From: Halostella pelagica
Lineage (GTDB): Archaea > Halobacteriota > Halobacteria > Halobacteriales > Natronoarchaeaceae
Length of the DNA: 64,000 bases
Direction: 5' to 3'
NCBI GenBank assembly: GCA_005954745.1
Contig: CP040678.1
Location: forward strand, 1,922,001 to 1,986,000
Positions 1 through 64,000 of the stretch are shown piece after piece. How positions within the stretch are numbered: position 1 is the first letter of the stretch; each line of letters opens with the position of its first letter. The position numbers were made by a program, and so were the translations under genes. The notes beneath the pieces are model-generated. The model saw nothing but the letters and a program-made list of their open reading frames with translations, had not been told where the DNA came from and searched no databases.

Positions 1-2
1 GC

Positions 3-1529
3 GTCGACACCTTCGACGCTTCCCTGGACCGCGGGCTCGACTACTTCGACACTCACCGCACTGGTGACGTGATGAGCGCGCTAAACGACGACGTCAACCA
101 GCTTGAGACGTTTTTTACGGTGTTGCTCGGTGCAGCAGTCTGGATCGCCGTCACGCTCGTCGCCGCGCTCGTCTACATGTCCGTGCTGAACTGGCAGCTC
201 GCGGTCTTCGTGCTTGCGTCCGGCCCGCTGGTCGCGGCAATCAACTACCGGTTCGCGCGGAGGCTCGAACCGCTACAGGACGCCGTCAGAAGAGAGCGCG
301 GCGGGTTGAACGCGCACCTCGAAACCAGCCTCGACGGCGTCGGCGTCGTGAAGGCGTTCACCGCGGAGGACCACGAGCGCGACCGCGTCGAAGACGCCTC
401 GCTGAACCACTTCCGTGCGCGCTTCCGGGCCAAGCGACTGGCGGTCCGGCAAGCGCCCCTGAACCGACTCGTCGCGGGCGCGTGGTTGCTCGCGACGCTC
501 TCTATCGGGATCTACTGGATACTCGTGGAGCCGCCGTTCGTGTTCTCGGGGCCGCTGACCGCCGGCGAACTCGTCCCGTTTCTGTTCTACATGGAGCGAG
601 TCACGCTCCCGCTGAAGAACCTCAGCGGAGTCATCGACGGGTACAAATCCGCAAAAGCGGCCGCAAAACGTATCGACGGCCTCACGAGCGGCGGGGAGCG
701 CGACGGCGACGAACGCCGAACGGACGCCCGCGAGAGTGAGGACGGCAGCCCCGGGGACGACTCCGTAGCGGTCGAGGACGGTCGCGTTCGCTTCGAGGGC
801 GTGACGTTCCGCTACTCGGACGACGACCAGCCTGCGGTCGAGGACGTCCGTTTCGGCGTCGATCCCGGGGAGACAGTCGGGATCGTCGGCGCGACTGGCG
901 CGGGGAAATCTACGGTCGTGAAGCTCCTGCTCGGACTGTACGACCCCGACCGCGGAACCGTGTCCGTGGATCGCGAACCCGTCCGGAACGTTCCGGGGCG
1001 GCGTCTCCGGGACGCCGTCGGGTACGTAAACCAGGACTCGTTTCTGTTCAACGGTACCGTCCGTTACAACGTCGCGTACGGCGCTGATGACGACGTGTCC
1101 GACGAGCGGGTCCGCGAGGCGGCGCGTCTGGCAGGCGTTCACGACGACATCAAGGCGTTACCCGCTGGCTACGACACCGAGGTCGGCGATCGCGGCGTGA
1201 AGCTCTCGGGCGGTCAGCGACAGCGTATCGCCATCGCACGCGCCGTCGTTTCCGACCCAAAGATACTCGTCCTCGACGAGGCGACCAGCCACGTCGACAC
1301 GGAGACCGAACGGATCGTCCAAGAACGGCTCAGAGAACTCGTCGAAGACCGCACGACGTTCGTAGTCGCACACCGGTTATCGACGGTGCGGACGGCCGAC
1401 CGTATCCTCGTGCTCGACGACGGCGAGATCGTCGAGCGGGGCACGCACGAGGAACTGCTCGAATGCGACGGTGCATACGCTACCCTCTGGAACATTCAGG
1501 TCGGGACTATCGATACCCCTGCCGGCTGA
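3..1529 (+). CDS. ABC exporter, fused permease and ATPase (5' end outside window)
   Basis: This is the C-terminal part of a half-size ABC exporter with membrane and nucleotide-binding domains on one chain. The frame is open to the window edge, and the first visible residues already match the exporter core (FDTHRTGDVMSALNDDVNQ), so the true start lies upstream; the GTG at 69 is internal. Hydrophobic segments follow, then an ATPase with Walker A GATGAGKST (about 889-915), Q-loop NQDSFLF, signature LSGGQRQR (about 1204), Walker B ILVLDEA and the H-loop AHRLST. The ATPase is complete. The family drives export of lipids, drugs or peptides as a dimer; the substrate cannot be read from sequence. Confidence 0.93.
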   Translation, partial: VDTFDASLDRGLDYFDTHRTGDVMSALNDDVNQLETFFTVLLGAAVWIAVTLVAALVYMSVLNWQLAVFVLASGPLVAAINYRFARRLEPLQDAVRRERGGLNAHLETSLDGVGVVKAFTAEDHERDRVEDASLNHFRARFRAKRLAVRQAPLNRLVAGAWLLATLSIGIYWILVEPPFVFSGPLTAGELVPFLFYMERVTLPLKNLSGVIDGYKSAKAAAKRIDGLTSGGERDGDERRTDARESEDGSPGDDSVAVEDGRVRFEGVTFRYSDDDQPAVEDVRFGVDPGETVGIVGATGAGKSTVVKLLLGLYDPDRGTVSVDREPVRNVPGRRLRDAVGYVNQDSFLFNGTVRYNVAYGADDDVSDERVREAARLAGVHDDIKALPAGYDTEVGDRGVKLSGGQRQRIAIARAVVSDPKILVLDEATSHVDTETERIVQERLRELVEDRTTFVVAHRLSTVRTADRILVLDDGEIVERGTHEELLECDGAYATLWNIQVGTIDTPAG

Positions 1530-1538
1530 TCGCTCCGG

Positions 1539-2162
1539 TTACTCCTCGCCGTCCTCGCCCTGATCGCCGTTTCCGTCTTCCCCGCCGTCGTCTCGATACT
1601 GGTCGCGCAAGGAGTCGAGTTCGGCGTCGACATCGACCTTGACTCCTTGGTCCAGTTCCTCGTCGTCCGCGTCCGCGTCCTCGTACTCGTCGAGTCTGTG
1701 GTCCTCCTCGGTCGCCTCGCGGAGGCGACGGTCTATCTCGGCGCGGAGGTTGCGGGCGTCTTCGAGGACGGGACGGGCGGGCGAATCCTCGGGGAGTTCC
1801 CCCGACTCGATTGCAGTCTGGAGGTCGGCGAGCGCGCTATCGACCCGTTCGAGCGTGGACTGACTGAGGTCAGCCGCGCGGTTGCGGGCCTCGGTACCGC
1901 GCTGGCGGGCGTTCTCGCCTGTTCGTGCCAGCCGGATCGCCTGCTGAAACGCCTCGAGGATCCGGATGTTTGCCTCCAGAACGGCGATGACGGCGGGAAG
2001 AGCCGCCTCGTCAGCGAACCGGAGTACTTCACCGGGACGGGGCGGACGGGGGAGCCCCAGCGGACCGCGGGGCGGCTCCACGTCAGTTCTGAGTTCGCGG
2101 AGGGCGTCAGCCAGATCTTCGGCTGCCCGGGCGATGTCGTCGTCGGGCGTCGCATCGCTCAT
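1539..2162 (-). CDS. Conserved haloarchaeal coiled-coil protein
   Basis: A 207-residue acidic soluble protein of unknown function. It has a proline-rich stretch at about residues 29-45 (PPRGPLGLPRPPRPGE), then long alanine- and leucine-rich helices predicted to coil (about 55-160), and a very acidic tail. It has no signal peptide, membrane segment or enzyme motif. It converges on the ABC exporter with only 9 bp between stop codons. The composition is typical of a real haloarchaeal gene, and I recognise the type as a haloarchaea-specific conserved protein without a known role. Confidence 0.8.
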   Translation of the reverse strand: MSDATPDDDIARAAEDLADALRELRTDVEPPRGPLGLPRPPRPGEVLRFADEAALPAVIAVLEANIRILEAFQQAIRLARTGENARQRGTEARNRAADLSQSTLERVDSALADLQTAIESGELPEDSPARPVLEDARNLRAEIDRRLREATEEDHRLDEYEDADADDEELDQGVKVDVDAELDSLRDQYRDDGGEDGNGDQGEDGEE

Positions 2163-2410
2163 ACGCTTGCTTCGGTCGGCACTGCCAAAAACCGACTGGT
2201 CGGTGCGCGTCTACAGCCTCGGAAACGGCCGTTTCCCCGGGTCTCGGCCCCACTCCTTCGAAATCGCTTGACAGCGGCAGCCATTGCCTGTTTCCACGAT
2301 TTGAACCGGATCCCGCTCGCCAACTAATACAGTCCAAGCAGATTTAAGTCGTATCTGAAGAATTCCAGAAAGCCATCGAGCATAGACATTCCGATAAAAA
2401 ATTTGGCCGC

Positions 2411-2421
2411 AATATTTATTG
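2411..2421 (+). promoter_or_regulatory. TATA box for the gene at 2448
   Basis: The AT-rich aatatttattg lies about 27-37 nt before the ATG at 2448, in an otherwise GC-rich setting. This spacing is typical of a leaderless haloarchaeal promoter and supports 2448 over the upstream in-frame start at 2403. Confidence 0.5.
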
Positions 2422-2447
2422 TATCCTGTTCTCTATTTACTGAAAGA

Positions 2448-3113
2448 ATGCACACCGAGCATGGTGGGGGTGTTCCGGAGAGTACGGCTTTCTCTCAGGA
2501 ACTAGCGGCGCTGAAACGGGAGGGGAGCAACATTCTATTGGTGGGTAACGAGTGCCAGGATTCCCACGTCCTCGCCTGCCGCCGTCTGCTCGGTGACGCC
2601 AGCGACGACCCCCGACATCGACTGCTCGTTTTCACGGATGGATACGACGCCCGCGAACGCTTCTCTGACGGTGCCAGCGACGACACGAGGGTCATCTTCA
2701 AGCAGGTTGAGGAACCAACTGCGGATCCCTGTTTCGAGGAGTCGGTCGTCGACAGTCGACTCCTGAGCGCGCTCGGCAAGGAAATAATCACATCGATAGA
2801 CGAATTCGAAGAAGGAAACGACGGCCTCGACCCGGGGCAACTCCGGATCTGCGTCGACTCGCTCGTCTCGCTACTCGACAATCACTCCCCCGAAAACGTG
2901 TTCCGCCTGCTCCACATGGTGACATCGCGCGTCAGGCAGGCGTCGGGAATGGGACATTTCCATCTCAGCGTCGACCGAGACTCGGACGCCGTCCACCTCC
3001 TCGAACCGCTGTTCGACGCTATCGTCGAGGTTCGGACCAAGGGCGAGGTGACCCAACACCGCTGGCATCTCCGCGACGGGGAAGTGTCCAGCGGGTGGAT
3101 CAGACTCGAATAA
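2448..3113 (+). CDS. Haloarchaeal RecA/KaiC-like hypothetical protein (DUF7504-like)
   Basis: A 221-residue protein starting MHTEHGGG. It resembles the shortened RecA-superfamily proteins common in haloarchaea, often linked to HalOD1-type signalling. Strand-helix blocks are visible (SNILLVGNE near residue 24, HRLLVFTDG near 60, LRICVDSLVSLL near 127), but there is no intact Walker A, so ATP hydrolysis is doubtful. The start at 2448 follows the TATA position; the in-frame start at 2403 would add a cysteine-rich tail inside the promoter. The family assignment comes from memory of similar proteins and is moderately secure. Confidence 0.7.
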   Translation: MHTEHGGGVPESTAFSQELAALKREGSNILLVGNECQDSHVLACRRLLGDASDDPRHRLLVFTDGYDARERFSDGASDDTRVIFKQVEEPTADPCFEESVVDSRLLSALGKEIITSIDEFEEGNDGLDPGQLRICVDSLVSLLDNHSPENVFRLLHMVTSRVRQASGMGHFHLSVDRDSDAVHLLEPLFDAIVEVRTKGEVTQHRWHLRDGEVSSGWIRLE

Positions 3114-3250
3114 CGGTTAGTGCGATACTCGGAAGGAAACGGCCCTGTCGGGCACGCGTCGCGACGCTGTTCCGTAGCCGAACTGCTGATACGGTAGGCT
3201 AACGGTCGTTTGAAATACTGTGTTCTCTCGCCGATTCTCTCCGGGTTCGT

Positions 3251-3445
3251 CTACAGCCGTTCGAGGTTTTTGGCCCGCGGGCCTTTGTCCGCCTGCTCTA
3301 TCTCGAACTCGACTTCCTGTCCCTCTTCGAGGTCAGGTCCGCCGATGTCCTCCATGTGGAAGAACACGTCTTCGTCTGCGTCCTCTGTATCGATGAAACC
3401 GTAACCGCCAGTGTCGTTGAAGAAATCGACCGTACCTTTCGCCAT
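3251..3445 (-). CDS. cspA: Cold-shock domain protein
   Basis: A 64-residue cold-shock protein, a single five-stranded OB fold that binds single-stranded RNA or DNA and acts as an RNA chaperone. The RNP1-like [10 protein letters not shown] and RNP2-like DVFFHMEDI are intact, and the length is standard. It starts MAKGTVDFF at 3445, and the AT-rich tactaataat (3469-3478) lies about 25-33 nt before it, indicating a leaderless transcript. The longer open frame to 3583 is not needed. It is divergent from the HerA-like ATPase gene. Confidence 0.95.
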
Positions 3446-3468
3446 TGCACGAGAAAAGAGGGCACGCT

Positions 3469-3478
3469 TACTAATAAT
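3469..3478 (-). promoter_or_regulatory. TATA box for the cold-shock gene
   Basis: On the minus strand this reads attattagta, centred about 28 nt before the ATG at 3445, the spacing expected for a leaderless archaeal gene. Confidence 0.5.
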
Positions 3479-3560
3479 ACTTTCCTGCGGACCGGAGGTG
3501 TCCGGCCGTTGCGGAGACGCGAAGTTCTTTACGCTGGGAGGAGACAGGGGCAACGAGCGA

Positions 3561-5327
3561 ATGACTGAGAGCCAACACGTCACCGTCGGTGAGCTTCAGG
3601 CGGCGGACGACGACCACGGGACGGACGTCACATTGCCGGTAGTGCAACTGCTGACCGGCCGCGGGTTCGTCACCGGGAAAAGCGGTAGCGGGAAGAGTAA
3701 CACCGCGAGCGTTATCGGCGAAGAACTACTCGAAGCGGGCTATCCGCTCCTGATCGTCGATACCGACGGGGAGTACTACGGGCTGAAAGAGGAGTACGAA
3801 CTCCTTCACGCGGGCGCGGACGAGGAGTGTGACATCCAGATCGGCGCGGAACACGCCGAGAAGATAGCCACGCTTGCTCTGGAGGAGAACGTCCCCGTCA
3901 TCCTCGACGTATCGGGCTACCTCGACGAGAGCGAGGCCGACGAACTCATCCGCGAGACCGCGCGGCACCTGTTCACGAAAGAGAAGAAACTGAAGAAGCC
4001 GTTTCTGCTCGTCGTCGAGGAGGTCCACGAGTACATTCCGGAGGGCGGCGGCCTGGGCGAAACCGGCCAGATGCTCATCAAGATCGGCAAACGCGGACGC
4101 AAGCACGGGCTAGGGATCGTCGGCATCAGTCAGCGCCCGGCGGACGTCAAAAAGGATTTCATCACGCAGGCTAACTGGCTAGTTTGGCACCGCCTGACCT
4201 GGGAGAACGACACCAAGGTCGTCGGTCGGATCGTCGACAGGGAGTACGGCGAGATGGTTTCGGATCTGGGCGACGGCGAGGCGTTCCTCCAGACGGACTG
4301 GACCGAGGCTGACGTGCGTCGGATCCAGTTTCGACGGAAGCGCACGTTCGACGCCGGAGCGACGCCCGGACTAGACGATTTCGAACGGCCGGAGCTCAAA
4401 TCCGTCAGCGAGACGCTGGTCGGGGACTTACAGGACATCACAGAGCAACAGGAAAAACAGCGTAACCGCGTGGCCGAGTTGGAGTCGAAACTCGAACGGA
4501 AGGACGAACGGATCGCCGAACTGAAAAGCGAACTGGAGTCCGCCCGCGACGTCTCCGCCGCCGCCAGGAAGATGGCCAACGCCTTCCGACACGGCGACGT
4601 CGAACCGGAGGACACGCAGCAGACGGAGTTGCCCACGGGCGATGCGGCCGAGCAGCAGCGCGAGCGGATAGAGACGCTCGAATCCGACCTCGGCGACGCC
4701 CGCGACCGAATCGCGGAACTGGAGGCGGAGAACGAGCGGCTACGGTCGGAGAACGAACGGCTCGCAAAGCAGGCGGACAGACCGGAAGTCGACGCGCTGG
4801 AGGACCGCGTCGACGAGCTAGAAACCGCGCTCGCGCGAAAGGAGATTAAACTAGAACAGTACCGCGAGTTCGCTGACCGTCCGCGACAGTCGAACGAGTC
4901 CCCGTCGCCCGGTACGTCGGCCGACCTGTCATCCGCCGGGTCGGCTGATTCCTCGACTACCGCGTCGGCCGACCCCGCAACGAACGAGAAACGGGCCAAC
5001 CAGGCCGCCCGGCGCTCCGATGACGGCGGGAACGCGACGGACGACGATATGGCGTTGCTTCGCTCCGACCCGGTTAGCCGCCGAATCGCGTTCGCCCGCC
5101 GGGAGTCGCTGTGTAACGAGGACTACGCCTGGGACGTTCTGACGCTGCTCGCGAGCAACGGCCCGCTGGGGTCCCGGGAGATAGAACCCCGCGTGGACGC
5201 GCAGATGGAGTCGGTACGTAGCCTCCTCACCGAACTCCGAACGGATTCGCTCGTGACGCGCGACGGCGACGGACGCTACGATTTCGACCGTTCCCGGCTG
5301 CGACGCATACGGCGAGAAGAATCCTGA
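3561..5327 (+). CDS. HerA-type (DUF87) ATPase with coiled coil and C-terminal winged helix
   Basis: A 588-residue ATPase. The N-terminal RecA-like HerA/DUF87 domain has Walker [11 protein letters not shown] (about residues 38-47), an acidic strand [12 protein letters not shown] and Walker [13 protein letters not shown] (about 151-162), then a sensor-like region ISQRPADV. A long charged coiled coil follows (about 295-455), then a low-complexity linker and a C-terminal winged-helix-like segment (about 500-588). HerA proteins pump DNA in end resection with NurA and Mre11-Rad50, but no nurA is adjacent, so this looks like a stand-alone haloarchaeal paralogue. Start chosen at MTESQHV. Confidence 0.85.
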
Positions 5328-5404
5328 TGACCGCTGCGCAAAGGGCGACCCTGGGCCCGTCTGACTCGAAAGCTTTGTGAGACGACCCCAACTCGGTGTA
5401 CGGT

Positions 5405-6352
5405 ATGTCGCTGCTTTCGGCGCTGACCACGTCGATACTGCCAGTTCTCTCGGTCGCCGGCGTCGGCTATCTCCTGGGGGTCTTCCGGGAGGTGGACGTG
5501 GACCCGCTGGCGACTATTACGCTGTACGTGCTGACGCCGGCGCTCGTCTTTCACAGTCTCGTCACGACGCCCATCGCGCGCGGGACGGCCGCGACCCTGT
5601 TCACCGGAGTTACCGTCTTCACCGTAGTAATGGCCGGGGTCGCGGAGGGGTACGGCCGTATCACCGGTGAAGGGCCACCGACGCTCGGGTCGCTCGTCTT
5701 GACAAGCGCGTTCCCGAACGCGGGCAATTACGGCATCCCGCTGTCGGCGTTCGCGTTCGGCACTATCGGCCGTAGCACCGCGGTGCTTTTCATCGCGGCG
5801 CAGTCCGTCCTGATGTACACCGTGGGCGTGTACGTCGCCTCACGAGGACAGGCCGGGTCGACTCGCGACGCCGTGACGAAGGTGTTCGAACTCCCGCTCG
5901 TCTACGCCGTCGTGGCCGCCGCGACGGTGCGGGCGGCCGGTCTGGTTCCGCCGGCTGACGCGACGGTGATGCAGACGCTCAAACTCACGGGTGACTCCGC
6001 TATCCCAGTGATGCTGTTACTCCTCGGTATCCAACTCGCCAACACGACGTACGGGACCGCACTTTCCCGAGTGACTCCCGCCGTAGTGCTGAAGCTACTC
6101 GTCGCGCCCGTTCTCGCCGTCGCCGTCGCCGCCGGGATCGGTCTCGGCGGGGATGTCGGCCGGGTGTTTGTTCTGGAGTGTGCGATGCCTGCCGCGATCA
6201 CGCCGCTGATGCTCACGGTCGAGTTCGGCGAGAGCGGCGGGGCGGTCTCCGCCGCCGAGTACGTGAGCACGACCATCATGGTCACGACGCTCGCGAGCGT
6301 GCTGACGCTCACCGCGCTCATCGCGGTGCTAACGTCGGGAGCGCTGCTCTGA
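5405..6352 (+). CDS. AEC family transporter (auxin efflux carrier type)
   Basis: A 315-residue integral membrane protein with about ten hydrophobic helices. The central PNAGNYGIPLSAFAFG and the C-terminal ECAMPAAITPLMLTVEFG match the paired re-entrant motifs of the AEC/MdcF family of secondary transporters for organic acids such as malate or malonate. The ATG at 5405 is preferred to the GTG at 5396 because it gives the usual short N-terminus. It stands alone, 77 bp after the HerA-like gene, and the substrate is unknown. Confidence 0.88.
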   Translation: MSLLSALTTSILPVLSVAGVGYLLGVFREVDVDPLATITLYVLTPALVFHSLVTTPIARGTAATLFTGVTVFTVVMAGVAEGYGRITGEGPPTLGSLVLTSAFPNAGNYGIPLSAFAFGTIGRSTAVLFIAAQSVLMYTVGVYVASRGQAGSTRDAVTKVFELPLVYAVVAAATVRAAGLVPPADATVMQTLKLTGDSAIPVMLLLLGIQLANTTYGTALSRVTPAVVLKLLVAPVLAVAVAAGIGLGGDVGRVFVLECAMPAAITPLMLTVEFGESGGAVSAAEYVSTTIMVTTLASVLTLTALIAVLTSGALL

Positions 6353-6446
6353 CCGCAGTCGGTCCTCGGCGACGACGGGTCGGGCACGACTCGTTCGTGA
6401 CTTTTTCGGGCGCGAACGCGGCGAGCGGGGACCCACCCGGTCCCGG

Positions 6447-7628
6447 TTATACCCTGCTACCGGACATCACTGGTGACGCGGCCGCGGATTCCAGCACGTC
6501 GCCGACGACCGATCGGATCTCCTCGGCGAACCGCTCGCGACCGAACCGGCCACGGATCGCTTCCGGGTCGCTTCGCAGTTCCTGCTTCCGAACGGGAGAG
6601 TCGGACAGGACCCGGTCTATCTTCTCGACGGCGTCGCCGGGGGACTCGTACTGCAGTTCGTCCCGGCCGTCAACGATCACTTCCTGACCGCCGTTGGAGG
6701 GGACGAACGGGACCGTCCCGCCGGCGGCAAGTTCCGCGACTGCCATGCCGAAGTGTTCGTACTCCTTCCCGTGGATACCGTACCGGTGGGAGCAGATCAG
6801 GTCGACGAGTTCGGCCCGGTCGGTCTCTCCTTCGAGGCTGACGTAGCCTCGCTCGTCGGCCATCCGTTCGACTTCCTCGAAGTACTCCTCGTCGACTGTC
6901 GGGCCGACGACGTGGAGGTGGACGTCGTGCCCCCTGTCACGGACGCCGTCGACGATCCGAATCATCTCGCGTATCCGCTTGCTTCGCTCGATGCGACCAA
7001 CCGTGACGAAGCCGCGTTCGCGGTCGCCCCATGGTTCCGGATCGAACTCCGTCGTGTCGACCGGCGGGTAGACGACCCGCGGTTCAGTCCCGTAGGCGTC
7101 CTCGACCACGTCCGCCGTCCACTCCGAGTTCGCCAGTAGCACGTTCGACTGGATGTCCTCACGCGTGACGCCCGCGATTCGCGTACAGAACTGCTCGTAC
7201 CACGACTCTTCCTCCACCGTCGGATGGAAGATCTGTTCGCGGTTATCGAGACTCACCGTCCAGTCGAACGGAAAGTGAATGTACTGGACGGCGTCGGTCT
7301 TCAGTCCGAGTTCGTTGATCGTACTCATGAGGAGGTCAAACTCGTCCGCGTGTTGGCGGGCGTACCGCCCCAGTAACGCGTTCTGCAGGACGTAGTACTT
7401 CAGTCCGAACGTCTCGTGGAGTCGCGACGCTATCTGCCCCGCCCGACTGACGGTGACGTTGCGGACGTCGGTGTTGAAATAGTCGTTGAGTTCGTCGAGG
7501 TCGGGGTCGGTCAGCGTGAGGAGTGTCACTTCGTAGTCGTCTTGCAATGCTTCCAACACGTTCATCGCCACTGCCTCGCCGCCACCCTTAGCCATCAGAT
7601 CCATGTGAATAACTGCGATCTCTCTCAT
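6447..7628 (-). CDS. Glycosyltransferase family 4
   Basis: A 393-residue GT-B fold transferase. The N-terminal half begins MREIAVIHMDLMAKGGGEA, with the glycine-rich acceptor-side loop. The C-terminal donor domain has VTVGRIERSKRIREMIRI and the retaining E-x7-E motif in EHFGMAVAELAAGG. It uses an activated sugar to build a glycolipid or surface glycan on the cytoplasmic side. It starts at MREIAVI (7628); the longer frame to 7718 has no support. The neighbouring oxidoreductase and second GT4 suggest a surface-sugar locus, but no flippase or polymerase is present. Confidence 0.9.
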   Translation of the reverse strand: MREIAVIHMDLMAKGGGEAVAMNVLEALQDDYEVTLLTLTDPDLDELNDYFNTDVRNVTVSRAGQIASRLHETFGLKYYVLQNALLGRYARQHADEFDLLMSTINELGLKTDAVQYIHFPFDWTVSLDNREQIFHPTVEEESWYEQFCTRIAGVTREDIQSNVLLANSEWTADVVEDAYGTEPRVVYPPVDTTEFDPEPWGDRERGFVTVGRIERSKRIREMIRIVDGVRDRGHDVHLHVVGPTVDEEYFEEVERMADERGYVSLEGETDRAELVDLICSHRYGIHGKEYEHFGMAVAELAAGGTVPFVPSNGGQEVIVDGRDELQYESPGDAVEKIDRVLSDSPVRKQELRSDPEAIRGRFGRERFAEEIRSVVGDVLESAAASPVMSGSRV

Positions 7629-7832
7629 GACGGTCCCCCTCCCTGTGAACCGTCGCCACGATGCCGTATAGGGGTTCTGGACGCTCGAAAACAGGTCGCT
7701 GGGCCGCCAATACCTCACGAGAGAAACGTATCCTTTATCGTTGATAGGTACTGACTCGTAACGACTTCCTCCCCTCGTGGACTACTCGGATCGGAGGGCG
7801 TTTATCACGAGGAGGAACATTTCCGACCACCG

Positions 7833-7845
7833 ATATATTTTTAAA
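7833..7845 (+). promoter_or_regulatory. TATA box for the Gfo/Idh/MocA gene
   Basis: The sequence atatatttttaaa sits 25-37 nt before the ATG at 7870 and is the clearest archaeal TATA element in the first 10 kb. Confidence 0.6.
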
Positions 7846-7869
7846 CAGTAAGCGGCGGTAAGGGAGTAG

Positions 7870-8913
7870 ATGAAACTCGCTGCGATCGGTCTCGGCGGTC
7901 TCGGTCACTACGAACTGGAAGTGTACGACGAGATAGACGGTGTGGAGATAATCGCCGGCGCGGACGTCGCCGCTCCCTCCCGCGAGGACTTCGAGGCGGC
8001 GTTCGACGCCCCCGCCTACGAGGACTACGAGCGCCTCCTTGACGACCACGGCGAGGACCTCGATGCGGTCTCCATCGTCACGCCGCACACCCTCCACTAC
8101 GAGCAGGCGATGGCGGCCTTCGAGCGCGGCCTCCACGTCTTCCTGGAGAAGCCAATGGTCACGAGCGTCGACAACGCCGTCGACCTCGTCGAGACGGCGG
8201 CCAAGCGGGACCTCGTCTTGGCGGTCGGCTACCAGCGCCACTTCCACCCTGCCTACCGGGAACTTCGGAACGTGGTCCAGAGCGGCCGCATCGGCGACGT
8301 TCACATGATCAACTGCTACCTCGGGCAGGAGTGGATCGACGTTCAGAAGGACGCCTGGCGCGCCGATCCGACGCTCTCGGGCGGCGGCCAGTTATACGAC
8401 TCCGGGGCGCACCTGCTCGACGCGCTCCTCTGGACCACGGGGACGAGGCCCCGCAGCGTCGCCGCGACGATGGACTACCGCGAGCACGACGTTGACGTCA
8501 ACAGCGCGCTCGCCGCGACGCTGGAGCGGGACGGCAACGTCGTCACCGCGAGCATCGGCGTCAGCGCCGACGGGACGACTGCAACCCCTCACGAGTCGCT
8601 CACCGTCATCGGCACGGACGGCCACGCCACGTACCGCGACGGCGAGTTGACCGTCGTCGAGTCGGAGTCAGTGACCTACGAGGCATCGTTCGAACACGAG
8701 GACTTCGAGGCGCTCACACGCGCGAAACTGGATGATTTCGTGACTGCCGTCGAGACGGGAGCCGATCCCGCGGTCCCCGGTGAGGTCGGCCTGCAGGTGA
8801 CCGCGCTCACCGAGGCCGCCTACAACGCGTACGAGTCCGGGCGGTCGGTGGACGTGACGGAACTCGTCGAGTCCGCGCGGAGCGCCGACGTACCGGCGGC
8901 GACGTCGGACTAG
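7870..8913 (+). CDS. Gfo/Idh/MocA family oxidoreductase
   Basis: A 347-residue NAD(P)-dependent sugar dehydrogenase-like enzyme. The N-terminal Rossmann fold starts KLAAIGLGGLGHYELE. The family signature EKP is in VFLEKPMVTS (about residues 93-102), and the catalytic-side GGGQLYDSGAHLLD (about 174-187) supplies the conserved Asp/His pair. Members oxidise or isomerise sugars, inositols and sugar nucleotides; the substrate is not predictable. It lies between two opposite-strand glycosyltransferases, and its stop overlaps the stop of the next gene by 3 bp tail to tail. Confidence 0.92.
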   Translation: MKLAAIGLGGLGHYELEVYDEIDGVEIIAGADVAAPSREDFEAAFDAPAYEDYERLLDDHGEDLDAVSIVTPHTLHYEQAMAAFERGLHVFLEKPMVTSVDNAVDLVETAAKRDLVLAVGYQRHFHPAYRELRNVVQSGRIGDVHMINCYLGQEWIDVQKDAWRADPTLSGGGQLYDSGAHLLDALLWTTGTRPRSVAATMDYREHDVDVNSALAATLERDGNVVTASIGVSADGTTATPHESLTVIGTDGHATYRDGELTVVESESVTYEASFEHEDFEALTRAKLDDFVTAVETGADPAVPGEVGLQVTALTEAAYNAYESGRSVDVTELVESARSADVPAATSD

Positions 8914-10145
8914 CCCGCCCGCCCGTCGCCCGGCGAGTGTCCGTCGGCGAGGGACTCCCACCGCGTTTCCAGGGCCGCCGCGGTGTCGTCCCAGTCGTAC
9001 TTGTCCCGCGCGTACGACCGACAGGCACCCTCAGCGGCGGCGAGTTCCGCGTCTGACGCCTCGGCCCAGTCCAGCATCCGGCGGGCGAGCGCTCGCTCGT
9101 CGTCAGCCGGGACGAGCACGTCGGCCGGTAGCCCGTCGCTCCGGTTCAGCGGCCCCAGGAGTTCCGGCGTCGCGCCGACCGTCGTGCCGACCACTGGCGT
9201 CCCGGACGCCAGGGCTTCGAGCGTCGCCAGCCCGAAGCCCTCCAGTTCCCGGGTCGGCAGGACGAACACGTCGGCGCTCGCGTAGGCAGCGGGGAGGTCG
9301 TCGTCGGGCACGTAGCCGAGGAACGTCGTCCGGTCTCCGATCCCGAGTTCGGCCGCCGTCGCCTCCAGCGCCTCGCGGTGCGGGCCGTCCCCGGCGAGGT
9401 AGAGGCGCGCGTCCGGGCGTCGCTCGACGACCGTCGCGAACGCCGACAGGAGGGTTTCGTGTCCCATCCGCGGCGTCAGTCGGCGGACCGTGAGAAACGC
9501 GGTGCCGTCGCCGTCCGGCTCCATTGCGTCGAATTCCCCGGCGTCCGGCCGAAATCGGTCGGCGTCCACGCCGCCCGGGATCACGGTCGCCGGCGGGGGA
9601 TCGTACACCTCCGTCAACCGGTCCCGCATGTACTCGCTCAGCGTGACGGCCCCGTCGGCACGGTCCAGCACGTACTGCTCGACGGCCCGTCGCCATTCCA
9701 CGTGGAACTCCCGAGGTTCGTCCGTCGGCGACTCCGTCGCCCCGGTCTTCACGGCGTACTCCGTCGGCCACGGGCTGTGAAAAGTACAATCTCGCGGCAC
9801 GTCGTCGGGGACCAGCGCGTCGACGAGGGCCGACGTCACCGGCCCCTGAAAGCTCACTACGGAGGGCGTCCCGACCGCGCCGAGGTGGTCCGCGACAGTC
9901 GCCGCGGCGTCCGGGAGGCCGTCCAGTACCGCCGGAAGGTCACGACCGTACACGTCGACCTCGTATCGGTAGACGTCGATGCCGTCGATGGTGTTTCGAT
10001 CCGGGGCGTCGCCGCGGCGGCGGGTCACGACGGAGACGGAGTGGCCGCGCTCGACCAGCGCGCGTCCGGTCTCGTACACGTATCGGCCCGTGCCGCCGGA
10101 ACCGGGGTCCGGATAGAAGTCGTGTGCGCAGACCGCGATGTGCAT
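8910..10145 (-). CDS. Glycosyltransferase family 4
   Basis: A 411-residue GT-B glycosyltransferase with the N-terminal loop DPGSGGTGRYVYETGRAL and the C-terminal donor-binding FLTVRRLTPRMGHETLL and EGFGLATLEALASGTPVVG, the retaining GT4 motif. It probably acts in cytoplasmic assembly of a lipid-linked or surface glycan. MHIAVCAHDFYPD is the usual GT4 start and replaces the upstream MDRRT. It converges with the oxidoreductase and is divergent from the SDR gene (71 bp gap). Confidence 0.92.
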   Translation of the reverse strand: MHIAVCAHDFYPDPGSGGTGRYVYETGRALVERGHSVSVVTRRRGDAPDRNTIDGIDVYRYEVDVYGRDLPAVLDGLPDAAATVADHLGAVGTPSVVSFQGPVTSALVDALVPDDVPRDCTFHSPWPTEYAVKTGATESPTDEPREFHVEWRRAVEQYVLDRADGAVTLSEYMRDRLTEVYDPPPATVIPGGVDADRFRPDAGEFDAMEPDGDGTAFLTVRRLTPRMGHETLLSAFATVVERRPDARLYLAGDGPHREALEATAAELGIGDRTTFLGYVPDDDLPAAYASADVFVLPTRELEGFGLATLEALASGTPVVGTTVGATPELLGPLNRSDGLPADVLVPADDERALARRMLDWAEASDAELAAAEGACRSYARDKYDWDDTAAALETRWESLADGHSPGDGRAG

Positions 10146-10216
10146 CGTCCGTCTGTCCAACGGCCGGCGGTAAATACGCCGGCGACGCCTAAGGTTCTGG
10201 CCGGCGTACCTCGTCC

Positions 10217-11029
10217 ATGACGATTTACGACTTTGACGGCCGAGTAGCGTTCGTCACCGGCGCGGCACGCGGCCAGGGACGCTCGCACGTGCTCCGATTC
10301 GCGGAGAACGGGGCTGACATCGTCGCCGCGGACATCTGCGAGACGCCGGAGGAGTCAACGTACGAGCTCTCCGGCGAAGAGGAACTGGCCGAGACGGTCA
10401 CGATGGCGGAGGAACGCGGCGCGACGGCGCTCGGCGTGCAGATGGACGTATCGGACGCCAACGATGTCGAACGAGGGGTCGATCGGGCGCTAGACGAGTT
10501 CGGCCGGATCGACGTGCTGGTGAACAATGCCGGGGTCGCGCCGGTGTCGGGCCTGCTCGACCTCGACGAGGAGACGTGGGATGCGACGCTCGACGTGAAC
10601 CTCAAGGGGATGTGGCTCTGCGCCAAGCACGTCGGTCAGCACATGGCCGACCGCGGCGAGGGCGGTAGCATCGTCAACACGTCCTCGACGGCAGGATACG
10701 TCTCGTCGCCGGGGCTCGGCCACTACACCGCCGCCAAACACGGCGTTCTCGGGCTGACGAAGACGCTCGCGATGGAACTCGCGCAGTACGACGTGACGGT
10801 CAACGCCGTGTGCCCGAGCGCGGTCGACACGCCGATGACCGGCGGTATCGTCGACTCCATCGGCGAGGAGATGGCCGAGATCGCGGAGCAGTCCGGCCCC
10901 GACAACGTCCTCGGCGAGATCGTCGAACCCGAGGACGTGAGCGCGGCGGTGCTCTGGCTCGCCAGCGACGACGCGCGCTTCGTCACGGGCATCGGCCTCC
11001 CCGTCGCGGCCGGGGCGACCGCGATCTGA
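10217..11029 (+). CDS. SDR oxidoreductase of the mycofactocin-coupled type
   Basis: A 270-residue short-chain dehydrogenase. The NAD site is VTGAARGQGRSHVLRF (about residues 13-28), then DVSDAND, NNAGVAP, the catalytic serine region IVNTSSTAGY and the catalytic Y-x3-K in HYTAAKHG (about 172-179). The GQGRSH loop and the insert after ADIC, enlarging the nucleotide pocket, are hallmarks of SDRs that hold NAD tightly and pass electrons to mycofactocin (TIGR03971). No mycofactocin biosynthesis gene is in the window, so the electron partner is unproven; an ordinary 3-oxoacyl-ACP reductase-like role is the alternative. Confidence 0.85.
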   Translation: MTIYDFDGRVAFVTGAARGQGRSHVLRFAENGADIVAADICETPEESTYELSGEEELAETVTMAEERGATALGVQMDVSDANDVERGVDRALDEFGRIDVLVNNAGVAPVSGLLDLDEETWDATLDVNLKGMWLCAKHVGQHMADRGEGGSIVNTSSTAGYVSSPGLGHYTAAKHGVLGLTKTLAMELAQYDVTVNAVCPSAVDTPMTGGIVDSIGEEMAEIAEQSGPDNVLGEIVEPEDVSAAVLWLASDDARFVTGIGLPVAAGATAI

Positions 11030-11096
11030 GGGCCTCTCGGTCGTCGGGACCGTCGAGTCGGTCCCGCGTTCCGCTATCGCTATGATTCCGAAGAAG

Positions 11097-11170
11097 AGCC
11101 AGGGGTGGGATTTGAACCCACGAATTCTCGATTACAAGTCGAGTGCTTGAACCGCCCAAGCTCCCCTGGC
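11097..11170 (-). tRNA. tRNA-Thr (anticodon TGT)
   Basis: A minus-strand cloverleaf: acceptor GCCAGGG/CCCTGGC with discriminator T, anticodon stem CTCGA/TCGAG around CTTGTAA, and T arm GTGGG-TTCAAAT-CCCAC. CCA is not encoded. The D arm is unusual: it folds as a 5-bp stem GCTTG/CAAGC, leaving G at position 8 and no A14. All other features are normal. Confidence 0.93.
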
Positions 11171-11182
11171 GCTACGCGTTGC

Positions 11183-11671
11183 TTACCCGTCTTCCTTTGA
11201 GTGATTGTCGTTTTCGGTCGAGAGCGGTTTCTCCAGTTCTACCCGATGCGTATCGTAGCCGTGCCGGCGGTAGAACCGTCGGCCGGCGTCGTTGTCGTCG
11301 AGGGCTTCTAGCGCAACGACATCCGCGCCGGCGTCTTCGAGACCCCTCTCGGCGGCTTCGAGCAGGGCCGTCCCGATTCCGCCGTTGCGGGCCGACGGTC
11401 GGACGAACAGGTTGCTGATGACGCCTCGCGTAACGGTTTGGTCGTAGGTGCCGGTTTCTAGCTGATACGTGACGAACCCGAGGATCTCGCTGTTCTCTCT
11501 CGCGACTATCGCTCGACCAGTCACGACGTTGCGCGCGAGTTGTTCACGGACTGATTTCTTGTTATCTTCGGCTAATATGTGCGATCCGTGCCCTTGTTGT
11601 TCGGTAGCCAGTGTCAACCACAGGTCGACGAGCGCGTCGACGTCATCAGTCGTAGGTCGTTCGATAACCAT
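11183..11671 (-). CDS. GNAT family N-acetyltransferase
   Basis: A 162-residue single-domain acetyltransferase. The acetyl-CoA pyrophosphate loop RPSARNGGIGTALL (about residues 92-105) is the family Q/RxxGxG/A motif, preceded by the strand GVISNLFV and followed by VVALEALDDNDAGRRFYRRHGY, the usual motif B. It could acetylate a small amine or a protein N-terminus; the substrate is unknown. It lies just upstream of tRNA-Thr on the same strand and is divergent from the liv operon. Confidence 0.9.
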   Translation of the reverse strand: MVIERPTTDDVDALVDLWLTLATEQQGHGSHILAEDNKKSVREQLARNVVTGRAIVARENSEILGFVTYQLETGTYDQTVTRGVISNLFVRPSARNGGIGTALLEAAERGLEDAGADVVALEALDDNDAGRRFYRRHGYDTHRVELEKPLSTENDNHSKEDG

Positions 11672-11817
11672 GCTGTGAGAGTACCGACAGATCGGGCGAA
11701 GACGGTACGATCACGATCGAACGGTAGCAGCATAGGTGTTACTACTCGTCGTTGGAGTTGGGTTTTGACGGTTCTTTTCGTAAAAGATCGTTGGTCCGAT
11801 CATCTAGTCGCTCTAGG

Positions 11818-11829
11818 AAAAGTTATTAT
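11818..11829 (+). promoter_or_regulatory. TATA region of the liv operon
   Basis: The sequence aaaagttattat lies 40-50 nt before the LivH start. The distance allows a short leader carrying the ribosome-binding site at 11854. Confidence 0.45.
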
Positions 11830-11853
11830 GAGTCCGGAATTCCAGAGAGAAGT

Positions 11854-11859
11854 AAGGAG
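11854..11859 (+). promoter_or_regulatory. Shine-Dalgarno site of livH
   Basis: The sequence aaggag is followed 9 nt later by the ATG at 11869. It decides the livH start against the longer open frame from 11752. Confidence 0.6.
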
Positions 11860-11868
11860 TGTTGTAAC

Positions 11869-12981
11869 ATGGGTGTGTCAGAAAGATATTCGCGCGGACG
11901 GCAGTTCGTCGTCGAGCAACCGCTCGCGCTGGTCGTCGGGTTAGTTGTGATATGGATGGCATGGTTCCTCGTCGAGGGACTGGTAACCGGACGGTTACAG
12001 GTCAACAACGTCCTGGGATACCTCTGGGACGGCCTGTTACGTGGACTGATCATCGGCCTCGCCGGGATCGGTCTCTCGATGACGTACAGTATACTCAATT
12101 TCGCTAACTTCTCGCACGGCGATTACATCACGTCAGGTGCGTTCGCCGGGATGGCCGTTTCGTACCTCGTCGCCGGTTTTGGCGAGGCTGACATCGGATC
12201 GTTACTTCTCGTCGGTGCCGGTGGGTCGGTGTTCGGTGGTGCGCTGGGCGTCGGCATCGCCACGTCGCCGATAGGGATCATCGCAGGAATGGTCGTCGCG
12301 GCTATCGCGACGATAGCGCTCTCGCTTGTGATAGACAGGTTCGTCTACAAGCCGATCCGCGACGAGAGCGGCATCGCCCTGCTCATCACTAGTGTCGGCG
12401 TGGCGTTCGCTCTGCGCTATCTCATCGTGTTCGTCTTCGGGTCGCGCGTTCGCGGCACCACCGCGGCGGGCAGTCAACCGCAACTCCGCCTGGTGGCTGT
12501 CGACGGCTATCTCACGATAAACGCTCACGACGTCACGCTGCTGGTCGTGGCTGTCGGGCTAATGCTCGGCGTCCACTTCCTGCTTCAGCGGACGAAACTC
12601 GGCAAGGCGATGCGCGCCATGTCGGACAACGAGGACCTGGCTCGCATTACCGGTATCCCGACCGAACAGGTCGTTCGATCGACCTGGATCGTCGGCGGGG
12701 GCCTCACCGGTGTCGCCGGGTACATGTTCGTCCTCTGGAAGGGGACGGTCGGGTTCAACGACGGATGGCTGCTGTTGTTACTCATCTTCGCCGCCGTCAT
12801 TCTCGGTGGGATCGGATCGATCTACGGCGCTATCGCCGGTGGCATCGTCATCGGACTGACGGCATCGATGTCGGTCATCTGGATCCCGTCCGAGTTCGGC
12901 CGCGCTGCAGCGTTCCTCGTGATGATACTGATTCTCCTGTTTAAACCACAGGGACTCTTCAGTGGGAGGACGACAGCATGA
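11869..12981 (+). CDS. livH: Branched-chain amino acid-type ABC permease, LivH family
   Basis: A 370-residue polytopic membrane permease, the first gene of a four-gene importer operon. It shows the LivH pattern: early LLRGLIIGLAGIGLSMTYSI, NFANFSHGDYITSGAF, the cytoplasmic EAA-like loop LGKAMRAMSDNEDLARITGI (about residues 242-261) that contacts the ATPases, and a C-terminal VILGGIGSIYGAIAGG. The start follows the Shine-Dalgarno site; the upstream ORF extension is arginine- and serine-rich and implausible. Its stop overlaps the livM ATG by 4 bp. The family imports branched-chain amino acids, amides or urea. Confidence 0.92.
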   Translation: MGVSERYSRGRQFVVEQPLALVVGLVVIWMAWFLVEGLVTGRLQVNNVLGYLWDGLLRGLIIGLAGIGLSMTYSILNFANFSHGDYITSGAFAGMAVSYLVAGFGEADIGSLLLVGAGGSVFGGALGVGIATSPIGIIAGMVVAAIATIALSLVIDRFVYKPIRDESGIALLITSVGVAFALRYLIVFVFGSRVRGTTAAGSQPQLRLVAVDGYLTINAHDVTLLVVAVGLMLGVHFLLQRTKLGKAMRAMSDNEDLARITGIPTEQVVRSTWIVGGGLTGVAGYMFVLWKGTVGFNDGWLLLLLIFAAVILGGIGSIYGAIAGGIVIGLTASMSVIWIPSEFGRAAAFLVMILILLFKPQGLFSGRTTA

Positions 12982-14366
12982 GCGAAAGCAGCCTCCGGAG
13001 CCGGTTCGAAAGCCTACTCACCGGAGATCCGGGTCTCGTGATCGCTGTTCTCGGTGCGATCTACCTTGCGTACATCCTCGCGGGGATCGTCTTCGGCTTC
13101 ACCGTTCGGGGACACATGAACTCCCTGGCGAATCTCACGTTCTACATCGCCGTGTTCGGGATGCTCGCACTGGCGCTAAACCTCCACTGGGGGTACACCG
13201 GCATGTTCAACATCGGCGTCGTCGGGTTCATGGGGATCGGCGTCTACGTCACCGCGATCTTCTCCAAGCCGCCGGCGGCTCAGGGCGGCGCGGCCCAGGT
13301 CGGTGGTCTCGGACTTCCGCTCGGCGTCGGCGTCGTCGCCGGCGTTCTGGCAGCCGCGGTGTTCGGTGCGATCGTCGCCTTACCCGCGTTGCGTTTGCGC
13401 GCTGACTACCTTGCTATCGTGACTATCGCGTTCTCGGAGATCATGCGATTCACGTTCATGTCGTCGACGTTCGAGACGTTCACCGTTCCGGACACCTTCG
13501 ACCTGACTATACTCGGAACGACGCTGATTAGCTTCGACCCCGTGGCCGACACGGTCGGCTTCGGCGGCGGTAGCGGGCTGATCCTGAACTACGCGTCTCC
13601 GCTGGAGGCGTTTTTGAAGTTCCTGTTCCTCTGGGACCCGTATCTCGGCCTCGTCGATTTCGTCGGCGAGTACGCTATCCAGACCAATCCGAAACCGGTC
13701 GTCGATAGCCTGGTGTACGGGCTCCTGTTGCTGGTGGTCGTCGGCATCTACTACTGGCTGCTCACCTGGACCGGCGAGTCGCCGTTCGGTCGCGTCCTGA
13801 AGGCGATCCGCGAGGACGAGGACGTTGCGAACGCGCTCGGGAAAAACACGGACGTGTTCAAACTGAAAGCGTTCGTTCTCGGATGCGCGCTGATGGGCTT
13901 TGCGGGCGTCCTCTGGTACGCCGGCCGCGGGTCCATCACGCCGCCCTCGTTCCGACCGAACATCACGTTCTTCGTCTGGATCGCGCTCATCATCGGCGGA
14001 GCAGGGTCGAACACCGGAAGCGTCCTCGGCGGTGCCGTCTTCGCGGCACTGCTCTACGAGGGCCCGCGATACATCAAGAACCTCATCGAGGCGGCTATCG
14101 ACGTCGGCGATGGGCCGGGAAGCTTCGGACAGGCGATGGCAGCACTCGGGTCGTTCGACCCCGTCCCGTTCCTGGTGTACACGCTGAACAGTATCAGCCA
14201 ACTCCGGCTCGTCATCATGGGCGTCGTGTTGATCTACCTGATGCACAATCGGCCGGAAGGGATGTTGGGTCACCGGAAGGAAGTCGCATCGAGCATCGAC
14301 CTGTCGCGGCCCGAAGGTAGCGTCCACGAGGAACCAGCCGCGACCGACGGAGGTGAGAAAGAATGA
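12978..14366 (+). CDS. livM: Branched-chain amino acid-type ABC permease, LivM family
   Basis: A 462-residue permease, the partner of LivH. It has the LivM core NLTFYIAVFGMLALALNLHW, the motif GYTGMFNIGVVGFMGIGVYV, the coupling loop FGRVLKAIREDEDVANALGK (about residues 270-290) and the C-terminal ALIIGGAGSNTGSVLGG. It is longer than E. coli LivM because of an extra loop around residues 180-230 and a hydrophilic C-terminal tail. The ATG overlaps the livH stop and the livG ATG overlaps its own stop, so translation is coupled. Confidence 0.92.
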   Translation: MSESSLRSRFESLLTGDPGLVIAVLGAIYLAYILAGIVFGFTVRGHMNSLANLTFYIAVFGMLALALNLHWGYTGMFNIGVVGFMGIGVYVTAIFSKPPAAQGGAAQVGGLGLPLGVGVVAGVLAAAVFGAIVALPALRLRADYLAIVTIAFSEIMRFTFMSSTFETFTVPDTFDLTILGTTLISFDPVADTVGFGGGSGLILNYASPLEAFLKFLFLWDPYLGLVDFVGEYAIQTNPKPVVDSLVYGLLLLVVVGIYYWLLTWTGESPFGRVLKAIREDEDVANALGKNTDVFKLKAFVLGCALMGFAGVLWYAGRGSITPPSFRPNITFFVWIALIIGGAGSNTGSVLGGAVFAALLYEGPRYIKNLIEAAIDVGDGPGSFGQAMAALGSFDPVPFLVYTLNSISQLRLVIMGVVLIYLMHNRPEGMLGHRKEVASSIDLSRPEGSVHEEPAATDGGEKE

Positions 14367-15196
14367 GCGAAACGACAGAGACTGGAGAGCGGACGACCGC
14401 CCCGGACGATGAGGCACAGGGACGCACGCGCTACCCGCTACAAGTCGAGGGACTTCGGAAGACCTTCGGCGGTATCGTCGCCGTCGACGACATCGCGTTC
14501 GAGGTCGAAGAGGGGTCGCTGACCGGCCTCATCGGCCCCAACGGGGCCGGGAAGTCGACGACGTTCAACCTCATCACGGGGATGAACGACCCTGACGCCG
14601 GTACGGTCCGGTTCAACGGGGAGGACATCACGGGCCGTGCCCCCCACGAGATAGCCAACCGCGGGTTGGCTCGCACCTTCCAGATCGCCCGCGAACTGGA
14701 GGAGATGACCGTACTGGAAAACATGATGCTCGCTCCGAAGAACCAGCAGGGCGAGAAGCTCTGGCGCTCGATCACGCCCGGCGTCCGCGACAACGTGCGT
14801 CGACAAGAGGAAGAGGTGCTGGAGCGCGTCTGGGAGGTGCTCGACTTCTTCGAGATAGAACACCTCGCCGAGGAGTACGCGGGGAACCTCTCGGGCGGCC
14901 AGCGGAAACTGCTCGAAATGGCCCGCGCGCTGCTGACCGACCCCGACATGTTGCTACTCGACGAACCGTTCGCGGGCGTCAACCCGACGCTCGAAAAGCG
15001 GTTGCTCGACCACATTCACGAGCTCCGTCAGGACGGCTACACGTTCCTCATCGTCGAGCACGACATGGATCTCATCATGAACAACTGCGAGCGAGTGGTC
15101 GTCATGCACCAAGGGAAGATACTAATGAAGGGTACGCCGGCGGAAGTGAAAGAGAGCGAAGACGTCATCGAAGCGTATCTGGGGGGTGAAGTATGA
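14363..15196 (+). CDS. livG: ABC transporter ATP-binding protein, LivG family
   Basis: A 277-residue cytoplasmic ATPase. Walker A is GPNGAGKSTTFNLITG, the Q-loop region is ARTFQIARELEEMTVLENM, the signature is LSGGQRKLLEMARAL, Walker B is MLLLDEPFAGVNP and the H-loop is IVEHDMD. The insertion between Walker A and signature and the GVNP after Walker B are LivG features. The N-terminal 30 residues are an acidic extension. It forms the ATPase heterodimer with LivF and overlaps both neighbours by 4 bp. Confidence 0.95.
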   Translation: MSETTETGERTTAPDDEAQGRTRYPLQVEGLRKTFGGIVAVDDIAFEVEEGSLTGLIGPNGAGKSTTFNLITGMNDPDAGTVRFNGEDITGRAPHEIANRGLARTFQIARELEEMTVLENMMLAPKNQQGEKLWRSITPGVRDNVRRQEEEVLERVWEVLDFFEIEHLAEEYAGNLSGGQRKLLEMARALLTDPDMLLLDEPFAGVNPTLEKRLLDHIHELRQDGYTFLIVEHDMDLIMNNCERVVVMHQGKILMKGTPAEVKESEDVIEAYLGGEV

Positions 15197-15897
15197 GCCT
15201 ACTGGACGTTCAGGGTCTCGACGCCGGATACGGGGACCTGCAGATCCTCACCGATGTCGACCTGCACGTCGACGAGGAGGAGTACGTCACTATCGTCGGC
15301 CCGAACGGTGCCGGGAAGTCGACGATGATGAAATCCGTGTTCGGCCTGACGACGCATATGGACGGAACGGTAACGTTCGCGGGAGAAGACATCACTGCCG
15401 CCCAACCGGAAGACATCATCCACAAGGGGATGGGGTACGTCCCGCAGAGCGACAACGTGTTCGCGGGACTGTCCGTACAAGAGAACCTGGAGATGGGCGC
15501 GTACATACTAGACGACGTCCCGCAGGACGCGCTTCAGGACGTGTACAACCGCTTCCCGATCCTGGAAGAACGGAACGACCAGAAGGCCGGGACCATGAGC
15601 GGTGGTCAACAACAGATGCTCGCGATGGGTCGCGCGCTGATGTTAGACCCCGACTTGCTGTTGCTCGACGAACCGAGCGCCGGTCTCGCTCCCGACCTGG
15701 TCGACGAGATGTTCGACAAGATAGACGAGATCAACGAATCGGGAACGGCTATCCTGATGGTCGAACAGAACGCCAAAGAGGCGCTCCGGCGATGTGACCG
15801 CGGCTACGTGCTCGCAAACGGCGAAAACCGCTTCGTCGACAGCGGTACGACGCTGCTGAACGACGAGGAAGTGCGGCGGGAGTTCCTCGGCGGATAG
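15193..15897 (+). CDS. livF: ABC transporter ATP-binding protein, LivF family
   Basis: A 234-residue ATPase of the LivF class, normal length. Walker A is GPNGAGKSTMMKSVFG, then MGYVPQSDNVFAGLSVQENL, signature MSGGQQQMLAMGRAL, Walker B LLLLDEPSAGLAP and H-loop MVEQNAK. The GYVPQ and EPSAGLAP strings separate LivF from LivG. It ends the operon, followed by 151 bp before the convergent binding-protein gene. Confidence 0.95.
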   Translation: MSLLDVQGLDAGYGDLQILTDVDLHVDEEEYVTIVGPNGAGKSTMMKSVFGLTTHMDGTVTFAGEDITAAQPEDIIHKGMGYVPQSDNVFAGLSVQENLEMGAYILDDVPQDALQDVYNRFPILEERNDQKAGTMSGGQQQMLAMGRALMLDPDLLLLDEPSAGLAPDLVDEMFDKIDEINESGTAILMVEQNAKEALRRCDRGYVLANGENRFVDSGTTLLNDEEVRREFLGG

Positions 15898-16048
15898 GTC
15901 CGCCCCGTTCGTCCGCTCTTTTCCTTTTCCGCTGAGACGTACCGGTCGACGCTATTCACGCACGCACTGTACGTCCCTGTCCGACGACGGACGGGGAACT
16001 GACGGGGGAGTCTCAGTAAAAAAACGGCCGTGTCGGAACCCGCAGGAG

Positions 16049-17347
16049 TTAGCTCGACAGAGCGTCCTGGATGACCGAGGAGTAGGAGGATTCGCCCTTG
16101 TTGAAGCTGACCTTGTTCGTTATCTCGCCGTCGAATTCGTCCTCGAAGACATCGCTGAACCGGTCGGATAGCTGCTGGCCGTAGTCGTTGTTGACGTACA
16201 GCGTGGCCGCCGATTCGGCCTCCAGACGCTCCGAGGCGACCTGGGCCATGACGCGCCCCTGAAGCAGGTCGCTCGGGGCCGTCCGGTAGATGTAGTCGTT
16301 GTCGTCGAGATTCGTCACGGACAGCGCCGTACTGGACGGCGAGCAGCCGACGACTTCGTTGGGGATGAACACCTCCTGCGACACCGGGACGTTGACGCCG
16401 GACGACGCGGACCCGCAGATCGCGGGAACGCCCGCGCTAACGAGCGATTCTGCGCCGCTGACACCCTGGTCCGGGGAGGTGTTCGTGTCCTCGTAATGCT
16501 CGTTGACCGTCAGGTCGAGCCCCGACTCGTTCACCTGCTTGATCGGCAGTTCGGCGGCCTGAATCATCGGAACACCGACCGACGCCAGGTCACCGGTCTC
16601 GGGCAGGAGGATACCGACGTCGACCTCTCGGCCGAGACCGCCGGGCGAATCGTCCGCCGAGGGGCCCGCACCGTCGGGGTTGTCGCCCTCGAAGTTCTGG
16701 GTCTCTAACGTGTTGATGCCGTCCATCCCATCGTACTCCCAGATGGAGTAGGCCGCGGAGGCTGGGTCTCCGGCCTCGTTGAAGTTCGTCGCGGACGACG
16801 CGCCTTGGAAGTTGATGTTCTCGCCGTTGGCGGCCGCCTCGACGGCGTCGAGGTACTCGCCGGGGCCGTATTCGGTTCCGTCGGGGTTGGCGATGCGACG
16901 CATCTGGTCGCGGATCGCCGTCCCGTTGTTCTCGCCGGCCGCGACGTTGGCCAGGACAAGGAGAGCGACCGAGTCGTACGACTGGGACGTGAACACGCCC
17001 GGGCTCTCGTCGTACTCGTCCTCGTAGATACTGTTGAACGCATCCTGGTTCGGACCGCCGGCGGCCGGTGCCGTACCGGTGAGGTTACTCATTTCGTTGC
17101 CGACTTCGTTGGGCAGGTCCTGCTGTCGGAGACCGTCCGGAACGATGATGTCTTCCTCGCCGTCGGACTCGTCGTAGTAGTCCCGGAACAACTGGATCCC
17201 GCTCTCCGGGTAGCCGATAACGTTGAGCACGTCCGGGCCGCCGCCGCTGCCGTCGCCGCTCAGGTCGCCAATGCAACCTGCGACTCCAGCGATGCCAGTA
17301 ACACCTATTCCCTTCAAAACGTCACGCCGCCTCGTACTCCGTGGCAT
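16049..17347 (-). CDS. ABC transporter substrate-binding lipoprotein (LivJ type), circularly permuted
   Basis: A 432-residue secreted binding protein of the type 1 periplasmic-binding fold, convergent with livHMGF and presumably its receptor. Residues 1-25 are a twin-arginine lipoprotein signal (STRRRDVLKG, lipobox VAGC, lipidated Cys25). The mature domain is in reversed order: residues 38-218 (PDVLNVIGYPESG to SIWEYDG) match the C-terminal part of LivJ-like proteins, while residues 240-432 (REVDVGILLPETGDLASVG to SYSSVIQDALSS) match the N-terminal part. The acidic Gly/Asp/Pro linker at 219-239 joins the old C-terminus to the old N-terminus. All structural segments are present once, with no frameshift. 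Confidence 0.92.
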   Translation of the reverse strand: MPRSTRRRDVLKGIGVTGIAGVAGCIGDLSGDGSGGGPDVLNVIGYPESGIQLFRDYYDESDGEEDIIVPDGLRQQDLPNEVGNEMSNLTGTAPAAGGPNQDAFNSIYEDEYDESPGVFTSQSYDSVALLVLANVAAGENNGTAIRDQMRRIANPDGTEYGPGEYLDAVEAAANGENINFQGASSATNFNEAGDPASAAYSIWEYDGMDGINTLETQNFEGDNPDGAGPSADDSPGGLGREVDVGILLPETGDLASVGVPMIQAAELPIKQVNESGLDLTVNEHYEDTNTSPDQGVSGAESLVSAGVPAICGSASSGVNVPVSQEVFIPNEVVGCSPSSTALSVTNLDDNDYIYRTAPSDLLQGRVMAQVASERLEAESAATLYVNNDYGQQLSDRFSDVFEDEFDGEITNKVSFNKGESSYSSVIQDALSS

Positions 17348-17370
17348 GTCTCTTCATATCGGACCATATG

Positions 17371-17378
17371 TTATAAGT
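17371..17378 (-). promoter_or_regulatory. TATA box of the binding-protein gene
   Basis: On the minus strand this is acttataa, about 24-31 nt before the ATG at 17347, giving a leaderless or nearly leaderless transcript. Confidence 0.5.
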
Positions 17379-17424
17379 GTGACTCCTATTCTGGAATTAT
17401 TCATATATATGGAACTGTAACAAA

Positions 17425-17994
17425 CTATAATTCACGACACTCGGCACACACTAACTGGCCGTTGGCTTCGCGAAGCGTGTCGGCGAGGGACCCACACGTC
17501 TCACAGACGCTCTGGTCCGAGTACGCCCGCTCACCGTTCGCCACCGTGTTCGCTCTGCGGTCGTGGGAGTTTTCCACGGCCGAACGGGCTTGATTCGCCG
17601 TTTCAGGTCGGCGGAACGACGCGGCGGCAGCGATAACGTCACGGGCGGTCAACACTCCCTGTATCTCGTCGGCGTCCGTCACGACCAACCGTCTGACGTT
17701 CTCGCTCGACATCTTTCCCGCGGCGTTGCGAAGACGTTCGTCGGGAGCGACGGTGAGAACGGGCTCAGACATCACTGACGCGACCGTCGTCTCCCCGGGA
17801 GCGGCCTCGTCTGCGACCACACCGAGTACGTCCCACTCCGTGAAGATACCCACGGGGTCGCTTCCTCGGAGGACGACGACGCTCCCGGCTTCCTCCTCGC
17901 GCATGAGTTCTACTGCTCCCTGAACCGTATCGGATTCGCTCACGCCGACGTACTCTCTGGTCATCACGTCTCGGATCGTCACGTCGGTCTCCAT
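17425..17994 (-). CDS. CBS-pair protein with C-terminal zinc ribbon
   Basis: A 189-residue cytoplasmic protein. Two CBS motifs are visible: residues about 7-60 (TIRDVMTREYVGVSESDTV, VGIFTEWDVLGVV) and 70-125 (VASVMSEPVLTVAPDERL, QGVLTARDVIAAA). CBS pairs bind adenine nucleotides and regulate partner domains. A linker of about 35 residues leads to a C-terminal CETC-x17-CAEC motif, a likely zinc ribbon for protein or nucleic-acid contact. It lies 77 bp upstream of the binding-protein gene on the same strand; a shared function is possible but unproven. Confidence 0.9.
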   Translation of the reverse strand: METDVTIRDVMTREYVGVSESDTVQGAVELMREEEAGSVVVLRGSDPVGIFTEWDVLGVVADEAAPGETTVASVMSEPVLTVAPDERLRNAAGKMSSENVRRLVVTDADEIQGVLTARDVIAAAASFRRPETANQARSAVENSHDRRANTVANGERAYSDQSVCETCGSLADTLREANGQLVCAECREL

Positions 17995-18282
17995 ATGCGG
18001 ACTGTTACCACGGCATGTCTAAAATCTACCCCCGCTACCTTTATGCGATTCAGCGACGAAGATCCGTGATCGGAAGCGAACGCGGAGGCTGCTATCGTCC
18101 CTGGCCCGCGGACGTAGCCAGTCCCTTCCGTCTGCCGTGATCTATCGCGGCCTTACCCGTCCGTCGTCACAGATCCCGGACCAAGCCGACGGGATAGATC
18201 CCGACGCACTCGCCTAGCGTGGCTGTTACTGTCGAACCTGCGTTCGGTTCGGTCGAAACGCCGGAAAAATTGAACTGCCGAT

Positions 18283-18603
18283 CTACGCCGGATTCGTTCC
18301 GGGATCGTCGCCTTTCGGGTGGTACTCCCAGAAGTTGCCGGCGCGCATCGCGCGGCCGACGCCCTTGTGGAACGAGACGATGTCCTCGAACTCGTCTTCC
18401 TCGACGTATTCGAACACGTCCGCGACGCTGACGACGCGGCGGTGGTTGAGACGGAGCGGTTCGTCTCCGTGTTCGTCGACGAAGGCCGCGACGTCGAGCG
18501 GGAAGTCCTCCTCGTCGTCGAGTTTCTTCGCCAGTATCGCCATCCCGTACTTGCGCTTCCCTTCGCTGCCCTTGTCGTCGTCCGGGTCGTGGGGCCAGTC
18601 CAT
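18283..18603 (-). CDS. DUF5785 family haloarchaeal protein
   Basis: A 106-residue soluble protein that starts MDWPHDPDDDKGSEGKRKYG, the characteristic N-terminus of DUF5785. The middle (FPLDVAAFVDEHGDEPLRLN, VVSVADVFEYVEEDEFEDI) looks like a small alpha/beta fold. Function is unknown. The 288 bp between it and the CBS gene show no ORF or RNA that I can support. Confidence 0.85.
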   Translation of the reverse strand: MDWPHDPDDDKGSEGKRKYGMAILAKKLDDEEDFPLDVAAFVDEHGDEPLRLNHRRVVSVADVFEYVEEDEFEDIVSFHKGVGRAMRAGNFWEYHPKGDDPGTNPA

Positions 18604-18723
18604 ACGCGGGTGTTGGACGGGCGTCGCAAAAGGATTACTCTTACGCGGTGTCGATGCCGCGGCAGTTCTCGATGCGCCGCCGGAGTCGCTACCTCCTGGG
18701 AAACCCCGCTTCGGCGGAGACGG

Positions 18724-19923
18724 TCAGTCGTCGCCGGCTTCCGGAGATCGCCCCGAGATATCGCCGTCCGGCCCCGAACTCTCGCCGAGTATCTCTCTCC
18801 GGTGTTCGTCGAGCAGTGGAGCGCGGCCGCCGGGTTCCGGCGGCGTTTCGGTCATCTTGATCGGCGATCCGGCGATGGTAACTTCACGGTCCGCGCCCGG
18901 CTGCTCGACCGGGACGAGCATCTCGCGGTCGCGGACGTGGGCGTCCTCGAACACGTCGGCGGTGGTCTGGACAGGCGCGACCGGAATGCCGTCGAGCGCA
19001 TCGAGGACGCCGTCCGTCGGGCGTGAGGCGGTCCAGTCCGCGATGGTGTCCCGGAGCGATTCGCGGTGCCGGAGGCGGCTCTCGGGATCCGGGTACTCGG
19101 CCGCGAGGTCCGGGCGGTCCATCGCTTCACAGAGCGTCTGCCAGTGCGCGTTTCCGAACGCCGCGACGACGACGTGGCCGTCCGCGGTTTCGAAGGCGTT
19201 GTAGGGAAACAGCGTCGGGTGGGAGTTCCCCTGACGAGTCGGCGCGTCGCCGGTGTAGGAGTACTGGTACACTGTCCGCTCGCACAGCGACACCATCGCA
19301 TCGTACATGCCGGTGTCGACGTACTGCCCCTCTCCGGTCCGGTCGCGGTGGTGGACCGCTCCCAGGATCCCCACGGCGTTCAACACGGCGGTGAAGAGGT
19401 CGCCGATGCCAGGGCCGACTTTCGTGGGCGGGCCGTCCTCCGCGCCCGTGATCTCCATCACGCCGCCGAGCGCCTGGGCGACCAGGTCGAACGAGGGTTG
19501 CCCCTGTCGATGCGTTTCGCCCGTTCGCGGGTCGCCGAACCCGCGGATAGAACTGTAGATAAGCTCCGAATTACGCTCGGTGAGCGTTTCGTATCCGAGA
19601 TCGAACTGTTCCATCGTGCCCGCGCTGTAGTTCTCGACGACGATGTCCGCGTGTTCGACCAGGTCGAGGAAGGCCGCACGGTCCGTTTCGTCCCCGAAAT
19701 CGAGTTCGAGACTCCGCTTGCCGCGGTTGACGCTCTGGAAGTACCCTCCGTACGCTTCCGATTCGGGGTCGTCCACGAACGGCGGATTCGACCGTATCAG
19801 GTCTCCTCCCGGGCGTTCGACCTTTACCACGTCCGCGCCCATGTCCGCGAGCAACATCGTACAGTACGGTCCGGCGAGCACTTGCGTCAGATCGAGCACG
19901 CGCAAGTCGTCGAGCGCTCCCAT
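18724..19923 (-). CDS. mct: Succinyl-CoA:mesaconate CoA-transferase (family III)
   Basis: A 399-residue CaiB/BaiF-type CoA-transferase. It starts MGALDDLRVLDLTQVLAGPYC, with the CoA-binding DVVKVERPGGDLIR and the nucleophilic Asp of the family in QPSFDLVAQALGG (about residues 139-151), then VNAVGILGAVHHR. Family III enzymes are broad, but divergent transcription from glutamate mutase, methylaspartate ammonia-lyase and mesaconyl-CoA hydratase points to transfer of CoA from succinyl-CoA to mesaconate. The C-terminal 20 residues are acidic and variable. Confidence 0.88.
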   Translation of the reverse strand: MGALDDLRVLDLTQVLAGPYCTMLLADMGADVVKVERPGGDLIRSNPPFVDDPESEAYGGYFQSVNRGKRSLELDFGDETDRAAFLDLVEHADIVVENYSAGTMEQFDLGYETLTERNSELIYSSIRGFGDPRTGETHRQGQPSFDLVAQALGGVMEITGAEDGPPTKVGPGIGDLFTAVLNAVGILGAVHHRDRTGEGQYVDTGMYDAMVSLCERTVYQYSYTGDAPTRQGNSHPTLFPYNAFETADGHVVVAAFGNAHWQTLCEAMDRPDLAAEYPDPESRLRHRESLRDTIADWTASRPTDGVLDALDGIPVAPVQTTADVFEDAHVRDREMLVPVEQPGADREVTIAGSPIKMTETPPEPGGRAPLLDEHRREILGESSGPDGDISGRSPEAGDD

Positions 19924-20075
19924 GGCCAGGGGTCCGAGGGGAGCGGTGAAAAAAGCACGTTATAGATCATGATGAATGTGGTTGTGTGTCACACCGGTGT
20001 CCAAACGTGTTTAATGAATATTATCATGATAGACCATTAAGTTTATCCGGAGCTCTCTCGTCCGCACTGATACCG
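19924..20075. promoter_or_regulatory. Divergent promoter region between mct and glmS with paired palindromes
   Basis: This 152-bp AT-rich region serves both arms of the methylaspartate cluster. The TATA-like ctataac (minus, about 19958-19964) faces mct and taagttta (20038-20045) faces glmS. The palindrome ATCATGAT occurs twice, at 19966-19973 and 20023-20030, each just outside a TATA element, and ACACCGGTGT (19991-20000) lies between them. The layout suggests a shared regulator; which one is not known. Confidence 0.5.
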
Positions 20076-20513
20076 ATGGCCCAGACAGTCATCCTCGGCG
20101 TGATCGGTTCCGACGCCCACGTCGTCGGGATCACGATCTTGGAACAGACGATGGAAGCGGCCGGGTTCGACGTCGTCAATCTCGGCGTGCAGTCATCACA
20201 GCAGGAGTTCGCCAGCGCGGCGGCTGAACACGACGCCGAGGCTGTACTGGTCTCTTCGCTCTACGGCCACGCCGAACAGGACTGCCAGGGCTTCCACGAA
20301 ACTCTCCGTGACGCGGGCACCGATGCAGTGACCTACATCGGCGGGAACCTCGCGGTCGGACAGAACGACTTCGAGGCGACGCGCGAACGGTTCCGCCGCC
20401 TCGGGTTCGACCGCGTCTTCGACTCCGAAACCGACCCACAGGAAGCTATCGCTGCTCTGCGACAGGACCTCGGACACAGAAACGCGGAGACAAAGGAGCG
20501 GGTCAGCGCGTAG
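20076..20513 (+). CDS. glmS: Glutamate (methylaspartate) mutase small subunit, B12-binding
   Basis: A 145-residue cobalamin-binding subunit of glutamate mutase, which converts L-glutamate to (2S,3S)-3-methylaspartate. The B12 lower-ligand motif D-x-H-x-x-G is DAHVVG (about residues 12-17), followed by NLGVQSSQQEF, VSSLYGHAE and the nucleotide-tail loop IGGNLAVG. The length is close to the 137-residue clostridial protein. The start at MAQTVILG fits the TATA element; the longer frame from 19986 runs through the promoter. The stop is directly followed by the glmE ATG. Confidence 0.95.
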   Translation: MAQTVILGVIGSDAHVVGITILEQTMEAAGFDVVNLGVQSSQQEFASAAAEHDAEAVLVSSLYGHAEQDCQGFHETLRDAGTDAVTYIGGNLAVGQNDFEATRERFRRLGFDRVFDSETDPQEAIAALRQDLGHRNAETKERVSA

Positions 20514-21959
20514 ATGATACGCGACGAACGCCTCCCCTCCGGCGAGTTGCAACGAATCGACGAGGCGGTCCGCGGGAACTGGCACACGGGCGACGACGTG
20601 GACTTCGAGGAAGCGGTCGCGTACCACGAGTCGCTCCCGCGGGAGAAGCAGTTCGCCCGCGTGCTGGAAACGGCGGACCGTCCGCTCCTTCAACCGCGTG
20701 CCGGCGTTCCGTGCCTCGACGACCAGATAGACCTCCTCCGACATCTGGAGCAGGACGGCCTCGCTGACCTGCTCCCGACTACCATCGACTCGTACACGCG
20801 GGACAACGAGTACGGAAAGGCAAAGCAGGGGCTCGAAGACGCCCGAGAGTCGGGCGACGACACGCTCAACGGCTTCCCGGCGGTCAATCACGGCGTCTCC
20901 GGTTGTCGCGAACTGATCGAGGCGCTCGACCGACCGATCGAGGTCCGACACGGCACCCCCGACGCCCGCCTGCTGGCGGCGGTGACGTTCGCGGGCGGGT
21001 TCCAGAGTTTCGAGGGCGGTCCCATCTCCTACAACATCCCCTACACGAAGGAAGGGAGCCTGGAACAGACCATCAAACACTGGCAGTACGTCGACCGCCT
21101 CGCCGGCGCGTACACCGAACGCGGCGTGCGGATCAACCGCGAACCGTTCGGGCCGCTGACCGGAACGCTCGTCCCGCCCTGCATCGCCATCGCGGTGATG
21201 CTCGTCGAGGGACTGCTCGCGGCCACGCAAGGCGTCCGGTCGCTCACGCTCGGCTACGGCCAGGTCGGCAACGTCGTGCAGGACGTAGCCGCGCTCCGCG
21301 CTCTGCGGGAGCTGGGCGAGGAGTTTCTCCCCGACGAAGTCACGGTTACAACCGTCTTCCACGAGTGGATGGGCGGGTTCCCGCCCGACGAGGCGCGCGC
21401 GAACGGCGTCATCGGCCTCGGCGCTGCTACCGCCGCCATCGCGCGACCGGACAAAGTCATCACGAAGTCACCGCAGGAGTTCCAGGGCGTTCCAACCAAG
21501 GAAGCGAACGCCGCGGGGCTCCGTACCACGCGACAGCTGATCGACATGCTAATCGAGCAGGACATCACCATCGACGGTATCGGCGAGGAACAGGAACTCA
21601 TCGAACGGGCGACCCGCTCGCTGATGGACGCCGTGTACGAACACGGGGACGGCGATGTCGCCCGCGGCGTCGTTCGCGCGTTCGAGTCAGGCGCGCTTGA
21701 CGTCCCGTTCGCCCCCAGCGACAGCGCGGCGGGGGACGTTCTCCCGGCGAGAGACGACGACGGCCGGGTCCGTATCTTCGCGTTCTCGGATCTCGCCGTC
21801 TCCGACGAGACGAAAGAGATCCACGAGGCGCGACTCGACGACCGCGCCCGGAGCGAGGACCGGGACCGCTCGTTCGCGATGGTCGCAGACGACGTGGACG
21901 CGATCAGCGACGGGAAACTCATCGGCCGTCCCACGGGGGGAGAGACCGATGCGGATTGA
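20514..21959 (+). CDS. glmE: Glutamate (methylaspartate) mutase epsilon subunit
   Basis: A 481-residue catalytic subunit of adenosylcobalamin-dependent glutamate mutase, close to the 483 residues of the clostridial enzyme. Recognisable segments are QPRAGVPCLDDQIDLLRHLE (about residues 60-80), FPAVNHGVSGCRELIEAL, EGGPISYNIPYTKEGSLEQT and ITKSPQEFQGVPTKEANAAG (about 317-336). The barrel is complete. It starts at the base after the glmS stop and overlaps mal by 11 bp, so the two subunits and the next enzyme are translated from one message. Confidence 0.95.
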   Translation: MIRDERLPSGELQRIDEAVRGNWHTGDDVDFEEAVAYHESLPREKQFARVLETADRPLLQPRAGVPCLDDQIDLLRHLEQDGLADLLPTTIDSYTRDNEYGKAKQGLEDARESGDDTLNGFPAVNHGVSGCRELIEALDRPIEVRHGTPDARLLAAVTFAGGFQSFEGGPISYNIPYTKEGSLEQTIKHWQYVDRLAGAYTERGVRINREPFGPLTGTLVPPCIAIAVMLVEGLLAATQGVRSLTLGYGQVGNVVQDVAALRALRELGEEFLPDEVTVTTVFHEWMGGFPPDEARANGVIGLGAATAAIARPDKVITKSPQEFQGVPTKEANAAGLRTTRQLIDMLIEQDITIDGIGEEQELIERATRSLMDAVYEHGDGDVARGVVRAFESGALDVPFAPSDSAAGDVLPARDDDGRVRIFAFSDLAVSDETKEIHEARLDDRARSEDRDRSFAMVADDVDAISDGKLIGRPTGGETDAD

Positions 21960-23214
21960 AGCGGTCAGCGCGGTCCCCGCCGTCTCGGGCTTTTTCTTCG
22001 ACGACCAGCGAGCGATCACGTCCGGGGCCGAGCAGAACGGGTTCTCGTACGAAGGCGAGCCCGTGACGCCCGGATTCGACAGCGTCCGCGAGGCGGGCGA
22101 GGCGCTCACCGTGGACCTCGAACTCTCCGACGGCACGGTCGTCTCGGGCGACTGCGCGGCCGTCCAGTACTCCGGTGCGGGCGGCCGGGATCCGCTGTTT
22201 CGCGCCGAGCGCTACGCCGATGTTGTCGAGGGACGCGTCGCCGATGCGTTGACCGGCCGCGACCCGGTGACGTTCGCCGAGAACGCGGCGGCCGTCGAAG
22301 GCCTCACGTCCCCGGACGGCAACTCGCTCCACACCGCAGTTCGGTACGGCGTCTCGCAGGCGCTGCTCGCCGCCGCGGCCCACGCCCGCAAGGTGACGAG
22401 GACGGACGTGCTGGCAACAGCGCTGAACGCGACGCCCGCCGACCGTCCAGTTCCCGTGTTCGGCCAGTCCGGAGACGCTCGCCGCGACAACGCCGAGAAG
22501 ATGCTGATAAAGGGCGTTCCGGTCCTCCCGCACGGCCTGTTCAACAGCGTCGAGAAGGTCGGCCGGGACGGCGAGAAACTCGCCGACTACCTCGACTGGC
22601 TCTCGACCCGCACCCGGGAACTCGGCCCCGACGAGTACGCGCCGCGGTTCCACGTCGACGTGTACGGCACGTTCGGCGACGTGTTCGGGCCGCCGTACGA
22701 CCGGCCCGAGATAGCGGACTACTTCGCCGACCTCCGCGCCGCCGCCGCGCCGTATCCGGTCCAGGTCGAAGGGCCGATGGACGCCGGCGGCCGCGCGGAG
22801 CAGATCCACGCAATGGCGGAACTCCGGGACGCTCTGGCCGACGCGGGCGTCGACGTCGACATCGTCGCCGACGAGTGGTGCAACACCTTCGACGACGTGC
22901 GGGCGTTCGTCGACGAGGGCGCGGCGGACGTCGTCCAGGTGAAGACGCCGGACCTGGGCGGCATCCACCGAAGCGGCGAGGCCGTTCGCTACTGCGAGGG
23001 AACCGACACCCGGGCGTACCTCGGCGGCACGTGCAACGAAACGGTGACCTCTGCCCGTGCCTGCGCTCACGTAGCACTGGCGACCGACGCCGCGCAGGTG
23101 CTCGCGAAACCCGGCATGGGGTTCGACGAGGGGTTCATGGTCGTCACCAACGAGATGCGGCGGGCGCTCGCTCGCCGCGACGGCGCGACGCGGGAGGTGA
23201 CAGCCGATGACTAG
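21949..23214 (+). CDS. mal: Methylaspartate ammonia-lyase
   Basis: A 421-residue enolase-superfamily enzyme that removes ammonia from 3-methylaspartate to give mesaconate. It begins MRIEAVSAVPAVSGFFFDD as the clostridial enzyme does. Conserved segments are AITSGAEQNGF, MLIKGVPVLPHGLFNSVEKV (about residues 185-204), RFHVDVYGTFG and VVQVKTPDLGGIHRSGEA (about 327-344), where Gln and Lys match the catalytic QxK pair, followed by YLGGTCNETVTSA. ATG 21949 lies within glmE. The last codons contain a Shine-Dalgarno site and ATG for the next frame. Confidence 0.95.
   Translation: MRIEAVSAVPAVSGFFFDDQRAITSGAEQNGFSYEGEPVTPGFDSVREAGEALTVDLELSDGTVVSGDCAAVQYSGAGGRDPLFRAERYADVVEGRVADALTGRDPVTFAENAAAVEGLTSPDGNSLHTAVRYGVSQALLAAAAHARKVTRTDVLATALNATPADRPVPVFGQSGDARRDNAEKMLIKGVPVLPHGLFNSVEKVGRDGEKLADYLDWLSTRTRELGPDEYAPRFHVDVYGTFGDVFGPPYDRPEIADYFADLRAAAAPYPVQVEGPMDAGGRAEQIHAMAELRDALADAGVDVDIVADEWCNTFDDVRAFVDEGAADVVQVKTPDLGGIHRSGEAVRYCEGTDTRAYLGGTCNETVTSARACAHVALATDAAQVLAKPGMGFDEGFMVVTNEMRRALARRDGATREVTADD
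23193..23212 (+). promoter_or_regulatory. First copy of a duplicated ribosome-binding site and start codon
   Basis: The Shine-Dalgarno GGAGGTGA (23193-23200) is followed 6 nt later by the ATG at 23207, inside the mal end. These 20 bp are repeated with three differences at 23360-23379, where they form the mch ribosome-binding site and start. Confidence 0.6.
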
Positions 23215-23377
23215 AGAGGATAGAGAGGACGAAGCGCTAGCGGAGTCCTCGGTAAAGCGAGCGGGGAGCAAAGCGACCCGCGAGAATGAAGCGCTAGCGG
23301 AGTCCTCGGTAAAGCGAGCGGGGAGCAAAGCGACCCGCGAGCAAGGGAATCGCGGCACCGGAGGTGTCCGCCAATGA
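23207..23377 (+). CDS. Possible 56-codon mini-ORF bridging mal and mch
   Basis: An uninterrupted 56-codon frame with a good Shine-Dalgarno site. It overlaps the mal stop by 8 bp and the mch start by ATGA. Almost all of it is two copies of a 54-bp repeat, giving two copies of EALAESSVKRAGSKATRE. The product would be basic with rare Arg and Leu codons (aga, cta), unlike the acidic neighbours. It may be a relic created by repeat insertion that keeps ribosomes moving into mch rather than a functional protein. Confidence 0.35.
   Translation: MTREDREDEALAESSVKRAGSKATRENEALAESSVKRAGSKATREQGNRGTGGVRQ
23231..23341 (+). repeat. Two identical 54-bp direct repeats
   Basis: Copies at 23231-23284 and 23288-23341 are identical and separated by aat, giving a 57-bp period, exactly 19 codons. 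Each begins gaagcgctagcggag and ends gcgacccgcgag. The style resembles GC-rich intergenic repeats of haloarchaea. I found no further copy in this window. Confidence 0.9.
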
Positions 23378-24432
23378 CTGAATGGACCGACCCCGACACC
23401 TTCGCCGCCGCCCTCGACCGCGCCGAGACGCTGGAGAAGGGCAACTACTTCGAGGCGTTCGATGAGGGCGACGAGATCGCCCACGACGCCGGGATCCGGC
23501 TGTCCCGCCACGGCAACGACCAGTGGATGAGCCAGACGCTCAACCACGACCCGACGTACTGGCGAATCGACGCCGCCAGAGAGCGCGGGTTCGACGAACC
23601 GCCGATCCACCCGGACTACCTGCTTGCCTGTACGATGGGGCCAAGCGTCGAGGATCTGAGCGAGAAGGGCGGATACTTTCTCGGTCGTGACGGCGTCCAG
23701 TTGCACGACCCTGAGGTTTATCCGGGGACTGAACTCCGCGTGGAGTCGACGGTCGAGGCGACGCGCTCGTCGAGTTCGCGCCCCGAGTACGGCATCGTCA
23801 CCTGGGATACCCGGGGGAGAGACGCCGACACCGGCGAAATCCTGCTCTCCTACGAGCGGACGAACATGGTTCCGCGGCGGGAACCGCTCGAAACGGACGG
23901 CGGCGAACCGGCGTCCGACACCGTCTCTGACGAGGACGACCCGCCGTCGCTCCCGGGCGAACTGATCGTGCCCGACGGCCCGTCGTTCGCGGACTTCCGA
24001 GCGGTGCTCGACCGCGCCGAGGACCGCGACGCCGCCGTCGCATACCGCCACGAACGAGGGAGGACGATGGACGACACGCTCGTCTCCGGGCTCCCCCTGT
24101 CGACGCTGAACACCGCGAAGCAACATCACGACGCCGACTACATGGCCGACTCGCCGTCTGGCGACATCGTCACCTACGGCGACGTGACGCGCTCCATCGC
24201 ACTGGGCCACGCCCGCTCCGACGAACGGACCTACCGCGAACTGGCGTACGGCGACGAGCGGTTTCACACGTTCGTCACGCCGGGCGACACCGTGTACGGG
24301 TTCACGCGCGTCCTCGGCGCTGATCCGAACCGCGGCCCGGCCGACTGCGGGCTCGTCCGATTCCGTCACGTCGCGTTCAACCAGAACCGGACGCCGGTCT
24401 ACTCCGGCACCAGAGAGGCGATCATCCGATGA
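23374..24432 (+). CDS. mch: Mesaconyl-CoA hydratase (MaoC-like, double hotdog)
   Basis: A 352-residue hydratase expected to add water to mesaconyl-CoA (C1) to give beta-methylmalyl-CoA. The N-terminal hotdog half (about residues 1-170) includes GNYFEAFDEGDEIAHDAGIR and QTLNHDPTYWRIDAARERGF; the second half (about 185-350) includes the dehydratase-like GRTMDDTLVSGLPL and VTYGDVTRSIALGHARSDER. Identification rests on this architecture and its place between mal and the lyase. It has its own Shine-Dalgarno ggaggtg (23360-23366) and overlaps the lyase start by ATGA. Confidence 0.92.
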   Translation: MTEWTDPDTFAAALDRAETLEKGNYFEAFDEGDEIAHDAGIRLSRHGNDQWMSQTLNHDPTYWRIDAARERGFDEPPIHPDYLLACTMGPSVEDLSEKGGYFLGRDGVQLHDPEVYPGTELRVESTVEATRSSSSRPEYGIVTWDTRGRDADTGEILLSYERTNMVPRREPLETDGGEPASDTVSDEDDPPSLPGELIVPDGPSFADFRAVLDRAEDRDAAVAYRHERGRTMDDTLVSGLPLSTLNTAKQHHDADYMADSPSGDIVTYGDVTRSIALGHARSDERTYRELAYGDERFHTFVTPGDTVYGFTRVLGADPNRGPADCGLVRFRHVAFNQNRTPVYSGTREAIIR

Positions 24433-25463
24433 CACGACTCTGTCGAACGTTCCAGACCGCACCGGCCGCCGTTCCGAAAGAGAACTCGGCGAAATACCTC
24501 GACTCCGGGCTCGACGCGGAAGGGTTTCAGGCCCCCGACTGGCTCGTGCCGGACCTCGAAGACGGTACCGCTCCGAACCGGAAAGACGAGGCGCTGGAAA
24601 ACACCGTCGAGCGGCTCCGCGGCGGGGTTGACTTCGGCGGCGAGATATGGCCTCGCGTGCAGTGGGGGTACGACAGCGAGCGAGACAGGAGCCGGGGCCG
24701 CGAGGAGATCGAGACGCTCGTTCGAGAGGCTGGCGACGCTATCGACGGCGTGGTCGTGCCGAAAGTCGGCCGCGCCGAGGACGTCGAACGCGCCGCCAGC
24801 GCCGTCGCTGAGGCCGAACGCGAGTACGGCCTGTCCGACGGGAGCGTGGAACTCTCGGTCATCGTAGAGACGGCTCGCGCGAAGTCGGACCTCCGCGAGA
24901 TAGCGCGGTTCGGCGGCGATTCGCGGCTCGCGGGTCTCGTTTTCGGACCCGTCGACTACACCGCGGAACTCGGCGGACGGGCCATCGACGGTGACCGTCC
25001 GAGGTGGGACGGTCTCCTCGCCGACCTCTCGAACGAGGCCAGCGCGAACGACCTCGTCGCGGTCGGCGGGCCGTTCGACGACCTGTTCCGCGAGCGTGCC
25101 GGCGTCAGGTTTTACAACGGCGACGCCTACGCCGACCAGGTCGAGCGCGAAGCGACGGTCGGCCTGGACGGTAGCTGGTCGCTCTACCCGAAACAGACGG
25201 TACAGGCGAACCGCATCCACATGCCCACGAGCGAGGAACTCCGGCGCGACGTGAGCAAGATAGAGCGGTTCGAAGACGCGAAGACCGAGGGGACCGGAGC
25301 CGTCACGCTCGACGGTCAGATGGTGGACGAGGCGACGTTCAAGAACTTCGCAAACACGGTGCGGACGGTCCACCGAATCGACGCCGTCCGGCCGGAACAG
25401 ACGGCGACAGCGTACGACGAGAGCCTGTTACGGCGGGCGCTCGACCTCGATCCGGCGTGGTAG
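24429..25463 (+). CDS. HpcH/HpaI-CitE family lyase, probable beta-methylmalyl-CoA lyase
   Basis: A 344-residue TIM-barrel lyase of the citrate lyase beta/malyl-CoA lyase family. It has the Mg-binding segment VPDLEDGTAPNRKDEAL (about residues 38-54), RVQWGYDS in the position of the substrate arginine strand, VVPKVGRAEDVE (about 111-122) and the late LDGQMVDEA. As last gene of the methylaspartate operon it should split beta-methylmalyl-CoA to glyoxylate and propionyl-CoA, the carbon-saving step. Paralogues in haloarchaea can act as malyl-CoA thioesterase, so the exact substrate is inferred. Confidence 0.88.
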   Translation: MTRLCRTFQTAPAAVPKENSAKYLDSGLDAEGFQAPDWLVPDLEDGTAPNRKDEALENTVERLRGGVDFGGEIWPRVQWGYDSERDRSRGREEIETLVREAGDAIDGVVVPKVGRAEDVERAASAVAEAEREYGLSDGSVELSVIVETARAKSDLREIARFGGDSRLAGLVFGPVDYTAELGGRAIDGDRPRWDGLLADLSNEASANDLVAVGGPFDDLFRERAGVRFYNGDAYADQVEREATVGLDGSWSLYPKQTVQANRIHMPTSEELRRDVSKIERFEDAKTEGTGAVTLDGQMVDEATFKNFANTVRTVHRIDAVRPEQTATAYDESLLRRALDLDPAW

Positions 25464-25487
25464 AACAGTCGGCCCTCGTCCCATCAG

Positions 25488-26072
25488 TCAGGGTTCGACG
25501 AGTTCTTCGGGACCCGCGTCATCGTCGAGCGAGTCGTGCTCCTCGATCATCTCCCTGAGGTCGTCGTACAGCGACTCCGCGAGGACGGTCAGCATCTCGA
25601 ACCGGTCGCTCTCCACCAGTTCCTCGGAGTCCATCTCCTCTCTGAGAACGTCGATCTTCGATTTCAGCCGTAGATATTCCCGGAAGCGGGTGTCGTAGGT
25701 CGCCCGCACGACCTGGGCCTCCACGACCGCTATCAGATCGTCCTTCTGGGCCGGTTTGACGACGTAGTCGTCGAACGGCATGTCGACCACGTCCATCGTC
25801 GGTTCCAGCGCCGTCACCATGACGACCTGACAGTTGTTCCCGCTGTCCCTGAGTTCGTTCAGCACGTCATCGCCCGATTTGTCGGGCATCTGCCGGTCGA
25901 GCAGTACCACGTCCACGCCGTCGGCGAGTTCTAACGCCTCCGATCCGCTGTATGCCGTCCGTACGTCGAACTCGGAGTCGAGATACTGGGCGTACAGGTC
26001 CGCTACCTTCGGCTCGTCGTCTGCCACGAGAACCGTCGTCCTCTCGCCCGACCGCTCGCCACTCTCCGCCAT
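25488..26072 (-). CDS. HalX-type response regulator
   Basis: A 194-residue protein with a receiver domain (about residues 12-120) and a C-terminal HalX helical domain. The receiver has the acidic pair DDE in VLVADDEPKVADL, the phospho-acceptor Asp in VVLLDRQMPDKSGDD, the Thr in VMVTALEP and the conserved Lys in DYVVKPAQKDDL. HalX follows with FREYLRLKSKIDVLREEM and a helical hairpin ending in an acidic tail. It has no DNA-binding motif and no histidine kinase is adjacent. It converges on the methylaspartate operon 24 bp away. Confidence 0.93.
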   Translation of the reverse strand: MAESGERSGERTTVLVADDEPKVADLYAQYLDSEFDVRTAYSGSEALELADGVDVVLLDRQMPDKSGDDVLNELRDSGNNCQVVMVTALEPTMDVVDMPFDDYVVKPAQKDDLIAVVEAQVVRATYDTRFREYLRLKSKIDVLREEMDSEELVESDRFEMLTVLAESLYDDLREMIEEHDSLDDDAGPEELVEP

Positions 26073-26232
26073 TCGGTGTTTACTATCTCACCGGCGTGTA
26101 AATATGTTTCTGGTCCGTGAAATCGTCGGCCAGCGATCGGTCTGGAGTTTGGGAAACAACCGGCGTACCGGTAAGAGACGGGAGTCGAACTATGCGAAGA
26201 CGGTTCGCTCGCCACGTCCGTTCCTCGCAAAA

Positions 26233-26316
26233 CGGTGGGGATGGGATTCGAACCCATGAGGCCTTGGGGCCACCTGCTCTCAAGGCAGGCGCAATAGTCC
26301 GCTCTGCCACCCCACC
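26233..26316 (-). tRNA. tRNA-Ser (anticodon TGA)
   Basis: A minus-strand class II tRNA: acceptor GGTGGGG/CCCCACC with discriminator G, T8, anticodon stem CCTGC/GCAGG around CTTGAGA, a long variable arm (GGCC...GGCC) and T arm ATGGG-TTCGAAT-CCCAT. CCA is not encoded. Confidence 0.95.
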
Positions 26317-26483
26317 TCGTGACCAGCTATGCAGCGGCCGGTTTAAGAAGTATCGGATTTGACCGTTCGCGTCGAGCCCGTGGACGAGCGGAGAGGGGAT
26401 GCGCTCGCCGGGACGTTCGGATGACTTCAACCGGGATTGTAGTTTACACAAGGCCCTTTGACAATAGGATGGTACCTTCGGGT

Positions 26484-27599
26484 ATGCCTCCCCTGAACCG
26501 AAGAGAAGCCCTCCAGATCGGCGGAATTGCGCTCGGAACGGCGGTCGCCGGCTGTCTCGGCTCGGCTGACGACGAGGCCGATCCGATTGACACGACTAAC
26601 CGGAGTAACCAGGACCGGAAACTGCTTGACTACGAGGTCGTCCAGTTCTCCGGATCCGATGGGACCCCGAACTGGTACGACGACAGCACGACGGCGCGCT
26701 CGCTCGTGATAGACAGCGAGAAACGCGCACGGGCGGCTTTCGGCTACGATGCGTCGGACAAAGTCCAGAACGCTGTCGAGGGGACCGACTTCGATTCGTC
26801 GGTGTTACTCTCAGTCACGGTCGCAGCGCCGACTGCCTGCTATCACGTCGAACTCGACGACCTCTCGCTGGATGACGACCGCCTCGTCGGCTCGGTTTCG
26901 GCGGTAGACGACGACGGCCACGAGGACGATATGTGCGTTCAGACCGTCTCGTTCCCCGCAGTGCTCGTCCGGGCGCAGTTCGACGGGACTCCCGTCTCCC
27001 GCGCGACGCTCTCCGTCACTGACGGGTGGGAAGACGAGACAGAACTGGAGGTGTCGGCGAGCGATTCGCTCTCCCCCGCACCCTCCGAACTCCCCGGACA
27101 CGTGCGCCCCGACGGCGACCCAGCGAACGTCCCACCGGAACTCTCCTGCGAGGACGACGCGTTCGAGCGCCACCCGTCGTGGTTCGACGATAGCGACGTT
27201 TCCTGGGGGGAAGCGACGGGCAACGACGGCGAACCCAGCTTCGCCCTGCGCGTGGACGAAACGACGGTCGAACGCGGCGACACAATCGACGTGACGCTGA
27301 CAAACGTTACCGACGAGGAACAGACCACCGGAAACCGACACAAGTACAGTCTGCAGGTCCGGACGGAAGCGGGGTGGGAAGACGTCCGCGGAAGCACCAG
27401 CGCCGAACACTTCGGCTACACTGACGAAGCGATTCTCCACCCGCCCGGCGAGGGGTTCGACTGGACCATCGAGATGACCGAAAACGGCCTCGTCGAAGAC
27501 CATCCGTTCGATCTGGAGGTCTGCCCGGACCTCCCTGCTGGCCGCTACCGGTTCGTCCACTGGGGGCCGACGGTCGCCGTCGCGTTCGACGTGGAGTGA
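26484..27599 (+). CDS. Tat-exported lipoprotein, conserved haloarchaeal
   Basis: A 371-residue predicted secreted lipoprotein. The N-terminus MPPLNRREALQIGG carries a twin-arginine motif, and the lipobox TAVAGC marks the lipidated cysteine near residue 25. The mature protein is acidic. The C-terminal third (LRVDETTVERGDTIDVTLTN ... GRYRFVHWGPTVAVAFDVE) looks like an immunoglobulin-like beta sandwich. No enzyme motif is seen. ATG 26484 gives the compact Tat signal; ATG 26469 is possible, and the longer frame overlaps tRNA-Ser on the other strand. Confidence 0.85.
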   Translation: MPPLNRREALQIGGIALGTAVAGCLGSADDEADPIDTTNRSNQDRKLLDYEVVQFSGSDGTPNWYDDSTTARSLVIDSEKRARAAFGYDASDKVQNAVEGTDFDSSVLLSVTVAAPTACYHVELDDLSLDDDRLVGSVSAVDDDGHEDDMCVQTVSFPAVLVRAQFDGTPVSRATLSVTDGWEDETELEVSASDSLSPAPSELPGHVRPDGDPANVPPELSCEDDAFERHPSWFDDSDVSWGEATGNDGEPSFALRVDETTVERGDTIDVTLTNVTDEEQTTGNRHKYSLQVRTEAGWEDVRGSTSAEHFGYTDEAILHPPGEGFDWTIEMTENGLVEDHPFDLEVCPDLPAGRYRFVHWGPTVAVAFDVE

Positions 27600-28349
27600 T
27601 CAGTCCCGGCGGAGCCTCGGCGTCCCGTCGTCCGCGACGTCGACTGTGAGGCCGTAATCGGCGATGACCGTCGCGGTGTACTCCGGGATGATGCGTCCCG
27701 CACGGGTCCGCGAGCGGACCAGCGAGACGACGGAAGCCAGGTCTCGCCCGGTTTCGACGACCGGCAGCATCGGGAGATAGTCGACTTCGTGCCCCGCGTC
27801 CACGCCGCGGTCCGTCAGCGTCTCCAGAACCGGTGGGGTGTCAGCGCTCTCGAAATCGATCGTCTCGGTGAATCCCGCGTAGTACGTGCGGCCGTCGTCC
27901 GCTGGACCGAGGACGACCTCGTTCCTGCGGAGCTTCATCGCCGCGTTGTCGATCTCTTTCCGGTCGACGAGCGGTGCGGCCGGGGAGACGACCGCGGCGG
28001 ACTGGACGCCCTCAGACTCCAGCAAGTGGGTCATCGTGTTGCCCATTCGGGCGGCGTACGACGACCCGACCTGTACCTCGAAGCGCGCCCCGTCGGCGTC
28101 TCCCAGCGCGTCTGCGACGACGGCGCGGAGCTGCGCCTCGGAACGACCATCTCCCTCAGGTAGGTCCTCGTCGTCGCGGTAGTTGACCAAAAGCTCCGCC
28201 CCGCTTCCCGCCACGGCGGTGACCACGTCCTTCAGCATCGCCTCGTAGAGGTCTACCGCCTCCGCCGCCGAGAGCGGCGACGTGTCGGGCAGGCGTGGCA
28301 AGACGACGTCCTCTCGCGGCGGATCGGCCAGTACTGCAACGACTGTCAT
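27600..28349 (-). CDS. GT-A-like nucleotidyl/glycosyl transferase family protein (DUF2064-like)
   Basis: A 249-residue soluble protein. The order of strand, VDLYEAMLKDVVTAVAG, GSGAELLVNYRDDEDL, VGSSYAARMGNTMTHLLESE and SAAVVSPAAPLVDRKEIDNA resembles the GT-A-fold DUF2064 group (rSAM/selenodomain-associated transferase 1) and CofC-like nucleotidyltransferases. The metal-binding acidic pair is not obvious, so catalysis is uncertain. It starts on the base after the lipoprotein stop, on the other strand (convergent stops abut). Confidence 0.65.
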   Translation of the reverse strand: MTVVAVLADPPREDVVLPRLPDTSPLSAAEAVDLYEAMLKDVVTAVAGSGAELLVNYRDDEDLPEGDGRSEAQLRAVVADALGDADGARFEVQVGSSYAARMGNTMTHLLESEGVQSAAVVSPAAPLVDRKEIDNAAMKLRRNEVVLGPADDGRTYYAGFTETIDFESADTPPVLETLTDRGVDAGHEVDYLPMLPVVETGRDLASVVSLVRSRTRAGRIIPEYTATVIADYGLTVDVADDGTPRLRRD

Positions 28350-28417
28350 ACCTGTCTATCCGGGTCCCGGAGACTTAGGCGCGCCGTTTTATCCGAGTGG
28401 GGGCCGTATCACCGGTC

Positions 28418-28606
28418 ATGCACTGGTCGAAGCCGTCAGCGGGCCTCGCGGTGTTGCTCGTCGGACTGCTCGCGGTCAGCACACTCGGTTTCGTTCTCGC
28501 TGACGTCGAAACCGCGGCACTGGCGACGGCCGCTCTCATCGCCGCCACGGTGGCGGCGTTCGTCGCTCTCGGGTGGACGGAGCGGCGGTCCACGCCGTAC
28601 TGGTGA
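28418..28606 (+). CDS. Small two-helix membrane protein
   Basis: A 62-residue protein with two hydrophobic helices, about residues 7-28 (AGLAVLLVGLLAVSTLGFVL) and 33-54 (ALATAALIAATVAAFVALGW), and short charged ends. No family was recognised. It starts at MHWSKPS (28418) and is divergent from the transferase gene, with 68 bp between. Confidence 0.65.
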   Translation: MHWSKPSAGLAVLLVGLLAVSTLGFVLADVETAALATAALIAATVAAFVALGWTERRSTPYW

Positions 28607-28637
28607 GGCCGCCCGGAGGGGGTCTGTCCTATCGGGC

Positions 28638-29270
28638 CTACCGACTCCGCCGGCCCTTCGTCTGGCGGTAATCGCTCGCCATCAGTTCCGAGAAGCGCTC
28701 GACGAACGTCTGCGTCTGTTCTTCGGTCTGGTCCGCGGGGTCGACCATCGGCACCAGTTCGAACCCGCGACCGCGAACCGTCGTTGCGTGGTCGTCTACG
28801 ACATCGAACTCGTCCGCCGGGGTCGTCGTGTATTCCGTCGCTAGCTCGCGTAACGCCCGTTCGCCGACCGGGACGAGGATCTCGGGATTTATCATTCGGA
28901 TCTCGGCGTTGAGATACGGTTCACACGTGACGACTTCCTCGTCAGTCGGCGGGCGTTCCGGGTCGCGACAGCGCGTCAGCAGCGTGAGAAAGGCGTTCGC
29001 TAGCTCGGGTTCGTCGCTGTCCGCCGGCGACCCACAGAGGCCGAGACGGCGGAGGATAGAGAGGAACGCCTCGGCCCGTTCGTCGCCGGTGAACGGAACG
29101 CCGGTCTCGTCCGCACCCGGGCCGGGACGCTCGCCGACGAAAACGAAGTCCGCGCCGACGTCCCCGTACCCGTGTACTATCTGCGTGCGCGTCTCGCAGA
29201 GGGCGGGACAGTTCTCGCAGTCCTCGTCCATGCCGAACGGGTTCGAGGTGTCCTGTTGATGTGCGTCCAC
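28638..29270 (-). CDS. Uracil-DNA glycosylase, iron-sulfur type
   Basis: A 210-residue family 4/5-type uracil-DNA glycosylase that removes uracil from DNA. Motif 1 is VFVGERPGPGADETGVPFTG (about residues 41-60), and the product-binding loop near the end of the domain is LVPMVDPADQ. Cysteines for a 4Fe-4S cluster are present as CENCPALC (about 18-25) and TRCRDPERPPTDEEVVTC. The GTG at 29270 (VDAHQQDTSNPFG) gives the usual short N-terminus; ATG 29231 is the alternative. The much longer frame to 29537 is arginine-rich and not coding. Confidence 0.88.
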   Translation of the reverse strand: MDAHQQDTSNPFGMDEDCENCPALCETRTQIVHGYGDVGADFVFVGERPGPGADETGVPFTGDERAEAFLSILRRLGLCGSPADSDEPELANAFLTLLTRCRDPERPPTDEEVVTCEPYLNAEIRMINPEILVPVGERALRELATEYTTTPADEFDVVDDHATTVRGRGFELVPMVDPADQTEEQTQTFVERFSELMASDYRQTKGRRSR

Positions 29271-29356
29271 ACGTGGGCAAAGCGCATCCAGCGTAAAAAC
29301 GACCGCGGTGGCTGTTCTCCGCCGTCGTCGCGCTAACCGTTCGCGCGGTCGGGTCG

Positions 29357-29572
29357 CTACCGTTCGAGGCCGCCGCTTTCTTTCACGTTCAGGATGTTCC
29401 GGACGTTCAGGTAGATGTCTTTCGGGGTCGTCTCCTCGTCCGCGTCGTAGAGATCGCTGACGCGGTAGAGGATAGCGGCGATCTGTTCGCTCTCGGAACT
29501 GCCGCCGCGGACGTCGTCCGCGATCTCCCGGAGGCACTCCACGCGCTCTTCGTCGCTCTCGAACTCTGTCAT
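29357..29572 (-). CDS. Small conserved acidic protein
   Basis: A 71-residue acidic helical protein starting MTEFESDEERVECLREIADD, with a middle segment EQIAAILYRVSDLYD. It has no membrane segment or metal site. It sits 86 bp upstream of the glycosylase gene on the same strand. Its composition and compact length look genuine; the function is unknown. Confidence 0.65.
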   Translation of the reverse strand: MTEFESDEERVECLREIADDVRGGSSESEQIAAILYRVSDLYDADEETTPKDIYLNVRNILNVKESGGLER

Positions 29573-29728
29573 ACGGTCCACTATCGCCGGAAGAACTTGT
29601 AACAACTGCGGACCTGACTGCGGCCGGTGCGCCGGGATTTCACTTCCGGAGGTTGGATACGTGTCCAGTAGGTCTGAAGCCGCGTGACGTGGGCCGAACA
29701 GATTCACGTCCGTGGGTATTACAGCCGA

Positions 29729-29737
29729 CAATTAATA
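29729..29737 (+). promoter_or_regulatory. TATA box for the gene at 29761
   Basis: The sequence caattaata is 24-32 nt before the ATG at 29761, the standard leaderless spacing, and it excludes the longer frame from 29653. Confidence 0.55.
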
Positions 29738-29760
29738 CCGTCGCCGTCGGAAACCCGGAT

Positions 29761-30159
29761 ATGCGAATGGAACTGCGGATCTGCAAGCAGTGTTACGAGG
29801 GGACGCACGGCAACCCGGAGAAAACTGCGATCACGCGGGACATGGTGAACTGTGCGGAGCAGATCCGGGAGTACAAGGACCTCATCGGTCTCGACTCGCT
29901 GTACATCACCAGAGTCGCGGAGGGTGACCCCGGCGGCGAGGAGACCCTGCCGGCCGTCGTAGCCAGCATCGAAAACGACCAGATCGCCCTGTCCGACACC
30001 CAGTTGACGATGGAGGACGACGACCAGAACATGCTGGTGTACCCCGAACCCGAAGATATTCTGGACGTTCTTACGCGAAACCTCGACCAGATCAGCGAGC
30101 AGACGCGTCAGGACGTCACTGTCGAACTCTCGGAGGAAGGCGCGCAACTGATCTCCTGA
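29761..30159 (+). CDS. Conserved haloarchaeal protein with N-terminal CxxC
   Basis: A 132-residue acidic soluble protein. It begins MRMELRICKQCYEG, with a CKQC pair and a further Cys near residue 31, a possible metal site. The rest is mixed alpha/beta (LYITRVAEGDPGGEETLPAV, MLVYPEPEDILDVLTRNLDQ) without a known catalytic motif. The start is set by the TATA element; ATG 29767 is nearly equivalent. Function unknown. Confidence 0.75.
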   Translation: MRMELRICKQCYEGTHGNPEKTAITRDMVNCAEQIREYKDLIGLDSLYITRVAEGDPGGEETLPAVVASIENDQIALSDTQLTMEDDDQNMLVYPEPEDILDVLTRNLDQISEQTRQDVTVELSEEGAQLIS

Positions 30160-30217
30160 CGGCTGCCGCGACGCTGTACTCACCCGGACGAAAGACAACG
30201 AAACGGAACTGCTGCCG

Positions 30218-31738
30218 TTACCGTTCGACGACGGCCGCCCCGGGCGCGGTTCGTTGCACCGCGGCGATCCCCTTCTTCGCGTTCTGTTTCGACGTGTACC
30301 CCTCGCCGCCGTCGGCGACGATGTTTCCGTTGCGGTGGCGAAGCCGCCAGCGGTACTCGCCGGCGGCGTCCTCGTACACCTCGAAGCCGAGGGGGTCGAA
30401 CTGTAGCGTGTCCGCCTCGGGCGCGTATCGGCGGACGCGCTCGAAGCCGTCCTGGGCTCCCGACTCTGAAGCGTACCCCTGGCTACTGTCGGCGATGATC
30501 TCGCCGTTGTCCGCGACCAGACGCCAGCGGTAGCGGCCGGCGGCGTCCTCGTACATCTCGGGTCCGTCCTCGACGCGGTCGCGGACGCGGTCGACGGCTT
30601 CGACGGCGTTGCGTCGGGAGGCGTACCCCTCGCCGCCGTCCGCGATGATGCGGCCGTTACGATGCCGGAGCCGCCAGCGCCATTCGTCCGCGTTGTCGCG
30701 GTAGATCTCGAACGCCGCGGGGTCGTGTTCCAGCGTGTCCGCGTCGGCGACCCGGTTCGTCAGTCGGTCGACCGCGTCCTCCAGAGCGCGCCGCGAGGAG
30801 TACCCCTCGCCGCCGTCCGCGATGACGTTTCCGTTGTCGTGTCGGAGCCGCCAGCGCCAGTTACCGCCGCGGTCCTCGTACACTTCTACGGTTGCGCCGT
30901 CCGAGGGTTCATCGTCCGGTTCGGGCAGCGACTCGGCGGGGTCCTCGGCCGATTCGGCGGCGGTCGAGGGGCCGTCTTCGCCGTCTGCCGCCGGTGCGGC
31001 GTCCGCCGGCGGCGTCTCGCGGCGGTCGACAGCCGCACCGGGGGCGTTCTTTCGCACGCTCTCGATGCCTTTCTTCGCGTTACGTTCGTCCGTGTACCCT
31101 TCACCGCCGTCGGCGACGACGTTCCCGTTGTCGTGTCGGAGCCGCCAGCGCCACTCGCTCTTCCGGTCCTGATAGAGTTCAAACGTCGCCTTACTCGCGT
31201 CAGCGGAACTCTCTCCGGAACCGGTGTCGTCGGTCGCCGCTTCGACGACGCCGGGTCCCGTCGCGGGTTCTACCGGCGCTTCGTTGGAGACCGCGGGGAA
31301 CAGGAAGGCGGCGACCACTTCGATGCCGATTCCCAGCGCGTACACCGAAAGGATGATCGGGCTGAGATCGCCCGTGTTCACGTTCCAACTATCGGGGTAC
31401 GCCCAGAGGAAGGCGACCACCGATAAGAGGCTGACCGCCAAGCCCAGATACGCGACCTTCGTAGCCCGTTCGCGCAACGGCAACACGACGACGAACCCGT
31501 ACATCAGTACCGGCAGCGCCAGCGCGCCGACCGAGAACGACAGCGACCGGTACGTCCAGAAGATAGAGGTCCCCTTCGTCGCCGTTGTACTCAGGAGAAA
31601 GAGGACGAAACCGAGGACGCCGAGCACTGACCCGACGACGAACGCCCAGTAGCCGTACGCCTCGTCGGACGTGTGCGGTCTGGCGACGTTGTCGCTGTAC
31701 CAGTCGACGAGTGCGTTGCCTGTTGCATCGTTGCTCAT
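30218..31738 (-). CDS. Membrane protein with five DUF1508/YegP-type repeats
   Basis: A 506-residue protein. The N-terminus has about four transmembrane helices (residues about 25-165, for example AFVVGSVLGVLGFVLFLLS). After an acidic linker come five domains of about 50 residues with the DUF1508 (HVO_2922/YegP) pattern W/YRWRLRHDNGNVIADGGEGY, starting near residues 183, 282, 342, 397 and 449. The fourth is divergent (RWRLVADNGEIIADSSQGY). Single or double DUF1508 proteins are small soluble dimers; five in a row on a membrane anchor is uncommon. ATG 31747 is an alternative start 3 codons upstream. Confidence 0.88.
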   Translation of the reverse strand: MSNDATGNALVDWYSDNVARPHTSDEAYGYWAFVVGSVLGVLGFVLFLLSTTATKGTSIFWTYRSLSFSVGALALPVLMYGFVVVLPLRERATKVAYLGLAVSLLSVVAFLWAYPDSWNVNTGDLSPIILSVYALGIGIEVVAAFLFPAVSNEAPVEPATGPGVVEAATDDTGSGESSADASKATFELYQDRKSEWRWRLRHDNGNVVADGGEGYTDERNAKKGIESVRKNAPGAAVDRRETPPADAAPAADGEDGPSTAAESAEDPAESLPEPDDEPSDGATVEVYEDRGGNWRWRLRHDNGNVIADGGEGYSSRRALEDAVDRLTNRVADADTLEHDPAAFEIYRDNADEWRWRLRHRNGRIIADGGEGYASRRNAVEAVDRVRDRVEDGPEMYEDAAGRYRWRLVADNGEIIADSSQGYASESGAQDGFERVRRYAPEADTLQFDPLGFEVYEDAAGEYRWRLRHRNGNIVADGGEGYTSKQNAKKGIAAVQRTAPGAAVVER

Positions 31739-31847
31739 ATTTAACATTTCAGAGGGTATCGCCGTAATACTTGTGGTAGTTTACCGAGTCACACACTTCT
31801 GTCTATGGTCGGTCATCGACCGGGAAAATTACAACTCTCCTCCCGGT

Positions 31848-32000
31848 GAAAATCCTTTTATCGGGAACCTCGCTGCGAACGGCCTCGACGGGATGGTCGT
31901 CGACGGTGAGGTACCGCCCCCGGACCGTCTGAAGGTCGACGTTGACGGACACGCACTCGAACTTCTCCGCGGCGCTCGTCAGACCCTTCCCCGACGCTGT
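31848..32000 (+). pseudogene. Remnant of a FkbM-type methyltransferase gene
   Basis: In the frame of the ATG at 31893 the translation contains VPPPDRLKVDVDGHALELL followed by RGARQTL, matching the FkbM SAM-methyltransferase core (consensus like PPDVIKIDVEGHELEVLRGA). Just upstream the same frame reads NLAANGLDG, like the earlier FkbM Nxx-NGL segment, as if the middle had been deleted. The rest of the gene is missing, and the frame runs on into the antisense of yjbQ. It is a fragment too short to fold as an enzyme. Confidence 0.6.
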
Positions 32001-32024
32001 CAGTTAGCTACCGCCACGACGCCG

Positions 32025-32414
32025 TCAGTCGGTCACCGCAACAGCTACCTCCCGCGACCGCGGGCCGTCGCACTCGACGAGGAGTATCGACTGCCAGGTT
32101 CCCAGTTCGAGGTCGCCGTCCGTGACTGGGACGCTGACGTCCGGGCCAAGCACCGTCGCCCGCAGGTGCGAATCCGCATTGTCGTCTATGCGGTCGTGTG
32201 CGTGTCCCTCGTCGGGCACGAGGTCGGTGAGGTACCCTTCGATATCGCCCCGGAGGCGGGACTCGTTCTCCTGAACGACCAGCGCGGCAGTCGTGTGGCG
32301 GACGAACGCGGTACAGACGCCGTTCGCGCCGTCGGGGACGGCCGCGGCGACGCGGTCGGTCACGTCGACGGTGGTCAGTCGTTCGCCGGTGTCGACGGAC
32401 AGTCGCTCGGTCAT
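32025..32414 (-). CDS. yjbQ: YjbQ/UPF0047 family protein (secondary thiamine-phosphate synthase-like)
   Basis: A 129-residue single-domain protein of the UPF0047 family. Typical segments are GVCTAFVRHTTAALVVQENE (about residues 32-51), HAHDRIDDNADSHLRATVLG (about 70-89) and the C-terminal LGTWQSILLVECDGPRSREV. Histidine and acidic residues in these blocks form the presumed metal site. Bacterial members show weak thiamine-phosphate synthase activity, but the true role is unknown. Confidence 0.93.
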   Translation of the reverse strand: MTERLSVDTGERLTTVDVTDRVAAAVPDGANGVCTAFVRHTTAALVVQENESRLRGDIEGYLTDLVPDEGHAHDRIDDNADSHLRATVLGPDVSVPVTDGDLELGTWQSILLVECDGPRSREVAVAVTD

Positions 32415-32449
32415 AATCGATGCGACGGCGACGACCGGGAAAAACGTCG

Positions 32450-33082
32450 TTACTCGGCGCGAAGCCGCATCATCCAGCCGTACGCGATCATTGCGACGGT
32501 CGGAACGACGACGACGCCGTACGGTTCCGTCCGGGCCGCCATCGACGACGGGCCCTCGACGTACAGGCGCGCGAGGGCGACCGTCCCTACGACGGCAACC
32601 GCCGTCGAGAACAGTAACGCGTCGTCTAAGTCCGCGTGAGACCCCGGTGACAGGGACCCGTACGACCGATACGCGCTGACGTACACCGCGAGGACAGCCG
32701 CGAACGCTCCGAACACGAGTCCGAGCGTGAAGTCGGGGGTGAGATGGAGCGTCCCAGTCGTGACGTAGACGACGAGTTCGGGCGCGACGGCGATGAGAAA
32801 GGCGATGACGGGACCGCCGTTGAACAGCGCGTACACGATAGGAACCACGAACGTCGACAGTACGACGAGGATTATGAGCGCCCAGAAGAGGGTGTCGAAT
32901 GCCGGCGACAGCGTGGCGATGGGAGCACCGGCCACCGTCGTTCGGGTGGAAAGGGTACTCGCGACCACAACTGCGGTGAGAACAACCAGATAGCCGATCC
33001 CGACGAGCGTTCGCAGTCGGGTGTCCCCGAGAAGGTGCGTACCGAGCGGTTGCGCCGGGAGCGAGAACCGGCGGTAGTTCAC
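32450..33082 (-). CDS. Six-helix membrane protein, translationally coupled
   Basis: A 210-residue integral membrane protein with about six hydrophobic helices (for example VGIGYLVVLTAVVVAS, TLFWALIILVVLSTFVV, TLGLVFGAFAAVLAVYV). I recognise no family. The start is the GTG at 33082, which overlaps the stop of the upstream Tat protein as GTGA, giving VNYRRFSLPAQPLG. The open frame continuing upstream to 33529 is antisense-like and basic, and is rejected. Confidence 0.75.
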   Translation of the reverse strand: MNYRRFSLPAQPLGTHLLGDTRLRTLVGIGYLVVLTAVVVASTLSTRTTVAGAPIATLSPAFDTLFWALIILVVLSTFVVPIVYALFNGGPVIAFLIAVAPELVVYVTTGTLHLTPDFTLGLVFGAFAAVLAVYVSAYRSYGSLSPGSHADLDDALLFSTAVAVVGTVALARLYVEGPSSMAARTEPYGVVVVPTVAMIAYGWMMRLRAE

Positions 33083-33717
33083 GGCCGGATCACGGTCACG
33101 TGACCGTGGTGGTCGGGCGATTTCTCGTTTGCGAACCGTTGAGATTCGTCGACGGTCCATCCCGCCTCGTCGAACAACTGTTCGATACGGCGCTGGGCCT
33201 GTCGGTACGATTCGATGCCATGGCTCGGCGTCGCCGCCGTATCTTCGTGTGCTTGCATCGATACGGCCCCTTCCAGTTCCCAGCACCGCACGTGTCGCCG
33301 GCCGACGGTCCCGTAAAACGTCTCGGCGGCGGTGGCCTGCTGGTGTTCGTACGTCTCCCGTTTGCGGTTCCACGCGTATCGGACGTATTCGACCGGAAGC
33401 GAGTACCAACCGGCGTCGAACAGGACGTCCATCACGTCGTCTAATCCCCGCTCCGTCTCTGAGAGGGGGAACACGGCGTTTATCGGACTCGTCGGCGCGT
33501 AGCCGTCGTCCCGTTTCTTGTACTGCCACAGCGCGTACGGCGATGTGTCCTCGGCCGTTACCGAGAGCGACTGATCGGTCGCGTTCGCGGAGGGGGACCG
33601 CTCATCCGACATCAGGGCGTCGCTGGCTTCCGGCGTTGACGGGAGGGCAAACACGCCCGCCGCCGTCCCGACGCCGGCGATAGCGGCTTTCCGGAGGAAA
33701 TCGCGACGACCGGTCAC
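33079..33717 (-). CDS. Tat-exported haloarchaeal protein of unknown function
   Basis: A 212-residue protein with a twin-arginine signal (TGRRDFLRKAAIAGVGTAAG) and no lipobox cysteine, so probably released or otherwise anchored. The mature part has WQYKKRDDGYAPTSPINAVF, GWYSLPVEYVRYAWNRKRET and FYGTVGRRHVRCWELEGAVS, with many aromatic residues and histidines. No catalytic family is recognised. Its stop overlaps the GTG of the membrane protein gene, so the two are made together and may interact at the membrane. Confidence 0.8.
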   Translation of the reverse strand: MTGRRDFLRKAAIAGVGTAAGVFALPSTPEASDALMSDERSPSANATDQSLSVTAEDTSPYALWQYKKRDDGYAPTSPINAVFPLSETERGLDDVMDVLFDAGWYSLPVEYVRYAWNRKRETYEHQQATAAETFYGTVGRRHVRCWELEGAVSMQAHEDTAATPSHGIESYRQAQRRIEQLFDEAGWTVDESQRFANEKSPDHHGHVTVIRP

Positions 33718-33867
33718 GACGGGACACCTCCGTCGGGAGGCCGCCGCTCGGTGATCTCTATCCTGTTAGATGACGCGGTCATCAACGAGTACCGAGACGG
33801 ACCCGTCGTATAAGTATAACTATATTCTGCCCGAAAATTACGGCGGGAACGGATCCGTACAGACGCC

Positions 33868-35865
33868 TCAGGCGAGCCATTCGTCGGGTTTGGTGTCGTA
33901 ATCCACGTCGGATGCGGCGATATCTTCGACTTCCTCCCACGAGAGGTCCTCGATAGTGTGTTCTTCCCCGTCGTAGCGGATCAGTTTCCCTCGTTCTTCG
34001 GGGTCCGGTTCCTTGTCGCGGCGCTTCGCGACCTCGATGTCGTGTTCGTCGACCTCCTTGACAATGGTCATGAGGTTGACGGGGCGGCCCCACAGTTCGA
34101 AGACGCGTTCCAGCGTCCGCTTGGCCTGCTGGATGTCGAGCATGACGCCGTTGTAGTGATGACCTAACAGCAGTTCGTTCCGGTTGTTGTAGTTGCCGTC
34201 GTAGACGCCGATGGTCGGCTTGCCGAAGTTAGTGAACTGGAGCAGCAGTTTCTTTTTCACGTCCTCGTACTCCGTGCTGGCGACGCGGTTCTGTCCGGCG
34301 GCCTGCGAGTACTCGTACGTGAAGTACTCGTTCTCGTCGACGAACTCCTGGGTGAGGAACTCGTCGAGGAACGTCACGTCGTTGTGGGATTCGCGGATCT
34401 CGCGCATCCGGTCCCAGCCGCGGTTGAAGTCGATGTCGTCGAGCGCGGCCTCCACGTCGTCGTACACCGCGTCGTCGAACATGTATCGGCCGATGCGTTC
34501 GAGGTCGCTCTGGCCGACACTGGCCAGGAATCCGCGGTACTGTGGCTTGACGAGCGAGTAATGCCGACGCGCCAATCCCTCGTAGGTCAGGACCTTCCAG
34601 GGGTAGCGGTCGACATCTATCTCGCCGTCGCGAGCGTTCTCCAGGGCCTCGCGGTCGACGAACTCGTCCGGCAGTTCGGCCACTTCGTCCAGCGTGTCCG
34701 AGGAGAGACGGTCCAGCGCTTCCGGCGGTTCCAACGCCGATAGCACTCGCTCGAAGTCGACGGTGTCGGTGAAGTTACGCCAGGTAATTCCGTCGACTCG
34801 CAGGAGTTTCTCGACGACTTCCCGCCGGTTCGTCGTGTTCTCGATGTACTCCCACAGCTCCTTGCCGAGCTTGTACGGGTTGAGCCCCGGCGACCCGAGA
34901 ACTCTGGCCTGGTGGTCGGCGTAGCTGATGAACTCGTCGGCGGTCGCGAATGCCTCCTCGCCCATCATCATCGACTCCCAGTACGCGGCCCACCCCTCGT
35001 TCATCACCTTCGTCATCTTCTGTGCGGCGAAGTAGTACGCCTCCGCCCGGAGCATGTCGAGTACGTCGCGCTGCCACGGCTCCATCTCGGCGGCTTTCTC
35101 CGCCTCGCCGTCGTACTGCTTGCCGTGCTTTCGGAGGAACGCGAGCACGTCTTTCTCCGGCACGTCGGGGAACGAGACGCCGTCCTCGTCCTCGTTCTGG
35201 CGTTCGAGCCACTCGTCGCTGAACACCTCCTCGCGCACTTCGTCGGAGACGTCGAGTTCGTCGAGTTGTTCGCTCAGTTTGTCGTCCGTATCGCCCTCGA
35301 TGTCGTCCCCGAGCGTCCCCCGCGGGTCGAACACCTGATGCTGGTCGATGTTGTCCTCCAGCGAGAGCAGGTTGTCGATCCAGCGCTCGACCTCCGCGCG
35401 GTCGATGTCGGGGTCTTGCATGTACTCGCTGATGTTCCGGGCGTGGCGTTCGAGCATCGCCGCCGCGTCCAGGTCGTCGGCGAACATGCCGAACCACTCG
35501 TTGTTGGCGAAGAAGTCGGCGTGAGCTTCGACGTGGGTGATGACCGCTTTCTGGTCGGCCAGGTCATTCGACTCCTGCAGGAAGGCGTGCGATGGGTTGT
35601 CGTTGTTGACGATCTCGAACGCCTTGCCGCCGCCGTAGCGGCCCTGCTTCTGTTGCTTGTCGTATTTCATCCCCCACCGCCAGTGCGGATACCGCCGCTG
35701 GAAGCCGTCGTAGGCGATGAGCTCGTTCATCTCGTCGTAGTCGACGATCCAGTAGTTCACCGGGTAGGGCTCCAGACCGAGTCGCTCGGCCAGTTCGTTG
35801 GCGTCGTCGACCGGGCCCTGTAACTCGGCGGCGATCCGCCGAGCCTCGTAGCGGTCGAAGCTCAT
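33868..35865 (-). CDS. spoVR: SpoVR family protein
   Basis: A 665-residue SpoVR/YcgB-type protein, last gene of the prkA-prkA-yeaH-spoVR cluster. Typical segments are VNYWIVDYDEMNELIAYDGF (about residues 36-55), HWRWGMKYDKQQKQGRYGGG, the His-rich VITHVEAHADFFANNEWF (about 107-124) and MTKVMNEGWAAYWESMMM (about 291-308). The C-terminal NRNELLLGHHYNGVMLDIQQ is also conserved. The family is required for the Bacillus spore cortex and in E. coli is co-expressed with yeaGH in stationary phase. The biochemical function is unknown. It lies 31 bp after yeaH. Confidence 0.95.
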   Translation of the reverse strand: MSFDRYEARRIAAELQGPVDDANELAERLGLEPYPVNYWIVDYDEMNELIAYDGFQRRYPHWRWGMKYDKQQKQGRYGGGKAFEIVNNDNPSHAFLQESNDLADQKAVITHVEAHADFFANNEWFGMFADDLDAAAMLERHARNISEYMQDPDIDRAEVERWIDNLLSLEDNIDQHQVFDPRGTLGDDIEGDTDDKLSEQLDELDVSDEVREEVFSDEWLERQNEDEDGVSFPDVPEKDVLAFLRKHGKQYDGEAEKAAEMEPWQRDVLDMLRAEAYYFAAQKMTKVMNEGWAAYWESMMMGEEAFATADEFISYADHQARVLGSPGLNPYKLGKELWEYIENTTNRREVVEKLLRVDGITWRNFTDTVDFERVLSALEPPEALDRLSSDTLDEVAELPDEFVDREALENARDGEIDVDRYPWKVLTYEGLARRHYSLVKPQYRGFLASVGQSDLERIGRYMFDDAVYDDVEAALDDIDFNRGWDRMREIRESHNDVTFLDEFLTQEFVDENEYFTYEYSQAAGQNRVASTEYEDVKKKLLLQFTNFGKPTIGVYDGNYNNRNELLLGHHYNGVMLDIQQAKRTLERVFELWGRPVNLMTIVKEVDEHDIEVAKRRDKEPDPEERGKLIRYDGEEHTIEDLSWEEVEDIAASDVDYDTKPDEWLA

Positions 35866-35896
35866 CGTTCCTCCGTAGCGGTGGTCGGTTCGTTGG

Positions 35897-37207
35897 TCAT
35901 GATTCGTCCTCCGTGCTCAGGATGTCGTAGATCGCGTCGGTCACGTCCTCGGGACCGGTGACGTACGTCACGGCGACATCGTCGCTGTCCTCGCCGAAGT
36001 GGCGTTCGACCTCCTCGGCGTGGGTGGCGTTAATGGCGTTGCCGCTCGGTTGCGTCTCCACGTAGGCGTGGAGGTTCGCCGGGATCTGCTCCATCAACGG
36101 GATGACCCCCTCCTCGGTGTCGTTCGACGAGTTCTCGCTGTCGCCCGCGGCGAACACGTAGCGGTTCCAGTCGCTCCAGGGGAACTCCTGCAGCAACTCG
36201 TCGGCCAGTTCGTACGCCGACGATATCTTCGTGCCGCCGCCAGAGCGAATGCCGAAGAACTCGTCGCGTTCGACCTCCCAGGCCTCCGCGTCGTGGGCGA
36301 TGTAGACGAACTCGGCGTTGTCGTACTTGCCCTGGAGATACCAGTCGAGCGGCGTGAACGTCCGCTCGACCAGTTCGCGCTTTTTCTCCCGCATCGAACC
36401 GCTCACGTCGCGGATGTTCACGACGACGACGTTTTTCTCCTTTTCCTCGATGATCTCGGGGTGACGATAGCGCTCGTCCTCCCGTCGGAACGGAACGTGG
36501 CCGATCCCCTCGCGCCGGATCTGCTGTTGGACGGTCTCTCGCTCGACGTTCTCCTCGACCTGCTCGATGCTCTCCCACTCGCCGCGTTCGTTCTCGGGGA
36601 TGTCGGAGTAGGTCTCGGTCAGCCACGCCTTCGAGACGGGGATGGACTCGCCGCGTGCCCACTCGAACGCCCGGTCCGGGGAGACGCCGTCGGCTTTCAG
36701 CACTTCGGTGAGGAACTCCTCGTCGAAATCCATCGCGAGCTTCCGCTTGAGCCCCTTCTTGAACATCCGCTCGAAGTCGAGCGTGCTGTCGGGACCGGAC
36801 TTCGTGAGGTCCTTGAACGGCCCCTCCTTTTCCTCGATGACGCTCTTTCCTTTCGGGTCCAGTTCGAGCCCGAGTTCCTCGTCGAGTTCCTCCGCAAACT
36901 TCTCGGGATCCATCTCGTAGTACTCGTGCTCGCCGCTCTCGTCGCCCGGATCGCCCTCCTCGTCTCCGTCGCCGGGTTGAGGTTGGGGCTCGCCGACCGG
37001 GTCACCCACGTCGGCGTCGCCCTGACCGACCCCGCCCTGGTCCCGCTGGTCGTACTGGAACTCGGGGAGGTCGACTATCTTGATCGGGACGCGAACCTCG
37101 TTCGGCAGGCTCTGTCCCAGGTCGCCGTACTGGATGAAGTCGGAGAGGTCCTCGCGGCGCTGTTCGCCCACCTCGTAGAACCGTTCGAGGTCGTCTTTCA
37201 GTCCCAT
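35897..37207 (-). CDS. yeaH: YeaH/YhbH family VWA-like protein (DUF444)
   Basis: A 436-residue DUF444 protein with a C-terminal von Willebrand A-like domain. The MIDAS motif is [13 protein letters not shown] (about residues 265-277), followed by [17 protein letters not shown] and [11 protein letters not shown], supplying the other metal ligands. The N-terminal half is highly charged with a low-complexity acidic stretch (about 70-110). It works with the PrkA kinase/AAA protein in bacteria. The start [10 protein letters not shown] overlaps the end of the second prkA by 10 bp. Confidence 0.93.
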
Positions 37208-39525
37208 TTGTAACTCACCTGTCCCATGACGTGCCGACTCGTCAGTTCGGCCGACGCCTCGCTGTAGTCGAACATCTCGACCATGTTCTGGATAGTCTCC
37301 GCTTTGACCGCGGCCGTCTCGGTGCCGCTCGGCGGGTCGTCCCACTGCCGCGGGTCGAAGTCCTCGAATATCCGGGCGACATCGTCCCAGTCGTGGGATT
37401 CGAGGACGCTCTTGATCACTGGAATCTCCGTCAGGTCGACGTTGTGCGACGGCGTCTCGGCGGTTGAGGAGTCCGAACCGTCGCCGTCTCCGACCGAGAA
37501 ATCCTCGTCGCGGCGCTCCCAGGCGTGGCGGTTCAACGCGGTGATCACCTTCTCGGTCCGGAACTGCCTGACGGCGGGCGACGGCTCGTTGCCGTCGTAG
37601 CTCTCCGGAGAGAACCGGCCCAGATGCTCGGTCTCGAACACCTTCATCTTCAGCGGGTCCGGGTCGACGCGTTCGCCGCGTTCGTTCTCCAGCGTCTCGT
37701 CGGTCGCCCAGGCGTACACGTGGTCGACGTACTCGGCGACGGTCTCCTCGTCGACCCGCCGGTCGCGCATCATCGCGTCGATGACGTCGTCTTCCTGTTT
37801 CTGAAACACGTGGTTTTTCACGGGGACGACGCGGTTCTCGAACTCCGTGCGCTCGCCAGGCGAGAACACCGGCGCGTCAGTCAGCCGTTCGGCCATCGCG
37901 TTCAGCACGTCCCGCGGCATGATCACGTCCTCGACGTTCAGTTCGGGATGGTGGCGGTCCGGCCGCTCGTGGAGGAGGTCCGCGATGGTGTCGCGGGTGT
38001 ACGTCACCGGGATGCCGTGTTCGCCGTTCGCCCCGCCGTCGTCGGCGAACTCGAAGTCGTCTTTCTCGAGACGCTCGTCGCCGTCCTGAAGGTAGCCCCG
38101 GTCGAACAGCAGCGCCTTGTCCACGAGGTCGAGACCGGCGGGCAGGTCCTCGTCGTCGAGGCGCGTGACGACGCTGTACAGCGACGCCGCTTCGACCGTG
38201 TGCGGGGCGAGTTCTCGTTCGCGGACGGTTCCGTCGGACCCCTTGATCTCGATGGTCAGCGGTTCCGCGACCTTCTCCTCGACCGCGTCGTCGTCGCCGT
38301 CCCACACCGCCGTCTCGTTGGTCAACTCGCGCCGGATGAGTTCTGTCTCCAGGCTCCGGTTCGTGAGATACGTGAACTCGTGTTTGTCGAGGCGGCGCTT
38401 GAGCGCTTTCAGCGGGTCCATCCCGTTTTTCTCGGCGTGCTGGTTGAGTTTCGCTTCGAGGTCGGGGTTAGAGATGATGACTAGCTGCGTGTCGATGTCC
38501 ATCCCGATCCCCTTGTCGAGTTTGACCGTCCCCTCGTCCGGCACGTTCAGCAGCTTCTGGAGGAGGTCGGCGTGCTGAGCCGCGTCCTCGACGACCGTCA
38601 GCAGGCCGTTACCCTGCGAGAGGACGCCGTCGTAGGAGAACGCCTGCGGGTTCTTCCGACCGCGCGAGTCGAGCTCCTGGAGCATGCCCCGCATCCAGGT
38701 GCCGACTAGTCGCTCCTTCGGTTGCCCCTCGTCCTCGGAGTGGAGGACGCCGATACCCTGCCCCACGTCCACGACGTAGTTTTTCACGCGCAGGTGGGCG
38801 TCGTCGGTCACCGTCGAGAACAGGTCTGACGCGCCGCGTCGGCGGTACTGCTTTTCGAGATACTCGTACGCCTCGCGGGAGAACGGGTCAAGGCGTTCGT
38901 CGACCTGCAGGTCGATGTGGTCGTCGTTGTCCGCGTTCAACTCGGCGAGGAGCCCCTCGCGAACCTCGGCCGGAAACACGGAGAAGGGGTGGGCCTGAAC
39001 GGGGCTCTCGTACCACTGGTCCTCGTCGACGGGCGACTCCTCGCCGTACGAGAGGCCACGGGTGTCGTCCGCCGTGGCGACGTTCCACTCGACGGTGTAG
39101 CGCCGTCCTTCGGGCGTCTTCGAGTACTCGCGCAGCCCGTTTATCAGGCAGCGCTTGAGTTCGGATTTGCCCGTCGCCGTCGGCCCGTCGAACCAGACTA
39201 TCTTCTCGTCTTTGCCCCGACCGGCCGCGATGGAGCGGAGGTCGTCGACGAACGCGTTCAACACCTCCGTGTTCCCGAGGACGGCGTGTTCGCCGTCGTT
39301 GTGCGGATCGTCGAAAAAGCGGTACCGCTCTTTCTCCTCGCCCTCCTCGACGACGGTTCGCGTACCCGCCGCCTCGATGGCTTCGAGGAGGTACTTGCTC
39401 GCGTGCGAGGCTATCCGCGGCGTTTCGAACACTTCGTCGACGTACTCCGCCAGGCTCTTCGGCTCCTCGTAGGTCTCTTCGAGCGCGCGGTCGGCCTCGC
39501 TGACGAACTCGTCGCCGTGGTTCAT
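37198..39525 (-). CDS. prkA: PrkA-type AAA+ protein kinase/protease, second paralogue
   Basis: A 775-residue PrkA family protein. Walker A is [15 protein letters not shown] (about residues 111-125), and the AAA region continues to [20 protein letters not shown] and the arginine-finger-like [20 protein letters not shown]. The C-terminal PrkA domain follows. The length exceeds the usual 640-690. PrkA was first described as a serine protein kinase and later reported as an ATP-dependent protease in Bacillus, so the activity is open. ATG 39525 overlaps the stop of the upstream paralogue by one base. Confidence 0.92.
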
Positions 39526-41597
39526 CAGTCCTCCATCTCGGCTTTTGCCACCTCGGCGCCGGCGAACTCCAGCACTTCGCGAGCGCCCGCTTCGGAGTAA
39601 CCCTGCTCGATCAGGGCGTCGATCCACTGGTTGCGCTCGTCGTCGTCGAACTCGTTGCTGGAGACCAGCGCCGAGAAGTTGATGTTATGTTTCTTGTCCT
39701 CCCATAGCTTCCGCTCGAGCGCGCGGCGCAGGCGCTCGTTGTCCTGCGGGTTGAACGCTTCGCCCTCGCGGGCGCGGCGGGAGACCCAGTTCGATACCTC
39801 CTGCCGGAAGTCGTCCTTGCGGTCCTCCGGAACGTCGAGTTTCTCCTCGACCGACCGCAGGAACGTCTCGTCGGGCTCTTGCTCGCGGCCCGTGAGTTCG
39901 TCCTCGACGGTCTTGTCGTCGATGTACGCCATCACGTGGTCCATGTACTTCTCGCCCTGCCGCTGGATCTCGTCGATGTCGTACGCCAGCGCGTGGCGGA
40001 CGTCCTCTATCGCCCGCTCTTTGTACTCCTCGCGGACGGTTTCGAGGTAGCGGTAGTACGTCTCGAAGTTGTCCTCCGGGATCGACCCGTGGTGTTCGAG
40101 GTTCTCCTCGAAGAAGTTAAACACCGTCAACGGGGAGAGGAACCCCCTGTCGCGGTGTTTCGAGTCCATGATCGCCTCGGATATCTCGTCTCCGATGAAC
40201 CGGGGCGAGACGCCCTCCATCCCTTCGCCGATGTCGGCCTTGGCTTCGCCTTCCTCCTGTAACTTCTTCACGTCGATGTCGTCGCCCTCGTCGACCTCGC
40301 CGTTGTACGCCTTGGTCTTCTGGAGCAGGTCGACGGTTTCGGTGTCGGGCTCCTCGATGCGCGTGAGGACGCCGAACAGACCGGCCATCTCCAGGGTGTG
40401 AGGTTCGACGTTGATGTCGGGAACGTCGGCGTTCGACAGCATCTTCCGGTAGATGTCGGCCTCCTGTTCGTAGGAGAGGACGTACGGGAAGTCGATCCGC
40501 TTCGTCCTGTCGTTGAACGCCTCCATCTTCTCGTCGCCTTTCTTGTCCTTGTACTCGGGCATGTTCGTGCGGCCGACGATCACCTGGTCGATGTCGATCC
40601 GCGGGTTGTTCTTCGGCTTGATCGTCTGTTCCTGCGTCGCGTGCAGGAAGTCGTAGAGGAACTCCCGCTGGAGTTTGAGCAGTTCCTCGCCGGAGAAGAT
40701 ACCGCGGTTCGCGTTACAGAACGCGCCCGAGTAGTCGAACGCTCGCGGGTCGGACTCGCCGTAGACGGCGATCTTCGAGTAGTTAACGTCGCCCGTGAGT
40801 TCGGTCTCGTCCTGGTTTTTCTTGTCTTTCGGTTCGAACGTCTCTAACCCCTGGCGCTTGTTCTCGTCGGCGACGAACCGGACGATCTCGATGTGGTTCG
40901 AAAGCACCTGCTGGAGGTCGTCGTCGTAGTACGCGAGCAGTCTGTCCATGTAGAACTCCGATTCCGGATCGAGCGATTGCTCGTTGCGGATGGTGTAGGG
41001 GGCGTCCAGACGCTCGTTCAGGTCGTCGATGATCGACTCGCGTTGCTCTTGCGGGATCAACACGATCGGGTCCTGGTTCATCGGCGACCGGACCGTGTCG
41101 TCGGACGGGTCCTGGTCGTCGACGACGTCACAGAGGTTCGTCCAGCGGAACGTGTACATCCGACCCTCGTCCCGCATGGTGTATTCCTCGTAATACTGCC
41201 GGATCTGCTGGTCGAAGGCGGACTTACCGGAGCCGACCGGACCGAGCAGGAGTTTGATCCGTCGTTCCGGCCCCAATCCGCGGGCCGACGACTTCACTTT
41301 GTTGACGAACTCGTGGATCGCCTGATGGATGACTCGGCCGTAAAAGGTGTTCTCGCCGTCGTTGACCGGGTCCTCCGACACCATCTTGTATTCGACGACT
41401 CCGGCCTCCTCGTCGTACTCCGTGCCGTAGTAGTCGAACATGTCCGCGACGCGCTGATGCGCGTTGCGGGCTATCTTCGGGTCGTCGTACAACTCTTCGA
41501 GGTACCAGTCGAACGACTTCGTCGCTCGCAGGTCCTCCGGGACCGATGCCTGGTATTCCTCGCTCAACGCCTCGAGTGTGTCGATGTCTCCTGTCAT
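39525..41597 (-). CDS. prkA: PrkA-type AAA+ protein kinase/protease, first paralogue
   Basis: A 690-residue PrkA protein and the first gene of the module. Walker A is LLLGPVGSGKSAFDQQ (about residues 116-131), then the conserved DYSGAFCNANRGIFSGEELL, TIKPKNNPRIDIDQVIVGRT and the arginine-containing FNDRTKRIDFPYVLSYEQE. The C-terminal PrkA domain runs to the acidic end. It is closer to the bacterial YeaG pattern than the next gene. Tight overlaps (1 bp and 10 bp) and a 31-bp gap bind all four genes into one operon. Confidence 0.95.
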   Translation of the reverse strand: MTGDIDTLEALSEEYQASVPEDLRATKSFDWYLEELYDDPKIARNAHQRVADMFDYYGTEYDEEAGVVEYKMVSEDPVNDGENTFYGRVIHQAIHEFVNKVKSSARGLGPERRIKLLLGPVGSGKSAFDQQIRQYYEEYTMRDEGRMYTFRWTNLCDVVDDQDPSDDTVRSPMNQDPIVLIPQEQRESIIDDLNERLDAPYTIRNEQSLDPESEFYMDRLLAYYDDDLQQVLSNHIEIVRFVADENKRQGLETFEPKDKKNQDETELTGDVNYSKIAVYGESDPRAFDYSGAFCNANRGIFSGEELLKLQREFLYDFLHATQEQTIKPKNNPRIDIDQVIVGRTNMPEYKDKKGDEKMEAFNDRTKRIDFPYVLSYEQEADIYRKMLSNADVPDINVEPHTLEMAGLFGVLTRIEEPDTETVDLLQKTKAYNGEVDEGDDIDVKKLQEEGEAKADIGEGMEGVSPRFIGDEISEAIMDSKHRDRGFLSPLTVFNFFEENLEHHGSIPEDNFETYYRYLETVREEYKERAIEDVRHALAYDIDEIQRQGEKYMDHVMAYIDDKTVEDELTGREQEPDETFLRSVEEKLDVPEDRKDDFRQEVSNWVSRRAREGEAFNPQDNERLRRALERKLWEDKKHNINFSALVSSNEFDDDERNQWIDALIEQGYSEAGAREVLEFAGAEVAKAEMED

Positions 41598-42258
41598 TGT
41601 ATCACGGACGGTTAGTTGCCCACCCCGTTTCGATCGGGGGCGACCCCCGTAGATCCACAGTACGACAGGTCGTCGTCACCAACGAGGGGAGAGCGCGGGG
41701 CCGAACCCGCGATGTCGGGGCGTGCCCACCGAACCGACCACTCGACGTCTCCGCGGTCACACTACCGACTCCGCCGACCGGACGACGCGACGGACCGACC
41801 GTACTTCCGTTGTGGCGTGACATGTGTGGTCGATTACCACGCTCGCGCGCGCGACGACGGGAATCTTCCATGGGAGCGTTCGAAAACGCTTGCGTCTGAA
41901 ACCGGGTCGGAGCGCGAGAGCGGGACCGGCGGCAGGCGGCCACCGATAGTGTTTAATCTAAAAGTATCCAAGACACTTAAGTGTATACCCAAAACATATT
42001 CACAGGTATAATTCTACATATTAAGGTTCCGGAACACGGCGGAGTGATGCGGACCGTTCATCGTTTCCGGCCCTCATAACGAGCGGATTTTATATAGCCC
42101 ACGGTGATACCCGGCGGTCTCAGTAACCCTGTCGACTGTCTGTGTGCGAGTCGGTGGCGCGTGCATCGGCTTTCAGTGGCTACTATAGCTGACGGATACG
42201 TCCGTTAGTGTCGTATAGGTCCGAGAAGGCCTTAGGCACCGGGGGTGTACTGTCCGGT
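41598..42258. other. 661-bp intergenic region with AT-rich island
   Basis: No supported gene. The part nearest prkA is GC-rich and probably carries its promoter. An AT-rich island (about 41950-42030) holds the perfect palindrome ACACTTAAGTGT (41973-41984). A good TATA-like tttatata lies at about 42089-42096, 160 bp before the DUF5820 start, and a small hairpin ACGGA-tacg-TCCGT at 42192-42205. A long leader or small RNA starting near 42120 is possible. ORFs here are low-complexity shadows. Confidence 0.5.
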
Positions 42259-42654
42259 ATGACCGATATCGATACGCCCGAGGGATGGGTCGTCTGGAAC
42301 GAAGAACCGGACGGCCGGGTAATCCTCGCCTATCGCCCCGACGTGTTCGATTCGGACGCGTTTCCCGCGGCCTGTCTCCCGACGCTGTATCTGACGAAGG
42401 GCCGCCGGGAGTCCCGCCGGCCCGGGGCCTCGCCCGCACCGGGGGCGGACTGGTACGTTACGCTGTATCTCGAACCCGATGTCGACGACGGCGGCACGTC
42501 GTACGGGACGAGAGACGCCGCTGTATCGGGTGCACTCGACATCGCACGGTCGTTCGCAAACGGCGAGATAAACTACCGCGAGATGTATCAGGTCCCCCGC
42601 GAGGACTACTTCGAACGTCTCGACGAGCTAATACTGTCGGACGGACCGTCGTGA
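42259..42654 (+). CDS. DUF5820 family haloarchaeal protein
   Basis: A 131-residue acidic protein. It starts MTDIDTPEGWVVWNEEPDGR and has the family pattern LAYRPDVFDSDAFPAACLPT, DWYVTLYLEPDVDDG and YREMYQVPREDYFERLDEL. Function is unknown. The final residues LILSDGPS after the conserved FERLDEL are encoded by the left arm of an 80-bp hairpin element that occurs again at 48014, so the C-terminus appears to have been replaced by repeat sequence. The frame from 42208 adds only an implausible extension. Confidence 0.88.
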   Translation: MTDIDTPEGWVVWNEEPDGRVILAYRPDVFDSDAFPAACLPTLYLTKGRRESRRPGASPAPGADWYVTLYLEPDVDDGGTSYGTRDAAVSGALDIARSFANGEINYREMYQVPREDYFERLDELILSDGPS

Positions 42655-42710
42655 CGACATTCGACACCCCAGTGTGTCCAAATTCGTCATGGGCCTCCGT
42701 CCGGCAGTAT
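42631..42710 (+). repeat. 80-bp hairpin element, copy 1
   Basis: Outer arms ATACTGTCGGACGGA (42631-42645) and TCCGTCCGGCAGTAT (42696-42710) are inverted with one G:T-type difference. Inside lies a second imperfect stem, TGACGAC-ATTCGACAC against GTGTCCAAATTCGTCA. The left arm codes for the end of the DUF5820 protein. It is about 80 percent similar to 48014-48092 and has no clear target duplication. Confidence 0.8.
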
Positions 42711-42754
42711 AACCGGACGAGAGACTTAACCTTCGCGGACAACAACGGGAATCC

Positions 42755-43201
42755 ATGTCCCAGGTCACGCTCATCGGCGCGCGCCTCGCGAACGAAGGCG
42801 AGGAGTTCGTCTACCATGGGGAAGCCTCCGGGTGCGAGGGATGTCCGTACCGCGACCAGTGTCTCAACCTCTCCGAGGGCGTCAAATACCGCGTCGACGG
42901 CGTCCGCGAGAACGCACAGACGCTCGACTGCGCCCTCCACGACGGCGGCGTCCGCGCCGTCGAAGTCGAACCCGCGTCCGTCCGTGCGAACGTCCCCTCC
43001 AGAAACGCGTACGCGGGGAGCAAGGCCAGCCTCGCAGGCCCCTGTCCGCACGTCGAATGCCCGAGTCACGAGTTCTGCGTCGCCGACGGCGCGGACGAGA
43101 AAGAGGAACGCCAGATCCAGGAGGTCGTCGGCGACCCGCCGCACGATACGTGCGCGCTGGACCGGGATCTGACGCTCGTCGAGTTTGAGTCCGAGGAATA
43201 A
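42755..43201 (+). CDS. UPF0179 family protein
   Basis: A 148-residue archaeal UPF0179 protein of standard length, beginning MSQVTLIGARLANEGEEFVY. Cysteines are clustered as CEGCPYRDQC (about residues 28-37) and CPHVECPSHEFC (about 93-104), with two more singles, strongly suggesting an iron-sulfur or zinc centre. The family is found across methanogens and haloarchaea with unknown function. Confidence 0.93.
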   Translation: MSQVTLIGARLANEGEEFVYHGEASGCEGCPYRDQCLNLSEGVKYRVDGVRENAQTLDCALHDGGVRAVEVEPASVRANVPSRNAYAGSKASLAGPCPHVECPSHEFCVADGADEKEERQIQEVVGDPPHDTCALDRDLTLVEFESEE

Positions 43202-43249
43202 GCATACACGAACCAACCGACGGGCCGCGCTCGGCGTTCATGTCGAGCG

Positions 43250-43393
43250 CACGGGGGAGCAGGTACTCGAAGCGTGTCGCGGCGATCGCCGCGACTCGCG
43301 CAAACTGGCGGGCCTGGACTGACGCCTGAGACGGAGCCGAAGGCGTCGTGGAGGACATTGAAAGGGCGAGCGAACACCTGCCAAGGTGTTCGC
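43250..43393 (-). repeat. Structured intergenic element, copy A
   Basis: Shares three blocks with 52515-52651. The distal box (43250-43311) contains the perfect palindrome gtcgcggcgatcgccgcgac. The middle hairpin has arms gacgcct/aggcgtc (43321-43347), and the proximal hairpin is at 43370-43393. It starts 12 nt after the stop codon of the minus-strand desuccinylase-like gene. It shows no ORF of its own. Confidence 0.75.
43370..43393 (-). terminator. Probable terminator hairpin after the desuccinylase-like gene
   Basis: A perfect 10-bp stem GCGAACACCT/AGGTGTTCGC with a 4-nt loop, followed in the minus direction by CGCCCTTTC. It lies 12 nt past the TAA at 43406. The same position after the gene at 52660 holds a hairpin with a different stem but the same loop. 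Confidence 0.6.
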
Positions 43394-43405
43394 GAGGGCT
43401 TTCTT

Positions 43406-44182
43406 TTATAAGGTGTCTATTTTCTCTGCCGCGTAGCCGAAGACGTTCGCGTAGCCGTACGGCGACAGCAACACGGGGTAGAAGTCGTCCTCGGCGGTGA
43501 GTTCCTCCCCGTCGGCCGCGGCGAACGGTTCGCCGGCGTCGACGCGTTTGAAGTTCTCGGCGAACACCTCGTACGACTCCGCCTGTTCCTTGTCTATCGG
43601 CCGGAGCAGTTTGTACGCCGGTACGTCGCGCCGCATCGTGTCGCCCGGGAGCACGCCGGTCGCCGTGAGGAACTCCCGGATTATCCGGAGCGCGTTCTCC
43701 TCGGCCTGGTCCGACCCCTGGAGGCCGGCCTCTATCTCGATAGCCCGACCCGCGGCGAAGATACGCCCCTCGATATACTCGCTCGTCTCGACGACTGCGG
43801 CGACCGACAGTTGCGGGCAGATATCGCGGGCGGTGTCGTCGATCCCGTTGACGACGGCGAACGGCTCCGCGTAGGACTGCGTCGAATGCAGCGCCAGAGT
43901 CAGGCAGTCCGCTATCTCCGCCGTGATCGCCGCCGCTAGCCGACGCTCGTGTTCGTCGGCGGTGGACTCCCCCGGAAACGCGCGGTTGAGGTCAGTGTCG
44001 ACGAACCGCTCCCCGCGGTCGAGCGCCTCCTCGTTCGCCACGATGAACTTCACCGGGCGGTCGACGGTGAGCGGTTCGTCGAGCAACCGCTCGACGGCAC
44101 GCACGCCGCACGGTTCGTCACCGTGAATCCCGGCGACGACCGCTATCTCCGGCGTCCCGTCGCCAACCTGTTCGACTCGCAT
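43406..44182 (-). CDS. Succinylglutamate desuccinylase/aspartoacylase family protein
   Basis: A 258-residue zinc carboxypeptidase-like hydrolase. The zinc motif H-x-x-E is in VVAGIHGDEPCGVRAVE (about residues 15-31), the conserved DLNRAFPG (about 65-72) matches the family's substrate arginine segment, and LALHSTQSYAEPF carries the third zinc ligand histidine. Members deacylate amino acids such as N-acetylaspartate or N-succinylglutamate; the substrate is not predicted. It ends just before structured element A. Confidence 0.9.
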   Translation of the reverse strand: MRVEQVGDGTPEIAVVAGIHGDEPCGVRAVERLLDEPLTVDRPVKFIVANEEALDRGERFVDTDLNRAFPGESTADEHERRLAAAITAEIADCLTLALHSTQSYAEPFAVVNGIDDTARDICPQLSVAAVVETSEYIEGRIFAAGRAIEIEAGLQGSDQAEENALRIIREFLTATGVLPGDTMRRDVPAYKLLRPIDKEQAESYEVFAENFKRVDAGEPFAAADGEELTAEDDFYPVLLSPYGYANVFGYAAEKIDTL

Positions 44183-44222
44183 TAGCGTGTCCCAGGGCCT
44201 CCTCGGTGAAGTGGCTTGAGAT

Positions 44223-44708
44223 TCACTCGTCCAGAGAGTCGGCGTAGGCGAAATCCGCCTCGCGGGCGGACGGTCGCTCCCCGTCGAGCGCTATCTGCCA
44301 GCCGTGCAACACCGTCGGATCGTCCAGCGCGTTCGAAAGCGTCGTGCGCACGTCCAGTAGGTCGACGCCGTAGAAGTCGTTCGGAACGTCGTAGAAGTAC
44401 TGGAGTGCGGTGTCGAACAGCGAACGCATCCCGCCGTCGTCCTCGAAGTCGAAGTGTTTGTAGGCACCTGCAGCTACCTGGACCATCCCGTGGAGGAACT
44501 TGCTCTCGGTTGAGCCGCGGCCGTAGTTGTACCACTCGTCCTCGAAGCAGTCGTGCGACTCGTGGAATTCGCCCGCGTTGTAGAGGCGGACGCCGTGAAC
44601 CGTCGCCCGGCGGAGCGTGGCGTGCTCCCAGAGGTCGTCGTCCGGCCGCCATCCGGTCGGCGTTCCGGTCGGCGGGGCGACGGACGAGTCTCGCGTGTGT
44701 TCGTCCAT
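44223..44708 (-). CDS. DUF309 family protein
   Basis: A 161-residue helical protein. The DUF309 signature is [20 protein letters not shown] (about residues 41-60), then [19 protein letters not shown] (about 70-88), giving conserved His/Glu residues on two helices. Function is unknown across bacteria and archaea. It lies 40 bp upstream of the desuccinylase-like gene on the same strand, possibly one transcript. Confidence 0.92.
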
Positions 44709-44825
44709 GGTCGAGCGATCGCTCCGAAGGCTGGTAACTCCGTCGCCCGCCCGTCAACTCCGGGTTCCGTCAGGACAGTTCGTCCGGAAAAGAGTCTATG
44801 AGGGTCCTCGTCGCTACGTGGAAAC

Positions 44826-45302
44826 ATGGCGCATCCGGAACTCGACTCCGTCGACGAGGGGATCCTCTTCTTGCTACAGGAGGACGCTCGCAACGTGACG
44901 ACGAAGTCGATCGGGGAGAGGTTGAATATCGCTTCGAGTACCGTTGCAAACCGCATCCGAAAACTCGAACAGCGGGGGATAATCCGAAGCTATCAGCCGG
45001 ACATCGACTACGCGCGGACGGAGTACGACCATCACCTACTCGTGATCGGGTCTGTCCAGCCGGAAGCGGACGTGAACCCGGTCGAAGACACCCTCGATGT
45101 CCGAGGGGTTATCGAGGCTCGGGAGCTACTGACTGACGAGCAGAACCTCTCGCTAGAACTGCTCGGATCCAACCAGGAAGACATCGTCCAAACGATAGAG
45201 CGACTGCGAGAGGTCGGCGTCTCCGTCGCCCGAACAGAGATACTGAAACGCGAACTCACCCAGCCGTTCGACGAGTTCGGCGAGCATGTCATGGACGAGT
45301 GA
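44826..45302 (+). CDS. Lrp/AsnC family transcriptional regulator
   Basis: A 158-residue regulator. The N-terminal winged helix-turn-helix is at about residues 7-60 (DEGILFLLQEDARNVTTKSI, RLNIASSTVANRIRKLEQRG). A C-terminal alpha/beta region follows (HHLLVIGSVQPEADVNPVED, VSVARTEILKRELTQPFDEF), more divergent than the usual RAM effector domain. Likely DNA-binding dimer or octamer; targets unknown. Divergent from the DUF309 gene, with 117 bp between them. Confidence 0.9.
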   Translation: MAHPELDSVDEGILFLLQEDARNVTTKSIGERLNIASSTVANRIRKLEQRGIIRSYQPDIDYARTEYDHHLLVIGSVQPEADVNPVEDTLDVRGVIEARELLTDEQNLSLELLGSNQEDIVQTIERLREVGVSVARTEILKRELTQPFDEFGEHVMDE

Positions 45303-45432
45303 GGAATTATGTTCGTGGAAAGATGACGAAAAACAACCATTCATCTGGTTAGACGCGGAGAACGCCCGGACGTTGCTGGAAAATGTTTCATCCCCGACAG
45401 ACTTTAACCGGCGTATCGGGTACGATGTACTA

Positions 45433-45699
45433 ATGGATGCACCTCCGACACCCCGCGATAGCGGAGGCGTAAGTGAGAAAGTAATCGACGCCGTCGCCGA
45501 AGCAGAAGGTATCGAACCAGTAGACGTGGCGCCGCCGTTGTACGAGGTGGTCGACCCTGAGGCGCTGGACCGGGTGTTCGCTCCGTCGACGGGGGATCAA
45601 CTGAGCGGAGAAGTGACGTTCTCGTACAGCGGACACGAGATCACCGTCGGTGCAGACGGCGAAGTGCTCGTTTACTCGGACGCCGCTCGTTCCTCGTAA
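45433..45699 (+). CDS. HalOD1 output domain protein
   Basis: An 88-residue protein that is almost entirely a HalOD1 domain: VSEKVIDAVAEAEGIEPVDV, PPLYEVVDPEALDRVF and GEVTFSYSGHEITVGADGEV. HalOD1 proteins are small stand-alone haloarchaeal outputs thought to act downstream of bat-type regulators or response regulators. The start MDAPPTPRDSGG is chosen because the longer frame overlaps the end of the Lrp gene and is not conserved-looking. Confidence 0.88.
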   Translation: MDAPPTPRDSGGVSEKVIDAVAEAEGIEPVDVAPPLYEVVDPEALDRVFAPSTGDQLSGEVTFSYSGHEITVGADGEVLVYSDAARSS

Positions 45700-45828
45700 G
45701 ACCGACGACCGTCGCCGCAACTAGGGACTGCAAATGCGTGGTAGCTAGTACTGCAGTACATTGGCCGAGAGTCGGGTAGCGATCAGTAACCTGAAGGTGT
45801 TCGGAAGCAGACCAGCAGTAACCCGTAG

Positions 45829-46488
45829 ATGTATTACGACGCTATCATCTTCGACCACGACGGAGTGATCACGACGCCGCCCGAGATCGACATCCTCCAG
45901 TCGGCCGCCCGCGACGCGTTCGTCGAGGCTGGCGTCGAATCGCCGCCGGACCGCCACGTCGACGGTCTCGCCATCAACGTCACCGTCGATTGGTACGAGG
46001 ACGTCTGTACGGAACACGGTCTCGACCCGGACGAGTTCTGGGCTGTTCGGGACCGGGTCGCCTCCGCCGCTCAGCAGGCGGCAGTCCGAGACGGAGAGAA
46101 GACGCTGTACGACGACGTCTCCGCGCTCGCCGACCTCGACCACGATTTCGGCATCGTCAGTTCGAACCAGCACGAGACCATCGAGTTCGTCCTGGACCAC
46201 TTCGATCTCACGGACCGCTTCGAGACGTACTACGGCCGCGACCCGACCGTCGAGAGCATCCGCCGCAAGAAACCGAACCCGTACTACGTCGAGGAGGCCA
46301 TGGCTGATCTGGGCGCGGACACCGCTCTGTTCGTCGGGGACAGCGAAAGCGACATCGAAGCCGCGAGAAACGCCGGCATCGATTCCGCCTACCTCCACCG
46401 CCCGCATCGCGACGGCGCGGTGTCGAGCGCACCGACGTACGAGATCGATTCGCTCGCCGGCCTACACGACATCGTTTCGGACGACTGA
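45829..46488 (+). CDS. HAD superfamily hydrolase
   Basis: A 219-residue phosphatase-like HAD protein. Motif I is IFDHDGVITTP (about residues 5-15) with the nucleophile Asp and general acid Asp. Motif II is GIVSSNQHE, motif III lysine is in IRRKKPNPYYVEEAM, and motif IV is LFVGDSESDIEAARNAG. The helical cap lies between I and II, a subfamily I fold as in phosphoglycolate phosphatases. Substrate unknown. Confidence 0.92.
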   Translation: MYYDAIIFDHDGVITTPPEIDILQSAARDAFVEAGVESPPDRHVDGLAINVTVDWYEDVCTEHGLDPDEFWAVRDRVASAAQQAAVRDGEKTLYDDVSALADLDHDFGIVSSNQHETIEFVLDHFDLTDRFETYYGRDPTVESIRRKKPNPYYVEEAMADLGADTALFVGDSESDIEAARNAGIDSAYLHRPHRDGAVSSAPTYEIDSLAGLHDIVSDD

Positions 46489-46604
46489 CCGGTGGCGTTC
46501 GGAACTCGCCGAAAGAAACGCGTTTCGTGCAAACTATAAACCGACGAGTACTGACCCTACAGTACGGTTCCGCGAAACCGCAAACAGACACACAGCAGTC
46601 GCGT

Positions 46605-46688
46605 GCGAGGGTAGCCAAGCCTGGAAACGGCGGCGGACTCAAGATCCGCTCCCGTAGGGGTCCATGCGTTCAAATCGCATCCCTCGCA
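46605..46688 (+). tRNA. tRNA-Leu (anticodon CAA)
   Basis: Class II tRNA with acceptor GCGAGGG/CCCTCGC and discriminator A, T8, anticodon stem GCGGA/TCCGC around CTCAAGA, a long variable arm and T arm ATGCG-TTCAAAT-CGCAT. CCA is not encoded. A TATA-like ctataaa lies about 65-72 bp upstream (near 46534-46540). Confidence 0.95.
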
Positions 46689-46792
46689 TCGCAAGATGCG
46701 GAAGACCGTCCCTTCGGGGCGATCTTCCCTCGCAACTTCTCACGAAATCAGATACCGCCGAGTCTGTACTCGGTCGAACGACGAACGCCGAC

Positions 46793-47542
46793 TCACTCCG
46801 GACACTCGCAGGCGAACACGTCCTCGTGGAGGCGGTCAGTTACCGTCTCCATCAGCGTCGCGAGATTCGCCGTGTCTTCGCGGTTGTACGAGATGAGGGT
46901 GTCGAGCGCGTCGTCGTCACCCGCCTCGTACTCGCGCCAGAGGCGGACCGCGTCCTCGCCTGAGATGTCCGGTCGGTCACGTTCCAGTCCGATGTCCCGT
47001 TCGATGGCTTTCAGCCCTCCGGTCAGGCCGAGTTGCTTGCAGGGGTACATGAGGTCGACGTGCGGACAGTCGACGGACACGTCGAACGACGATTCGAGAA
47101 ACGGGACGTCGAAACGCTTCCCGTTGAACGTCGCCACGAGCGACGCGTCGGCGAACTGTTCCGCGATGCGGTCCGCGGTGAGGTCCTCGCCGCGGACGAG
47201 CGTCGTGGTCTCGCCGTCCTGATGGAAACTCACCGTCGTTACCTCGTTGTGGTCGGGGCTCAGCCCCGTCGTCTCGATGTCGAAGTAACAGGTTTCGGAC
47301 CGGAAGTTCTCGTGGAGTCGCCAGTGCGATCCCTGCGGGAACTGTTCTGCGAAGAACTCCGCGTTACCGTCGTCGAGATGCTCCCAGGCGGTAGCGACGA
47401 ACGACTCGACTCGGTCGCCAGTTTTGGGACCGACTGCCGACGGGTCGAACTCCTCCCAGCGGGTGATGCCGTCGCGCCAGAGTCGCCGCTCCGTCGTTTC
47501 GCCGACGCCGCGGACCGGGATGAAACTGTTCTCGATTCGCAC
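46793..47542 (-). CDS. Predicted DEDD-family 3'-5' exonuclease (RNase H-like, COG3359 type)
   Basis: A 249-residue protein. The N-terminus (about residues 5-60) resembles a helix-hairpin-helix (VRGVGETTERRLWRDGITRW). The exonuclease fold starts with motif I CYFDIETTGLSPDHNEV (about 84-100), motif II ATFNGKRFDVPFLESSF (about 136-152) and motif III SYNREDTANL (about 217-226), the DEDDy acidic residues. It should cut single-stranded DNA or RNA. Stand-alone gene downstream of tRNA-Leu, opposite strand. Confidence 0.9.
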   Translation of the reverse strand: MRIENSFIPVRGVGETTERRLWRDGITRWEEFDPSAVGPKTGDRVESFVATAWEHLDDGNAEFFAEQFPQGSHWRLHENFRSETCYFDIETTGLSPDHNEVTTVSFHQDGETTTLVRGEDLTADRIAEQFADASLVATFNGKRFDVPFLESSFDVSVDCPHVDLMYPCKQLGLTGGLKAIERDIGLERDRPDISGEDAVRLWREYEAGDDDALDTLISYNREDTANLATLMETVTDRLHEDVFACECPE

Positions 47543-47633
47543 GTGACGGTGGGCGCACCGCGTCGACTAAACGCTTTCTACCGCCGGTCGGTGGACAGTA
47601 TCGTTTTAACGATGGATCGTCATGTGTCGGACC

Positions 47634-48014
47634 ATGGAAAACGACCTCCTCGCACCGGAGTCAGCCGATCAGATCGCCACGCTCTGTCGCACCGCTATCG
47701 GAGACAGCCTCCGTTCTGTCACGTACTTCACCCGCGACGACTTCGAGCAACTGTACCTCCGCGGCGACCTGGAACAGGACGCCGACCTGATGGACTTTAT
47801 CGGCCACGAGTGGCAGGACTTCAAAAACACGCAGAACGCCTACTCCGGTTCCGAACTCGGCGAATACAAGTTCACGGTCCGCGCGTTCGAAAACGGCTAT
47901 CTCGTCCGCGTAGCCACGGACCGGGAGGGCGTGTTCGCGACCACAGATAGCCTCACGCTGCAACAGTACGAGGAAGTCGCGACGGCTATCTCGGAGATCC
48001 TCGAAGAGCGCTGA
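47634..48014 (+). CDS. Conserved haloarchaeal protein, 126 residues
   Basis: An acidic alpha/beta protein starting MENDLLAPESADQIATLCRT, with RSVTYFTRDDFEQLYLRGDL and KFTVRAFENGYLVRVATDRE. No signal, membrane segment or catalytic motif. I recognise it as a haloarchaea-specific conserved family of unknown function, but cannot name it with certainty. The ATG at 47634 is preferred to 47622. The last base of its stop is the first base of hairpin element copy 2. Confidence 0.75.
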   Translation: MENDLLAPESADQIATLCRTAIGDSLRSVTYFTRDDFEQLYLRGDLEQDADLMDFIGHEWQDFKNTQNAYSGSELGEYKFTVRAFENGYLVRVATDREGVFATTDSLTLQQYEEVATAISEILEER

Positions 48015-48092
48015 TACTGTCGGACGGAACGTCGTGAAGTCATTCGACACCTGATCTGTCGAAATGCTTCATGGGCCACCATCCGACAGTAT
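48014..48092 (+). repeat. 79-bp hairpin element, copy 2
   Basis: Outer arms ATACTGTCGGACGG (48014-48027) and CCATCCGACAGTAT (48079-48092). The inner stem is TGAAGTCATTCGACA against TGTCGAAATGCTTCA. Compared with copy 1 at 42631, the pair tgaCG/CGtca has become tgaAG/CTtca, a compensatory change. It fills the space between the stop at 48014 and the phosphatase gene. Confidence 0.8.
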
Positions 48093-48135
48093 GATCGCCG
48101 GGAGTATTTTCCCTGCCGGCGTCTATGGCGAGGGT

Positions 48136-48930
48136 ATGGCCGCTGGATCACGTGCTGAACTCGTCGAACGGGCCGCTGCCGCCGGCGCGACAGTCGCTCT
48201 CGATGCGTTCCGCACCGATGTCGACGTCGAAACCAAAGCCGACGCCGAACCCGTCACCCGGATAGACAGAGACGCACAACGACGGGTGATAGCGGTGATC
48301 CGGGAGGAGTATCCCGACGAACCGGTCGTCGGCGAGGAGGGCGACACGCCGAAATCGCTCCCGGAGGGCGAACCGGCGTGGGTCGTCGACCCGATAGACG
48401 GGACCAAGAACTTCGTCCGCGGCACGCGGGCCTGGGGAACGAGCGTCGCGACGGCGACAGCGTCGGGGACCGCGGCGAGCGCAAACGCGTTTCCAGCGCT
48501 CGGAGACACGTACGTCGGCGGCCCGAACGGGACCCGCAGAAACGGAGAGGCCGTCACGGTAAGCGACGTGGCCGACCCGGAGAGCGCACTGGTCGCGCCG
48601 CTGATGCTCTGGACCCGAAAGCGCCGCGACGAGTTCGCCGCGGCGACGCGGGCGATAGTCACTGAGTTCGACGACCTGCGGCGGGTCGGGTCAGCGCAGT
48701 TGACGCTGTCGATGATCGCCGCAGGGGAACTCGACGGTACGATCACCAACCTGTCCCCGCCGCCGTGGGACACCGTCGCCGGCGCTCACATGGTCCGCAA
48801 GGCAGGGGGCACTGTAACGAACGTGGCTGGCGACCGCTGGTCGCCGGGTGACGAGGGCCTCGTCGCCTCCAACGGACGGATACACGACGCACTGCTTTCG
48901 GCCGCTCGAACCCTCCCGGACGGCGGGTAA
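48136..48930 (+). CDS. Inositol monophosphatase family protein
   Basis: A 264-residue Mg-dependent phosphatase. The metal site is visible as VVGEEGDTPKSL (Glu pair), WVVDPIDGTKNFVRG (about residues 83-97; DPxDGT) and the C-terminal PPWDTVAGAHMVRKAGG (about 214-230). The family hydrolyses inositol phosphates, fructose-1,6-bisphosphate or NADP in archaea; which one is not clear. The start at MAAGSRAEL (48136) is chosen; the frame from 48064 would begin inside the hairpin element. Confidence 0.92.
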   Translation: MAAGSRAELVERAAAAGATVALDAFRTDVDVETKADAEPVTRIDRDAQRRVIAVIREEYPDEPVVGEEGDTPKSLPEGEPAWVVDPIDGTKNFVRGTRAWGTSVATATASGTAASANAFPALGDTYVGGPNGTRRNGEAVTVSDVADPESALVAPLMLWTRKRRDEFAAATRAIVTEFDDLRRVGSAQLTLSMIAAGELDGTITNLSPPPWDTVAGAHMVRKAGGTVTNVAGDRWSPGDEGLVASNGRIHDALLSAARTLPDGG

Positions 48931-48989
48931 CCCTCACTGGCAGCGAAAGACCGGAAACGTGATACCGTGTGAGTCGCGTTTTTCCCGCT

Positions 48990-50153
48990 ATGGACGAGGT
49001 TCTAGACAAGGTCGACCCCGAGCGAGCGTGGGCGGCGCTTGTCGCAAGCATCGTCGCCGTCTTCGGTCTCGGGTCGGTCCTCTTTCACCGGACCGTTTAC
49101 GTCGAGTTCATCTGGCACTACTTCTGGGGGCCGGTGTACGCGGACTCCGAGGGTGCGAGTTGCGTCGCCTGGGCGGACGGCGAGCAGCGGTTGCTCGATA
49201 GCAGCGAGTGCGCGTCCCTCCAAAACAACCCGGACCGCCTGGCGGATATCGGGCCGGTCGCGGAACCCGGATACACCCTCGTGTCCGAGGTCGGATACGT
49301 CGTCGTCCTGCTGGTCGCTCTCGTGGGAGTCATGTTCCTGCTCCGGAGACTCGACATCCAGCGGTACCGAACGGGCTTCTACGCGCTGTTCCCGTTCATG
49401 CTGTTCGGCGGGGCACTCCGCGTGGTCGAGGACGCAAACGTTGCGGCGATCCGCGCCGGCGTGGACCAACCGATCAGTTACCCGCTCAACACGCTGCTCA
49501 TCAGCCCCCTGATCTACTTCACGATGTTTTTCTTTACGCTGGCTGCGGTCGTAGTCGCGGTCCAGCTCGACAGCCGAGGGTACGTCGATGGGTTCGAGTA
49601 TCCGCTCGCCGGCATCGGAACGGCCGCGCTGCTCTCCTGTGTCGGCTATCTCGGCTATCTCGCCGGCACGGCGGAGTACGTCTACTTCCATCCACAGGTG
49701 CTCGCTGTCGTTCTCGTCGGAGCCACGCTCGCCGCGGGGTTGACCTGGGTCGCCATCGACCGGTTCGCACCCGAGGTCAACCGCGGGACGGGGCTCATCG
49801 GACTCGTCCTCATCTGGGGGCATGCGATCGACGGCGTGGCCAACGTCGTCGGTCTCGACTGGGCAGCGGAACTCGGCGTCCACTACGGCGACCTCGGGCC
49901 GAAACATCCGGTCAACGAGGCTATCGTCAACGTGACGGGCGCAGTCTTGCCGGCGAGCATCACACACTACACCGGCACGGCGTGGCCGTTTCTGCTCGTC
50001 AAACTCGTGGCTATCGTCCTCGTCGTCTGGATATTCGACGAGAACGTGTTCGAGGACAGTCCGCGCTACACGGTCATGCTACTGATCACGGTGCTCGCGG
50101 TCGGCTTGGGTCCCGGAACCCGGGACATGCTCCGGGCGACGTTCGGAATTTAG
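48990..50153 (+). CDS. DUF63 family membrane protein
   Basis: A 387-residue archaeal DUF63 protein with about eight transmembrane helices (for example [56 protein letters not shown]). Conserved features are [20 protein letters not shown] (about residues 151-170), [16 protein letters not shown] and [12 protein letters not shown]. The function is unknown. ATG 48990 gives [14 protein letters not shown]; the start at 48969 is less likely. Its last 75 bp overlap the opposite-strand zinc-ribbon gene. Confidence 0.92.
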
Positions 50154-50315
50154 CGCTTCGAGGGCACCTTCGGGAAAGTGCCGACTCCCGCAGTCCGCGC
50201 ACACGGCGATCTGGACCGACCCGGAAACGTTCGCGTCGAGCGCGTCGGTTCCGACAGTTCGTTCCTGTAGCATCCCCCCACACGTCGCACAGTCCAGATC
50301 GAACTCGGTAGTCAT
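50079..50315 (-). CDS. Small zinc-ribbon protein
   Basis: A 78-residue protein with two CxxC knuckles, DCATCGG (about residues 8-14) and [18 protein letters not shown] (about 38-55), like the zinc half of YgiT-type proteins. The C-terminal 25 residues are disordered and encoded within the 3' end of the DUF63 gene on the other strand. It follows the YcaO gene on the same strand after 117 bp, so the two may be co-transcribed. Confidence 0.7.
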
Positions 50316-50432
50316 ACTCCCCCCGTTCTGAAACTGCGTTCGCTCATGATAACAAATAGCACACCGCCAGAAACTACGGCGGTTGTCGTGATAAAGCTAC
50401 TGTACAGCCGCACAGAGGCGTAATACCGGCAG

Positions 50433-52148
50433 TCAGGGGTACGGATGGTGGTCGCGCCCGAGTCGGGGGTCGTGCCCGAAGTCCGCGGGGACGGTTCGGG
50501 CGCGGTCGCCGAAGACGGGTTCACCCGTGAACAGGGGTTGTGCGCCCGGCACGACGACGCGAACCGCCGCGAGGTCGATCGCGGATACGTCTCGTGGCGT
50601 GAGTTCGGCCGCGTACGGCGTCAATCCGGCCTCAGTCACGCGCTCGATCACGGCTTCGAGTTCGGCCGGTCCCGAAGGGAGTTCGTCCGGGCCGACGTCG
50701 GCGCTCGGAACGATACCGTCCGCATCGAGGAACTGCTCGGCGGCGGGCGGATAGTTGGCGTACTCCGCGATTGCGCTCGGGTCCTCGGCCGACTCCTCCG
50801 GTCCCATCGATCTGAGTTCCATCCAGTTCTGGAGCGCCTCGGCCAGAGCGGCCGTCGCCGCGGCGTCCGGATCGAGGTCTGCGTCGGACCCGACCGCGAA
50901 CCGGGGCCACCCGCTCTCGCGGTGAACAGCGACGCTGACCACCGGCACGTCCACGTTCTGTGTCACGAGCAGTGGCGTCACCGACAGGTCTTCGGCGCGG
51001 GCCCGCCGGGCGAGCGTGCCGAACCGGTCGTCGTCCACGCGGAGTTCAAGCGGGTCGAACGTCGAGTACCAGGCGATCATCGTCGCGTCGCGCTCTATCA
51101 CCTCGTACAGGCCGGACAGGAGGGCACCGACGCCGGAACTCCCTAACCCGAGACCGGTAGTGATCGTCTGTAGATACCGCTCCTCCGGCGGCGGGAAGTG
51201 GACCGCTTCGGCGGGGAGAAACGCCTCTTCGTCGGTGACGAGATTCGCGCCGGGAACCCATCGGATCCGGTCATCGACCGCCTCGCCGGGTCCCCGAACG
51301 AGACTCGCCGGCGAGACGGCATTCGGCAGATCGTCGGGTGCGCCGACCGTGAACTCGGAATCGCGGTAGACGCCGGCACTGTACCGTTCTATCGCCTCGC
51401 CCAGCGCCTTCATGAACGCGCCGTCCCAGTCGCCGGCGACGCCGGCCGCCTTCCGTGCGGCCGAAGCGTCGCTGAACCCCTCCGTATCGGCGTTTTGCGC
51501 CAGATAGTACGGTGCCGGGAAGGACTCGATCTCGCCGACGGAGTTGACGATACCGACTCGCTCGTCCAGCGCTCGCTCCGCGCGCGACAGCGCAGCCTGC
51601 AGTTCGACCGACTCGTACTCGCGGTCGAGTGACCAGTCGCGGCCCTCAGCGCACTCGCACCCCGGAACGGGCAAGAATTCGCGACGAGCGTGGGGGAACT
51701 CGACGACCCCACCGAGCACCGAGGAGTCCTCGCCGGAGAGCAGCGCTACCGCCTCGTGTCCGGCCACGGCACCGGCGACTCGGACGGCGCTGCGGTCGGC
51801 CGAGGGTTCGGCGGCGAGTACGTCCTCCGCGGCGTTCGCCGCGACGCGCTGGCGAAGACATTGGTAGCACCCGGATGACGGGCTGAACCCGGACACCGCC
51901 GCGTCGACATCCGACAACGGAACGCCGCCGACGCCGCTGATTTCGACGGCCAGCCACGGCGTCCCGCCGTCGCGCGCCGCGCGGTTTACTGCATCGAACG
52001 AGTCGTCGCCGGCGACACCGGTGACGACCGCGAAGTCCGCCGCGGCGACATCCTTCGGGTCGCCCGACTCGGTCCCAACGCCGACGTCCGAAAGCGCGTC
52101 CCCGACGGCGTCGAGCGCGGGCCCGCTTCCGACGAATGTGACGTCCAT
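50433..52148 (-). CDS. YcaO domain protein with N-terminal E1-like zinc domain
   Basis: A 571-residue protein. Residues about 1-170 resemble the ocin-ThiF-like/E1 partner domain, with a Rossmann-like start and two cysteine pairs, CYQC (94-97) and CEC (164-166), for zinc. The YcaO domain has the ATP/Mg motifs ALGEAIERYSAGVY (about 248-261), GLYEVIERDATMIAWY and AALAEALQNWMELR. The C-terminus ends in RDHHPYP, close to the PxP tail needed for cyclodehydration. YcaO enzymes activate peptide amides to make azoles or thioamides. No TfuA, dehydrogenase or precursor peptide is adjacent, so the substrate is unknown. Confidence 0.88.
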   Translation of the reverse strand: MDVTFVGSGPALDAVGDALSDVGVGTESGDPKDVAAADFAVVTGVAGDDSFDAVNRAARDGGTPWLAVEISGVGGVPLSDVDAAVSGFSPSSGCYQCLRQRVAANAAEDVLAAEPSADRSAVRVAGAVAGHEAVALLSGEDSSVLGGVVEFPHARREFLPVPGCECAEGRDWSLDREYESVELQAALSRAERALDERVGIVNSVGEIESFPAPYYLAQNADTEGFSDASAARKAAGVAGDWDGAFMKALGEAIERYSAGVYRDSEFTVGAPDDLPNAVSPASLVRGPGEAVDDRIRWVPGANLVTDEEAFLPAEAVHFPPPEERYLQTITTGLGLGSSGVGALLSGLYEVIERDATMIAWYSTFDPLELRVDDDRFGTLARRARAEDLSVTPLLVTQNVDVPVVSVAVHRESGWPRFAVGSDADLDPDAAATAALAEALQNWMELRSMGPEESAEDPSAIAEYANYPPAAEQFLDADGIVPSADVGPDELPSGPAELEAVIERVTEAGLTPYAAELTPRDVSAIDLAAVRVVVPGAQPLFTGEPVFGDRARTVPADFGHDPRLGRDHHPYP

Positions 52149-52403
52149 GCGCGAGTAGTCTCTAGGAGAGAGCAAAAGCGCGGCGACTCTACGGGACGGA
52201 CGAAAGCGTGACCGAGCGGCGCTCGCCAGATAGCCGTAGAGTAGCCGTACAGCCAGTTTTCAGCGTTCGTGCGGTTCGTTCGATGGCTCTAAAAACGCAC
52301 GTACGCAGTGTGGGTCGGGGAGGAATGCCGCAGGTATCGAGGGAGTGGGCTGTGATCGGAGCGGTAGCAGAGACCGAAGAGTGCGGTAGCTGAGGAGAGC
52401 AAC

Positions 52404-52463
52404 GCGGTAGCGGAGCGAAAGCAGAATGGAAGCGGAGTGTAGCGGTAGCGGAGTGAAAGCAGA
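52404..52463 (+). repeat. Pair of 22-bp direct repeats in a purine-rich tract
   Basis: Copies at 52404-52425 and 52442-52463 match at 21 of 22 positions, with core gcggtagcggag and end gaaagcaga. The surrounding 100 bp carry further degenerate agcggag units, all with purines on the plus strand. Confidence 0.7.
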
Positions 52464-52514
52464 GTAGAGCGGTGGCCGCGTTCGGATGCGCGAGCGGAGC
52501 GAGCGCGCCGAGCG

Positions 52515-52651
52515 GACGGGGGAAGGCAGGTACTCGGAGCGTGTCGCGGCGACCGCCGCGACCGCGCAAACTGGCGGCCTTAGCGAGAATCGCGGAGCGA
52601 TTCTGGCGGTGGGCATAAAAAGGGCGACGTGAGCGCCGCCAGGCGCTCACG
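52515..52651 (-). repeat. Structured intergenic element, copy B
   Basis: Counterpart of 43250-43393. The distal box (52515-52577) has arms gtcgcggcg/cgccgcgac, the middle hairpin is AGAATCGC-gga-GCGATTCT (52586-52604), and the proximal hairpin is at 52628-52651. It begins 8 nt after the stop codon of the TbsP gene. Confidence 0.75.
52628..52651 (-). terminator. Probable terminator hairpin after tbsP
   Basis: A perfect 10-bp stem CGTGAGCGCC/GGCGCTCACG with a 4-nt gcca loop, followed in the minus direction by CGCCCTTTTTATG. It differs from the 43370 hairpin at paired positions but keeps the loop. Confidence 0.65.
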
Positions 52652-52659
52652 AGGGCTTT

Positions 52660-53478
52660 TTAGTGGAGAATAGACTGGGCGACGCTCGCGACTTGGTCGT
52701 TGTCCGCGTCGCGGAGACGGTCGTCGCCGAGTTTCAGACGGAGGCGCGGGCGGCCGACGTCGATGGGGACCTTCTCCGTGTCGATGAGGCCCATGTCTTC
52801 GAGTTTGGTCTTGGTGCGGGAGAACGTCGCTTTCGAGGCGATGCCCACGTCCTCGCCCCACTTGCTGATGTCGTACAGCAGCGCTTCGTTCTTTGCCGCC
52901 ACGAGGAGGCTGATCGTCACTTCGTCGAGACCGTCGCCGTCGCCGCGGGCGGTCTCCAGCGTGTCGAGAATTCGCGAGAAGTCCTCTTCTGCCTGCGGGC
53001 TGATGTCCTCGGACAGGCTTTCGCGGACGCGGGTGATCGGGGGAGTGCGGAGGTGGTACTCGTCGGCCTCTTCCCACTGAGTGCGGTACGTGTCGTATGC
53101 GGCGTCGACGAACTCCTCGTCTTCGGTCGTGAGGCCGCCGACGCGACTGCCGGCGTCGACCAGTGCGATGACGGTGTCGTCGGTGACGAGCAGAGAGTTC
53201 TCGCCGCCGTCGTCCATCGTGCGAAGCGAAAGGATCCCCTCGTCGAGGAGGTCTGCCGCGTTACTGGCGACGATGAAGTCGTCCATCACGCCCTTGAGCG
53301 TCCGTTCGTCGGCCAGCATTCGGATCTCGGGAACGTCGCCGCTGACGTCCGTCGCAACGCGGATCACGTCTTCGATCGTATCGGCTGCCGGATTGACGAC
53401 GACTACCTCGTCGTCCGCGTCCGCCAGTACTGTGGTCAAGATATCGTCTAACTGCCTGTCGAGTAAATTCGAGGTCAT
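52660..53478 (-). CDS. tbsP: TbsP-type transcriptional regulator (DUF5821)
   Basis: A 272-residue haloarchaeal protein starting MTSNLLDRQLDDILTTVLAD. The N-terminal half is an alpha/beta domain (EVVVVNPAADTIEDVIRVAT, NSLLVTDDTVIALVDAGSRV); the C-terminal part (about residues 190-250) has a winged-helix-like segment, KWGEDVGIASKATFSRTKTK and LEDMGLIDTEKVPIDVGRPR. TbsP has been linked to regulation of central carbon metabolism in haloarchaea. It stands alone; 311 bp separate it from the CHAT gene. Confidence 0.85.
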   Translation of the reverse strand: MTSNLLDRQLDDILTTVLADADDEVVVVNPAADTIEDVIRVATDVSGDVPEIRMLADERTLKGVMDDFIVASNAADLLDEGILSLRTMDDGGENSLLVTDDTVIALVDAGSRVGGLTTEDEEFVDAAYDTYRTQWEEADEYHLRTPPITRVRESLSEDISPQAEEDFSRILDTLETARGDGDGLDEVTISLLVAAKNEALLYDISKWGEDVGIASKATFSRTKTKLEDMGLIDTEKVPIDVGRPRLRLKLGDDRLRDADNDQVASVAQSILH

Positions 53479-53789
53479 GCCTGTACGGGAGAAAGGGGTC
53501 CGTCATACTTAATTTTACTGGCCGGTGATGTGGCAAATCTCGCCTGAGGAACTCTATCAAGCCTATTTACGACAGGTACAACGAGATACATAACAGAATT
53601 AGTATGGGATTTATCAGCTGCGGAGACGGATCCACGGTTCGACAGGGTTCTGTCAGCTGTCGGTTCCTGTTCGAGTGTGCCTTGCACGGTGAACGGAGGT
53701 TTCGTACTGAGTCGTCCGGGGGCGTACGCGACCGAAAACACATCCGGTTCGGACCGCGGCTGCAAGGCGGCTGTGGTGGCAAAAGAAAG
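53479..53789. other. 311-bp intergenic region
   Basis: Holds the tbsP promoter on the minus strand near 53500-53515 (aagtatgac region). I see no gene, RNA or repeat that I can support between there and the CHAT gene. The plus-strand ORF starting at 53604 is antisense to the CHAT gene for most of its length. Confidence 0.5.
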
Positions 53790-55847
53790 CTACAGGTTTC
53801 CGTACAGTTCGTCCGTCCAGTACACGTCACCGTCGTAAATGACAGGCATCTCTGTCCGGTTGAGAAACGAACGCGTCGAATCGTAGTCGAGGACGTACTC
53901 GGATTCGTTCCCGCAGAGGTACGCGTACTCGTTCTCGTCGACGGACGGCCGGTAGAACGCGCCCAGTTCGTTCGCAGAGAACTGGTCGTAGGTCAGGAGG
54001 AAGTTACCCTCTTCGAGCTTCTGTAGCCGTACCGTCGCCGGAAGGTGGTTGCTACTCTGGGTCAGGACGTGGGTCCCGTCCCCGACGACGGCGTAATCCT
54101 TACCCATCATAATGCGGCGTCTCGCGAGTCGCATCGCGCGCTCGATACCGAACCCGTGAACGAGCAGCCGAGCGAACGTCGACCCGACCTTGACCGCGTG
54201 ATCGTTGAGGACCTCGCAGAACGTGACCGCACCGGCAACGCTCCCCTTCTCGACGAGTTCCTTCCCCTCGTGATACGACCCACAGGCGTTGAGAAAGAAC
54301 GTCTCGGCGTTGCACTCGGTCAAACTGCTGGCGGGAAGATATCCGTCGGCGCAGCACAGCCCCTGGTCTTCGCAGTGGCCGATGTAGTGGACGAAATCCG
54401 TCTGTGACTCGAAGACGGCTGCGAGGTCGTTTTTCGAGAGACGGTGTTCGACGGTCAGATCGAGCGGGATGTCTTCGCCTCGTTTCCGGTAGATCCGTTC
54501 GACATCAGCGTGTTCGGCCGCCATGTCGTCGTCGTTGAGAACGACCGTTACGGAGGTAGTCTCGCTCTCCCGTTGGAGATACGAGAGCCGGTTCTCGTAC
54601 GCGGTCTTGGTCGATTTGAACACGTCTATCGGCACGCCGTCGGCCAGCCAGCCGTGGATCCGGCCGCCCCGGAGTTCGGGTTTGACGACGTTGACGGACG
54701 CGACCGTTCCTGCACTGCCCGGCGTGGCCCGATAGAAGTCGTCGAGCGACCGTTCGATGAGTTCGGGTCCTTCGAGCTCCGAGGTCCGCGGCCTGTACAC
54801 GAGACTCATGTCGTCCAGCAGGAAGGGGAGGCAGTCGACCCGTTTCGGGCCCGGTTCGACGTACGCCGAGAGGTGCCAGTCGGGGAGGCGCTGTTCGATA
54901 GCGCCGTACGGAACGTCGGCGTACTCCGCGAGACGCTCGGCGGGGGATAGCTCGTACAGGGCATCTACGTCGAGACGCAAGGCGTCGAGCAGATTGTTCT
55001 CGGCGAGGTTCGTCCCGTACGGTCCCGCGTTGCGCACGAGACAGTCCATGAAAAACACCTTCCTGAGGAGACGCGTCACGTCGCGTTCGAGGTCCGGGAA
55101 GGCGTCCAGTTCGTAGCAAAAGCCCGTCGACGGCGCTCGCAGGACGGGCGCGTCGCGGTCCTCGGTAACGACTGACGCCTGCAGGTAGTACGCGAGCGGG
55201 GCGAGCACGAACAGTTCCGGAAACGACGGTTCGACGGCGAGTTCGATCCCCGTCTTCGGCGTTTCCGCGGCGATAGCGTCAGGTATCGACGCCTCGGTTT
55301 CGTTGGTTTCGACGAGCGGAGGGTGACCGCGAAGGGTCGGATACGACCGTTCGGGTCCGGTAGTTTTGTGAGACGACGAGAGATGCGTGAGGGCCGTTGC
55401 TACCCCTTCCGGCGTCGGTGGAACCCGGATAACGCCGGACGGCTGTTCGTGATGGCTTCGGAATCCGACGGTACAGCGACTGTGTTCGGGAAACGTGACG
55501 ATAACCTCGCCGCCGGATTCGGCCGTCCGCACGGTTACGGGACCGTCGAACTGCGCGTACACCTTGATCTCGGCGTCTGCATCAGCGACGTACTCGTCCG
55601 CTGGAAGTTCAAGCGGGGTCGTCCGGCCGTTCAGTTCGTAGCGCTCCGCCGTCGAGACGGACGTGAGATAGAGGGCGTCGACCGGGAACCGTAACTCGTT
55701 GGCCGCACAGTCGACGGCCGCGTCGATAGGCCGCGGGAGGTCGGCGTTTCCGGCTCGGAGTTCGAATCCGGGCGCAGCCACCGAAAGTTCGGCGTCGTCG
55801 TTGTCGACAACCCGGAGGCCCGATTTCGTCACCTCCCACTCGATCAT
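53790..55847 (-). CDS. CHAT-domain (caspase-like) protease candidate
   Basis: A 685-residue cytoplasmic protein. The N-terminal 120 residues look like beta-rich sandwich structure; the middle (about 200-400) is unassigned. The C-terminal part (about 405-600) has CHAT-type caspase architecture: catalytic His in DFVHYIGHCED (His487 or His491) and catalytic Cys in TFFLNACGSYHEG (Cys522), followed by GAVTFCEVLNDHAVKVGSTF. Both residues are intact. CHAT proteases are usually activated by partners and cut specific proteins. No toxin, gasdermin or CRISPR partner is adjacent. Caspase-like activity has been reported in Haloferax, but a link to this gene is only inference. Confidence 0.8.
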   Translation of the reverse strand: MIEWEVTKSGLRVVDNDDAELSVAAPGFELRAGNADLPRPIDAAVDCAANELRFPVDALYLTSVSTAERYELNGRTTPLELPADEYVADADAEIKVYAQFDGPVTVRTAESGGEVIVTFPEHSRCTVGFRSHHEQPSGVIRVPPTPEGVATALTHLSSSHKTTGPERSYPTLRGHPPLVETNETEASIPDAIAAETPKTGIELAVEPSFPELFVLAPLAYYLQASVVTEDRDAPVLRAPSTGFCYELDAFPDLERDVTRLLRKVFFMDCLVRNAGPYGTNLAENNLLDALRLDVDALYELSPAERLAEYADVPYGAIEQRLPDWHLSAYVEPGPKRVDCLPFLLDDMSLVYRPRTSELEGPELIERSLDDFYRATPGSAGTVASVNVVKPELRGGRIHGWLADGVPIDVFKSTKTAYENRLSYLQRESETTSVTVVLNDDDMAAEHADVERIYRKRGEDIPLDLTVEHRLSKNDLAAVFESQTDFVHYIGHCEDQGLCCADGYLPASSLTECNAETFFLNACGSYHEGKELVEKGSVAGAVTFCEVLNDHAVKVGSTFARLLVHGFGIERAMRLARRRIMMGKDYAVVGDGTHVLTQSSNHLPATVRLQKLEEGNFLLTYDQFSANELGAFYRPSVDENEYAYLCGNESEYVLDYDSTRSFLNRTEMPVIYDGDVYWTDELYGNL

Positions 55848-55978
55848 TCGAGTGGGAAGATGACGTTACAACAGGTTATTCTTTCGGAATGTTGGTTGTT
55901 ATCACGACACATATAGACCGCGGGAAAACCCGTCACCGGAAAGATACACTTATGGATGGCGCTGTCCCGCGTTGAAAC

Positions 55979-57226
55979 ATGAACGACGACCACGTTAGCG
56001 AGGTCGATCCGGCGGTCGCCGACGCCCTCGCCGACGAGGTGGAGCGCCAGCAGGACACGCTGGCGATGATCGCGAGCGAGAACCACGCCAGCGAGGCCGT
56101 CCTCGAAGCCCAGGGGAGTACCCTCACGAACAAGTACGCTGAGGGGTACCCGGGCTCCCGTTACTACGGCGGCTGCGAGAACGCGGATGTCGTCGAGGAA
56201 CTCGCACGAGAGCGCGCTACCGAACTATGGGGCGCGGAACACGTCAACGTCCAGCCTCACAGCGGTACCCAGGCCAATATGGGCGTCTACCTCGCTATGC
56301 TCGAACCAGGCGACAAGATCCTCTCGCTGGATCTGACCCACGGTGGACACCTCTCGCACGGTCACCAGGCCAACTTCACCGGCCAACTGTACGAGGTCGA
56401 ACAGTACGAAGTCGACGCGGAAACGGGGTACATCGACTACGATGACCTCCGTCAGCAGGCCGAAGAGTTCGAACCGGACATCATCGTCTCGGGATACTCC
56501 GCCTACCCGCGCGAGGTCGAGTGGGATCGCATTCAGGCGGCTGCTGACGCCGCCGACGCGCTGCATCTTGCCGACATCGCCCACATCACGGGTCTGGTCG
56601 CGGCGGGCGTCCACGACTCGCCCGTCGGCGTGGCGGACTTCGTCACCGGCAGCACCCACAAGACGATCCGGTCGGGCCGCGGCGGGATCATCATGTGCGA
56701 CGAGGAGTACGCAGACGCCGTCGACAGCGCCGTCTTCCCCGGCAGTCAGGGCGGCCCGCTCATGCACAACATCGCCGGCAAAGCCGTCGGATTCAAGGAA
56801 GCGCTCGAACCGGAGTTCGAGGCGTACGCAGAGCAGGTCGTCGAGAACGCGAAAGTCCTCGGCGAAACGCTACAGGACCGCGGATTCAGCCTCGTCTCCG
56901 GCGGGACGGACACCCATCTCGTGCTCGCCGACCTCCGCGACTCTCACCCGGACGTGACCGGGAGCGACGCCGAAGAGGCCCTCGAATCGGTCGGCATCGT
57001 CCTCAACGCGAACACGGTTCCCGGCGAGACGCGGTCGCCGTTCGTCGCGAGCGGTATCCGGGCCGGCACGCCCGCGCTGACGACGCGCGGATTCGGTGTC
57101 GAGGAGATGGAACAGGTCGGTTCCTGCATCGCCGACGTGATCGACAACATCGGCGACGAGGACGTGATGGCTGAAGTTTCCGAGCGCGTGCAGGACCTCT
57201 GCGACGAACACCCGCTGTACGAGTAA
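55979..57226 (+). CDS. glyA: Serine hydroxymethyltransferase
   Basis: A 415-residue PLP enzyme that interconverts serine and glycine with transfer of a one-carbon unit to a folate. It has IASENHASEAVLEAQGSTLT (about residues 26-45), YPGSRYYGGCENAD, VNVQPHSGTQANMGVYLAML and the PLP lysine in VTGSTHKTIRSGRGG (about 221-235). The length is normal. Start MNDDHVSEVDPAV. The folD gene follows 161 bp downstream on the same strand, a functional pair in one-carbon metabolism. Confidence 0.97.
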   Translation: MNDDHVSEVDPAVADALADEVERQQDTLAMIASENHASEAVLEAQGSTLTNKYAEGYPGSRYYGGCENADVVEELARERATELWGAEHVNVQPHSGTQANMGVYLAMLEPGDKILSLDLTHGGHLSHGHQANFTGQLYEVEQYEVDAETGYIDYDDLRQQAEEFEPDIIVSGYSAYPREVEWDRIQAAADAADALHLADIAHITGLVAAGVHDSPVGVADFVTGSTHKTIRSGRGGIIMCDEEYADAVDSAVFPGSQGGPLMHNIAGKAVGFKEALEPEFEAYAEQVVENAKVLGETLQDRGFSLVSGGTDTHLVLADLRDSHPDVTGSDAEEALESVGIVLNANTVPGETRSPFVASGIRAGTPALTTRGFGVEEMEQVGSCIADVIDNIGDEDVMAEVSERVQDLCDEHPLYE

Positions 57227-57387
57227 GCCGCGCCGCTCGGCGCGATGCGCGCGTCGCACGACAAACCCTTTTTCGCCGTCGCGCCTATGGCAATCAGATC
57301 CACGAACATGCATAGAATCCGATCCTTCACTCGGAATATAGGCACGAATCCGAGAGTTGAAGGGCACCGCGGCCCCTCGTTCACGCA

Positions 57388-58281
57388 ATGACGCACGTCA
57401 TCGACGGCAACGCCGTGGCCGACGATATCCGAGACGACCTCTCCGTCGCCATCGACTCGCTCGCCGACGCGGGCGTGACGCCCGGTCTCGCCACCGTCCT
57501 CATGAGCGACGACGGCTCCAGCGAGACGTACGTGAAAATGAAACAGCGCGCCTGCGAGGAGGTCGGGATCGACGGCATCCACGTCGAGATAGACGCCGAC
57601 GCCCCCGCGGAAGAGCTGTACGAGACGATCGACGACCTGAACGACGACCCCGAAGTCCACGGTATCCTCGTTCAGATGCCCGTCCCCGACCACGTCGACA
57701 CGCGCGAGGTACTGCGCCGGGTCGACCCGATGAAGGACGTGGACGGATTCCACCCCGAAAACGTCGGCCGCCTCGTCGCGGGCGACGCCCGGTTCAAGCC
57801 CTGCACGCCGCACGGCATCCAGCGACTCCTCGCCGCCGCCGGCGTCGACCCCGAGGGAAAAGACGCCGTCGTCGTCGGTCGCTCCGAGATCGTCGGCAAG
57901 CCGATGGCCAACCTCCTCATCCAGAAGGCCGACGGCGGCAACGCGACCGTCACGGTGTGTCACTCCCGCACTGACGACCTCGCAGAGAAGACCCGCAACG
58001 CCGACATCGTGATCGCCGCGGCCGGCGTCCCGGAGATGATCGACGGTTCGATGATCGGCGAGGGCGCGACCGTCATCGACGTGGGCGTCAACCGCGTGGA
58101 CGCTGACACCGACAAGGGATACGAACTCGTCGGCGACGTCGAGTTCGAGAGCGCGAAGGAGAAAGCGAGCGCCATCACGCCCGTTCCCGGCGGCGTCGGC
58201 CCGATGACCATCGCGATGCTGCTCTACAACACGGCGAAGGCGGCAGGGTTGCAGGAAGGGGTTACCGTGGACCTGCCCTGA
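57388..58281 (+). CDS. folD: Bifunctional methylenetetrahydrofolate dehydrogenase/cyclohydrolase
   Basis: A 297-residue FolD. The catalytic lysine region is TYVKMKQRACEEVGI (about residues 49-63), then GILVQMPVPDHVDTREVLRR, DVDGFHPENVGRL and the NADP site VVVGRSEIVGKPMANLL (about 157-173), ending TPVPGGVGPMTIAML. It oxidises 5,10-methylene-THF and hydrolyses the methenyl form to 10-formyl-THF, using the units made by GlyA. The start MTHVIDGNAVADD is clear. Confidence 0.97.
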   Translation: MTHVIDGNAVADDIRDDLSVAIDSLADAGVTPGLATVLMSDDGSSETYVKMKQRACEEVGIDGIHVEIDADAPAEELYETIDDLNDDPEVHGILVQMPVPDHVDTREVLRRVDPMKDVDGFHPENVGRLVAGDARFKPCTPHGIQRLLAAAGVDPEGKDAVVVGRSEIVGKPMANLLIQKADGGNATVTVCHSRTDDLAEKTRNADIVIAAAGVPEMIDGSMIGEGATVIDVGVNRVDADTDKGYELVGDVEFESAKEKASAITPVPGGVGPMTIAMLLYNTAKAAGLQEGVTVDLP

Positions 58282-58396
58282 AAGCGGTTAATCCGACTCT
58301 CCATTTAAGTGTCTCTCGCGACAACGGGTCATAGTGAGCGGTTCTTCGGGAAACGATGCCGCCGAGCGGTGCCGCTCGATGTCATCCAGTGCCCGC

Positions 58397-59110
58397 TCAG
58401 TCAGCGAGGCGGTCTACCCTGTCCTGTGCGTTCGCCAGCGCGAGTTCGTCGCCGTCCCGCACGTACGCCGCAATACCGCGCATCGCTTCGACCAGCATGT
58501 CCGCCGTTCCGGGGTCGACACTCCCCGAGAGCGCCCTGACGCGTTTTTCGTGTTCGCCGACCATCTCCAGCGTGTTCTCGACGGCCGGATCGTCGCCGTC
58601 GTGCCACTGGCGGAGGTCCCGGCGGTACTCCCGGACCGCGTTCGCGGCGGCGAGACCGCGAGCCTCGAAGAGCGATTCAGGAACAGTGCTCGCGTCCGGT
58701 CGCTCGCCGGCGTCTGCGCCCCGGAGTAGTTCGAGGAAGTAAAGCTCCTCGCGCTCGGTCGGCTGAAACGACCGACCGAACACGTCCGCCGCGTGCTGCA
58801 GTTCCGACGCGGCTAGGTACGTGTCGTCGAGGTCCGTCAGTTCGCCGCCGCGGACGAACCCCCGCTTGCGAACGTACTCGCGACACGCTTTTTTTGCGGC
58901 CTCCGCCACCCGGTGTAGCGGATCCGTGTCAACCCGTTCGCGCACGTCCGTCAGGTCGAAGTCGACGGGGCTGGTCGTGTGGAGTTTGCGCTCGCCGTCG
59001 ACGCCGACGCTGTGCATGCTCCCGCACTCGGGACAGGAAACGGTTCCAGTCTCGTAGTACGACCACCGCGACCCGCAGTCCTGACACTCGCGTTCGCCGC
59101 GGATCTCCAT
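58397..59110 (-). CDS. TFIIB-type zinc-ribbon haloarchaeal protein (DUF7117-like)
   Basis: A 237-residue protein. The N-terminal zinc ribbon has ECQDCGSRWSYYETGTVSCP followed by ECGSMHSVG (four Cys in two CxxC pairs, residues 9-34). The rest is helical: RVAEAAKKACREYVRKRGFV, YLAASELQHAADVFGRSF and a C-terminal helical bundle. It may bind nucleic acid or a protein; the function is unknown. ATG 59110 is chosen; the longer frame to 59557 is low-complexity and antisense to other genes. Confidence 0.85.
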   Translation of the reverse strand: MEIRGERECQDCGSRWSYYETGTVSCPECGSMHSVGVDGERKLHTTSPVDFDLTDVRERVDTDPLHRVAEAAKKACREYVRKRGFVRGGELTDLDDTYLAASELQHAADVFGRSFQPTEREELYFLELLRGADAGERPDASTVPESLFEARGLAAANAVREYRRDLRQWHDGDDPAVENTLEMVGEHEKRVRALSGSVDPGTADMLVEAMRGIAAYVRDGDELALANAQDRVDRLAD

Positions 59111-59217
59111 GGCCGGCAGTTCGGGCTGGGCCGTCAAAACTCCGGCGACGTTCGTCCGGGACTCCGAACCCGCTCCGGTGGTCGGCGGTCCTGCAGACCG
59201 ATCTGCACGACCTCGGG

Positions 59218-59226
59218 GTTTATGAT
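59218..59226 (+). promoter_or_regulatory. TATA-like element before the 29-codon ORF
   Basis: The sequence gtttatgat is centred 30 nt before the ATG at 59252, the spacing of leaderless promoters in this window. Confidence 0.4.
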
Positions 59227-59251
59227 TTGTCCGGGCGTACAGCCGAATACC

Positions 59252-59341
59252 ATGTCGTCTCAGGCTCCGACGACCGACGGTGCGGAGGATAGAGTAAGTC
59301 GCCACACGGCGACTGGTCGAGAAATTCTCGACCGAACGTAA
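59252..59341 (+). CDS. Possible 29-residue small protein
   Basis: An ATG frame encoding 29 residues that start MSSQAPTTDGAEDRV and end GREILDRT, with a TATA-like element exactly 30 nt upstream. The acidic-then-basic composition and codon choice (gtc, acc, gac) are like true haloarchaeal genes. No Shine-Dalgarno is needed if leaderless. No family recognised; it may instead be the leader of the following gene. Confidence 0.4.
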   Translation: MSSQAPTTDGAEDRVSRHTATGREILDRT

Positions 59342-59411
59342 CGGGGATTTCTCGCACGAATACGCCGACGACCGGCGAGGCAGATCGGACAGTACTGACA
59401 GTGACCGACCC

Positions 59412-59825
59412 GTGGCTGTGCGAAATGACGGGGGGACGCTCGTTCTGGACACCGGAACCGAAACCCGAGAGCTGACGCGTTCGGAGGCCCGGCAACTCCG
59501 GACTGCGCTCAGTGACGCGCTAACCGAGCGCCGAGAGTTCGTCAGGACCGCCGGCACCTACCGCGAAGACGGTGCGTACGTCGTCGAACGTCGCGGTGTG
59601 GAATCAGCGGGGCACAGGAAGGTGTTCGAGTCGACCGACGAGTGCCGTCGTCTGTACGACCGACTCCCCGAGGAGTTTACCGCCGACGACGTTCGCCACG
59701 CCGGCGTCACCGGCGGGCGTCGGCACATGCTCGTCTGGCACTTCGTCGAACACGACGCGTTCGACTGCGAACTGGTTTCGCGACAACCGCTAACGGCGAG
59801 AAAGGAGGGACCAACCAACGGATAA
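59412..59825 (+). CDS. Conserved haloarchaeal protein, 137 residues
   Basis: A soluble protein. The N-terminus TLVLDTGTETRELTRSEARQ looks like a small beta-hairpin plus helix (about residues 9-38), followed by REFVRTAGTYREDGAYVVER, and a basic helical second half with RLPEEFTADDVRHAGVTGGR. No catalytic motif. The only start available is the GTG at 59412, as the frame is closed or lacks starts upstream. It lies 38 bp before the next small gene and is probably co-transcribed with it. Confidence 0.7.
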   Translation: MAVRNDGGTLVLDTGTETRELTRSEARQLRTALSDALTERREFVRTAGTYREDGAYVVERRGVESAGHRKVFESTDECRRLYDRLPEEFTADDVRHAGVTGGRRHMLVWHFVEHDAFDCELVSRQPLTARKEGPTNG

Positions 59826-59863
59826 GACTGGGGTTCTTACCGGCGGCGACCGAACTCTCGTCC

Positions 59864-60010
59864 ATGCGCTCAGAAGAAGAAGTCCGCGAACAGTACGAGT
59901 TTCTGAAGGAGGAGTTAGAGAGCGAAGATATGAACCACGAGGGCGTCAGACAGATGTTCAGCTACTACCGCCGGGCGCTGGGATGGGTGCTGGAAGAGGA
60001 ACACATGTGA
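59864..60010 (+). CDS. Small conserved haloarchaeal protein, 48 residues
   Basis: A 48-residue helical acidic protein, MRSEEEVREQYEFLKEELES then NHEGVRQMFSYYRRALGWVL. The pattern of two helices with a conserved aromatic RALGWVLE ending recurs in haloarchaea, which is why I accept it despite its size. Function unknown. Confidence 0.75.
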   Translation: MRSEEEVREQYEFLKEELESEDMNHEGVRQMFSYYRRALGWVLEEEHM

Positions 60011-60133
60011 CTCCCCTCGGAAACTATCAGCCGCTCGTCCCGTGTCGTTACATTTAAGGTATCAGCGCGACTTCGTTCAGTTGACGCTTCGCTTGGAGGG
60101 CCGAAGCGTCAGCGGGGACCAATTCAGGGCGGC

Positions 60134-60172
60134 AAGCGAACCACGCGCGCTTTTCACTCGCATGGTTCGCTT
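60134..60172. terminator. Hairpin between convergent genes, possible bidirectional terminator
   Basis: Perfect 10-bp arms AAGCGAACCA (60134-60143) and TGGTTCGCTT (60163-60172) with a 19-nt partly paired loop. A second hairpin GACGCTTCG/CGAAGCGTC lies at 60083-60110. Both sit in the 170-bp gap between the gene ending at 60010 and the opposite-strand gene ending at 60181. Confidence 0.5.
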
Positions 60173-60180
60173 TCCATTTC

Positions 60181-60459
60181 CTATTCGATACGTAAATCAC
60201 CGTCAGCGTCCGCTCCGTCGCCTTCGTCCCACTCGACTTCGAGTTCGAAACTCATCTCGTCCGGACCGGAACCGGTCTCCCGTTCGACCTTGATCTCGAA
60301 CGTCGGCGACGCCGGCGGGTCGACGGTGACGTTCTCGTCGCCCGCCGCGAACGTCACGGGGTCGCCGCCGTCAAGTTTGTCAGCGACGTCGCGAAGCGCG
60401 GCGGCGATATCGGAACGACTTCTCGCGCTCTCGGATTCGAAAAGAACGGTTTCTGCCAT
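60181..60459 (-). CDS. Amphi-Trp domain protein
   Basis: A 92-residue acidic protein of the amphi-Trp family. The pattern is VLFESESARSRSDIAAALRD (residues about 5-24), LDGGDPVTFAAGDENVTVDP and the beta strands FEIKVERETGS and MSFELEVEWDEGD with the late tryptophan. The family is widespread in haloarchaea, with unknown function. Start MAETVLFESE. Confidence 0.9.
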   Translation of the reverse strand: MAETVLFESESARSRSDIAAALRDVADKLDGGDPVTFAAGDENVTVDPPASPTFEIKVERETGSGPDEMSFELEVEWDEGDGADADGDLRIE

Positions 60460-60697
60460 GGGCTATCGTACGTCTCCCCCGGATATATACTGTTGGTTGT
60501 CCCGTATGTCCACTCGTTGCTGCGGTTTCGTCGGCGGAGTTCGACCGGCGAGCCACGATCGTTTACCGCCGACAGAACTCCCGTATCCGTTGATAACCAG
60601 TTCGACATATCGATGAGAATTACCACTTAGGTCAGATTAGTTAAATTTAGGTTGTACCCCAGAAACATCGGATTAGTCGCCCGTTTTCGCCGATACT

Positions 60698-60720
60698 CGA
60701 CTGTGAGTCGTTATACTTAT
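60698..60720 (+). promoter_or_regulatory. Dyad plus TATA element upstream of padR
   Basis: The dyad CGACT-gtg-AGTCG (60698-60710) abuts the TATA-like ttatacttat (60711-60720), which lies 37-46 nt before the PadR ATG. A dyad beside the TATA box is a plausible self-regulatory site. Confidence 0.35.
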
Positions 60721-60756
60721 TTTATTCCGATAGTAACGTTCTTGCGTACTTAACCA

Positions 60757-61032
60757 ATGTACGACCTGACAGGATTTCAGCGAGATCTGCTGTATGTGAT
60801 CGCGGGCGAGGAGGAGCCACACGGTCTCGCTATCAAGGAAGAACTCGAAGCGTACTACGAAAAAGAGATCCACCACGGCCGGCTGTATCCGAACCTCGAC
60901 ACGCTGGTGGACAAAGGGCTCGTCGAGAAGGGCCAACGCGACAGGCGGACGAACTTCTACACCCTCACCCGCCGCGGCCGCCGCGAGATAGAGGCCCGGA
61001 ACGAGTGGGAACAGCAGTACGTCGAAGCATAA
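60757..61032 (+). CDS. PadR family transcriptional regulator
   Basis: A 91-residue winged-helix regulator consisting of the PadR DNA-binding domain only. It starts MYDLTGFQRDLLYVIAGEEE, with the recognition segment HGLAIKEELEAYYEKEIHHG, RLYPNLDTLVDKGLVEKG and the wing RRTNFYTLTRRGRREIEARN. It lacks the C-terminal effector helices of larger PadR proteins. Haloarchaea have several such short copies. It lies upstream of the membrane protein gene, same strand. Confidence 0.93.
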   Translation: MYDLTGFQRDLLYVIAGEEEPHGLAIKEELEAYYEKEIHHGRLYPNLDTLVDKGLVEKGQRDRRTNFYTLTRRGRREIEARNEWEQQYVEA

Positions 61033-61159
61033 GTAGGAATTCGGTCGTTCGGCAGGTCGGTCCGACCGTGTTTCAGGTGGCCCGCCACCGGTTTCCCGGT
61101 CCCCAGTCACGCCGCTACTGCAGTCAACTATTAACTATCCGAACGGCGTACCGTCGAAG

Positions 61160-62434
61160 GTGTTGGGACCAGTCGCGCAGATATCGTCGGTGCCGCTCGA
61201 AAGTACCGTCGTCCGGATAGCGCTCGCGGGAGCGCTCGGCCTGTTTCTCGGCCTCGAACGGGAGTGGTCCCACAAGTCCGCCGGTATTCGGACGTTTTCG
61301 CTCATCGGACTCCTCGGTGCGGTGTTTGCCGTATTGGACCGCCCCGAACTGCTGGTTATCGGCGGCATACTCGTCATCGTTCAGGGCGTCCTCCTCGCCA
61401 GTCAGGGTCTCATGACTGACCCCGAGGATGCCGGCCTCTCGCTCACCACTTCGGTTTCGATGTTAGTGGCCTACGGCGTCGGGGTACTCGTCGCCACTGG
61501 GTTCATCCTGGAGGGCGTTATCGTCGCCGTCCTCTCCTCGCAGCTACTCGTACTGAAGCGGGAACTCCACCGCTTTGCGGGGAACCTCTCGCGGGAGGAG
61601 ATGCAGTCTGCAACGGAGTTTGCGATCCTCGCGTTCGTCGTTTTCCCACTGCTCCCGACGGGGTCGGTGACGGTGGGGTACGAACCGATTACGGTGTCGT
61701 TCGAACCGCGCGTCGTCTGGTTGATGGTCGTCACCGTCGCCGCCATCGGCATCGTCAACTACGTCGTGGTACAGACGTACGGCGGCCGCGGCATCGCCGT
61801 TACCGGGTTCTTCGGTGGACTGGCCTCTTCGACCGCCGTCGTCGGGACGATGTTAGACCACGTGCGGCAGACGCCCACCGCCGCCTCGTACGCGGTGGCC
61901 GCGATCCTGCTCGCCGACGCGGCGATGGCGCTACGGAACCTGGCTATCGCCATCGCGTTCACCTTTCCGAACGTTCTCGTAGACGCGGTGTTGCCGCTGG
62001 GGACCGTGATCGTCGGGAGTTTCGCTATCGCGGCGTACACCGCCGACTGGGGTGAATCTGTCGAGATGGAACTGGACGACCCGTTCTCCCTGAAGAACGC
62101 GCTCGCGTTCGGCGCTATCTTCGCGTTCGTCATCGTCGGCGGCGCTGTCGGACAACAGCAGTTCGGTTCGGCGGGGTTCTACGTCGCGACGTTTCTCTCC
62201 GGACTCGTTTCTAGCGCTGGCGGCACCACTTCAGCCGTCGTTCTCTACCGGAACGGGACGGTCGACCAGACGACGGCGGTGTTCGGCATTCTGCTCGCCA
62301 CGGCGTCGTCGATCATGGTCAAAGCGGTCCTCACCCTGATGGGACCGAGCCGCGAGTTCGCCTACCGAGTTGCCCTCTGGAGCGCCGTCCTCCTTCTCAC
62401 GGCCGGCACTGCGTCGCTTGCGGCCGGCTTGTAA
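61160..62434 (+). CDS. MgtC/SapB family membrane protein with DUF4010 domain
   Basis: A 424-residue integral membrane protein. The N-terminal MgtC-like domain has ALAGALGLFLGLEREWSHKS and AGIRTFSLIGLLGAVFAVLD (about residues 22-60), the family motif for the acidic-lined pore. The C-terminal DUF4010 domain (about 190-420) includes VTGFFGGLASSTAVVGTMLD and FLSGLVSSAGGTTSAVVLYR. About twelve helices in all. MgtC proteins relate to magnesium or ATP homeostasis, but the haloarchaeal role is unknown. A TATA-like tattaact (about 61126-61133) supports the GTG at 61160. Confidence 0.88.
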   Translation: MLGPVAQISSVPLESTVVRIALAGALGLFLGLEREWSHKSAGIRTFSLIGLLGAVFAVLDRPELLVIGGILVIVQGVLLASQGLMTDPEDAGLSLTTSVSMLVAYGVGVLVATGFILEGVIVAVLSSQLLVLKRELHRFAGNLSREEMQSATEFAILAFVVFPLLPTGSVTVGYEPITVSFEPRVVWLMVVTVAAIGIVNYVVVQTYGGRGIAVTGFFGGLASSTAVVGTMLDHVRQTPTAASYAVAAILLADAAMALRNLAIAIAFTFPNVLVDAVLPLGTVIVGSFAIAAYTADWGESVEMELDDPFSLKNALAFGAIFAFVIVGGAVGQQQFGSAGFYVATFLSGLVSSAGGTTSAVVLYRNGTVDQTTAVFGILLATASSIMVKAVLTLMGPSREFAYRVALWSAVLLLTAGTASLAAGL

Positions 62435-62454
62435 GTATTGCCCGAACCGTAACG

Positions 62455-62464
62455 AATTATTTAT
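62455..62464 (+). promoter_or_regulatory. TATA box of the aminotransferase gene
   Basis: The sequence aattatttat sits 25-34 nt before the ATG at 62489, giving a leaderless promoter. Confidence 0.55.
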
Positions 62465-62488
62465 GGGATACGTCGCCATAATGGTGAT

Positions 62489-63865
62489 ATGGACCGCCAC
62501 ACTGCGGAGCCCCGGGTGACGGAACTGCCCGGCAAACGGGCACAGGAGTGGGTCGACTACCACCACGACGCGGCCGCCAAGACGACGTACGTCTACGAAT
62601 TCGTCTGGGACATCACCGAGGACGCCGAAGGACCGTTCTGTACGGACGTCGACGGGAACGTCCTCCTCGACTTCACCAGTCACGTCGCCGCTGCTCCACT
62701 GGGGTACAACAACCCCAAGATACTGGAGAAACTCCGCGAGTTCGACATCGTCGACCCGCTGAAGATCGCCGGACAGGACTTCTACGCCAGCGGCGGTTGG
62801 CCGCCGGAAGACCCCGAATTCCCCGGGCCGACGCAGTTGATGCACGAACTGACAGACCGGACGGGCCACTACGACATGGACACCGTTTTTCTCTCTAACT
62901 CCGGCGCGGAAGCGGTCGAAAACGGGATCAAGGCCTGCTACGACCACAGCGACGGCGCGAACTACGCCATCACCTTCGACGGAGCCTTCCACGGACGAAC
63001 GCTCGGTGCGCTCTCGCTCAATCGCTCGAAATCCGTCCACCGACGGGAGTACCCCGAAGTCGCCGGCGTCCACGACGTACCGTTCTGTGATAGTTCGGGC
63101 TGTACGCGGTCGTCTTGTGACTGCGGATTCTTCCCCGGCGACGCCGACGACCCCTCCGTCTTGCGGCGGAAACTCGACCCGAAGCAGGGGCATATCGACC
63201 CCGACGAAGTGGCATTCCTGATCATGGAACCGATCCAGGGCGAGGGCGGTTATCGCTTCCCGAGCGACGCGTTTGCCGAAGAGATTCAGGACGTCTGTGC
63301 GACCCACGACATCCCGCTGATCGCCGACGAGATCCAGGCCGGCGTCGGCCGAACCGGCGAGATGTGGGGGGCAGACCACTACGCGATCGAACCTGACGTG
63401 ATCACGAGCGCGAAAGGGCTCCGCGTCGGCGCGACTATCGCCAACGAGGACGTCTTCCCGGATGAGAAGTCCCGCCTCTCATCGACGTGGGGTGCCGGCG
63501 ACGTGATCGCCGCGATGCAGGGCGTCCTGACGCTGGAAGCTATCGACGAATACGACCTGATGGACAACGCCGTCACGCGCGGCGAACAGCTAATGGACCG
63601 TCTCCGCGAGACCGACGACGAGATCGTCACGGACGTCCGCGGGAAGGGGTTGATGGTCGCCGCCGAATTCGACAGCAAGGAACGCCGGGACGACGTGATG
63701 GAGGCAGCACTGAATCGCGGTCTGTTGACGCTCGGTTGCGGTCACCGGACGCTCCGTCTGTTGCCTCCGCTCGACGTCACCGAACGGGAGATCGACCTCG
63801 CCGCGGACCTGCTGGACGACGCGATTCAGGACGCCACGCCGACGGCGAGCGTCGGCAGCGAGTGA
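62489..63865 (+). CDS. Class III pyridoxal-phosphate aminotransferase
   Basis: A 458-residue PLP aminotransferase. It has NVLLDFTSHVAAAPLGYNNP (about residues 61-80), LSNSGAEAVENGIKACYDHS, the phosphate-binding FHGRTLGALSLNRSKS, LIADEIQAGVGRTGEMWGAD (Asp holding the pyridine N, about 275) and the lysine in ITSAKGLRVG (about 309-318). A Cys-rich insert (CDSSGCTRSSCDCGF, about 200-215) is characteristic of archaeal GabT-like or leucine/methionine racemase-type members. Substrates may be 4-aminobutyrate, lysine or ornithine analogues; sequence alone does not decide. The last 135 bp of the window after it show no gene. Confidence 0.92.
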   Translation: MDRHTAEPRVTELPGKRAQEWVDYHHDAAAKTTYVYEFVWDITEDAEGPFCTDVDGNVLLDFTSHVAAAPLGYNNPKILEKLREFDIVDPLKIAGQDFYASGGWPPEDPEFPGPTQLMHELTDRTGHYDMDTVFLSNSGAEAVENGIKACYDHSDGANYAITFDGAFHGRTLGALSLNRSKSVHRREYPEVAGVHDVPFCDSSGCTRSSCDCGFFPGDADDPSVLRRKLDPKQGHIDPDEVAFLIMEPIQGEGGYRFPSDAFAEEIQDVCATHDIPLIADEIQAGVGRTGEMWGADHYAIEPDVITSAKGLRVGATIANEDVFPDEKSRLSSTWGAGDVIAAMQGVLTLEAIDEYDLMDNAVTRGEQLMDRLRETDDEIVTDVRGKGLMVAAEFDSKERRDDVMEAALNRGLLTLGCGHRTLRLLPPLDVTEREIDLAADLLDDAIQDATPTASVGSE

Positions 63866-64000
63866 ACCGTCGACTGCGCGCTACAGGCTGACGTGTGGAA
63901 ACGCGTCGATAGCCGGCGTCCGGTGCGGTCTGCAAGGAGCCCGCAGTTCCTTGTCGGACACCTCTACTGCTCTCTGCCCGGACTATCGTAGCCATCGCAC

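Follow-up and report, generated by a model that had tools for sequence, protein, structure and literature searches.

A naturally circularly permuted LivJ-type substrate-binding lipoprotein at a haloarchaeal liv locus, probably permuted more than once

The liv locus and its rearranged binding protein

The window (the whole stretch of 64,000 nucleotides of Halostella pelagica contig CP040678.1 that was analysed) carries a livH-M-G-F cluster (11752-15897, +) that converges on a gene for a substrate-binding protein (SBP). The features of the locus and the segments of the SBP are as follows.

11752-12981 (+), LivH-type permease; PF02653, syntenic
12978-14366 (+), LivM-type permease; PF02653, syntenic
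14363-15196 (+), LivG-type ATPase; PF00005 and PF12399, syntenic
15193-15897 (+), LivF-type ATPase, convergent with the SBP gene; PF00005, syntenic
16049-17347 (−), circularly permuted LivJ/HAAT-type (PF13458) substrate-binding lipoprotein, form CP1; ATG start, 432 aa, from Pfam matches
17237-17347 (−), residues 1-37, Tat-type signal (RRRDVLKG), lipobox VAGC and Gly-rich spacer; from the sequence and weak TAT_signal matches
16694-17236 (−), residues 38-218, canonical C-terminal part, starting PDVLNVIGYPESG; PF13458 profile positions 190-312
16631-16693 (−), residues 219-239, linker from the old C-terminus to the old N-terminus; from comparison with canonical relatives
16052-16630 (−), residues 240-432, canonical N-terminal part, REVDVGILLPETGD to SYSSVIQDALSS; PF13458 profile positions 2-189
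17425-17994 (−), CBS-domain protein upstream of the SBP gene; PF00571, recurring at many liv loci

In most of the related loci that were fetched with their flanks, livHMGF faces a convergent SBP gene in the same way, often accompanied by the CBS gene. The CBS-domain protein of the window ends in a DUF7573-like Cys motif and is a possible regulator. Beside the liv locus, at 18724-21959, lie genes for a CoA-transferase III (−), a B12-binding subunit (+) and methylaspartate (glutamate) mutase E (+), which look like part of the haloarchaeal methylaspartate cycle.

The SBP is observed to run from the signal through the C-terminal part (38-218) and the linker (219-239) to the N-terminal part (240-432), with the signal peptide fused directly to the canonical C-terminal part, which also holds the hairpin that closes canonical relatives. 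The linker ends at a GRE-V motif, as does the spacer preceding strand 1 in canonical relatives, and the N-terminal part opens with REVDVGILLPETG and closes with SYSSVIQDALSS. Both the RRRDVLKG motif and the VAGC lipobox are present in the signal, which the Pfam and NCBIfam Tat models match below their cut-offs, and the lipobox cysteine (Cys25) is at least 90% conserved among permuted homologues.

A sequence-only reading of this DNA had proposed a circularly permuted LivJ-type lipoprotein with the same three segments, each occurring once. Its boundaries agree with our ORF analysis, a scan for internal duplication found each segment only once, and the Pfam alignment placed the two halves in swapped rather than collinear order, so that the proposal of a natural circular permutant is supported. 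Residues 242-431 matched positions 2-188 of PF13458 (Peripla_BP_6), and a genome-wide search with this profile assigned the 3′ half of the gene to positions 2-189 and the 5′ half to positions 190-312. The two stretches are therefore complementary and do not overlap, and the breakpoint falls at profile position 189/190, between a helix and the strand that follows it. In its native order the protein scored 94 bits over two stretches (curated cut-off 31.7); reordered, with the N-terminal part ahead of the C-terminal part, it gave one match over positions 2-312 of 343 with 116 bits, and aligned collinearly with the solved Leu/Ile/Val-binding proteins 4n0q, 4gnr, 3td9 and 2lbp. It thus passes for a PF13458 member by score but fails on N-to-C collinearity, positions 190-312 coming before 2-189. 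The genome also has a canonical paralogue (G000:C3:246474-247559), which was matched by residues 237-431 and then 35-207 of the query, with 40-42% identity; it lies on another replicon, identical in DNA to the Salinibaculum litoreum plasmid CP046867.1 across the 3.6 kb that were compared. No remnants of the lost halves were found in the flanks of the window SBP gene.

The sequence-only reading had also held that a working fold was likely, with the new termini at a helix-strand loop of lobe 2. An AlphaFold2 model based on an alignment of 41 permuted homologues (A1) is in line with the first point, being confident overall (mean pLDDT 85.4, pTM 0.83) with low confidence in the first 35 residues; a single-sequence model (pLDDT 31.7) was discarded and the alignment-based model used instead. 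Foldseek searches of the PDB with the model found Leu/Ile/Val-binding proteins, with about 190-200 columns aligned and a TM of about 0.5 by target, as expected because only one half can be aligned in sequence order. As to the second point, the helix/strand break holds, and its placement in lobe 2 follows from the lobe boundaries of LBP rather than from coordinates measured on the model. From this placement we infer that the new lipid-anchored N-terminus would lie at a helix-strand loop of lobe 2 rather than in lobe 1, and that the linker would add a further crossing, giving the chain four passes between the lobes rather than three without loss of the two-lobed flytrap fold or the ligand pocket. 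Changes in hinge mechanics, or in how the lobes are presented to LivHM, which the sequence-only reading had raised, are likewise only inferred possibilities. S316, T340, Y389 and D71 align with S79, T102, Y150 and the GDG-motif aspartate of the Atu2422 amino-acid receptor, positions described as ligand contacts in the LivJ/LBP literature; none of the four varies among the 41 permuted proteins. The ligand class is inferred to be amino-acid-like on the conservation of these pocket residues only, without binding data.

Distribution of the permuted order and a second permutant

When haloarchaeal genomes were searched for the same order, the full-length permuted form was found in all four other genomes of the genus (74-80% identity) and also in Halogeometricum limi, Halobellus rarus and Halobellus clavatus (69-80% for the genus and these species together), and its retention in this set excludes misassembly and chance. 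Counting genomes with a match at E 1e-75 or better, the permuted order occurs in 161 of the 394 Halobacteriales genomes sampled (about 40%) and in 37 of 95 genera. Among the matches listed, homologues were full-length and collinear with the permuted, not the canonical, order down to 48% identity, save for a few truncated or interrupted copies, while canonical homologues reached an E of about 1e-67 at best and matched in two pieces. In a phylum-wide sample, matches with an E of 1e-60 or better were confined to the order Halobacteriales, and a scan of viral contigs gave no relative. In a plasmid search identities did not exceed 48%, and where both halves matched they did so in two pieces, whose order in the bacterial records was not established. 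With its homologous parts swapped, each of them present once, the old termini joined and the order conserved in independent genomes, the protein meets the criteria for a naturally circularly permuted protein.

The mature permuted SBP has a dN/dS of about 0.22, which is low in all segments, and the 21-codon linker (0.11-0.31) is itself under purifying selection.

Several individual copies deserve mention. In G163:C2 (L107/L171) about 1.4 kb of inserted DNA, probably a mobile element, breaks the permuted gene; this 'partial' copy was considered as a new permutation and rejected, the gene being interrupted by the insertion. Two other permuted SBPs (L030:1492-2802, +, and L071:3877-5160, −) have signals in which the lipobox cysteine is missing (AGQVG and AGLMG), and may therefore be secreted rather than lipid-anchored. 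Tandem pairs of permuted SBP genes occupy the same locus in nine genomes of one genus, g27 (L071 and L161, from G037 and G190, and seven more).

At the liv locus the SBP is canonical in some haloarchaea and permuted in others. The 168 SBP sequences scanned, a set in which some loci were fetched twice, comprised 84 with the N-C order, 83 with the C-N order and one with a third order. Close canonical relatives have about 50-60% identity per half and lie in the same conserved operon neighbourhood as the permuted homologues. Since canonical and permuted SBPs share the livHMGF synteny, we regard them as belonging mostly to one orthologous locus at which the binding protein changed its topology.

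A second circular permutant was also observed at the liv locus.

L023:51-1412 (+), in MAG SW_9_67_25; second circular permutant, at the liv locus
L206, G707:C35:31531-32754 (−); second circular permutant, at the same liv locus

In L023 the order is signal, residues 281-431, residues 37-218, linker and residues 241-270. The first strand and helix of lobe 1 are now C-terminal, the main parts stand again in the canonical order, and the linker typical of the window's own group (group A, below) is retained; helix 1 and strand 2 of lobe 1 flank the break. L023 is at the end of a MAG contig, so an artefact was possible, and this was rejected once the independent copy in G707 was found to match this order across residues 44-452 of 453 with 90% identity, the two liv loci having 85% DNA identity. 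The second permutant is nested within group A in both the SBP and the transporter trees, and it therefore appears that an already permuted gene was permuted again.

Number of permuted lineages

SBP trees were built after all proteins had been reordered. The permuted SBPs form four well-supported groups, A (which includes the window), B, C and D, with canonical SBPs between them; group B, for example, joins the canonical L106 and L113 with support of 100/99. The canonical/permuted label changes four times on the SBP tree (5-95% bootstrap range 4-4), and the starred branches force two of these changes. Trees of the N-half and of the C-half need four changes each, and every permuted group is monophyletic in both. 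A single permuted SBP clade was rejected (p-AU 0.00046), as it was in a second data set under a simpler model (p-AU 0.017). The transporter genes rejected a clade of all permuted loci (p-AU 9e-7) and likewise A+B (1e-5), A+C+D (2e-4) and B+C+D (2e-5), but not A alone (p 0.37) or C+D (p 0.47). From the SBP sequences alone neither A+B (p 0.07) nor A+C+D (p 0.195) is rejected, so that the SBP itself forces only at least two permuted lineages, and since the groups were named after the trees had been seen, the AU p-values are optimistic. In all permuted groups the breakpoint is identical, the rearranged protein starting with PDxLxVxG and ending with SYxSxxxxAL, and the linkers differ among groups A, B and C/D. 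On these sequence comparisons we conclude that at least two, and probably three, permuted lineages exist at the liv locus, each with the same breakpoint.

The main rival is a single early haloarchaeal permutation, with several later reversions to the canonical order or with SBP genes exchanged between loci. Such an event would suit the identical breakpoint, and groups A and C+D do each fit one clade, but an all-permuted clade is rejected by the SBP sequences and by the transporter genes. The SBP sequences on their own leave A+B and A+C+D standing, and the C-half tree has all permuted groups on one side, beside a few canonical rows; against this, one gain costs more changes than three gains, because many canonical lineages sit between the groups, a reversion would be mechanistically no easier than a new permutation, and the linkers of A, B and C/D are not the same. 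We regard a single origin as unlikely, although it remains a serious contender. Repeated permutation can be put more strongly, namely that one SBP locus was permuted at least three times at an identical breakpoint and once at a second, driven by selection for a lobe-2 lipid anchor or by recurrent tandem duplication through the Gly-rich spacer. This stronger form we judge to be evenly balanced between right and wrong.

Route of origin, known systems and significance

Repeated permutation would place the rearrangement within the haloarchaeal family and at one fixed locus, with more than one event at the first breakpoint and a single event at another. We infer, as the likely route, that tandem copies arose by duplication, fused and were then trimmed at both ends, whereby the linker of about 20 residues would represent the old C-terminal tail joined to the old Gly-rich N-terminal spacer. 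The group A linker begins with the canonical C-terminal tail and leads into the GRE/GRT-V/I motif found ahead of strand 1 in canonical relatives, as expected because fused and then trimmed tandem copies would leave such a linker. The tandem permuted SBP genes in nine genomes indicate that duplication does occur at the locus. Neither a fused tandem or partly trimmed intermediate nor an internal duplication was present among the 168 SBPs.

Two models are standard for circular permutation, duplication-and-trimming and fission-and-fusion (PMC3320104). Splitting of the gene into halves and their refusion in the opposite order would also yield clean halves without redundancy, and the lack of a duplicated intermediate is in its favour, but none of the examined loci showed split halves, tandem SBP pairs exist, and the second permutant requires fused copies or a further permutation. 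Fission and refusion at this locus is accordingly doubtful, and duplication-and-trimming is favoured but unproven. The same model explains the circularly permuted DNA methyltransferases and saposin/swaposin, with intermediates documented for the methyltransferases (PMC3320104). These proteins are unrelated to the SBP and share with it natural permutation, whereas the haloarchaeal forms alternate at one syntenic transporter locus, where one breakpoint recurs.

That the SBP is decayed or non-functional, so that its order no longer matters, might be argued from the interrupted copy in one related genome (G163), but is highly improbable in view of the low dN/dS in all segments, the invariant pocket residues, the conserved signal and lipobox and the conserved pairing with livHMGF. 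An assembly artefact or a chimera of two SBP genes, which the sequence-only reading had named as the main alternative and which the position of L023 at a contig end brought up again, is ruled out for practical purposes by the identical order in 161 genomes, complete or near-complete ones included, by the monophyly of the permuted groups in both half-trees, by the independent confirmation of the second permutant in G707 and by equal GC3 in the two halves of the SBP gene.

We therefore consider it likely that the gene encodes a genuine, working permuted LivJ/HAAT-type lipoprotein for the adjacent LivHMGF, permuted more than once at a fixed haloarchaeal locus; it would bind an amino-acid-like solute and hand it over to the importer encoded alongside, ligand, transport activity and membrane orientation being untested. 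With LivJ/LivK and the HAAT SBPs (PF13458, Peripla_BP_6; type I/cluster B) it shares homology in both halves, the pocket residues and its nature as a lipoprotein encoded beside livHMGF, and canonical members occupy the same locus in other haloarchaea. It differs from them in the swapped parts, in the linker joining the old termini and in the signal placed on the lobe-2 strand PDxLxVIGYP.

The nearest precedent is Tp0684/TpMglB-2 of Treponema pallidum and its relatives, described in 2016 as 'Type Ic/Cluster Bc' (PMC4990184). Like the window SBP, TpMglB-2 is a type I binding lipoprotein that serves an ABC importer and is naturally permuted, in its case with crystallographic proof; its permutation creates a fourth hinge crossing, glucose binding and closure are retained, and its authors also speculated on anchoring (PMC4990184). 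It belongs to the sugar-binding (MglB) subfamily, and the first three strands of its lobe 1 are relocated to the C-terminus (PMC4990184). The window SBP is of the HAAT type; its break separates a helix from a strand in the lobe-2 part (PF13458 position 189/190) and does not follow the third strand of lobe 1, and the protein does not meet the Type Ic/Cluster Bc criterion. As it comes from another domain of life, its permutation was presumably an independent event. Searches of the open-access literature turned up no account of a permuted SBP of the LivJ type or from haloarchaea (most subscription papers were not covered).

A naturally permuted type I SBP is thus already known, and it is the repeated permutation at one locus that is surprising. 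Natural circular permutations are mostly known as single ancient events, often visible only by structure comparison. For annotation, we note that a one-domain profile search gives each half its own score and leaves such a swap unreported. The haloarchaeal SBP offers a natural experiment in protein rearrangement, in which the same swap has apparently recurred at one gene position, with canonical and permuted forms in one operon neighbourhood across many sequenced species and a younger second permutant beside them.
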